From Gonocerus acuteangulatus (lineage: Eukaryota; Arthropoda; Insecta; Hemiptera; Coreidae), in contig OX328124.1 in assembly GCA_946811695.1 (NCBI GenBank), positions 30,455,148 to 30,519,147 of the forward strand: a stretch of DNA of 64,000 nucleotides. Reading direction: 5' to 3'. Position 1 is the stretch's first letter; each line of letters begins with the position of its first letter. Under the pieces are notes generated by a model, which saw only the letters and a list, made by a program, of their open reading frames with translations, was not told where the DNA came from and did not search any database. The position numbers were made by a program, and so were the translations under genes. Positions 1 through 64,000 of this stretch are shown here, piece by piece.

Positions 1-471
1 ATTAAAATAATTCGGAGAATATAATCCATCAATTGTTGAAGGTGCGACCAGTGGTGTTTCGAACCCGCAGGAGTATCCTCGTTTGGAAAAAAATCAAACA
101 GAACGAAAGCCTGATAGGGAAAGCAATCATAATGTTACTGGTATTAAGTTAAGATTGAATCTCTTAAACGAGAAAAAGTAGTTGAGCGAGGGCTAGTGGA
201 AGTTTAAGATGATTATTCCTGAAATAGTATGTTTATTAACATATTTTATTCAGGGAAGAGCTTCTGCATGGTTCCATGGTTCGGACGCGCTACGATGCCT
301 TCTCTGCATACTATTAAAGAATAATGTACCGAATCTTCCTCATAATCGCCCACTGAACATGCAACTCATGGAGGAATGTTTTTTACCATCCATACAGAAA
401 ATCAGTTTAATTCAAAATCTTTAATGCACTAATTATTAATATAAATATAACAAATCCTGTGTTAATCTGAA

Positions 472-472
<1 letters not shown>

Positions 473-529
<57 letters not shown>
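473..529. repeat. (TA)n microsatellite
   Basis: About 28 TA units. The rest of 1-910 shows no recognisable gene or known repeat. Confidence 0.97.
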
Positions 530-531
<2 letters not shown>

Positions 532-914
532 CATCTTTCCGAAATTGGCTAATACTAAGATCTACAAGAATTTACGACATAAATCGTTTAAGATGGAGAT
601 AGGAGTTGAGGTGATTCGAAGTCAAGGGATGGTTGGGATTCGGCTAGGAGAAAAACGTCAGACCTTCAGGAAGAAATCTATATTGGACGTTTCGACGAAT
701 TGAATATGCCTGCGAATAAAAGACGCTAATGTACGATAAAAGGTTAAGTTCCATTCAAATAAGGTCGTAAAATCCAGTATTGTATAGTAATATATTGCCG
801 ATACACTGCATAATCTTCATTTAACAGTTCACTTAAGTAGTATAATATGTTCAGGTGACGTCGGCTTATGTATTCTTTAAGTAAATGTAGTTTCGTGACA
901 GTTGTTTTATGTTT

Positions 915-1037
915 TTAGCACTTTCCTCCGAAGGCAACTAGCTATTGAGGTCGCACTCAATTTTTGAAAAATTTCTTCAAATCTTTATTGATCCTACCTA
1001 GTAGACACCGAAAATGACCCCCGTTAAAATGTATATA

Positions 1038-1104
<67 letters not shown>

Positions 1105-1110
1105 CATAAG
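915..1110 (-). mobile_element. Helentron-like family B fragment (3' end)
   Basis: TTAGCACTTTCCTCCGAAGG to CCGTTAAAATGTATATA matches the 3' part of copies at 22697 and 29246, followed by its (TA)n. The rest is lost. Confidence 0.6.
1041..1100. repeat. (TA)n microsatellite of family B fragment
   Basis: It occupies the place expected for the internal (TA)n of the Helentron-like family B element. It is followed by a short CACCATAAGCATAGA duplication. Confidence 0.95.
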
Positions 1111-1484
1111 CATAGACACCATAAGCATAGAAACCTTCGATTACTTTGTTGGGGGTAAAAAGGAGGAGTTTAGAGGCCAATCAAACTTTCAAAACATTAT
1201 TTCGCAGTCGCATTAATGTCCGAGTAAAATAAATAAATTTAGACAAATAAATAGTGCAGAAAAATACAATTAATAAATAAAATCCAAAAAATTATTTAAA
1301 TTTTTAAAAAAAGTATTACTATATCATTTCAGTGTAATATTTCTTTTATTTATTTATTTTTTTTATTTTATTTTTTTATTATTATTTGGGTGCCTCGACT
1401 GCTTTGGTCATTGGCACCTTCAATGTAATATTAATACTATTTCACATGTCAATAAAAATCAAAATGTCTCCTCGAATTGAATAT

Positions 1485-1515
<31 letters not shown>

Positions 1516-1559
1516 GGTTATGGTTTTTAAAGATGTTAATATGATGTTAACGTAAAATA

Positions 1560-1720
1560 TATTCGTAGATTTTCTCTTATTTTTGCATTCCGTTAGTAAG
1601 TGTTTCACTGTTAGCGTCAAGTTACTTTGTCTGCAAGTTGGTTCTTCTTTTGTTGTCATTATATATGAGTGAGTTAATAAAGTGTGTCCTATCCGTAATC
1701 CTCTTCTTGTCTAATAGTGG
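1560..1720 (-). pseudogene. Non-LTR retrotransposon C-terminal fragment
   Basis: The minus strand encodes R-I-G-H-T-L-L-T-H-S-Y then E-E-P-T-C-R and L-T-V-K-H-L-L-T-E-C, the same domain as at 19740-20290, with the second Cys changed (C-R-Q-S). A T run at 1487-1515 may be the old poly(A) tail. Confidence 0.68.
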
Positions 1721-2010
1721 TAGTTTCTTGTCTAATAGTGGTAGTTTAACGCCATTCATAGATATTTCTTTCGATTTTTTTTAAATTTCACTGTTTGTTG
1801 TTTTGAACATTTTTTTCAATATTCTTGGTATGTTTGTTGTATAGTATTTGTTCGTGCCTTGTGTAGTCACAGTTTGCCTGTCAGTATTCCTGACATTCGT
1901 GCTCCCTGAGTTGTTTGTGTACGAACGCGTCCCAAGAATAATGCGTAATGATACTTAGAGAGGTCTATGAAATAAGTGTTGAATTCTGGAGTGGCCCCCA
2001 CTGCGTTTGT

Positions 2011-2213
2011 TTTTTTTTTTTTTGTTTTTTTTTTGTTTTTTTTTAATGGCGTATCAACTATTGGGTTATTGGACTATATATTGGTTGCCACTCTTTTATA
2101 ATACCAACAGCACGTGGTCGGTCACCCATTAAGGTTCTGGCCACGCCCGAAGTTGCTTAACTTCGGCGATCAACGGGAACCGTCGCAATCAACGTGGTTA
2201 TGACAGTTGGGCC
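2011..2213 (-). mobile_element. 5S rRNA-derived SINE
   Basis: The minus strand reads like 5S rRNA: CGGTTCCCGTTGATCGCCG, AAGTTAAGCAACTTCGGGCG, then TGGGTGACCGACCACGTG, followed by a tail (GGGTGGCAACC-like, TTGATACGCC) and an A-rich end (T runs 2011-2043). Internal promoter boxes of 5S origin explain its spread by Pol III transcription. Confidence 0.88.
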
Positions 2214-3205
2214 ATATTCTTATTTTTAATTCTATTTTAATTAAAACGAATTGAACTGTAAATTGTCAAACACACCGACGACGGATATGCCTATGCTAGG
2301 GCGTTGTGAACCTGAGGGAAGGTAGAGCCAGCAAGATGGAGAAAGATGAAGCCAACGACCCCTCCAAGGCCTACCACCTTCTCGACGTCTCCCTCTTTGT
2401 TCTCTACGTGGTCTTCTCTACCACATCAAGCTCCACTCATAGCTTTATATATGCCACAATCATCCAGTATTGTATGTACTCTCAAATCTGTCAACCACTG
2501 AACAGAAACAAAACACACATTTTGCAGGCTCATGCTGTTCTTTGTTCTACCACCCTGACATTTACAGTGCATACCCTCTACAAAACAACAGCATCGGGGT
2601 CGTTACGTATGGGCTAGATGGAATCTATGTATTACTGAAAACAACTGACTTAAAGATTCTAGTAAAGTTAGCCACAGGACCGTTTACTAAAATCATTTCA
2701 GTTACTGACGTACTCAATAACCCATTTCATGCTATTTTTCGTGTCTCAACACACTCACTTCTACTACAGAAGCTGTCGGAAAGAAGTACTCCGAACTATA
2801 CAGGCACTAACCTTTCTCACGTAAGGACAAAACAAGAAGTACCTTCTTCGTCTAAAGGACAGTAGAAAAGTATTAAACTTGAACGTATCTCACGACATAA
2901 ACGTCTATAAACTCTTGACGGATGGTAGCCCACACAGAGATAATATTTTGCCATTTCTATGTAATACAATCTTATATGACCCACATTAAGAACACAACAT
3001 CGTATTATAATAATTAAAAGAATATTTATATGTTCAAAGATATGTAAAAAATAGCCACAATTTTTATTTTTAGCGCGGTTCCTCCCTCCCCCATAGGGAG
3101 GAACCCCGCTTATAAGGTTGATACAATGAAACAATCCGGACGTGCCGACAAGAAAATTTCGCGTTTCAGAACCCCTAGAGACCGAAAATAACGGTGGTTC
3201 AAATT

Positions 3206-3207
<2 letters not shown>

Positions 3208-3294
<87 letters not shown>
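3208..3294. repeat. (TA)n of family A copy 1
   Basis: Two TA runs separated by GTATATATTTATTTA. The ORFs of Tyr-Ile repeats here are artefacts. Confidence 0.95.
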
Positions 3295-3298
<4 letters not shown>

Positions 3299-5276
3299 CT
3301 GTTCGCTCATTTATGGTTTCCCAGATGGTCCGATTTTGATGAAATTTGGTACAAAAATCCGTCGTCCAATTTGAAAGGTCAAGTTCGTTAACCAGCAAAA
3401 TCCGCCCACTGGAAGATGGCGGTTGGGGCGAAATTCGCGCAGAAAAAATCGTAACGCTTACGTTTTTGAGTTCATAAGCTTGTAAAGACTCTTTTTATAG
3501 GCTTCTTGGGCTAGGAAAACGAATGAAACCATTTTCAAGGCGATAGCTTTAACCGTTTTCGAGAAAATTGGAAAAATAGGTTTTGAATACAGTTTTTGGT
3601 TTGGGTACTTAGAATCACGGGATTCAGTTGAAACATTATCTGCATGTTTGAATTTCATCAACACTAATATGTTAAAATTTTGGTTACGTTTGGAGCTAAG
3701 GAAGGATTAGAATAAAATATTTTATTAACAGATATGAAATGTTTTGGGAACTTCATATACATTCCCTAATATCTCGAAGACGGTTAGGGATATTGCAAAC
3801 GGAGGGTTACCATGCTTACTAAATGTTCTACAAAAAAGATTCTGAAACAATTTTTGATTAGGCTATGTCAATCGGAGAAATAAGTGCTTAAACTTTGAAG
3901 TAATTGATTTCGTTAATTCGAACGGTTCTTTTTGTTTGTTTTTATTCCTTGTTACTTTTTAATTGCTTAAAGGTGGATAATGTATTTGACAATAAAACAG
4001 ATTAATTAAAATAAGAAAAACAATTCATTGTTAAAAATATATCAGGCTGTACCGTATGAAATGTCAGTTTTGGATTTGTCGATTTCCTTCAAATGTCTTG
4101 AAACTGTCCAGGCTCCTACTCCGAGTTCTTTGGCATATTCCCTAGTGTTTTTAATTGCTTATATTAGTCTAATGTATTTGTCAATAAAACAGGATACGTA
4201 TAATTAGAATTAATATTTTGTTTGTTAGAATTCGAAGATGCCGTATGAATATCTAGATTACAGTACTGGTGTTGATTTCGTTCTTTAGAATTATTCTTGG
4301 TATTCCCTATTTTCATCTGTTACCCATAGTTTTTTATTGTTAGTAGGTTTTTCTTATTGATTATAGAATATTAATCTATTTGGCTATAAAACAGGATATG
4401 TAAAATTAGTGACCATATTTCGGAGATTTCTGAGCGAAATACTTTTAAGATTTTCTACCACCACGAACGGCTTTTTTCCTCTATTTTTATCCACTAGATA
4501 GGCTTTATTTTGCATATTATTCTATATATTATACAGCAGGGGATTCTGATGAAATGTCGTTTTTTTGCTGTGGATTTTAAATACGATGTATCTAAGATTG
4601 GATAACATTAGCGAGTCTACATAGTTAAGAACCGACGACGGAGGATTACTTCTTGCTATGATTTTGTCTACATATGTATATTAAGTCCTAAATCCAAAAA
4701 ATAAACTTCACAACGTTCAGATACTATGAGCGAATATGGCGGTTCAATGCCCGTAGAAGCAGAAGGTCCGCAGGAAATTTACCCGCTAAGAGTTAATCCT
4801 CAAGAGCTGTAAATATACCCCAGGTATCTGCCGACTCAAATACAAAGCCTAAGCGGAGAGCACCCCAAAAACACAGATCCAAACATAGGTTATATACTAA
4901 ATATTCATAAAGACTACTTAGTTGTAAACCGATTCATCAATTAGCAATCAATAGTTTTCAACAAAGGTTATATACTAAATATTGATAAAAAGTATTTAAT
5001 TAGAAAAAAAAAACAATATTCCACAAGACTTGTTTTTGGTCCATTTGTATCTACTCCATAGACTTAATTAGGTATATTATTCTATTGTAGTTGGGCAACT
5101 AAACTTTGTTTTATTTTGTTAAATAAAGTTTTTTTTCTTGACTTGTTATTCGTCAAGACTTTTATTTGTCCTTGTGTATTAACTAGATAGGTTTTATTCG
5201 GCATATTATTCTATATAGGCTATATTAGGCAGGGTATTCTACTCAATCTTGTGTACTTCTTCTTGATCCTTCTGTA

Positions 5277-5528
5277 CATGGGTGTATATAAAAACAATTT
5301 CGGGGGGGGGGCTGAGACCATTTCCAGGGTATGGAATACTAAATATTTAGAGCTTGGAACAGTTTTAGGCAACTAAAACGCTATTACACGTAAAATAAAA
5401 TATGTTTTATGAACTAAGTGATCTTATTTAATTTATATTTAAGGGTTTTACGAGAAGTTTTTATCATCAATTCAAAATTTAGGGAGTGGCTGCAGCCCCC
5501 TCAGCCCCCCCCCTCATATACGCCCATG
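5277..5528. mobile_element. CATGGGCG MITE, copy 1
   Basis: 252 bp with termini CATGGGTGTATATA and the inverse of CATGGGCGTATATG, subterminal G/C runs, and a perfect 8-bp target duplication CTTCTGTA (5269-5276, 5529-5536). Eight-base duplications are the hAT signature. Confidence 0.88.
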
Positions 5529-5829
5529 CTTCTGTATCCACTAGAAAGGCTTTATTAGGCATATTTTGTATTGATTTATTGAGCTTTGCTTTAGAATGAG
5601 AGCCAGATTCTGTAATTTCCGCTTCTGTGTAAAAGTTAGCTACTGTCGGTGTCCCTGACGCCTTAATATCACTTTTATTCGAGATGTTCGAGAGGATTTT
5701 GACAATTTTCACGAGATATGTAAAAAAAAATAAGTTTATTTCTTTTCTAAGCTTATCAAATGGCACTAGGGACATGAACGGAACCGCGCTAAGATGCTGC
5801 AGTTCCTGCGAGTCGGACTTTTTTGAGGA

Positions 5830-6900
5830 TGTTTCTGCTTCACATTTAAGCCTTCCAAGACAGGGAACATATGCCTCGGTGTTGTGGCTGGTCTTGCAAG
5901 TTTGTCAAAATATGTTTAAATTTTTTTTTTTTACTTTTAAAGAACTTAAGCTCTCCTAATTTTGCTTGCTGCCTACAGATCACGCATGTAGTGGGCTCTT
6001 AAAATCAAATAAATAAATATGTTTACAAATCAGGGTCGATCTATTTCAGACATACAACAGTAATAACCGTGCCTATTTACTTGAGTGCTGTAAGTAATGT
6101 CAATCTCTAAATTATGGTTTTTAGTTGCGTATAAATTATACGGGCTGAGTGGGCTGCAGCACCCCCCTCACTGAAATTTTGTTTTTTTGAGAACATTTCA
6201 TGTAAAAATAGCCTATAACAACGAAAAATGTCTTCTACATTTACCCTGGTCTAATAGGTGTCCAGAGGACCTTAAAACACACCATTTTACACTAAAATAT
6301 TTACAATTTTCCAACTCCCCAAATGCCTCGGTGCTCTCAGCCCCCCCCCCCGAAAGTATTTCCTACATACGCTAGTGAATTCTCCCTTGATTAGAACTTT
6401 ACCCTTACTTAGTGACTCACTGTGAGAAAGCTCGCCCCACATTAGTGGAGGATCATTAAATGGAGTTCTACACGGACTGAGTTTTTGTATAAATAAGTGA
6501 TAACGGTATTATCCATCGATTGATCCCTCATTCTGGTTATAGCTATTGGTCTAAGGGCTGCCGGCACGAGACCGCATAGGGGATGATGCGGGCGTCACGT
6601 GACCCTCATCCCCTACAATTAATTCTCCTTACACGTGTCGTCACTCTCAGAACATATTGTAATATAAGTTATGAACACTTATATTCTATCGAAGAGCTTT
6701 TCCGAATCTACATAAGTATGCGGGGAAAAATTACAATGGCTGTTCACCAATCCAGATGGTGGTTCAAAACAATATTTAAGTTTGTTTATGTTTTTTGTTA
6801 ATCGAATGTCCCTTAGATACTCAAATTTTAGTATATGCATAGCCGAAGTGTGTACATATACTAAATACATATATATACTATATATGAATATACTAAAACT
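5830..6900. other. Gene-free stretch
   Basis: Apart from the possible MITE relative at 6145-6376, only short AT-rich and poly(T) segments. Small ORFs here have no recognisable content. Confidence 0.5.
6145..6376. mobile_element. Diverged relative of the CATGGGCG MITE
   Basis: Begins CGTATAAATTATACGGGCTG with GGCTGCAGCACCCCCC and ends with a C run, GAAAG, then ACATACGC. It has the same G/C-run layout and size, but a different interior. Weak. Confidence 0.35.
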
Positions 6901-6904
6901 CAAA

Positions 6905-7110
6905 TAGGAGGCCCGGTGGCCGTGAGTGTTAAGGCATGAGCACTTATCATTCCGTGCCAAGGGTTATGGGTTCGATTCCCACTATGGGGTGGTGGCTTTT
7001 CATTCGAAAAAAAAAGGCATCAGCCCTATCATGGCTAAAAAAGGGCGTTAACCTATAGATGAGCCATCTTAAAATTCTTAATTAATAATAATGGGCGTTA
7101 AGATTTAAAT
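6905..7110 (+). mobile_element. tRNA-derived SINE (type 2)
   Basis: The head GGCCCGGTGGCCGTGAGTG to GGGTTCGATTCCC has A and B boxes and the extra length of a Leu/Ser-type tRNA. The body carries AAAAAGGCATCAGCCCTATC and CCTATAGATGAGCC. The tail is ATAATGGGCGTTAAGATTTA. It is the most complete copy in the window. Confidence 0.82.
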
Positions 7111-7111
7111 A

Positions 7112-7172
7112 GATATTCAAATTAACCATTTTAATGCAACATGATAATGTTTGGTTAATTTGAATACTTCAT
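7112..7172. repeat. Small inverted repeat
   Basis: TATTCAAATTAACCA and its complement around a ~27-bp loop form a possible hairpin next to the type 2 SINE. Confidence 0.5.
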
Positions 7173-8009
7173 AATAGATGGTCAATATTCTAAGGGGATA
7201 GAAATATGGTTGAACATATGAGGTGCCTACAAAACAGAGGGGTTTAAGTGGCAAAATTAAAAATTTGGATTTAGTTAATGGAAACCATAGATGACCTCCA
7301 GTCTATTAAGACATTCCAATTGATTCATTGACTATAATGGCTATTATTTCCATGGTTACCGCTACAAAGCAAAGAGTTGTAAGTAGCAAAGTTGTAGGAA
7401 AAGGGGTGGAAGTGGATGTAAGGCATGGCAAACGACATTACTAACATATAGCAAAATGTTTATGATTAATGATTTTTTCCCAAAAACTACACAATAATAT
7501 TTAAACCAAGTTTTTATCAACAAAAGTAGAATTTTTTAAGGGTGAAATTTTCAAATTAACCTGACTTTTAGAGTTAAATATCTCAGAACTAGTTTATCGA
7601 ACTTTTCTAAAATTTTCAAATCTTGGCATTGTTTTTTTGGTTTTAACGTTAAAATCGTTGGATTAGTGAAACACTTCAAGTTATTTTAGTTTTTAAAAAC
7701 AGTTTTAAGATAAATAATAAGAGTCGTTAACAGTTTAATATTTTAGTGAACGAACAGCAAGTTCACTTCTTGTCTTCTCTTGAATCTGCTTGAGGCATTA
7801 GTTTGGGTGCAAATATTTGGTATGTACTGAATATATTCGTAAGGAAACATTTACTTTTTATATATATTTTTTGTGAAGGCGAATTACAATAGAGGAAAGT
7901 ATACTTTCGCCTGAGAAGAAATAAATGGAATGCGCTGTGAATTGCTCTAATTCAGTCAGAGTCAGCTGAAATGTCGTAGAAACACCTGTAATACAATATA
8001 TACAGCTGT

Positions 8010-8120
8010 AATTGCTCGAATAATCTAAAAAGAAAGATGTAATACTCTAAAAAAAAACGATATAATACTCTAAAGTTAGATGTAATTCTCTAAAAGAAGA
8101 TGTAATATACTATTAATACC
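8010..8120 (+). repeat. ~22-24-bp degenerate minisatellite
   Basis: AGATGTAATACTCTAAAAA-type units recur four or five times upstream of the Gypsy element. Confidence 0.6.
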
Positions 8121-8158
8121 AGGAATACCATATAGGTATATTGGTTATGTTTTACTTA

Positions 8159-8189
<31 letters not shown>

Positions 8190-8535
8190 AAATATTATAA
8201 TAGGTTCCTTGCGTTCGGAGCGTTTGATATCATTGTGGTAGATCTTCCTTCTTGGACCACGCTCCGACTTCGGAAAGGATTTGGGCGTTTGTTGATTTGC
8301 AAAACCTGTCTATGATCAGCCCCGACGATTCATAGACGCTTCGGATCGAGTTAGGGCCAAGAACACGGAATAGCTTTCCAGTAGCGGAGAGACTTCCTCA
8401 TGATCACCAATAGTCGTCTAGTGTTCAATTCAGACTTAGTAACAGTTTTCCATCCGTTAGCCCTGAGATGCGGGACCTTTTCTAGTATCACGTATCATAC
8501 AAGATCCCACGGAGAGGGAAATGGTAGTACCACTT

Positions 8536-8695
8536 TGTCATAACCTGAATTTGGAACATTTATGCCATCAATTATTTCAATATGCTTTCTTCTTTTATTC
8601 CTACATCTGTGTTACAAAACTACTTCAGTTCACTTATTCGCATGTACAAAATAATAAATAACTTGTTCAGCCCTTAAGCAGTTGCATTTATCACG
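8536..8695 (+). repeat. 5' LTR of Mag/Gypsy element
   Basis: Begins TGTCATAACC right after target duplication CACTT. It matches the 3' LTR over its full length except for an extra 7 bp (a duplicated TAATAAA-like motif near 8651) and scattered substitutions. Confidence 0.9.
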
Positions 8696-8727
8696 ACGAG
8701 GATAAAGTTTTTAACATACACAAAGCA

Positions 8728-10110
8728 ATGCCTAAGAGAAGAGGAACACACTCAAACATCGGTGAAGGTTGTCATTCAGTCTTGCGATCTTCTAATAGTT
8801 CTCAGGGACCAATACAGGAGGCTACGGTAAGATCGATCAATCGTAATTACCCTAAACTCGATTCATTTAATGGATCTGAAGGCGAAGAACAATGTGTATT
8901 CAGGGTAAGTGAACAATGTCTGGATAGCATCATTGATATCCTAAAGCAGCGCTTTTATAAATTAGATAACCCTCTTACTGCGCGTATAAACTTTGCTCAC
9001 AGATACAGGGATGAGGGGGAGTCAGTACAACATTTCATTGACGATTTACGAAGCTTATCTTCTTCTTGTGAATTTCAGAGTACTCTGGACGAGCACATGA
9101 GGGACCAGCTCATTATTGGCATTAATAACGAGTTTTGGCAGCGGGAGTTGATAAGATTACATTCTACCGGAACGGCGGCATTTGCAGACGTCCAGAAAAC
9201 CGCAATGCTTTTAGAAAATATTGACACACAACAAAAACAATTGCAAGCTCTTAGCTTAGGGCGGAAAAATCAAGTTAACAAAGTAAATTATAACAAATAC
9301 AGAACAAGAGTGCTTAAATTAAAAAAGGGAGTCCACTGTTTCAGGTGTGGAAACAAATTGCATAAGAATTCAAACTGTCCTGCCAGGAAAACAACATGTA
9401 GGGCATGCAAAAGGCCTAATAATTTCGCAAAAGCTTGCTTATTTTCAGGAAATGCTATTATTGAACGCGGAGCGGTCTCGAAGTTATCTCCACGGTTGAC
9501 TGCTCGTTCAAAATCTAACTCCAGTTCTTTAGATGAAAAAAGCATCAGTACACATTCTTTCGAATCGAACATTCACTCTTTGAAAGAAAGGATTACTAAG
9601 GCGTCTCAGGTAATGCTTAAGGTTAAGTTAAATAAAAAAATTATTAACATGCTTTACGACCCTGGAGCGTGTCACTCTATCATTAGTGAATCTCTTTGGA
9701 AAGTTTTAGGCTCACCTAAGATAAAGCCAGCGAACGACCTGACAGCATACACTGGGCATACAGTTCCGGTATTAGGAGCAACAAAAGTACAGGTTACAGC
9801 TTTTGACCGAATTAAAATGCTACCCATTTATATTATAAAAGGCGAAGGTGTTCCATTATTTGGGCTGGATTGGGTTTTCGCTTTTCGTCTCCCATTACCA
9901 GCAGGAGCCACTTTATGTAATGTAAAAGACTTCTGGGCATCACGGAACTCCAGCATGGACCAGGAAATTCGACTGCAGCAGTTACTTTTTACTTATCAGT
10001 GTTCGCCTCAACAAACTTCCGCTAGAACGCCAGGAGAAGTTCTTTATGGTAGAAGACTAAGGAATTCTTTTGATTTACTGAAGCCCGATTTATCCCGGAA
10101 CATTGACTAG
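8728..10110 (+). pseudogene. Gag-protease fused to integrase C terminus (Gypsy)
   Basis: 460-aa ORF. Residues about 70-180 resemble retrotransposon Gag (helical, F-x-D-L-R-x-L). A CCHC zinc knuckle C-x2-C-x4-H-x4-C lies at 204-217; the second knuckle at 224-237 has its His replaced by Asn. The protease follows, but its catalytic triad reads D-P-G at 311-313 instead of D-T-G; its end is marked by G-L-D-W at 379-382. From about residue 416 the sequence is the integrase C-terminal region (P-x-E-V-L-Y-G-R-R-L-R then D-L-L-K-P-D). After the TAG the same frame continues to about 10206, and a shifted frame retains the H-x-D-Q-I-R end at about 10290-10320. The deletion joined protease to integrase in frame. 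Confidence 0.88.
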
Positions 10111-10348
10111 GAACTAGACAAGCTTAAGGTGTATCACGACCGGAAGTCTAAGTCTCGAGATTTTAATGTTAATGAGGAAGTATGGGTACAGAGCCCAAAC
10201 AGAAAAGGGTTCACTAAAGGGAAATAGTGAACAATACAGCTCAATACTCTTACGGCGTTGAGGCTCTTGGAAAAATTGAAAAGAAGCATGGGGACCAGAT
10301 TCGATCAGCAAATATAAGGCAGAAGAACTCATCGGCGGGGGGAGAAGA

Positions 10349-10501
10349 TGTCATAACCTGAATTTGGAACATTTATGCCATCAATTATTTCAATATGTTT
10401 TCTACTTTTATTCCTACTCCTGTGTTACAAAACCACTTCAGTTCACTTATTCGCATGTACAAAATAACTTGTTCAGCCCTTAAGCAGTTGCATCTATCAC
10501 A
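10349..10501 (+). repeat. 3' LTR of Mag/Gypsy element
   Basis: Starts TGTCATAACC directly after a G/A-rich polypurine tract and ends TATCACA before the second CACTT. 153 bp. Confidence 0.9.
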
Positions 10502-10621
10502 CACTTGGTCGATGTTGTTCACAATGTTCCGGCGCATTTCCCGTACCACTCCAACTCGACTCCGATTTTTCTTCAGATTAGACCAGTTTCTTTACAGAGC
10601 ACGGTTGGGATTCTCTTTCTT

Positions 10622-10622
<1 letters not shown>

Positions 10623-10677
<55 letters not shown>
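10623..10677. repeat. Poly(T), 55 bp
   Basis: A pure T run 120 bp after the Gypsy element. It may be the poly(A) tail of a minus-strand retroposed sequence that I could not identify. Confidence 0.95.
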
Positions 10678-10679
10678 CT

Positions 10680-12090
10680 GAAGTGTGTGTTATCACAAAA
10701 ATCAAAAGATAAGTAGCGGTAGAAACTAAGAAGAGCTAATTGAAGAAGTGAGGAAATTTCCAATTCTATAAATTTGCGATATCCGCGTTCTCCATGGAAG
10801 AGCTGCGATTACCATCACCTTCTTTTTCCAAAACCGTTCCATCATGACTGAATCGCGGTTGCTAAATCATTTGAACATTTGTCTAATGTTTATCGAATTA
10901 CATTGAACCATCCGAGGTAAAGCTTGAGATGAGAATGGCGAGTGTAGAGTGCATTTATCCATCTCTGGAAATTGGAAAGGAGCCAGAAGCGTGTATGGCA
11001 AGTGTGCACACACTTTTCACGTCAAATACCGATCCAATTCTTGTGGAAAATCTAATCAGAGTCGGATAAAACTGGTGCATAATACAAGTGACCAGACGTT
11101 TAGACGGATGTGTACATAATGTACGTACAACAGCGAGGCGAGAAAATTTTCACCAGCTTCTCGGTGATGCACGCCTACCATATGCATATGAAGAACCAAA
11201 CGAATCCATTTAAATGTAGATGAGAAATTGTAACATTCTTCACAATGTACTTGTTCAAATTCCTTCTTTATGTCTATTGGAATCTAAACATAGGCAAATG
11301 AGACTTGAAGATAAAAACTTTCATGGGCGCTTTCTTGAGTTCTGCCGCTTTGCTAATCTCATCCCTTATAAATACATATAAAAACGGTGTTTTTGAGACC
11401 AATGGATTTAGAAATGTCAACCGGATTGTGCCTTCTGATCGACGTCATAAGCGGTCAGAAGGAAGCACGCTAAAAATTGATTGCAGATATCATCTTCAAT
11501 TAAATTTAATGCAAGTAGGACTGTATGGTAATATTTTATTAGCAAAATTGAATTGGACCTTCTTTCTCTCATCCCTGGAGTAAACTTCTTAAGTGCTTAC
11601 CGGACATAATCAAATATAAATACGGATATATAAGACTCTAACTTCTTTAATCGAAAACAAAGTGTCATCTGGATATTAGCGCATTTCATACCTCCATCCA
11701 TAGTGAGGAAACCCACTGATGTTTATAAATGTTGAAAAATATGTAAACAGAAAGATATCGAAGTTAGAGATGCTGTATTCTTCCGGGCAAAGCAGACCCC
11801 GGCTGTAAGATACAGCAAAGGGAGGGCAAAGACCCTAAAACCGGTTCCAAGAAGCCGCCTCTAGTCTCCTCCTATCCCATTGGTTCTTTCTCTACCAATA
11901 GTCATTTGCAAAACTCAACTGCCACCCTTATGTTCGAACTCTCCTCGAGACCGTTAAAAGTGCCCAATTAGTTTTTGGTACTAAAGGATTTTTTTTTCTT
12001 TCGTAATGACTAATGCCCGACGTAGTATAGATGTTATGTTGGTTTGAATGTTTATTTTCGACAAATTTGAAAATAAGATTCTTTTAGTAC
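10680..12090. other. Gene-free stretch, unclassified
   Basis: Mixed-composition DNA with a GC-richer segment at about 11785-11965. The 92-aa ORF at 11305-11583 has no recognised motif. Probably decayed repeats. Confidence 0.4.
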
Positions 12091-12091
12091 A

Positions 12092-12160
12092 GTGGAACAC
12101 GGATAATTCGAAATCGTCTTTAATTCGAATATTTCACTCGGTCCTTAGAATTTAGCGCAT
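12092..12160. mobile_element. Possible pogo/Tigger terminal remnant
   Basis: ACAGTGGAACACGGATAATT then CGAAATCG and TTTAATTCGAATATTTC resemble pogo-type inverted repeats. The opposite end was not found. Low confidence. Confidence 0.3.
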
Positions 12161-13224
12161 AAACAATGTAAAAAAATCGCAAAATTCCGAACACTCATGG
12201 TCAATTTTGTAATGGAATGAAACACTAAAAAGATATAAGTAGTAAACACTTGGAACCATTAAAGATTGAATTTGGACGAGCAAAACTTTAACCTTAGCTT
12301 TCATTTTTGCAATTTGATCAAAATCACCTCCCTCTTCACCATCCACAGTCAATATGTTAAAAACATATTCCAAAACGCCGGCGTTTTTGTCCGCCAAACG
12401 TCAAACAGCTCTTTTCGTGGAATTATGCATGTAACTAAAAATTGATGCTGTTTAAAAAGTTGGATAAGGTTTGTTACAAAATAATTATGCATCAACTCCC
12501 ATTATTCCAGAGAACATGTTTTGTTTGAATTCGTACTTAATTTAGCCTAATCTTGCAAATTATGTACACTTGTATACTTTTAAATTTGACGCGTGCAAGG
12601 CATGTACTATTTTCTTATCTTTAAATATGTACTTAATTATTACTTAAATAGTAAAAATAATATGAACACTTACTATTTAAATCGATGCTCATGCTTGGAG
12701 ATTATCTTGTAGCCCTTCACTATCGCACAAACAACTGTTTAGAAGCTTATTAATAAACTAGACTTACTTGTTGCGAAAAATGTGGACTCTGACCTCTTTG
12801 CTTGTCAACAGTCAGCGACAGTGAGTACTGTTTTTGAACCCCAAGACACTTGTGTTTACATTACTAATAGTATTTATCGTGTTATTTATTTTTTTGACTT
12901 TTGCTCTCCTAAACCTGTCATTTCCCCTCTGTGCATCGTGAGGAAACAAAAACAAAAAAGTCCGTCTCGCAGGACTGCATCATCTTAGCGCGGTTCCGTT
13001 CATATCCCTAGTCTAATTTGGAAAGATTAAAATAGAAGCAGTTATTATTTTGGTTCCACCAGTCTTTTTTTTAAATTAATTATTATAATGGCGTGTCAAC
13101 CCTTAAGGTCACTAACGCCATTCCTGTGAGTAGTAAAGTCTTGAAAGGTCATGATTTACAATCTTACCTGGAAGGGTCCGCTACACTAGAAACAGACCCG
13201 CTAGTGACAAGGTCTAGGAATCTT

Positions 13225-14222
13225 GGCAATCTATATTTCTAACAATAAATTGTTTTTGTTATTTTACTTAACAAGTTTTATTGTCAAATACATTATCCAA
13301 CTATAAGCAATTAAAAAATAACAAGAAATAAAACAGACAAAAAGAACCATTGGAATAAACGAAATCAATTAATTTAAAGCTTTAAGCACTTTTTTCTCCG
13401 ATTGACATCGCCTAATTAAAACTTTCTTCAGAACCTTTTTTGTAGAGCATTTAGTAAGCTTCCGAATGGTAATCTTCCGCTTCACAAGATTGTCAACGGT
13501 TTTCGAGATACTAACGAAATTATACAAAGTTACCAAAACTTTTTTTGTCTGTTAATAAAATATTTTATTCTAACCCTTCCTTTACTCTAAACGTAACAAA
13601 AATTTCAACATATTAGTGTTGATGAAACTCGAACATGCAGAAAATGTTTCAACTGTATCCCATAATTCTAAGTACCAAAATCAAAGACAAAGAACCCTCC
13701 CTAGGAAGGACAGGCAGTCCCTAGGCAGTTGAAAAGCTATATATCTTGGAAATCCATATCTCTAACATTAAATTGTTTTTCTTATTTTTCTCAACCTGTT
13801 TTATTTTCAAATACATTATCCAACAATAAGCAATTAAAAAATAACAAGGGATAAAAAAAAGACAAAAAGAACAGTTCGAATAAGCGAAATCAATTACTTT
13901 AAAGTTTTAAGCTCTTATTTCTCCGATTGACATCGCCTAATCAAAACTTTCATTAGAACCTTTTTTTTAGAGCATTTAATAAGCTTTCTAATGGTATTCT
14001 TTTGTTTACCAAGATTTTCAACCTTTTTCGAGATATTAAGGAAAGTAAACAAAGTTACTAAAACTTTTCATGTCTGTTAATAAAATATTTTATTCTAACC
14101 CTTCCTTAACTCCAAACGTAACCAAAATTTCAACATATTAGTTTTGATATAAGTAGAACATGCAGAAAATGTTTCAACTGAATCCCATGATTCTAAGTAC
14201 CCAAACCAAAAACGGTATTCAA
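13225..14222 (+). repeat. Direct duplication of ~0.5 kb within family A element
   Basis: The segments 13225-13700 and 13745-14222 share long identical blocks, such as ACATTATCCAAC and AATAAAATATTTTATTCTAA. Related sequence, inverted, is present once in copy 1 (about 3500-4000). Confidence 0.75.
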
Positions 14223-14506
14223 AAAATATTTTTGCAATTTTCTCGAAAACGGTTAAAGCTATCGCCTTGAAAATGGTTTCATTCGTTTTCCTAGCCCAGG
14301 AATCATATAAAACGAGTACTTAGAAGCTTATGAACTCAAAAACGTAAGCGTTACGATTTTTTTTGCGCGAATTTCGCCCCAAACGCCATCTTCCAGTAGG
14401 CGGATTTTGCTGGTTAACGAACTTGACCTTTCAAATTGGACGAAGGATTTTTGTACCAAATTTCATCAAAATCGGACCATTCGTCTTCTATCTAGAGAGC
14501 GAACAG

Positions 14507-14509
<3 letters not shown>

Positions 14510-14557
<48 letters not shown>

Positions 14558-14611
14558 TATACATATATATATATATATAAATATATACATATATATATAT
14601 ATATATATACA
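14510..14611. repeat. (TA)n of family A copy 2
   Basis: TA runs with AAATATATACA interruptions, at the same place as in copy 1. Confidence 0.95.
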
Positions 14612-15295
14612 AATTTGAACCACCGTTATTTTCTGTCTCTAGGGGTTCTGAAACGCGAAAGTTTCTAGTCGGCACTTCCGGATTGTTTCATTGTATCAAC
14701 CCTATAAGCGGGTTTCCTCCCTATGGGGGGAGGGAGGAACCGCGCTAAAACTGGCTAGACAAAGTTGTTTTAAATCTTATGAGCTTTCATTTTTTTTAAA
14801 ATACATTTTTGTTTTTTGTTTCACTTGTTTATTAAATTACTTGTAAATAAATTAAATTCACGAAGTTTCACAATTGAACGTAAAATAAAATTTCATTTTT
14901 CGTCTAATCAGAACTGATATTAAATATTCGAATCCTAATTATACTACATGGAAACAATCAGATTAAAACGTCTTCATAAAACGTTAATTATTCTTAAATC
15001 AACAATAAGATTAATTGAAATAATATTTAGTATAGATAATGATTGTAATGAATTGAATAAGATGCTGAAATATTATCACTATTATTAATTTTTGTACAAA
15101 CTATTTTATAAATTATTCTTTAAGAAAATTTTGTGCTTCTACATCTTGGAGTTGGAATCTGCTTCCATTCATTACGAAGACTACTTTTATAAAGATCTGA
15201 ATAGATTACAAGCTTATTTACAATGTCTTCGTTTGTGGCAAATCTGTTGTGTTTCCCAGAGAAACATCCTCTAAAATGTTTAAAATCTCTATTAA

Positions 15296-16361
15296 ATCGA
15301 ATTGAGGTAATTTTAATTTAAAGTACTTATACATATTCCTTATAATACATATATATACCTTTGTATATTTATTTATTTATGGTCGAACCTTCTTTAATAG
15401 CCAATTTTGCATGAACATCTGCTATTTCGTTCCCTGTTATACCGCAATGACTTGGTATCCATGTGAATATAACTTGTGTATTATTTTTCTGCAAATTATC
15501 TAGGGTAGTTCGAAGTTCAACTATGAATGGATGTGTGGAAGCCAGCTTAGGTATTGACAATAATGTTGAAAGAGAGTCAGAAAATACATAAAGTTTTGTA
15601 CCGTTTGGAATAATGATATTTAGTGATTTGAGAATGGCGAGCAACTCAGCAGTATAGATGGAGCATTCATGGTTTAATGAAAATTTATTAATTCTTGAAT
15701 CACAAACTACAGCTGCTCCTACACCATCTTCGGTTTTTGAGCCATCAGTATAAACCTGACTAGCTAGTGGAATTCCTTCCGTAATTTTGTTAAATTCTGA
15801 GATAAATATGAGCGGGCTGGTGTCTTTTTTTAAATATTTAGTCAGTTTTATGTTTATGAAAGGAACGGGCAGTGTCCAGGGAGGTTTGGTGTAATTAGTC
15901 TCTTTAAGAATTAGATTCTTGTCTATGCTGTGATCGTTAGAAAGTTCTGTAGCTCTATGATAGAATGATTTCCTACAGTTGTTATGATTTTGTGTAAGAA
16001 TGTTGTCCAAAACAATTTGAAGTGGATGGGAATAAGAAGCAAAAAGAGAAATGTAATAACTAAGTGTTAGTTGTTTTCTTCTAAATTGAAGTGGAGGCTC
16101 CCCGGACTGGGCGCAATACTCACCACAGGACTTGATCGAAAGGCTCCAGTAGCGATTCTTAGTCCAAGATGATGTACTGAGTCTAACATTGCAAGAGTTT
16201 TCTGAGATGCAGATCCATAGGCCGTACATCCATAATCCAGCTTTGATCTAATGAGGCTACGATAGAGCATGAGCATGCTTGTTCTATCTGCTCCTCATGA
16301 GGTATTTGCTCATGGAGACCATCGGCAAACGTTACGGGTCTCTGAAAATAAATAAATAAAT
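15296..16361 (-). mobile_element. Non-LTR retrotransposon fragment with RNase H, 14-bp target duplication
   Basis: Bounded by AAAATCTCTATTAA at 15282-15295 and 16362-16375. Most is minus-strand coding DNA (end of reverse transcriptase, then RNase H), but the right edge (about 16300-16361) ends in a plus-strand (AAAT)n tail. This suggests an insertion with an inverted 5' part. Confidence 0.7.
15369..16310 (-). pseudogene. Non-LTR (Jockey/I-like) RT C-terminus and RNase H
   Basis: From 16310 downwards: A-D-R-T-S-M-L-M-L-Y-R-S-L-I-R-S-K-L-D-Y-G, the thumb region after the polymerase domain of Jockey/I-type elements; then, after a frameshift near 16.07-16.12 kb, the ORF ending at 15369. Its RNase H keeps Y-T-D-G-S (D162), E195, D218 in F-S-D-S, and W-I-P-S-H-C-G-I-x-G-N-E-I-A-D (H261, D271), so the four-acid catalytic set is intact. 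The product stops soon after; the usual C-terminal zinc-finger part is absent. Confidence 0.88.
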
Positions 16362-16821
16362 AAAATCTCTATTAAGTGCCTCTTGGGCTTCTTCAGATAA
16401 GTCGTTGAATTAAAAATGTATTTATAATATAAAAAAGTGCATCGATATTGGTTAAGATTTAGAGGCTGTAGTCTTTTTTGAAACACGAAATGTCGTTTGG
16501 CCGCGACGTGCGACGCGTCGCGACGGTCGTGTGGTATTGTAGTAAAACAATATTTTTATGAGGAATCGTGTTTGAAATTCAAGCCTTCATTGAGCCAGTA
16601 AACAAAGATTAACAGAAGTCAGTGAATGGTCGGGATTCCGCTAAGAACAAGAATAATATTTTCGTAAAAATCTATATATAGACTTTTTTGGCTTGCTCTT
16701 TGGCAGTATTTTTTAGCAATGGATAGTTAGAGGTTAGAAGAATACCAAAAATAGCAGAAATATCTTCCACCACATTTCCACCATGGTCACTAAACTTTAC
16801 CTTTGGCATTCCTCCGCCCCC

Positions 16822-16988
16822 TAGTTATTCATTGGGCTATTTACGCCGGGCTATCTACAGGTTGCCACCCTTTTATAATACCAACAGCACGTGGACGGTA
16901 ACCCATTCAGGTTCTGGTTACGCACATTGTTGCTTAACTTCGGTGATCAACAGGAAACGGTGCATTCAAAATGGCTATGGCCGTTGGC
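16822..16988 (-). mobile_element. 5S rRNA-derived SINE
   Basis: The minus strand starts GCCAACGGCCATAGCCA, the start of 5S rRNA, then CGAAGTTAAGCAAC and the same tail as the other copies (GTGGCAACCTGTAGATAGCC). It directly abuts the tRNA-SINE at 16998. Confidence 0.88.
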
Positions 16989-17065
16989 CTCTAGACATTT
17001 TTTTTTTTTTGGTGCAACGAGGAATTTTCCCAACGAGCCGTGGGATGAGAAAATTCCTGCCGCCG

Positions 17066-18452
17066 CACAGTGTAACGTCCAATTGACAAAAACCTAAATT
17101 TTTGTTTTCTTATATTTAATTTTTAATCCTCTACCTAAGTTTAGAAACTATTCAAGGAATTAAAATCTTATAAAACTAGTAAATATTAGTTTTATTTTGA
17201 TCAACAAACACATTAGCAGTATTATAAACAAGGCAATGTCTTTAAAACCTGCTTTATAGCAACAATCAGTTTGAGCCTCTCTCGTTGAAGATAGGACAGT
17301 GTTTTTATTAATTCATCCGAAGGAAATTACGTCAAAACTATTCCTTTTTTATCCGACATAATTGATTATGGGTAATTACTTCCTTATTATTTATTCTGAA
17401 TTATTCTTCATTGATCTTTGAAATTTTTTTTAAGTACATAATTTTGATAGACCATAGCAAAAAAACTTCATCTGAACACATCCCAAATTTTTTAGATCTT
17501 AAAGTTTACCTCAAGCATAATGTACTGAGGGCAATTTAGTTTGCCGAAATTTGCCAATTCCAAAGATTTTTATTTTTAGATCCATGATCATTTTTTCTTC
17601 CAAATTTGAAAAAAAATTTGGATAAATCCAAGAAAACGGTATCAATCCTCGGGCAAATGATTCAATTTGATCGGCAGGATGCTCCTACACAAAGTTTAAG
17701 CAATATTAATAAAACTGCCAGTTTAGTCCTATATTATATGTAAAAAATGTGGGAACGTGTTCACCGCAGAGAAAAAAACGCTTATATAAATACTGGTTGA
17801 AACGATATATCAACTTAGAAGAAATTGCTATTAATTTTTATCAAGAAAAAAGATATTCGCGCCCTGATGGCCCTTCCGGCTTCCTTAGAGGCAGACATAA
17901 AAAAGAGTTTACAGCGTTGTGTGAGAGATCGAAAAAGCGCCGGATTCTACTGATATCTGGCCCAGAGCTTTTTTTAGGGAGAAAAAATATAAAAAGGCAA
18001 AGCAAAATCAGTCCGGACATTAATGAATGTATAATAGAGGATGACATTAATAATCTAATAAATATTGGTTTCGATATAAGTTTACATTCTCAAGAATCCA
18101 AAACGATTCAGACTCGGAATTAAAAAATTATTTAATAATTTCATAGAAAATGGTAAAATATTATTATTCTATGGCAATATTACTATAAGTATGGTATAAT
18201 TTACTGCTATACTATTACTACATTATATGTTACCGTTAAAATATATTTTATAATATTGTTATTAATAATATTATTACCTGCAATATTATGTCTATTAATA
18301 TTACAAATAATATTATTATAGCCGTATAGTATGCATTATTGTACTATTGTTACCTTGTTTTGAGTTGATTTCAATTGATAAAAATGTTTATTTGAAAATA
18401 ACTAGTGGTTAATGAATTTTGTCCACAATCCTCACTACTTCGTTACACTGTG
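17066..18452 (+). mobile_element. Transib-like DNA transposon with RSS-like 13/23 ends
   Basis: A 1,387-bp element with 12-bp perfect terminal inverted repeats, CACAGTGTAACG at 17066-17077 and its complement at 18441-18452, flanked by a perfect 5-bp duplication CGCCG (17061-17065 and 18453-18457). It interrupts a tRNA-derived SINE whose halves rejoin exactly when the element and one CGCCG are removed. The left end reads heptamer CACAGTG, 13-bp spacer, nonamer ACAAAAACC (17086-17094). The right end, on the minus strand, reads CACAGTG, 23-bp spacer, ACAAAATTC (18422-18414), 7 of 9 to the RSS nonamer. Known: Transib transposons, relatives of RAG1, have RSS-like ends and GC-rich 5-bp target duplications. 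The interior lacks a full transposase, so this copy is non-autonomous. Confidence 0.8.
17749..18123 (+). CDS. Possible remnant of Transib N-terminal transposase region
   Basis: A 124-aa ORF lying wholly inside the RSS-ended transposon. It is basic at the start (R-K-K-R-L), has a short helical stretch (N-L-E-E-I-A-I-N-F-Y), then G-R-x4-F-x4-E-R-S-K-K-R-R at about residues 67-84, reminiscent of the F-x-x-x-S-E-R-S/T-K-R-R-K segment I recall from the N-terminal part of Transib transposases. No RAG1-like catalytic core (D, D, E with zinc-binding Cys/His) is present. Whether it is translated is unknown. It could be a chance ORF, but location and motif favour a remnant. Confidence 0.45.
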   Translation: MGTCSPQRKKRLYKYWLKRYINLEEIAINFYQEKRYSRPDGPSGFLRGRHKKEFTALCERSKKRRILLISGPELFLGRKNIKRQSKISPDINECIIEDDINNLINIGFDISLHSQESKTIQTRN

Positions 18453-18639
18453 CGCCGGTGGGAATCGAACCCACCATCTCCCGCTTATGAATCTAAGGCG
18501 CTAGCCACTAGACCACGGGAGACCCCTCCAGACATTGTTATTGTCATATAAGTTTCTCGAGTAGATGGCTATATTAAGATATAAGTTTAATGGAGCTCTG
18601 TATAAATGAAGTCCATTGGATGGGCTTACTATACTGTCT

Positions 18640-18725
18640 TATGAAGCCCAAGGTGTGATTGGTAACGCCCTCGGTCGTAAAACGTGAGGATCTATGTTCA
18701 AATACAGGTCTGGAGAGATACATTT
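18640..18725 (+). mobile_element. Possible tRNA-like SINE head
   Basis: GTGATTGGTAACGCC (A-box-like) and CTATGTTCAAATACAGG (B-box-like) are about 35 bp apart. No matching body was found elsewhere in the window. Confidence 0.35.
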
Positions 18726-18729
18726 TATG

Positions 18730-19740
18730 GAAAATAGAAATTAAAGATTTATCAGCAAACTAGAAAATGCTGCTTGATTATTGTGAAGATGAGGGCCAGC
18801 AGATGCGGGGCCCACAAGAAATCTCAACGCGGGCTGCCTTATGAAGTACAAAATCTCCTTAGCAGGATACTGTAGTTGAAGTCAGGGTAGACTGATTAAG
18901 GAAAATAATTGGCAATTTTAAGGCTTTATAATAATTATTGCATATATCGGCTCTTTTTTTCAAAGGAATGTAGGTATTAAGTAAGTAAAATTTTACATCA
19001 TGACAATAGGTTATAAAACAATTTTTTGAGTGCACATTAGGTAAACAAACTTTTTTTTTTATAAACTTAGTTAAGAGTGAGTAAAAAAATAACAGTATTT
19101 TTTTATCATTAAAAATTAGTTAAGAAATATTGTTATTTCTTATCCTTACGTATATCTTTGCCCTTTTTTTTTTACTTGTGAACTTTTTTAATTTTTTTAC
19201 TTACTCTAAACGCACAGAACCATCAGGGATCTGCAGAGAGGAAGCTACCAAGAGGATTCTGATCAATTCCAGATATATTGAGACATGCTAAGATGACGCA
19301 TTTCCTGAACTTTAAGTCAGACTTTTTAAGGAAATAACCTTCAGTTTAAAGATATACCACCTCATAAACCGTTGCACCTATAAATAAATATATGTTTTAG
19401 TTGATTCTTTTGAATATAATGCCGAAGATTTTCCGCTTGATTTAGGAGAAGTAGTAATATATGAAAAATAAAATATAGCTCTTAGCATAAATCAGAAATA
19501 AAGATTTAGTCAAAAGTGAAGTTGGATTTTTATCATGAGACTAGAAGAGGATGATAGAAGCAGAGAAGGGAGGTAGCGGTTAGGGGATCAGGTAGAAGAG
19601 AACACCTGCCTTCTACCCCTCTACTCCCTTCAACTCCAACACATGTCTCTCCGCAATCTTAGCTTTAGGTTTCTTTAGTTACCTTGTCACTTATGTAGAT
19701 TTCATCATAGATTACCTAAAATGTAACTAGAATACATCGA
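18730..19740. other. Gene-free stretch
   Basis: AT-rich with a fragment of the Helentron-like 5' module near 19288-19330 and a GC-richer patch at 19555-19640. No gene recognised. Confidence 0.45.
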
Positions 19741-20290
19741 AATACCAAGAAACAAAAATGGCAACTTGAATGGAGTTATATCACAGACAACAAACTAAGA
19801 CAAATCAAACATATACTTACTGACTGACCAAGCGCAGACAGAAATTCCCGGATAGAGGAAATAGTGCTTGCAAGACTGGGAATATGCCACACTCGCATCA
19901 CCCACGAATACACATGGGCGTATATAGAAAATAATTTCGGAGGGGGCTGGGAAAATTTCGGGGGGGGGGGGGCTGAGACCATTTCCGGTGTATGGAATAC
20001 TAACAATTTAGATCTTGGAAGAGTTTTAGCCAACTTAAACGCTATTACACCCAAAATAGAATATGTTTTATGAACTAAATGATCTTATTTAATTTATTTT
20101 TAAGGGTTTTATGAAGTTTTTACCGATGAAATCAAAATTTCGGGGGGGGGGGGGGCTGCAGCCCCCCCCTTATATACGCCCATGCGAATACATAATGACT
20201 AAAACTGAAATACCAACATGTCGGATCTGCAATACAGAACTAACAGTCAACGTATACTAACCGACTGTCTTCTTATAACGAACTTACCTC
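19740..20290 (+). pseudogene. Non-LTR retrotransposon C-terminal fragment, split by MITE
   Basis: Encodes L-R-Q-I-K-H-I-L, R-L-G-I-C-H-T-R-I-T-H-E-Y up to 19912 and, after the MITE, P-T-C-R-I-C-N-T-E-L-T-V. This is the C-x2-C...H zinc-binding end typical of Jockey/R1-type ORF2. Several stops are present. Confidence 0.72.
19913..20184. mobile_element. CATGGGCG MITE, copy 2
   Basis: 272 bp, termini CATGGGCGTATATA and inverse, 8-bp duplication CGAATACA (19905-19912, 20185-20192). It interrupts the coding remnant of a non-LTR retrotransposon exactly at the duplication. Confidence 0.9.
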
Positions 20291-20692
20291 GGGACATTAT
20301 AGACCTACTTACTGGCAGCAGCCACCATATTGACAATATTATTACATACTTAAAAAGTATATGACAAAATATTAGAGCATCCGAAACTTCTTTTAGTTCA
20401 AAATTAAATGAAGTTTTAGTTAGTAGGTATATTCAATATTTAATTTCTTTTATTTATTTATTCTGTTTAGTTATTTGTTTTTTTTTTTTTTTGTTTTTTT
20501 CAATATTTTACTTAGGTTTGTATTTTACTGACTTGATATTACAAATAACACTACCAGCAGTAGTTAACAGCAAATGAGTAAATCGATGCCGTTAACCTGC
20601 AGAATACGCGCAGCAAACACTCTTTTTCGGTGACATTTGCACAAAAAATATCGTATAGCTTAAGGCTTTGCGTTTATAGGGTTCCAGGGACT

Positions 20693-20866
20693 ATTTTTTT
20701 CTTTTTTTTGTGTGTGTGTTTAACGGAATATCAACATTAATGCTATTAACGCCGGGCTGTCTACAGGTTGCCACCCTTTTCTATAATGCTATAGCACGTG
20801 GTCGGTCACCCAGTCAGGTACCGGCCACGTCCAACGTCGCTTAACTTCGGTGATCTACGGGAACCG
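20693..20866 (-). mobile_element. 5S rRNA-derived SINE (head displaced)
   Basis: Contains CGAAGTTAAGCGACG, GGGTGACCGACCACGTG and the common tail, with T-rich DNA at 20695-20719 as the A-rich end. The 5S head is missing here but appears at 21297-21335, suggesting a ~0.43-kb insertion between them. Confidence 0.8.
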
Positions 20867-21296
20867 ACCGGTTCATGTTTTCTGCAGAACTAACTGGGCG
20901 AAAATGAAAAGGCGTTTTTCACATTTCTTACAGACCAAGTTTGCTAAAAATTTACAATTCTCCCGATTGCGGACATATTTGGTCGATTATGCCGATTAAA
21001 AAGTGCCCAAAATGCATTTTGATTTGAACACCCATTTTTGTAAAAGGCTTCAACAATCTTAACGCGATGCTCAATTGTTTACCTCTCTCCATGTTTGAAT
21101 TTGTCAAACACTGAAACAACGAAATGTCAAATTAAGTGGGGCAAATAATTTGACCTTAAGGTGTGACTCGCAATGAACATCGTGCATTATGGTTGGACTA
21201 CTATATCATTTATAAGTACGACCTATATAATCCGTTTGTCGAGTTTGTTCGATGGCAGAACAATAGACTCTGGAGGATCTGAATTCGGAATACGCG

Positions 21297-21335
21297 CACC
21301 GGTGCATTCAACGTGGCTATGGCCGTTGGCTCCAG
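21297..21335 (-). mobile_element. 5S SINE head fragment
   Basis: The minus strand AGCCAACGGCCATAGCCACG to CACCGGTG is the first ~35 nt of the 5S-SINE. It probably belongs to the copy at 20693-20866; ACCG repeats at both junctions. Confidence 0.6.
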
Positions 21336-21716
21336 GGACTATTAATACATTTTTCGGCATGGTGCATCGAATGGAACTTTAAATGCGATATATTTAATCC
21401 CCATGGAGAGTGAAACAAAATAGGATTTCAGAGTCAGGTACTTTGACAATGGCGGATTCAGTTGAAACATTTTTTCGCACGTTTTGGCATTCAGTGAAAC
21501 TATGATTTGTTAATTTTGGTTACTTTAAGCATATAAATATCAACAGACATGAGTAATTTTGCCTTTTCCATATACTTTCCTAACTATCTTGAAAAAAAAT
21601 CGTGAAATTGTGGAACGTAGATTGTGACAAATCGAAATCTTAATAAATTGTTCTGAAAAAAAGGTTCATCAGCAACTTTCGATTGGACGATCTCAGGCGG
21701 AGACAATGTGTTAAAC

Positions 21717-21943
21717 ATTTCGGGGGGGGGATGGTAGCATTTCCGGGGTATGAAATACTAACAATCTAGAACTTGGAATAGTTAGCAATTAAAACACTAT
21801 TACACCAACAAAAAGAATATTTTTTCTGAACTATGTGATCTTATTTAATTTTTGTTAAGGGTTTTTTGACGCATTTTTCCCGATAAAATCGAAATTTCGG
21901 GGGGAGGGGGGGTTGTTGCACCCCCCTCTTATATACGCCCATC
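21717..21943. mobile_element. CATGGGCG MITE, copy 3 (left end lost)
   Basis: Shares the whole interior (GGAATACTAACAA-like, GTGATCTTATTTAATTT) and the right terminus TATATACGCCCAT with copies 1 and 2. The left ~20 bp are missing. Confidence 0.8.
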
Positions 21944-22526
21944 GGAAATGCTCGAAGATGACGAAGTTTTTGCGAGTCGGGCTTATTCTTTTTTCACAAC
22001 CAATCTTTATCTTCAGATTAAACTCTCGCGTATGTTATGCGCCAATCATTTTTTTCGGAATCAAAAACTGAAACGAAGTAGATCAATTTGGAGACATATT
22101 AACACACAGAGAAGTGTGTCAAGTGTTTCAAGATGGTGTTACATTCAAGCTACACTAGCTTCTTGAATGGCTTGTATAATATTTTACCCATAGTAAAAAA
22201 GGCGACGGGAGAGGGAGAGAAAGGTACGGTAGGACGGGAGGCCAAGGCCAAATTCCTCCTTATGTAGGGGGGGGGGGGGTTACACCTGCGCCTCCCTTCC
22301 ACCTATTCTCTCATTTACTATCAACCTTCCACAAGAGAGATACATTTACTTAATAGTCTATTCATACTTATTCTTCCGGTAGGTTTGTTACTACATCAAA
22401 AGCAGATAAATGAAATGACGAAGGCGAATTAACAAAATTATAACAAATATAATTTGGAGGCAGAAAGAAAAAAATACTCACCTGGAGTCGTTAAATTTGA
22501 ACTTTAAATATTTTAAAAATTGGCTT

Positions 22527-22553
22527 TCAGCACCCCCTTATATACGCCCATGC
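22527..22553. mobile_element. CATGGGCG MITE, terminal remnant
   Basis: CAGCACCCCCTTATATACGC followed by CCATG matches one end of the MITE family; the rest is absent. Confidence 0.5.
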
Positions 22554-22817
22554 AGCTCCATTTTTCACATTTTTGGGAAATTAAAGAAAACGTTTTTAAA
22601 TTTAGTTTCTTAATATGTTTCCCCTTTTTCTTTTTCTTATCGTAACATATCCATCTAATCATGAAAGTAAGTCCATAAGGACCCTATCCTACCTTTTTAG
22701 CACTTTCCTCCGAAGGAAAGTAGCTATTGAGGTTGGACTCATGACGGAATTTTTGAAACATTTCTTCAAATCTTTATCGATCCTACCTAGTAGACACCGA
22801 AAATGACCCCCGTTAAA

Positions 22818-22880
<63 letters not shown>

Positions 22881-22884
<4 letters not shown>

Positions 22885-23086
22885 TGATGTTATTTTTCGT
22901 CGCTGGGATAGTATTTTTAGATGGAACGGCATTTTTCTCCAGCGGTGGTACTCCTCCTCACTTCTTCCCGGAATATTTCGATGGATTCATCTCCATCTTC
23001 TTCAGCCAGGTACTTGTTTCTTCCTCGGTGGTAGCCAAGGGAATGAGGAGGAGTACAACCGCTGGAGAAAAATGCCGTTCCATCTA

Positions 23087-23092
<6 letters not shown>
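22881..23092. mobile_element. Foldback MITE inserted in a (TA)n array, copy 1
   Basis: Termini TATTTTTAGATGGAACGGC and inverse, embedded between two (TA)n stretches within a family B Helentron-like element whose partner copy has an uninterrupted (TA)n. The right arm is partly deleted. Confidence 0.75.
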
Positions 23093-23144
<52 letters not shown>

Positions 23145-23267
23145 TGATAACACGATAGCGGCCAGAGTTTTTGTCTTTTCGTCACGAAACTTGGTATATA
23201 GCATTCAATTAGCAAACGATTGAACGAGTTCGTTAACCACCAAAGTCGGTCCACCGGAAGGGGAGGG

Positions 23268-23840
23268 GGTTTACCCCGAACCCAAAACACTAATTTGACT
23301 ATGTCAGCCGTAATATTTGTTATATTTCAACGAAACTTGGTATTCGTAGTGGTAATATAGAGAGAAAAGTGAGATATAAAAATGAACTAAATAGGTTCAT
23401 TAGAAGGGGGGGTTTACTCCGGACCCACAATACCAATTCGCCACTACCAGCCGTGATTTTTGGTATATTTCGACGAAACTCGGTATTCGTAGTGCTAATC
23501 AACAGGTAAATACGTGTTGTAAAAATAAACTAAATCGGTTCATTAGGAGGGGGGGTTTACTCCGGACCTACAATACCAATTCGCCACTACCAGCCGTGAT
23601 TTTTGGTATATTTCGACGAAACTCGGTATTCGTAGTGGTAATCTACAGTTAAATATGTGTTGTAAAAATAAACTAAATCGGTTCATTAGAAGGGGGGGTT
23701 TACTTCGGACCCAAATTCCTAATATACTCATACCGGTCGTAATTTCTGCTGTATTGTAACGAAACGCGGTATACGTCTTGGGTAACTCATGAGAAAGAAG
23801 TGTTGTAAAAATGAGCTGAATCGGTCAATCGTAAAGCGGG
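23268..23840 (+). repeat. Minisatellite, four ~143-bp units inside family B element
   Basis: Units begin GGTTTACYCCGGACCC at 23268, 23411, 23554 and 23699. The two central units are almost identical. The inverted copy near 28.5-28.96 kb has only three units, so copy number varies between elements. Confidence 0.85.
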
Positions 23841-24284
23841 GGTTTAATTTGTAATATATTTCAATAGAAAAGCCACCGCAAGGAGCGCTTTCTACCACTA
23901 GAGTGACTGTATCCTGTTCCTGCGTTAGATCAAAATACGATAATATGAGGTTTTTTGTATTTATTACGTAGTGTAGTAGGTACCATGTGTAAACATAACT
24001 CTGGAAGCAAATTAATAATTGATCAGTTACTCATTACAAAATTAAAAGAGAACTATTCACGTTTTTATTTTATTTATGTAGGATATTTTAAGCAAATTGT
24101 TCTGGAAAGCTTAGTTATGCAGCTCCTGCGTGACGGACTTTTTGGAGTGGTAGTGTCAGGTTTAATGGTTTGGAGCTGCCTCCTTATTGTGCCACGTTCT
24201 ATAAATGAAAAATTCTATTAAACTTACGGAATTTTCAACTAAAATGAACAAAATTTGCTTTTCTTCACATTTTTTATGGGCGGG

Positions 24285-24410
24285 GGGGGCTTTTCTTTAG
24301 AAAAAAAAAAAAGTCATCAGCCCTATCCTGTCTAGAAAAGTGTGGAAACCTATAGATAAACCTTCCTAAAATTCTTAGTTTATAATAATGGACTTTAAAA
24401 TTTATATATA
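24285..24410 (+). mobile_element. tRNA-SINE type 2 fragment
   Basis: Lacks the tRNA head. The body GTCATCAGCCCTATCCTGTC, CCTATAGATAAACC and tail TAATAATGGACTTTAAAATT match the family. Confidence 0.7.
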
Positions 24411-24442
24411 TATATAAAATTCACATTTTTAATTTAGGGAGC

Positions 24443-24711
24443 TCATATCGTCGATAAAAATGCAAAGTATCGAATGTGAAAAAATGCATTTTTCATTTTC
24501 AATTTTTCTGATTGCTATTGGACAGATGTACGTTGTGGCAAACTCTCGAAAAATAAAGAAAACTAATTAGCAATTACAGAAAATTAAACTAACGAATGTG
24601 CATTAAGTCTAATTAAAGTATATAATAGGATAAAATATATATGAAGTCATCTATAATGTACCTACCACTTTTCACATTCAATACTTTGCATTTGTACCGA
24701 CGATATGACAA
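24443..24711. mobile_element. ATATCGTCG-ended MITE, copy 1
   Basis: About 270 bp with ~37-bp inverted ends sharing CATATCGTCG, AAATGCAAAGTAT and GAATGTGAAAA. The second copy at 52637-52898 is in the opposite orientation. Confidence 0.7.
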
Positions 24712-24889
24712 TGCAAACAAGGAACATAAAATACAAAAAAAATATCAATTAATGCAAAATTCAGTCTTATTCTGGCTCTGTTTCTAACAAATCAAATCAT
24801 CATCGTCAGTCTAGCTGAAGAAGCTTCACATTATAATGCATTGTAGAACGCCATCTCATTTAGTCTGACATTATGTGCGAGGCTCATTA

Positions 24890-25100
24890 TGGCATTGTAT
24901 TTCTGAAATTTTAAGAGCAGAGGTTGGCAGATGGTAAAGTAAATAGTGGACCTCTCACATCGGTTTAGTTGCTGTGATTCCACTATTGAAGTGGTTTACC
25001 TTTCATAAAAAGAAAAGGCATCATCCCTAGCCTGGCTATAAAAGGGTGGTAACCTATATACAACCCGTCCTAAAATTTGTTGTCAATAATAAAATGTATT
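24890..25100 (+). mobile_element. tRNA-SINE type 2, diverged copy
   Basis: The head is barely recognisable (GTTGGCAGATGGTAAAG). The body GGCATCATCCCTAGCCTGGC and GGTGGTAACCTATATACAAC are clear. Confidence 0.6.
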
Positions 25101-25825
25101 ATTATTTATTCTTTAATATTATTATTATTATTTTGTGTTAACGTACATTTAATGGACGTTAAAAAATGTAAATAAATATGTTAAAGCAAATGGAAGTATC
25201 TTTTGTGTAAGTGCTAAAAAAAAATCTCTTAGTTTTCAATAGGTAATTCTATTTTTTTTTAATCTCATTTTTTTCAGTTATTTTTTAAAGACAATCTTAT
25301 ACTGATATCTTCTTGGCATTTGGCCATTCTGATCTATTTTCCTGCTTGTTGTCCCTGGAATTATTTTTTCTTCATTATAGACCATGCCTACACAGAATGG
25401 GTGAATAAATGGGCGTTAAAATTTAAATAAATAAAAAAAATGGATGAAGGTTATAGCAGAAAACATAGTAGTCTGTTTTGTAAATAAGGAATGCCTAACT
25501 GTCAGAAAGGCATTCTTTCAACATGCAACCAGATCAAATAGAGTTGTTCTGAACATAGTGCCTGAGGGAAGATGACACATTATAAGCCATCCCCTCAACA
25601 TAATAACTCCTCAATGATCAGGGCCTGTAATATTTAAAACTGGGAGAGTGCCATTTTGAATGTAATTCAACTTTTCTTACTGGCTGTGTGAATTTTCCAT
25701 TATAATTAGTCCGTTGTACAGATATATACTTATCATTGCATAGCTTTTTCTGGATGGTAGGAGAACAGCATCATAAAGGTAAAGTAAAACACCTAATGAT
25801 TTATGCTTTTCTCAATATACCAGGT

Positions 25826-25975
25826 CCACCCAGCCTTTAAGGATGTACAGAGGTATTCCTGCAAGGAGGGAAATGAGGAAGCCAGAGAACAGTACTGTCC
25901 AAACTACATCCCTAGAGTGCCTTGAGGTCAAAACTCAGATACCTCTACCGTATACAAGCCTGTTATGGAACTGAT
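25826..25975 (+). mobile_element. tRNA-SINE type 3, 3' body fragment
   Basis: Shares AGTACTG..CCAAACTA, CCCTAGAGTGCC, CAGATACCTCTA and the end CCTGTTATGGAACTGATTTT with the copy at 30287-30638. Confidence 0.7.
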
Positions 25976-26151
25976 TTTTTAAATATAGAGACATTTCTTT
26001 AGATTGTATATTCCTGTTTTAATTCTTTGTTTACTTTATTCTTCTTTCAGGTGCCTTCATGAGGAACCAATCTTATATTGCTGAGGCATTCTCATCTACA
26101 AGTCTGCTTCATGAAAGGCAGATCAGATTGGCTTTATTTTGCTTCTTGAAT

Positions 26152-26313
26152 ACCATGTTGAAAACCTCGGTTCCTGTTGACCACCGAAGTTACACAACGT
26201 AAGATGTGGACAGTATCTGAATGGGTGACCATCCACGTGCTTTTGGCATTAATGGTAGCAACCTTAATAGAACCCAGCTAATAGCCTAGTTGTTGATACA
26301 CCATAGAGAAAAA
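26152..26313 (+). mobile_element. 5S rRNA-derived SINE, plus strand
   Basis: ACCATGTTGAAAACCTCGGT, then CACCGAAGTTACACAACG and GAATGGGTGACCATCCACGT follow 5S rRNA. The tail runs to GCCTAGTTGTTGATACACCA. More diverged than the others. Confidence 0.82.
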
Positions 26314-26319
26314 ACAAGG

Positions 26320-27940
26320 ATTGCTGAACTGAAATTTCTGAAAAGTGTGGTACTCGTTGATACTGCATTCATAGATATAAAAATAAAAAGTTACACTTGT
26401 CTATTAACAAGTAATAACTAGACAACTTTTGGGTAATGATAACCTTGTAGTTTTTGCCTTCCGCAATTAAAACAAAAAAAAAGTAGAAAACATTGTGAAA
26501 TCAGTTATCTAACAATAATGAAAATAATACTAATATTTTTATTTTGAAGTATTTTCCATTGCACAATTTGTTTTATTCAAAATAAATTAATTTGTTTTCT
26601 ATTAATTTTAAAGTATACATCTTGTAACTATTGATTTTTAATTTTGCCTTTCTTCTTACCTTATTTCTTGTCTTCTATTTCTTTCCTTTCACTTTTGAGA
26701 ACTGTAGTGTGATTTTTATACTTTTACTTTGTAATTTTCATTTCCACAAAGTTTGTTTTATTTATTTTCAATTTATAATAGATTAATATTAAAATTCGAT
26801 ATTTTTATATAAAAAATATATTCATATTTTATTTTAAATTCCTGAAAATAACTTAATCAATTTTCAAAAGAGAAAATTGCACACTAGCGTGCTCTAACAA
26901 ATAAATAAAAATAAATTTGATTTCACGCCAACAAAAAGTTATTTTCAAAAACGTTTTTTACCTTAATAATGGATCTTTATAGATTTTTATGAGCTAAATC
27001 CAAATCTGGCCTTCATTGTCATTTTAGCTACAATTGTAATATATTCAGTGGTTTTGTCCATTTACCAAGAACTTTTTAACGACTTCCTTGAATGATACCC
27101 ACGCTTCTTTCCCATTTACAGTCATTGTGGAATCAAAATCAACATAAAAAATCATTTTTTCAATGACAAAAACAGCTTTAAGTTTTACTTCTGAAATGTA
27201 TGGAAACTGCATTTACAAACTCTTTCATGAGTCCCAACTTTATATATAGAAGTGTAGAGTAAGGGTACATTTTTTTTTAATCTACAAGGTTTTTGCGTAG
27301 GATGTAATTTTTACGAGCCTTTAAAGACTTACTCACAGGCCAGTTCTTTATGCACTAATGTTGACCAGCCATTACTCAGATGTGATCATTTTTTTATTTA
27401 TATTGCGATCATGATAAGATAATGTTTCTTCAAATTAGTACTGAAACTAAAAGGATGTTTTTTATTGATTTTTTAATAAACAAAAAGTGGATGTTAAAGT
27501 TTGAATAATAAAAATTTGTTTATTGATGTAATGAAGAAAGTTAGATGAATGATGAATTTCACAAATAGCAAAATTATTTGACATTAAGTTATCAATATAT
27601 CACTACTCTCGCACAGAAAAGTAACTATCCGTTTATTTTTTGTGTCGGCAGAAATGAGGTGTAGCTTCATGCATATGAATGCAGTACATATCGGCCATAC
27701 CTACAAATGAAATATACTATCATCAGACAACATTGAAATATAGGCAGGATAATACAGGAAAAACAAAGTGCATGGAACTAAATATTTGTGGAAAAGCTCG
27801 TAAGGGTTAAACATAGTATAGTTAAAGGAACAATATTTCTCAAAATAATGATATTAATTAAAACTCCACAGATTTATACCAAACGAATAACTATTTGACA
27901 AAATGTCTCAATCCAATGTTATGTAAAAAAGTTAATCATT
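26320..27940. other. Gene-free AT-rich stretch
   Basis: No repeat family or coding sequence was recognised. Confidence 0.5.
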
Positions 27941-28167
27941 ACACTGGCGCACAAAGTAAACAAAATTGGTCTGTTCCAAAGACACCATACATATATTCTT
28001 ATGTATTTTGACATGCTGAATCCGAATCCGGAGTCCGTTTGGCCCCAGCATGTCAGGTTGAAGGGCATTTGAAGTTCAAATTTCGAACGAAGTCGTTTAA
28101 GAAGAATAACTAGAGCTTCCATGGATTTGAGGGTCATAGCTGTAAGATCTGGAGGGTACATAACATG

Positions 28168-29246
28168 AAAGTCCGTCACGCAGGAGCTGCATAACTAAGC
28201 ACTTTCCTCAGAATTTGGGTAGTGTAGACTGCTTTCCAGAACAATTTGCTTAAAATATCCTACATAAATAAAATAAAAACATGAATAGTTCTCTTTTAAA
28301 TTTGTAATGAGTAACTGATCAATTATTAATTTGCTTCCAGAGTTATGTTTACACATGGTACCTACTACACTACGTAATAAATACAAAAATCCTCATATTA
28401 TCGTATTTTGATCTAACGCAGGAACAGGATACAGTCACTCTAGTGGTAGAAAGCGCTCCTTGCGGCGGCTTTGTGAACCTACGTCTGCCGGCTTTTCTAT
28501 TCAAATATATTACAAATTAAACCCCCGCTTTCCGATTGACCGATTCAGCTCATTTTTACAACACTTCTTTCTCATGAGTTACCCACGACGTATACCGCGT
28601 TTCGTTACAATACAGCAGAAATTACGACCGGTATGAGTATATTAGGAATTTGGGTCCGGAGTAAACCCCCCCTTCTAATGAACCGATTAGTTTATTTTTA
28701 CAACACATATTTACCTGTGGATTAGCACTACGAATACAGAGTTTCGTCGAAATATACCAAAAATCACGGCTGGTAGTGGCGAATTGGTATTGTGGGTCCG
28801 GAGTAAACCCCCCCTTCTAATGAACCAATTTAGTTCATTTTTATATCTCACTTTTCTCTCTATATTACCACTACGAATACCAAGTTTCGTTGAAATATAA
28901 CAAATATTACGGCTGACATAGTCAAATAAGTGTTTTGGGTTCGGGGTAAACCCCCCCTTCCGGTGGACCGACTTTAGTGGTTAACGAACTCGTTCAATCG
29001 TTTGCTAATTGAATGCTATATACCAAGTTTCGTGACGAAAAAACAAAAACTCTGGCCGCTATCGTGTTAACAGACACATATATATATATGCATATATATA
29101 TATATATATATAGATATATATAAATTTTAACGGGGGTCATTTTCGGTGTCTACTAGGTAGGATCGATAAAGATTTGAAGAAATTTTTCAAAAATTCCGTC
29201 ATGAGTCCAACCTCAATAGCTACTTTCCTTCGGAGGAAAGTGCTAA
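28168..29246 (+). mobile_element. Helentron-like element, family B copy 2
   Basis: Complete by its ends: the 5' module GTCCGTCACGCAGGAGCTGC, subterminal AGCACTTTCCTC (28198), three ~143-bp tandem units (about 28520-28960), (TA)n (29078-29122), and 3' hairpin ending GAGGAAAGTGCTAA before T. It sits inside a larger foldback element (27944-29555). Confidence 0.62.
28520..28960 (-). repeat. Minisatellite, three ~143-bp units (inverted partner)
   Basis: Same unit as 23268-23840 in opposite orientation, with boundaries at the C runs near 28523, 28668, 28810 and 28957. Confidence 0.8.
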
Positions 29247-29977
29247 TATTAAACCTACATTTCAAACAGAAATTCACTCTTTGCAAACAAACAAATTTGA
29301 CCTAGATTTTGCACCGATGGGGTGAAACAGGCCCCGGATTTGAATTCAGCGACCCTCAAAACCATGGAAGCTCCAGTTATTTCTTCTTAAGTGACCTCAC
29401 TCGAAATTTAACTTTCAAATGCCCTTCAACCTGACGTGCTGGGGTTAAACAGACTCTAGATTTGGAACAGCGTGCCGAAATACATAAGAATATATGTATG
29501 GTATCTTTGGAACAGACCACTTTTTTTATTTTGTGTGCCTGTGTTATTATAAAAAAAATACGATTAGGTTAGCATTTGTGGCAAAAACTCATCCTTATGG
29601 AGCTACAAAAATGTTGCTGCATGCTATGTGCAAAAGTTATATAAAAAAATGACTGAAACATAAACACTGATACGAAGCCAAGTTTATCAAAGTATAAATT
29701 TGTTGGTGCATGCATTAGAACACATTAAGAATAAGATTAAGAATTTAGTTACTTTAAATTAAGTAATTATCTGGATGGCGAAGAATCAATCATGATAGTA
29801 AGAAGAGGTTAGAATTATTCACTGAATTGAATTAACTTCCATTTAGTGTTGGCATTTTGAGAAAGTATTCTCAATAATAATGTTTTGTACAACAATATCA
29901 ACTCATTTATAATGCTTATAAAATTAGTATGCATTACAAACATTATAGTCTTCGGGTATTGACCATGCCACAAACTT

Positions 29978-30025
29978 CTTTACCAATGTTTCACTAGTCA
30001 TACTCCTAGCTTCCTCAGGGTTAAG
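29978..30025 (-). ncRNA. Hammerhead ribozyme-like motif (minus copy)
   Basis: On the minus strand: CTGAGGA (30018-30012), stem II GCTAG/CTAGT, and intact GAAAC, flanked by ACC and GGT halves of stem I. The stem III and cleavage position reads ATT instead of GUC/GUH, so cleavage would be impaired. It is a type I layout with the very short stem III described for Penelope-like elements. Confidence 0.6.
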
Positions 30026-30063
30026 TCTGAGAACGTAACCCTCAGATTAAGTCAGGATTCAAA

Positions 30064-30105
30064 CTTAACCACGAGGAAGCTGGCTATAGTGAAACGTTGG
30101 TAAAG
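30064..30105 (+). ncRNA. Hammerhead ribozyme-like motif (plus copy)
   Basis: CTTAACC, then ACGAGGA where the core should be CUGANGA, a shortened stem II loop, then intact GAAACGTT and GGTAA. The 3' half is well kept and the catalytic 5' half is mutated. Confidence 0.55.
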
Positions 30106-30286
30106 AAGTTTGTGACACTGTCAATACCAGAAGACTATAATGTTTGTGATAACATGGTCCGTGGAAGCCTACATGTTAAATTTAGTATGCATTACTTAAA
30201 CAATAATATTTGCCTTAATATTGTTTGGTGTTTATAATATTAACTAAAAAATTATATATTTTAGCATAAATTATTCTTTATTAAAA

Positions 30287-30638
30287 AAAAAAAAAATCAG
30301 TCCCGTAACAGGCCACGAGGGCCCTGAGGGGCAGATACTATAGAGGTATCTGATTCATGACCATACGGCACACTAGGGAGATAGTGTGGCCAGTACTATG
30401 CTCCGGCCGCCTGATTTTCCCCTTGGCTGCTTCGACTGCTAGAGTCATTAGCACCAACCAAGGTACCCATTATTAAATTAATTAAAGGCTGGGTTGGCCT
30501 AGGGACGGTCAGGGAGGCCGAATTCAACCGGTGAACGAAGACACTAGAAGAAAAAATCTTTAGTGCTTGCTCGGGATTTGAACTCAGGCCTCCAGCTTAT
30601 TAGTCCAGTGCTCTACCACTGAGCTAACCTCGCCCCCT
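30287..30638 (-). mobile_element. tRNA-derived SINE (type 3) with long unique body
   Basis: The minus-strand head GGGGGCGAGGTTAGCTCAGT, GGTAGAGCACTGG, and GAGTTCAAATCCCGAG is clearly tRNA-like (Ile-type loop CTAATAA). The ~280-bp body ends CCTGTTACGGGACTGATTTT on the minus strand. Two diverged partial copies occur at 25826-25975 and 54595-54690. Confidence 0.82.
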
Positions 30639-30744
30639 TATACTTTATTATGTAATTAAAAATTATTGTAATTTTGGCAATATAATTTTAGGTAAAAATA
30701 TTTTTCTATTTTTTATTTTATGTTGACAAAAATTGTTATTTGAT

Positions 30745-30940
30745 GCCGAAGACTAAGATTATTATGGCTTGAACACTCTATGCCTAGGGTAGAGGGTTCA
30801 ATACACACTAGGGATGGTAGCTTTTATTTTTGAAAATTAAAGGAATCACTGAGCCTGGCTAGAAAAGGGTGGTAACTTCTAAACAAATTGTCCCTTGTCA
30901 AAAAATATGAGTGATAAAACTTAGAGCATTAAAATTAAAT
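30745..30940 (+). mobile_element. tRNA-SINE type 2, diverged copy
   Basis: B-box-like GAGGGTTCAATACACAC, the body GAGCCTGGCTAGAAAAGGGT and GTGGTAACTTCTAAAC, and an A-rich tail. Confidence 0.6.
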
Positions 30941-30944
30941 TTAT

Positions 30945-33010
30945 TTTACATTTTTTATACAAAATAATATTCTTTGCAAATAAATGTAGTTCAGTTGATA
31001 CTGTACTTAGCAATGCACTGATGAAAATATTACTTTTATCACTCATTTAATAATAATAAAATAGAAAGAAAATGAACAAAATATTAAATCATTAAAGCCT
31101 ATATAAAAATCATTGAAAGAAAAACAAGATAGGTGCCAAAGGACTTTTTCTCTTTCTTTTTTCATCCTGCATCGATTCCCGGCGTTTGGCCATTTATTTT
31201 GGAGGTACCCTGTAAATATATGTGGTTCATTTTCGGGATATCTGTTAGGTAGGATCTTGTTTTACAGGCAAATTCATTTTACAACTCAAAGCAATTACAA
31301 AAACATCAAGCACGTAACACACAAACATTTAATAGAGCTTTCCAAGCATAAGCCGAAGAAGCTAAGTGAGTAATTTCCGCTTCTGTAAGTTTTATTTGCA
31401 TTTGGCGTCTAAAATATTACTTTTCTTCAAAATTGGAAAGACCAACCTTGAGACCCATTAGAATTATTTCTGCGCCAAAAGTCTTGCTTTTCTTGAAGAT
31501 TTCACTCTAGCAGATATTTCAGTTTGTTTAACAGGTAAATTATATAATAAATTCATGTTTTGAGCAAATCTTAACATGTTGGAGGCTTAACATGTTAAAG
31601 GTCATTTTCTTAGGCAGAAATTTTCCCCCCCTAAAAATGTTATATTTATACAATGCTTTGAATGTATCAAGAAAAATTTTACTAGGGAAAAATATAAAAA
31701 TTGGTGAAATTTATGACGGTGACGGATTTATAAATATGAATATATATTTTTTTAAATTATATTTTTAACCTTTAGGTACTGAGGGGAGAGGGATTATGGG
31801 GTATGGTGTGTATGTGAATGTGAGAGAAAATATCTCAAACAAATTTTCGATCTATGATGTGAAATGTCCTTGTTCACCAAAACAAAGAAAAGGACAATAA
31901 CGTACAAAGGGATTATTCATATACCTGAATATATTTTCAGTCTAAAGGATATATTACCCAGGCAATAAAATATGTTACCTGGGAATTACCCTCTCACAAC
32001 TGAAGGATATCCTAAGAAAAGTGTTTCCTCAGCTTGTGATTTTCAAGCATTCCATTTACATAAAAATATAACAATAATAAAAATTAATTTGCATAGAAAA
32101 ATAATAATAAATGGGCCGGTCAGGTATGAAAAAAACAAAACAAAACGTATAATTGTACGAACAAGTAAGGAGTTGTTTCAGTCTGGCGAGAAAAACACAG
32201 TCTGAATCGAGGGAGCACTAACTGGTCGATGCCTGCCATTTGGTAGGAGGCTCTACTGTTGAACACCCTTCGACGGCTGCCATCAAGCCGTTCCTTGGAG
32301 CGACGCCACCACTACAGTTACTCCGGCCATTCCAATTAAACATGGGTATTATAACTGCATAATAGCATAATTTAAAAAAAAGAAGTGAAAAAATATGTCT
32401 TCAAGGTAAAAAATTTATTAGGTCAAACTTGAAACATTTCAAAATCACTAAATCAGTTTTATTAGGAAATATTTTGTTGTTGAAATGCAATAGATGATCA
32501 AGTTATCGTAACTGATTTGTACTAAGGATGTTCTCTTTTTGTTTTTATTGTAAGTAAAAATAACACATTCAGAAGCTAAACTAGATCCATGCCTTTTATG
32601 ACATTTTATTTAAATATAATATAAAAAAAATGATTTAAATGTAGAATATAAAAGTATCACAGGATCCAATAAATACCAATATAAAAAACGTCAATTCATG
32701 AAGGATAATAAAATAGAAACCTAAATAAATTCACTAGATGCTTCATACTAGGATAATATACAATCTACAGTTACTCAATAGGAATGGTAATAGACAGATC
32801 ACGAGAGGCAGGTACAGTTTATTGTTTTTATGTAGTTAAACACTACTATCACAAAATAAAATAATGCACCATACTTTGGTAAGACTAAATCACAATCCAT
32901 TGAGATTTTGTAGAATTGTTACGATTACTTTGTTCATAAAATGATTCACTGAATGTTTCCAATTATTATTTAAAAAATAAACCAAAAAGAAACTGTTTAA
33001 TTGTCACCAT
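30945..33010. other. Gene-free stretch
   Basis: Contains a weak family B-like fragment at about 31218-31258 (TTCATTTTCGGGATATCTG then TTAGGTAGGATC) and a GC-richer segment at 32195-32340 that I cannot identify. Confidence 0.45.
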
Positions 33011-33051
33011 TTTAGCGTGTTTCCTCCCTCTCTAAGCGGAAGAAAACCTGC

Positions 33052-33448
33052 TTAACACTTTCAGGACCAATGGCTTAAAAAAAAAAAATCCATCCGGCCA
33101 AAGTCTTCCTTTTGTAGAGTTATTTCAGCAAACATATAAAAAAAGACTGAAGATACTTTTGAAATTATGTACTTTTAGTGGATTAATTATAATTTAGTTA
33201 AGTGTCAAATACATAAGTTGAAGGAATTTTTCTGGCGGATTCAGTATCATAAAATACCATACCTGCAAATGCACCCAGGAATAATGTAATGGGGTCCCAA
33301 ACCAAATACGAAGAATACAGGACAAGGCCCGGAGGAATGGGGATAGAAAGAAAACTAAGCTATCTGCTGACGCACACGCCACGACACCGGGCCTGAAGAA
33401 CACTTCTCTCTGACCCAAATGCCACAACGCTGGGCCCGAACTTGTTAA
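33052..33448 (-). mobile_element. TTAA-flanked piggyBac-like MITE, copy 2
   Basis: Minus orientation: left end TTAACAAGTTCGGGCCCAGC at 33448, right end TTAACACTTTCAGGACCAAT at 33052, with TTAA on both sides. It is nested in the Helentron-like element C. Confidence 0.8.
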
Positions 33449-34117
33449 GAGGTCCATCCAACAATTACCCTATCCAGAAAAGACTTGTAACGAGAAATGA
33501 CAAAGGTTTCATAAATTTTTACCTATATATGTGTCTTTTAATTTTCTAGCATCTACAAAAATGAACCAATTTTGTTGCAATTAGTAACAAAAATACTTTG
33601 TCTAAAGGAAAGGTAAAGTTCGTTTATCATCAGCATGCGTCCACCAGAAGACTGTTTTGGGGAAAAAATCATAACTGACCGTTTTGTATGTATACGTTTT
33701 ATAGATATTTTGATTTGGGGAAATGAAACCACTTCCAACGTGATATATTTTTTTATAAAAGAGGGAAGTACAAGAATTTTTGTTTCGAGCACTCACAAAT
33801 GCTCTGACATGAAAGTTATACACATATTCTTCATTCATTAAAATTAAGATATAAAAATGTTGGTTACGTTTGGAAAATAGGAAGTATTAACGAAAGCTAT
33901 TATATTAACAGACATGTGCCGTTTTGGGCTAATAATTTTGTTAAATATATCATAAACAATTGAGAAATTTTGGTTAGCGTTTGTAACCCTAATCTTACAT
34001 TTTCTAAGGATCAACCCGGTTGAAGGAATTGATGCTAGAGATATCAAAAGTAATAGGTTTATTCTATTCTATGCTTTCCAAATCACAGCAGATGTAAGCA
34101 TTATATGGAAACACACT

Positions 34118-34154
34118 AAGATGACACAGTTCCTGCAATTCGGAGCTTTTTTTT
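34118..34154 (-). other. Conserved 5' module of Helentron-like elements (copy in C)
   Basis: CTAAGATGACACAGTTCCTG then CAATTCGGAGCTTTT. Other copies of the module are at 5790-5824, 12954-12990 (plus), 24113-24143 and 28168-28198 (plus). Solitary fragments lie near 19288-19330, 41440-41460 and 44377-44400. Confidence 0.6.
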
Positions 34155-34673
34155 ACTAATAAAGGCATCTGACAAGATTAAATTTGTATAAATGTCAAAT
34201 GCTATGACTCCATAATTTATTTTAAGCAAAATCACAGGTAAAATAATCTTCTCATAAAGTCTCTCAAATAATTAAAAATAAATAAGAGGAAACAATACAG
34301 CACAAATAACTACATTAATATCAAAGAAAAATAATGAAGTGCACTGTAAATAAAAATAAAAATATTTACAATAATAATGTATAGGGAAAATAATTGCTTA
34401 GCATAAATAATGTCTCATATTTATCATGCAGAACAAACAAAATTAATTTACCTGAAAAAAATCACATTAGGACAAGCCATTCTGCATTTCTGGCTGTCTT
34501 ATGTAAGAATACCTTGAAATTTAATCATAAAACAAAAAAACTTGAGCGGTAGATTAAATACAAAAAGACAGAAAAACAAATGAGCAGAGAATAAATTTAA
34601 GCTGTACAAAAAAATGTCACAACAATCAGCAGAGGATGCATTAGAAAAAATTTCTGATTGAAGTAGATTGAGG

Positions 34674-52170
<17,497 letters not shown>

Positions 52171-52636
52171 TTCTAAAAACGTATTTCATAAACAATTAGA
52201 ACCATGAAGAATACATTGAATATAATCATGTAGCAGAAATATATGAGCATTGTCTTTTTAATTAATTTGGTGAGTAGCTTTCTTGTTCAGAGAATTAAAT
52301 ATAAAGCTTAAGTAAAATAAAAAAACAAAATATTGAATAGTTATAAGATCCAGCACAGACACCATCTACAAAGAAAAAAAAATGAAGTAATGAAATCAGA
52401 TTCTTTTGAACAAATAAATTCCCATTTGAAATCATTTTAAATTAATCAAATTGAAAAAATAGAAATATTAAAAAATCAATTCTGTATTAATCAAGTTATT
52501 CCGAAGGCCTTATGACTTATAATAAAGATAAAGGGAGACCAAATAAAAATTAAGCAGACCCATTCAATTGATTCATTAGACTAAATTAATTTCTTCCCTC
52601 TAGAAATGATTTTATTTGGAGAATAAAAAATGAACA

Positions 52637-52898
52637 GATTGTCGATACAAATGCAAAGAATCAAATGTGAAAAGTGGTTTGTTACCTTACAGATGAATTT
52701 ATATATATTTAATCTTATGATATATTTTAATTGGACTTAATGCACAATCGTTAGTTTGATTTCCGGCAATTGATAATTATTTTTCTTTAATTTTTGAGAG
52801 TTTGCCACAAAGTACATCAGTGCAACAGCAATCAGTATAGATTGAAAGTAAAAAATGCATTTTTTCACATTCGATACTTTTCATTTGTATTAACGACA
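52637..52898. mobile_element. ATATCGTCG-ended MITE, copy 2
   Basis: Same ends (TGTCGATACAAATGCAAAG and the inverse at 52875-52898) and shared interior blocks (GAGAGTTTGCCACAA, GCAACAGCAATCAG inverted relative to copy 1). It lies just upstream of MTMR9 exon 1. Confidence 0.7.
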
Positions 52899-53269
52899 TA
52901 ACCTTTTCAAAAAAACAGTAAATTTTCAATGTGAAAAATCCCAATAATCAAGTTGTTCCTTAAATACAGGAGCTTACCTTAAACAGTCAGCAGAAAAGAT
53001 AATCAAAATTAACAATCCATAATTAATAGAACGTTAATTTTCCACCTAAGTGTCATAATACTAGCTTTAATGCTTTGCCTAAAGTATGCTTTTTGCAGGT
53101 ATTTAAGATTTAAATTATAATACATTCAACATCTTAGTTATTTGAATTTATGTAATATTATATATTCGCTTGATTTATATGGAGCTGACCTAAAACAACA
53201 ATATAAATGCAAAAGCAAATTATAACAAAATTTAAATTGAATAAAGATGTTAAGTTTATTGATATTGGA

Positions 53270-53525
53270 GCATATATACGAAGGGATCGGGGCAACATAG
53301 TGCCAAGCAACATTCTTAACAAAACTTAACTGTAGCTGCTTTATGTTGGATATTATGTGGGACTATCAGCTGAAATGGTTAGGGGTACAGAGCTTGTAGT
53401 CATATTTTAGTAGCATTTGCATCATATACTGATAGTCCCACATAATATCCAGTATACAGCAGCTACAGTTAAGTTTTGTTAAATATGTTGGTTGGCACTA
53501 TTTTGCTCCGACCCCTTCATATATT
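53270..53525. mobile_element. Foldback element between MTMR9 and CEP78-like genes
   Basis: Arms 53270-53370 and 53428-53525 are inverted copies (CAAAACTTAACTGTAGCTGC, GGATATTATGTGGGACTATC) around a ~60-bp loop. The ends ATATACGAAGGGATCGG and its inverse lie next to TATATA/ATATAT. Confidence 0.72.
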
Positions 53526-53529
53526 TATT

Positions 53530-53745
53530 TTATTTTTATGGCGTCTAGGCTATTAACACTAGTAATAGGCAAACAATAGTTTGCCAGGCTTCCTAAACAT
53601 CTATGATGCAGCAGGGGGACTTTTTTATCGGGCTCATAAATAAAATAATTCAACATGCTGCAGGCAGAACACAAAACTCAAATCTTCTTAGGTAGGAATC
53701 AGATATGCTATCCACCAAGTGGCGACCAATATATGGATGGTCATT
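53530..53745 (-). mobile_element. tRNA-like SINE with tail shared with 5S-SINEs
   Basis: The minus strand opens GGTCGCCACTTGGTGGATAG with an A-box-like motif and a degenerate B box (GATTTGAGTTTTG), and ends GTTAATAGCCTAGACGCCAT plus an A-rich tail. The same kind of tail (GCTATTAGC, GATACGCC) closes the 5S-SINEs. Confidence 0.55.
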
Positions 53746-54594
53746 GGGAATAACTTGGTAAATTCAAAATCTCAACTTTTCAGGGCAGCTCTTTATCAGA
53801 GAATTAACAGAAAAAACACGCTATTTTACGAGGTGCCAAGAAACCCACATCTTTATAAGTCTTAAACTATCAAAGATGTGAGTTAGGGATTTTTTTTAAT
53901 CTACCCATAAGCCTTAGTAGATAGAACATAGGGTACTTAACTCATTTTGACTATTTTCCAACTTACCAACTCATTCCCTGTGACCATCGATATATTCTTT
54001 AAATACATAATTAGTTTTATTTAGGAATTTTAACAACACTACATTTATTTAAATATTTTACCCACTACAAAGCTGCTTTAATGCACAAAGCCCTAAGATC
54101 AAAATAGGATAAAGGCCATAAATTACAATTTCAGTATACTGAATTCTTAAAATGATTACCAGTAGTTAAAAGTTTATAGTGATTAAGAAGTTTAATTTTT
54201 TATTATTTTAATATTATGAAGATTAACTGAAATATGGGTACTAATTTGAGGATTCAAACACAATAATTAAGGAGGAAATGCAAACGAAAAATCAGAATTT
54301 ACTACAATTGATCCAATCAGGCCCAGAAATGTTTTTACTTCAAGCCAATTTCAGAAATAATACACAGCGTAAATGGAGCCAAAGTAAGTATGGCTTTGAA
54401 AATATGTATATGGATTAACATGGGTGTATACATCCATGTTAATCCATTATAAAATAAATATGTTTATACTAGTAGACACAAGCTACTAGAGCTCTGAATG
54501 CCTCATATAAGTGAACTAAACTTATTAAAAGTAAATATCTTGAATGTTCAATACTAAAAAATAGAAATATTCAAATCAGGTTTATTATAAGAAT

Positions 54595-54690
54595 GAGGGC
54601 CTTCATCGCATAGGGTCCTGTTTCCTTGACCTTATGACATACTAAGGGTGAAATGTGGCTAACTTTGGCAGCCTGATATTTCCTATTAAA
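54595..54690 (-). mobile_element. tRNA-SINE type 3, fragment
   Basis: Plus strand GGGCCTTCATCGCATAGGG, ACATACTAAGGGTGAAATGT and GCAGCCTGATATTT correspond to the 3' body of the family. Confidence 0.55.
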
Positions 54691-54699
54691 AGGCAACCA

Positions 54700-56230
54700 T
54701 CAGCAGTCATATGTGAACATATGTATCTAAAAATAATTTTGATGTTCTTAAACTTTGCAATGATATTTCTGAAAAGGAGCAATTCATAATTAAAACTTCA
54801 TTGCAGACATTTAGATCCGGCTGCAAATGTCTGTTCGGTTTTTCCTTTTAAAATAACAACCCTTCATGCTAAGAAATCAAAAAGATAAACTAAGAAATTT
54901 AGGTAAAATTACCGAAAGCAATATTTAGTAACTTAAAGGAACATAAGTGAAAAAATAGAAGCTAACTTTTAAAGTTTAAATGAACTTAACACATTAATTT
55001 CAATTCCAGGGGGAAAACGAGTTTGCTAGTTCTTTATTAACCTTTTTGTAAGGACAAAAAATCATAGTCTCAACAAATTTATTGAATGAATTTAAAAAAA
55101 AAGTTATTGTTAATTCTAGATTAAATATTATAGGCGCAACAGTCAGTAAGATTGGATTAAGAATGTTACATTCTATATAAAAATTAAAAATATTTTTATT
55201 GCATTAAACAATACAATTAAACAGACTAGAAAAACTTACCAAATTTCAACACAACCATATCAAATCACTGTTATAATACATTTTGCTCACTTATTGGCTA
55301 ATTAAAATTGATCTTTTACATAATAATAAACCCAAAATTATTAACAGATATATATTACTTGGGTACGTAAGGTTATTTGACAGCTAGGAAACAAAAATTC
55401 AAAACAAGTCCTCTGACATTATAACCTTATGAGAAACTGGACTGAGAAGGTTACATCATTAAAATCAATGTTTACAGTCTAGCTATTCAAAACATTCTAA
55501 GGGCATAAAGCCTAAAACCTCTTGAACTAGATCAGTCAATTTCACTCTTTCAATTTTATGTCAAATTTAGAGAAAGTAATATTTTAATGAATCTAAGTTT
55601 AAAAGACATTTGCGTCAACATAAAATGTTAAAGTTTATTTTAAATTTGTACTAATTATTTAATTTTTATATTTCAGCATTTGTTGTTTCCTGAATTTGAA
55701 TAAATTTCTTGACATTTTCCTCTTTACATTGTAACATAAATTGCACCGGTTATTGCTGTCCATGTCTTATGGATATTCTCGTCGCTCCAACTCCAATAAG
55801 AAAATTGAGCCCATTAAAAACTGACAATTGTAAAGTCATATCAAGGCATCTCTCTAATATTGTCAATTTAGAATAATAAACAGGTCGGCTCTTGGATTAT
55901 AAAAACATAGTGACATCAAAACATGGAAAATAAAAAAAGTAATTTAACTTTTTGTGTATATCACCTTTATTTACTGTAATTATTTAATAAAAGTTCACTT
56001 TGATACTGCTAAAAAATTTGCCATCCACCTAAATTTTACTTATAATGAAACTATTGGTACATGGAATTATACATCCCAAAAAAAAAAAAACATATGTTTT
56101 TGTTTTCATTTCCTCAATTTACTACTTATGTATTTTTAAACATGTATTACTCAAACTGTTGAAGTATTTTATATTTATTTAATTTTTATTCACCAAAATG
56201 TTTTAGTGTCTCATCACACTTGTATCAGTT
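54700..56230. other. AT-rich DNA upstream of the CEP78-like ORF
   Basis: No promoter motif, exon or repeat was recognised. Transcription signals for the CEP78-like ORF must lie here if it is expressed. Confidence 0.4.
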
Positions 56231-56233
56231 ACA

Positions 56234-57304
56234 ATGACCTATAATATGAAAAAATATTCTTTTGAGAAAACTCTTGATGATTATGAGTTCATGAAACAAG
56301 AAATCGAAAGTACGGAGGGAACTATTATAAGTGATTCTATCATATCAGTTAATTGTGAGAGTGTTAACTTGGAACAATGTGAACAGATATTTTTCTTTTT
56401 GAAATCATCTCTTTCAATTCACTTTATAATCCTGAGGGGTAAACCAGGATATTCAATAAGAAACGACATTACTAATAGCGAACTTGTGAAAAGCTATGAT
56501 GGTCCAGCTTTCTATACGAAATATGTCTTGAAAAATTTATGCCACTCTCTCAGTGATTACCTTTCTAATTCTGAACGAATAAGGCTTATGGCATTTAAAA
56601 ATGTGCCATTTGGAATTGATTTGAATTATATATGTTCAGGCTTACGTGTTAATAAATCACTGAAACTTTTATGTTTTAAAAATTGTGATTTTGGTGATGA
56701 GGGATGTATTAAAATATGTTCCGCAATGCGAAAGTATTTTATCGAAGTACTAGTGTTTGAGAATTGTGGTTTATCAAACTCTTCTATATCATGGATTGCC
56801 TGGTTAATAAAGGAGCAATCTATGTCAAGGACTTTGTTATTTTGGTGGCCAAAGAAGAACCACAATGATTTGAAATCCTGTGAAAGGGGTTTGAGAATTC
56901 TGAATCTGAATGATAACCCATTGATTGGAGATAAAGGGGCTAAATTATTAATAGAAGCACTGTCCGAAGACAAAATGCTTAAACAAGTACACATGGAAAA
57001 CACAGGTATTTCTGATTATACTTGCAAGTTGTTGGTCGATTTATGTGATAAAAACAAGGGGTTAGAAATATTTAATACAATGAGAAATGATATCACTGCC
57101 ATCTGTTCTTTAGCCCTAGTTATTGAAAAAGTCTCTACTCCAAAGAAGAAAAGAAATATTAAAAAATCCCAAGATAAAAAAACTACTTCTTTAAAAGTTA
57201 AACCAAAGCAAGTTTACAATAAGGGAATAACTAAACATATAGAATCTATTGATACAACTGGAAGAGATTGTCTTACAGATTTATCTGATTCTAGATCGTC
57301 ATAG
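56234..57304 (+). CDS. CEP78: CEP78-like leucine-rich repeat protein, intronless
   Basis: One uninterrupted 356-aa ORF. By recall it resembles the N-terminal half of CEP78, a centriole/basal-body protein that regulates ciliogenesis. In the sequence: an acidic N-terminal region with F-F-F at 53-55, ribonuclease-inhibitor-type LRRs at about 114-138, 139-167, 168-196, 219-247 and 248-276, and the marker stretch L-N-L-N-D-N-P-L-I-G-D-K-G-A. This aligns with the LRR of CEP78 that follows its K-Y-Q-T-M segment; here K-E-Q-S-M lies at 193-197. A basic Lys-rich tail spans 303-326. Vertebrate CEP78 is about 700 aa; the coiled-coil half is missing. Beyond the TAG the frame stays open for about 18 Ser/Lys-rich codons, so the stop may be a recent truncation. 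It lies 4.06 kb from the MTMR9 start, divergently. Absence of introns could mean a retrocopy, but no poly(A) tail or flanking duplication is visible. Confidence 0.7.
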   Translation: MTYNMKKYSFEKTLDDYEFMKQEIESTEGTIISDSIISVNCESVNLEQCEQIFFFLKSSLSIHFIILRGKPGYSIRNDITNSELVKSYDGPAFYTKYVLKNLCHSLSDYLSNSERIRLMAFKNVPFGIDLNYICSGLRVNKSLKLLCFKNCDFGDEGCIKICSAMRKYFIEVLVFENCGLSNSSISWIAWLIKEQSMSRTLLFWWPKKNHNDLKSCERGLRILNLNDNPLIGDKGAKLLIEALSEDKMLKQVHMENTGISDYTCKLLVDLCDKNKGLEIFNTMRNDITAICSLALVIEKVSTPKKKRNIKKSQDKKTTSLKVKPKQVYNKGITKHIESIDTTGRDCLTDLSDSRSS

Positions 57305-57499
57305 TCTGAAAAACAAAGTTCACAACATTTTAAAAAGTCAAGGAAATTTTTAAAAAAATAAGTAATATAACCGACGATGAATGTTAAAGGAAATGTAGAA
57401 ACAGAAAAAATTGAAAACAAATAAGATTGTTTTATTTCTGATTAAAAGAAAAATTATTTTCAGGGTTTTAATTCACATGCTTAGAAAATATATCAGAGC

Positions 57500-57580
57500 A
57501 CATCGGGAATCAAACCGAGTTATTCTGATCAACGCTGGGTAGCCTTACCATTTTGCTTACTGGCAACGCTGTATGTCAAG
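57500..57580 (-). mobile_element. tRNA-like SINE head, unclassified
   Basis: The minus strand shows AATGGTAAGGCTACCCAGCG (A-box-like) and GGTTTGATTCCCGATG (B box) at tRNA spacing. The arms do not fold as a functional tRNA. Confidence 0.45.
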
Positions 57581-57734
57581 TTAACCGCTTATGTGGATTT
57601 TCTTTACTGATATATATTCAATATGTAAAAAATAAAAGAAAATGAGAACTCTATGTCTATTAACAGAATTTCTCGACCTGACTCTGCATATTAATGATTT
57701 ATTCTAATTTTAACCTATCTTTAATAATATCTCA

Positions 57735-57895
57735 GAGTTATGTCTGGTTACTGTTAGGTTACATCCCTTTTCCTAAAATATGCCTTTCCTTTTTTTTTTT
57801 TTAATGGAATGCTGCCATCGTTAGAGTGTATCAAACCCACTACCCTAGGCTTGGAATGTTAACGCCTTAACACTCACATCCCTCGGGTATCTAAT
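57735..57895 (-). mobile_element. tRNA-SINE type 2, diverged copy
   Basis: The minus strand has AGTGTTAAGGCGTTAACATT, B-box-like GTGGGTTTGATACAC, the A run, and GGATGTAACCTAACAG. Located downstream of the CEP78-like ORF. Confidence 0.65.
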
Positions 57896-57899
57896 GCCA

Positions 57900-59323
57900 G
57901 GTATATTAATTAAAGAAATGATTCTTTAAATCAGTCGGGAAAAAAATAAATTAATTTAATATTTCATGATAATAATAAATGTATAGTTTAATCTAAAATA
58001 TCTCATGACAGGACTTAACAAACTAATTTGTGATATATACAGACTTTACTGTAAAACTCCTGCAGAAGACGACACAAACTAAATATTCCTCAAGACATGA
58101 ACAAATTGTTGTGGCAGCCACATATTCTCTTACTTGCAATACTGTACACTAAACTATACTCTCTTGTTTGAAGATATGTGCCTAATAGCCTGTGGATTCC
58201 AGGCATATTACTGATATTTCCAAACCTCTGTTTATGGAAATAAGTGAATACAATTTTTATCTCAATGCTGGCTAACCATACAGGAGAAGGACTGAAATTT
58301 TTTTAGTAGCGAAACACTTAAAAATAAATAAAGTGATAAATAACTAATCTGAAATATATCATTGAATTAATAAGGGTATTATAAATAGAACAAAGGATAC
58401 GTAGTATTTAGAGAAAGATAGTAGATAATTTTTTAATAAAAAGATATTTGAGTGAGTTTTGAAGTCAAACATATGATTAATATCTCAATCATCTCCAACT
58501 AATAATACATTTAATTAAGCAGGTAATATGTAGAACTACCCTACATGAATTAATTTTGTTTTAAATTAAAACGTAAATAGTACAAATGCAATTCTAAAAT
58601 TTAAATGTATTTCTATAATGTGAACGGCTTATAGGCATTTCAATGAAATAAATCGAATGAAACTGTTTCTAGAACATCTATAAAACGTTATTAATTGAGG
58701 TGGAGTTTTATTTGAGAGCTCCCAAAAATAAAGATAAATACACTAAAATTATTTTCTTCTTACTTTTTTAAAATAAAGTTTGCTCTCTGTTATAATTAAA
58801 ATAAATTTATCTGAAATTAGAAAAAGAGGACTATTTAAAAAACATAAAAAAAAAACAAAAAAAACATGACCATCATTTAAGTTTCATATTTAATATTATC
58901 TCAATAATATATTCGAGAACAGGCCTTTGTTTATCAGATTATATAAATGCTTTTTTCCCCCTATTTCTCTTTCATTGAATTGATAATAAATATTAAAAAT
59001 CATCATCATTTCATTCGTGCTGAAACTCAAGTTGAAATTTAACTTAAACACACAGCTTATGATTTTTTTTCTCATGCTGAGGTAGTATTATGAAAATCGA
59101 TAATAATTATTTATAGAAACATTATCGAGCAAATATTCACATCTAGCCTGTTCCCTTAAGTATATTTGAGATAGTACTAAAAAAAAATAAAAACAACATA
59201 ATGCTAATATTTTTTTTAAATAGCCTTTTTTTACAATTTTTAGACAAATTTATTTTCATTTAAATGGAACAGCCGAGAAAAGAGTTTTGAAGTGGATTCA
59301 TCTTATCTATCTGTCTATTTATC

Positions 59324-59400
<77 letters not shown>

Positions 59401-62400
59401 AACTAATATGTACATTTTTATTTTAATTACAGACACATTATATTATAATATTTCTATTTACTCAAATGCATAATTGTTGTCAAGTTTTAAAACGATTAAG
59501 ATGAAGCTAACTTAATTCTTCACTTTAGGAGCTCACTGCTACATCTGACTGATTTGAAATTATAATACATTTAGAGAGATAAATAAAATAAATCCTTAAT
59601 TGAAATTGTTTTTGAATGCCTTAAATTTAAATATCCATTTCAGCATAAATATAAATTTAAGGGGAATTTCTTTCTAGATTTTGAACATGAAACATGTTTA
59701 AATGTTAGGTACTTAATTTCAACAAGAGAGGACCGATGTTCAATTTTTATCAATGATTTATTTCAATATATGAATGTAAAAAATGCATTTAATGATAAAG
59801 AAATTTGCATTTTTATTGATTTTTTGTTTATGGCTCCATTTTACTTGAGATGGAAAAGAATGTTTCTTTTTCTCCACCTACTTTGAATAAAATGCTTAAA
59901 CTTATAATTTTCAATAAATTATTGATGCTATTGATACAAGATTTTGTTTCATTGGAAACGATAAGGTCCCATGATATAAAATAATTTTTAATAGTTCAAA
60001 ACTATTTATTTTTATATTAAAAAAAATTCACCAATTGTAAAAGAATGGTTGTGAATAATAATAATTATGGGTTTTATTCATAAATGTGTGGTAACTGAAA
60101 GATACGTCATATTACAATGGCTTAACATTAAAGTATTTTCCTTTTCATATTAAATTAACAACTAATTTAAAATGAATGTTCTTCATTGAAGAATGAGAAC
60201 AGTGCTATTTTAGTACACCAACATGAAATCCTTTTCTGCTACTCTTAATGACACATTAAGGTAAATAATAGTCTTTTACGTGGAATTTTTGAACATACAA
60301 CAGGCTTCCGAATAATAAATGTATTTTTATTTTAGAATCAGCATAATTTCAAGAACTTTATCTCCTTATATCATTGCTATGAATGAAAATCAGCATAAAT
60401 ACTATGGGTGTGGCAAGTTGTTATTCAGCATTTTGGATCAGTTAATATCCTAGGAACATTGTGAGATGACCATATTGTGATAAAATGATAAGGTAATAGA
60501 CAACCAAAATATATGGAATATTTTAATCTTTTAAACATTTAGATGCAATCACTTAACATTTACTCTTATTAAAATATTATTAACAGTAGATTATCTATTT
60601 TTTCTTCTTTTTTCATTGGCATTTCATGGACATCCCAATGATTACATACACTCCACCCCTCCCCTAGCTACCTCAAGGGAGAGGTCTAATATTAACCTAC
60701 TCTGAAAATATAACCTGCATGATAGGATGATTAACTAAGCTTCCTTACTTCTAAGTTTACATTGTTTTGTGATTTTGCTGTTTTTAAATTTATTCTGGGA
60801 TGATAACCACAGAAAATGGTTAGTATACATCAATTCTGTACAGTATACAGATGGCCTTGACCAAGTGATATGTTTTTGTGCAGCTGAAATATGAATGGAA
60901 GGGGACCATGATTTATCTATTCATTTTTAAAGGGTAATTGTTCATCACTGAATTTTGACAGTAAACATACTCAGGTTGATTCATCTTTGATATAAGAATA
61001 CATGCTTTTGTAATTAAGGTAAATATATGTTTGGAAAAATATTTTTTATTTTTTTCTTATTTATTTATTTTTTTAAAATTGTGCTGTTCTAACTTGAATT
61101 GATATTAACTTTCATACTACACCTACCTCAAAAGTTTTGCTTTACTGAGGGTATATCAAAAGCTATAAATAAAAGCATCTCCACTTCTAGTAGAATGTTA
61201 TCAGTACTGTATTCGCAAGATATATTTTATTTGTGTGCATTATTTTGAAAACAGTTAATTATTTTTTATCCAATTTGTAAATACAATTAATTTTGATGAG
61301 TTTGAATTCATTATTGTGTTCTGAGAACTTCATGAAGCTAAAGAAGTTAAAAGTATGACCTCTCTTATCAGTTACTTTCAAAAGTTGTGATTCCAGTTTT
61401 AAATTTGGAATATTATGCTTGTTAAATTGTTGTGTTAAATAATAATAATAATAAGTAATATTTTTTTCATAAGCCTATGCTATTATTTTAATCAGTGATT
61501 TAACTATATTTTTTTATCTATATTATAAAGTAGAATCAAACATAAATTTATTTATATATAATGGAGGTGAAGGAAAGGACTACTACATTATAGGTAGTTT
61601 TAGATTTTTGTTTGTACATACCGGTCTAAACTATACTTGTTCTTGTTGAATGGATTGTTATTTTGGAATGGTGCTGTAGTTATCTTATCATTTCATAATA
61701 TTGTAAATTTTAATCTAAATCTGGGATATGAACAGAATAGTTGTTTGCAGTTAAATCATTTATATTCCTTTCTGTTTGAGTGAGAGATGAAACTCATAGT
61801 TATTGATTTACCTTGACTTAAAGCTGAAACTTTTACTTCATTACACATGCTGTTATTTTTATCATGACTAGGTTGAATTGCTGAAACAATATTGTTATGT
61901 CAAGAAGCTACATGAATTATTATTGGAATGAAATTATTGTCTGATATGGGCGTCAATTGTGTTTCTTTGTATTTTGAGGTTTTTACAGATTATATTTTAC
62001 TTCTATGGAGAATGATTTTTCAATTCTAAATGTTTACCTTTAAAACAATATCGCTTTTTTCAATTTTTTTCCTATAGTCATTTTTAAAATATCAGACTTT
62101 TGTTGTCATAGTTTCTAGAGATTGATTAAAATTAATGACAAATTGAGTGCGATCTCTTGGTTCTTTATTTCTTCGAAGAAACAACTTATTTCTTAAGTTT
62201 TCAGCATGATATCATAAGTTAATTACATTATGACTATCACATTCTTAAAATCCAGATTGTGCTGCAGTTTAGATTTTGTCTGTTTCACTTGTTTGATGAA
62301 AATTATTTCAGGTATATTCCAAGTTGTCAGTTTTCATTTTTTATAGTATTTTGATAGATTTTATTTTTTGTTTGTTTGTTATTCTTTAAATCGAATTTTT

Positions 62401-63255
62401 GAAGAAATTAGTTACTCTTTGATTTACCTTCATTAACTTTTTCATCTGAACGCTTTAATTGTTTATTGTTATAACTAAGAAAATCCTTTGTATTCTAGGA
62501 AAACCTCTAAATTCTGCAGATTGAGAAATTTTGCAATACATTCAAATATCTACAATTATGAAATTGGTCTTACAAATACTACAGTTTAGTTGATGCAGAT
62601 TTTTTAGACTTTTTGTTGTAATCTATAATCTAAGAAAGCATATCATGATTTTTTTCTGGTTTAAAATGATCTGCTTTTAACATTAAAACCCTTTAGCTTG
62701 TGATATTTTGTTCTACGTTGCTTCGACTTCAATAGCCACTAATATCAAAAATATTAATGCTATTTTCCATTATTTTATTAAATTATTATAATTTTATTAT
62801 GATCAAATTTAGCGAATTAGAAAAAATAAAAGCAAAAATGAAAATTAGGTTTATTTTCAGTTAATGATAAAGGTTCTTGACTTGACCTTGAAGAATTCTC
62901 ATGGTTATTATTCCTTTTTCTGATTTTTAATTTGTTGAAATAAATTATATAAAAAAAAAAATTAAAATGTACTTTTTAAAAATGTTTCCATGTTTAATAC
63001 CTGCTAAATACATTATTTGGTGGTATGTAGATTGTTTGAATGTTGACATTTAGAGCGAACTACTGCCCTCTCCCGGAGAAGAGAAATCTGAATCTGTGGG
63101 TAAGCCATGGTGTTAATTATGGGACTTCATTTTCTATTATGCGATACTTAAAAGGGGCTGGAGCTTTATTGACGTTTCTCTAACTGGAGATAGCAGCACT
63201 TCCTTGGTGTTTATTCCGACCTCTCAGAGCTTAAAACTCTAATATAAATTTAATC
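57900..63255. other. Long gene-free AT-rich stretch
   Basis: Except for the (TA)n at 59328-59398, no repeat copy, RNA gene or exon-like ORF was recognised. It contrasts with the dense repeats elsewhere and may be intergenic or intronic sequence of a gene beyond the window. Confidence 0.5.
59328..59398. repeat. (TA)n microsatellite
   Basis: About 33 units preceded by CTATCTGTCTATTTATCTA. Confidence 0.95.
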
Positions 63256-63261
63256 TTATTA

Positions 63262-63521
63262 CAGTAGACTCTTCCTATTCCGGTGTCGTCTGGACTGGGG
63301 TACAGTCGAATTAGAAAAACGCTGAATCGGAGAGTTCATTTAAAAGCGGTCACTTATTTATTTTTAAAAACCTTATTATTTGAGGATATAATAATATGTA
63401 CCATTTTTAATATTGCATATTTAAGTGAAATATAGATGCATAATTATAATATAAATTAAATTAATTAATTTTATTTATAAATTGTGTATTATTTACAAGT
63501 GCATATTCATGGAAAAAATAG

Positions 63522-63565
<44 letters not shown>

Positions 63566-64000
63566 GGCGCATCTACAACTTAGCCACTAGCGCCGGTCTA
63601 TCTACAGGTTGCCACCCTTTTATAATGCCAAGAGCACCCATTCATGTACTGGCCACACCCGGCGTGCTTACCTTTGGTGATCTACGGGAACCAGTGTGTT
63701 CAACGTGGCTATGGCCGTTGGCAATAGACAGTTAAACTAAATAAAACATATTTAATTACTAACTAAATCACATATGTATGCATATATTGTTACAATATCG
63801 AAAACTAGTTACATGGAAAATCAGGTGTTCCAGCCCCTATACTTGCTTTAGTAGAAATATTTATTTTCTTAGTAGAATCACATGTTCCTGCCTCTAAAAT
63901 GAAACGTATATGCCTTCTTTGACTTCTATTCAATGAAATATGAAGAAACAAATGTTTGGCTAGCTAGGTTGGGAAGGTTTTTGAGCAGGTCTAGCTCCTG
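63262..64000. mobile_element. pogo-like MITE, copy 2, cut by window end
   Basis: Starts TA|CAGTAGACTCTTCC and follows copy 1 throughout (GGACTGGGGTACAGTCG, AAAACTAGTTACATGG, GGCTAGCTAGG). A 5S-SINE is inserted at 63524-63722. Confidence 0.82.
63524..63722 (-). mobile_element. 5S rRNA-derived SINE with long poly(A), youngest copy
   Basis: The minus strand starts GCCAACGGCCATAGCCACGT at 63722 and ends in a ~39-nt A tail (T run 63525-63563). It is inserted in a pogo-like element: comparison with the empty homologous site at 43345-43360 shows AATAGA repeated on both sides. Confidence 0.92.

Follow-up and report, generated by a model that had tools for sequence, protein, structure and literature searches.

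A high-copy, probably Transib-type transposon family with unequal 13/23 RSS-like ends in the genome of a probable heteropteran bug

The element described here, which lies in a 64,000-nucleotide stretch of DNA (the window), is very probably a non-autonomous member of a high-copy Transib family that a Transib (RAG1-core-like) transposase mobilises, or once mobilised, in trans, and is bounded by bipartite ends with spacers of 13 and 23 bp (Table 1). The original prediction had described the left end as CACAGTG, a 13-bp spacer and an exact RSS nonamer, and the right end as CACAGTG, a 23-bp spacer and a nonamer matching at 7/9 positions; both ends are present as described. The RSS consensus to which they are compared has the heptamer CACAGTG and the nonamer ACAAAAACC (accessible part of PMC8289069). 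The outer 12 bp are identical between the two ends of the element, and CACAGTGTAACG is terminal at both, in inverted order.

Table 1. Positions of the element, its parts and the SINE copies related to its insertion site, in window coordinates.
Feature	Position	Strand	Remark
Non-autonomous Transib-type DNA transposon (probable)	17066..18452	+	1387 bp
Target site duplication CGCCG, left copy	17061..17065	+	identical 5 bases at 18453-18457
Left heptamer CACAGTG	17066..17072	+	
Left spacer, 13 bp	17073..17085	+	
Left nonamer ACAAAAACC, 9/9 vs RSS nonamer	17086..17094	+	
Open-frame remnant, 124 aa	17749..18123	+	frame runs towards 23-spacer end
Right nonamer ACAAAATTC, 7/9 vs RSS nonamer	18414..18422	-	
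Right spacer, 23 bp	18423..18445	-	
Right heptamer CACAGTG	18446..18452	-	
Target site duplication CGCCG, right copy	18453..18457	+	
tRNA-type SINE holding element, 3' part	16997..17065 (approximate bounds)	-	
tRNA-type SINE holding element, 5' tRNA-like part	18453..18536 (approximate bounds)	-	
Related SINE copy without insertion (empty site)	40136..40259	+	strand from alignment to minus strand of joined flanks

The element interrupts a tRNA-type SINE that is bordered by near-identical 12-mers at 16988 and 18525. A related SINE copy elsewhere in the window provides the empty site, and is identical to the joined flanks of the element at 114 of 124 positions across the junction. The CGCCG duplication, which had been called Transib-type, is found at both sides of the element; a GC-rich duplication of 5 bp is that of Transib and not of CACTA. 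Another superfamily whose elements begin with CAC, for example CACTA itself, has those first bases in its favor but is scarcely conceivable as the source: CACTA elements start with CACTA and produce a 3-bp duplication, whereas the termini here are CACAGTG and the duplications 5 bp. Two 5S-rRNA-like stretches were also observed on the minus strand of the window, at 16879-16988 (39.8 bits) and 2102-2211 (41.9 bits; Rfam cut-off 38), the former abutting the SINE that holds the element; both are perhaps 5S-derived SINEs.

The RSS-like character of the ends is more than chance. Of the 127,991 places that the two strands of the window offer, a single one carries the exact RSS nonamer, and it is the left end of the element; at 7/9 or better, the nonamer is found at 427 of those places. 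In a further scan of the window, CAC...GTG pairs were sought that are separated by 60-6000 bp and have a perfect 5-bp repeat on either side; they were listed only if their outer 12 bp agreed in at least nine places or the repeat was CGNCG, and the element was alone in qualifying. A coincidence picked from much sequence would be an extremely improbable explanation. Much sequence was indeed scanned in making the original prediction, and a 7/9 nonamer match at some spacer is common when a single end is considered (6.7% of random segments); against this, when window segments were paired at random, only one pair in 200,000 attained 16/18 for its two nonamers combined at spacers of 11-13 and 22-24 bp, and the consensus of the copies at the right end is nearer to the RSS (8/9) than the window copy is (7/9). 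With any spacers from 8 to 30 bp, nonamer matches of 9 and 7 were reached by three in 100,000 random pairs. The left-end 29-mer, allowing up to three mismatches, has 845 matches in the genome compared with none for its reversed control, and the exact left end has no copy in the viral sequence collection.

The genome assembly searched comprises 1.106 Gb in 135 contigs; the ten contigs encountered sum to approximately 1.102 Gb. Forty of the 1563 candidate places returned by a DNA search for the family of the window element (family 1) were scored, and the 39 of these other than the window's own were fetched, giving 40 examined copies with that of the window. Full-length copies among the places scored, other than the window's own, have 88-94% identity. 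The 40 copies were selected for similarity to the window element and for ends that could be recognised, a choice that favors good ones; 35 left and 38 right ends were scorable, both of them in 34 copies. Spacers of random length in other copies had been named as an outcome that would speak against the prediction. They are not random: all 35 scorable left ends have a spacer of 13 bp, and 37 of the 38 scorable right ends one of 23 bp, the exception having 22 bp, where the script accepted 11-18 bp on the left and 19-28 bp on the right. Loss of the nonamer had been named likewise, and the nonamer is kept, matching ACAAAAACC at 9/9 in 21 left ends, 8/9 in eight and 7/9 in six, and at 9/9 in one right end, 8/9 in 26, 7/9 in nine and 6/9 in two. 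The heptamer CACAGTG is exact in 29 of the 35 left and 34 of the 38 right ends. The consensus that had been proposed as a check was built from 30 copies, and is 1383 bp long with the right nonamer ACAAAAATC (8/9) and the left spacer TAACGTCCAATGG.

Similar spacers were obtained when the right end played no part in the choice of copies. Among 20 loci picked by their left end only, 13 have a recognisable right end, with a spacer of 23 bp in 12 and 22 bp in one, and the two-ended elements span 1051 to 3249 bp. When the spacer was left free between 6 and 34 bp, CACAGTG...ACAAAAAYC gave 1291 genomic matches, as against 56 in the reversed control. Ninety-three of 100 strings among the matches listed have a spacer of 13 (47) or 23 bp (46), and 11, 12, 16, 20, 21, 22 and 30 bp occur once each. 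As 91 of these 100 listed strings (91 of the 93 with 13 or 23 bp) belong to family 1, they are not independent; they represent one event inherited many times.

The same consideration gives rise to the principal alternative, which we regard as possible but rather unlikely: the element would be a Transib whose nonamer and 13/23 difference are without function, a 10-bp difference in the founder having been inherited while the transposase reads only the heptamer and adjacent bases. The copies do share descent (they diverge from their consensus by a mean of 3.4%, range 2.0-4.6%), and spacer constancy alone is therefore no proof of constraint. Most Transib families, moreover, have symmetric ends, and those of HzTransib show little or no nonamer similarity, according to the accessible part of PMC8289069. 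Three observations nevertheless argue that the asymmetry is more than a founder effect. The inner parts of the two ends (left ATGGACAAAAACC, right ATGGACAAAAATC) agree at all but one of 13 positions, a score reached by six of 1,926 shuffled pairs; the ends thus look like one inverted repeat that is longer by approximately 10 bp, one helical turn, on the right. Pairs of 12/23 (+/-1) spacers are known from fly and mosquito Transibs (PMC8355894, in the part available). The third is a second family in the same genome with other spacer letters and the same 13/23 layout.

This second family was reached via two odd strings among the free-spacer matches, at loci L089 and L090. The L089 element is 930 bp long with exact CAACG duplications, and has the ends CACAGTG-23-ACAAAAATC and CACAGTG-13-ACCAAAGTC, the nonamer of the latter matching at only 6/9 positions; it was picked up through its 23 end in the free-spacer search, and its 13 end was located via the duplication. 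L090 starts with the 13-spacer end of L089, here with the nonamer ACAAAAATC (8/9). The family-1 consensus has no blastn match to the L089 element at 1e-3, and the spacer letters of the two families differ. The layout of the second family is represented by one two-ended copy and one further 13-bp end. A third Transib-like candidate, L091 (G000:C1:7892000-7894700), is 1944 bp long with CGGCG on both sides and CACAGTG-22-ACAAAAATC (8/9) at one end. Its other end reads CACATTG with a best nonamer of 5/9, and it was rejected as a third family with a 12/23 pair; it counts against a universal rule, and lends some weight to the reading in which the asymmetry is functionless.

The target sites were examined in the two-ended copies. 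The 5-bp duplications are exact in 15 of the 34 two-ended family-1 copies, agree at 4/5 positions in 14 and at fewer in five, while the 13 further two-ended copies from the left-end loci have seven exact duplications and six at 4/5. Together with the retained nonamers, the 5-bp GC-rich duplications of the copies support the Transib-like identity that had been proposed for the element. The target motif is CCGNCGG, a GC-rich palindrome, as derived from 28 copies with at least 4/5 bases duplicated (the window copy was not included) and dominated by one SINE position, at which 21 of the 28 lie. This position accounts for 25 of the 34 insertions, split 14 to 11 between the two orientations, and that SINE forms the left flank at 12 of the 20 loci picked by left end. 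The two flanks of one family-1 copy (L030; G000:C6:103468008-103469939) correspond to a single side of the SINE and are inverted relative to each other, a pattern that recombination between two insertions, or inversion of a flank, could produce. Drosophila hopper and transib2 are alike in having 5-bp duplications and a 7-bp palindromic target, which is CCANTGG in their case (PMC3276498, in the part available); family 1 differs in the CpG of both half-sites and in its strong concentration at one SINE position. CpG decay would turn CCGNCGG into CCANTGG, a correspondence that is possibly accidental.

The source of the transposase was sought in several ways. The 124-aa remnant of the window element has no match in the PDB and, in its consensus form, none in Pfam; a FokI_D3 Pfam hit of the remnant (E 0.024) fell under the cut-off and is not believed. 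Compared with the C-terminal transposase piece of the second family, the remnant attains a score reached by two of 1000 shuffles, and its score against the HzTransib piece is at chance level, being attained by 404 of 1000 shuffles. We would guess that it is an internally deleted transposase. The L089 element encodes 44 residues, SNADLLNRLLISSDPLISLKR, for which a PDB search at E<=10 returned HzTransib alone (22 residues, E 0.016). In both families the transposase remnant has its C terminus towards the 23-spacer end, provided for family 1 that the remnant is one.

A 149-residue C-terminal piece of a Transib transposase was also used as a probe. Against HzTransib it scores E 5.5e-58, and it aligns with RAG1L and RAG1 (E approximately 0.01) at the expected position; it is thus a valid probe. 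In a tblastn search of the fetched loci at E<=1, it matched L063 (2e-9), L089 (0.002), L006 (0.044) and L001 (0.36), and a search confined to four loci returned L089 at E 1e-4. The L063 match covers 50 residues in a locus in which no right end was found, and is left unassigned to any element. The RAG1 Pfam model had no hit in this genome, nor in any of 14 control genomes, so that its negative result here is uninformative. No Transib transposase was recognised by eye between two family-1 ends in the open frames listed for the 20 left-end loci, among which the longest resembled other transposable elements. One family-1 left end (L058; G000:C1:28602324-28606652) is followed by reverse transcriptase open frames of 408 and 382 aa, which by eye we take to be R2-like. 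An autonomous Transib is usually a single-copy or few-copy element (PMC4411706, in the part available).

These observations also bear on whether the element could be a derivative of a RAGL (RAG1L-RAG2L, ProtoRAG-like) transposon and not of a Transib, which appears very unlikely. RAGL elements have the CAC heptamer and 5-bp duplications in common with the element, but their ends follow a consensus of 13-15 bp in which positions 8-10 form an A-rich block, and are relatively insensitive to asymmetry (both from the available part of PMC7204232), and no RAGL ends follow 12/23 according to the part of PMC8355894 that was available. The related family at L089 bears a fragment that matches HzTransib. 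The window element itself has no room for RAG1L and RAG2L genes in convergent arrangement.

Under the Transib reading, the 13-spacer and 23-spacer ends would present a common heptamer and nearly the same A-rich nonamer, offset by approximately one helical turn. The transposase most likely binds both heptamer and nonamer, and most likely pairs a short-spacer with a long-spacer end. Cutting would most likely proceed by nick and hairpin, a chemistry known for HzTransib and RAG, and be followed, again most likely, by insertion at CCGNCGG sites, which are GC-rich palindromes, with cuts staggered by 5 bp. The ends, spacers, target duplications, target motif, copy number, SINE insertion and second family with its layout are observed; we infer the enzyme, its use of the nonamer, the way in which ends are paired and the hairpin step.

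The host is probably a heteropteran bug. The telomere-type unit TTAGGGATGG is present in the outermost 40 bases at nine of the 20 ends of the ten contigs, and this decamer is known within Heteroptera from Cimicidae, Pentatomidae, Coreidae and Aradidae (available parts of PMC11354137 and PMC13421425). Elsewhere in the window, two tandem arrays (23265-23825 and 28651-28960) have a 143-bp unit, the consensus of one resembling by eye the reverse complement of the other. Remnants of retroelements are found at 8728-10110 (+; gag/protease-like, Pfam, under cut-off), 15369-16229 (-; RNase H, Pfam E 3.5e-12) and 39153-39977 (-; reverse transcriptase, Pfam, under cut-off). A 356-aa open frame at 56234-57304 (+) contains leucine-rich repeats (Pfam LRR_6, E 1.4e-6) and may be CEP78-like.

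Asymmetric ends of this kind are already known, and what is new here is the lineage (probably a new insect order for such ends), the spacer constancy and the second family. No description of 12/23-type ends in Hemiptera was recognised among the titles and abstracts listed in searches of an open literature collection, most subscription papers lying outside it. Families with 13/23 ends add to the few insect cases, and help in asking how old the 12/23 arrangement is. Through its copy number, a 13/23 family of this kind also makes available natural ends by the hundred in which RSS heptamer and nonamer are exact, and it offers a system without RAG2 in which to test whether unlike spacers are required. 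The descent of 12/23 signals is hard to determine (PMC8289069, in the part available). It would be speculative, and on balance doubtful, to regard the short/long asymmetry as an old and functionally kept trait of a single Transib lineage extending across at least the Hemiptera and the Diptera; the 12/23 geometry would then have been a transposon pairing code before RAG was tamed, perhaps at first a 13/23 code with a one-turn difference.

Compared with the vertebrate 12RSS and 23RSS, the left heptamer and nonamer are both exact and the right spacer is 23 bp, but the short spacer is 13 and not 12 bp, and the signals are transposon ends with target duplications and not the flanks of gene segments. 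The ends therefore fall outside a V(D)J definition that takes exactly 12 bp on one side, and within that of 12/23-asymmetric Transibs, which takes one spacer of 12 (+/-1) and one of 23 (+/-1) bp. The 12/23-type pair of the original prediction consequently stands as regards its unequal spacers, kept across copies, and its 23-bp long spacer, and fails as regards a short spacer of 12 bp. HzTransib (Helicoverpa zea; PDB 6pqn and others) has the superfamily in common with the element, and is matched by both the family-2 fragment and the Transib probe; it differs in that its ends are symmetric (available part of PMC8289069). Some Transib ends have heptamers and nonamers identical to those of RSSs, but spacers of various lengths (PMC6941560, in the part available). 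The closest known systems are Transib5 of Drosophila melanogaster and Transib2, N1, N2 and N3 of Anopheles gambiae, which have 12/23 asymmetry with spacers of 12 or 23 (+/-1) bp, some with heptamers and nonamers identical to RSSs; besides RAG, only some Transib members are known to transpose with such asymmetry (PMC8355894, after Kapitonov and Jurka 2005, in the part available). These fly and mosquito ends weaken the claim that such a pair is striking in an invertebrate, although the exact heptamer and nonamer are real. Compared by description only, they are alike in their asymmetric ends of 12 or 23 (+/-1) bp; the present element differs in a short spacer of 13 bp in every scorable copy, in its high copy number and in the presence of a second family in the same genome.
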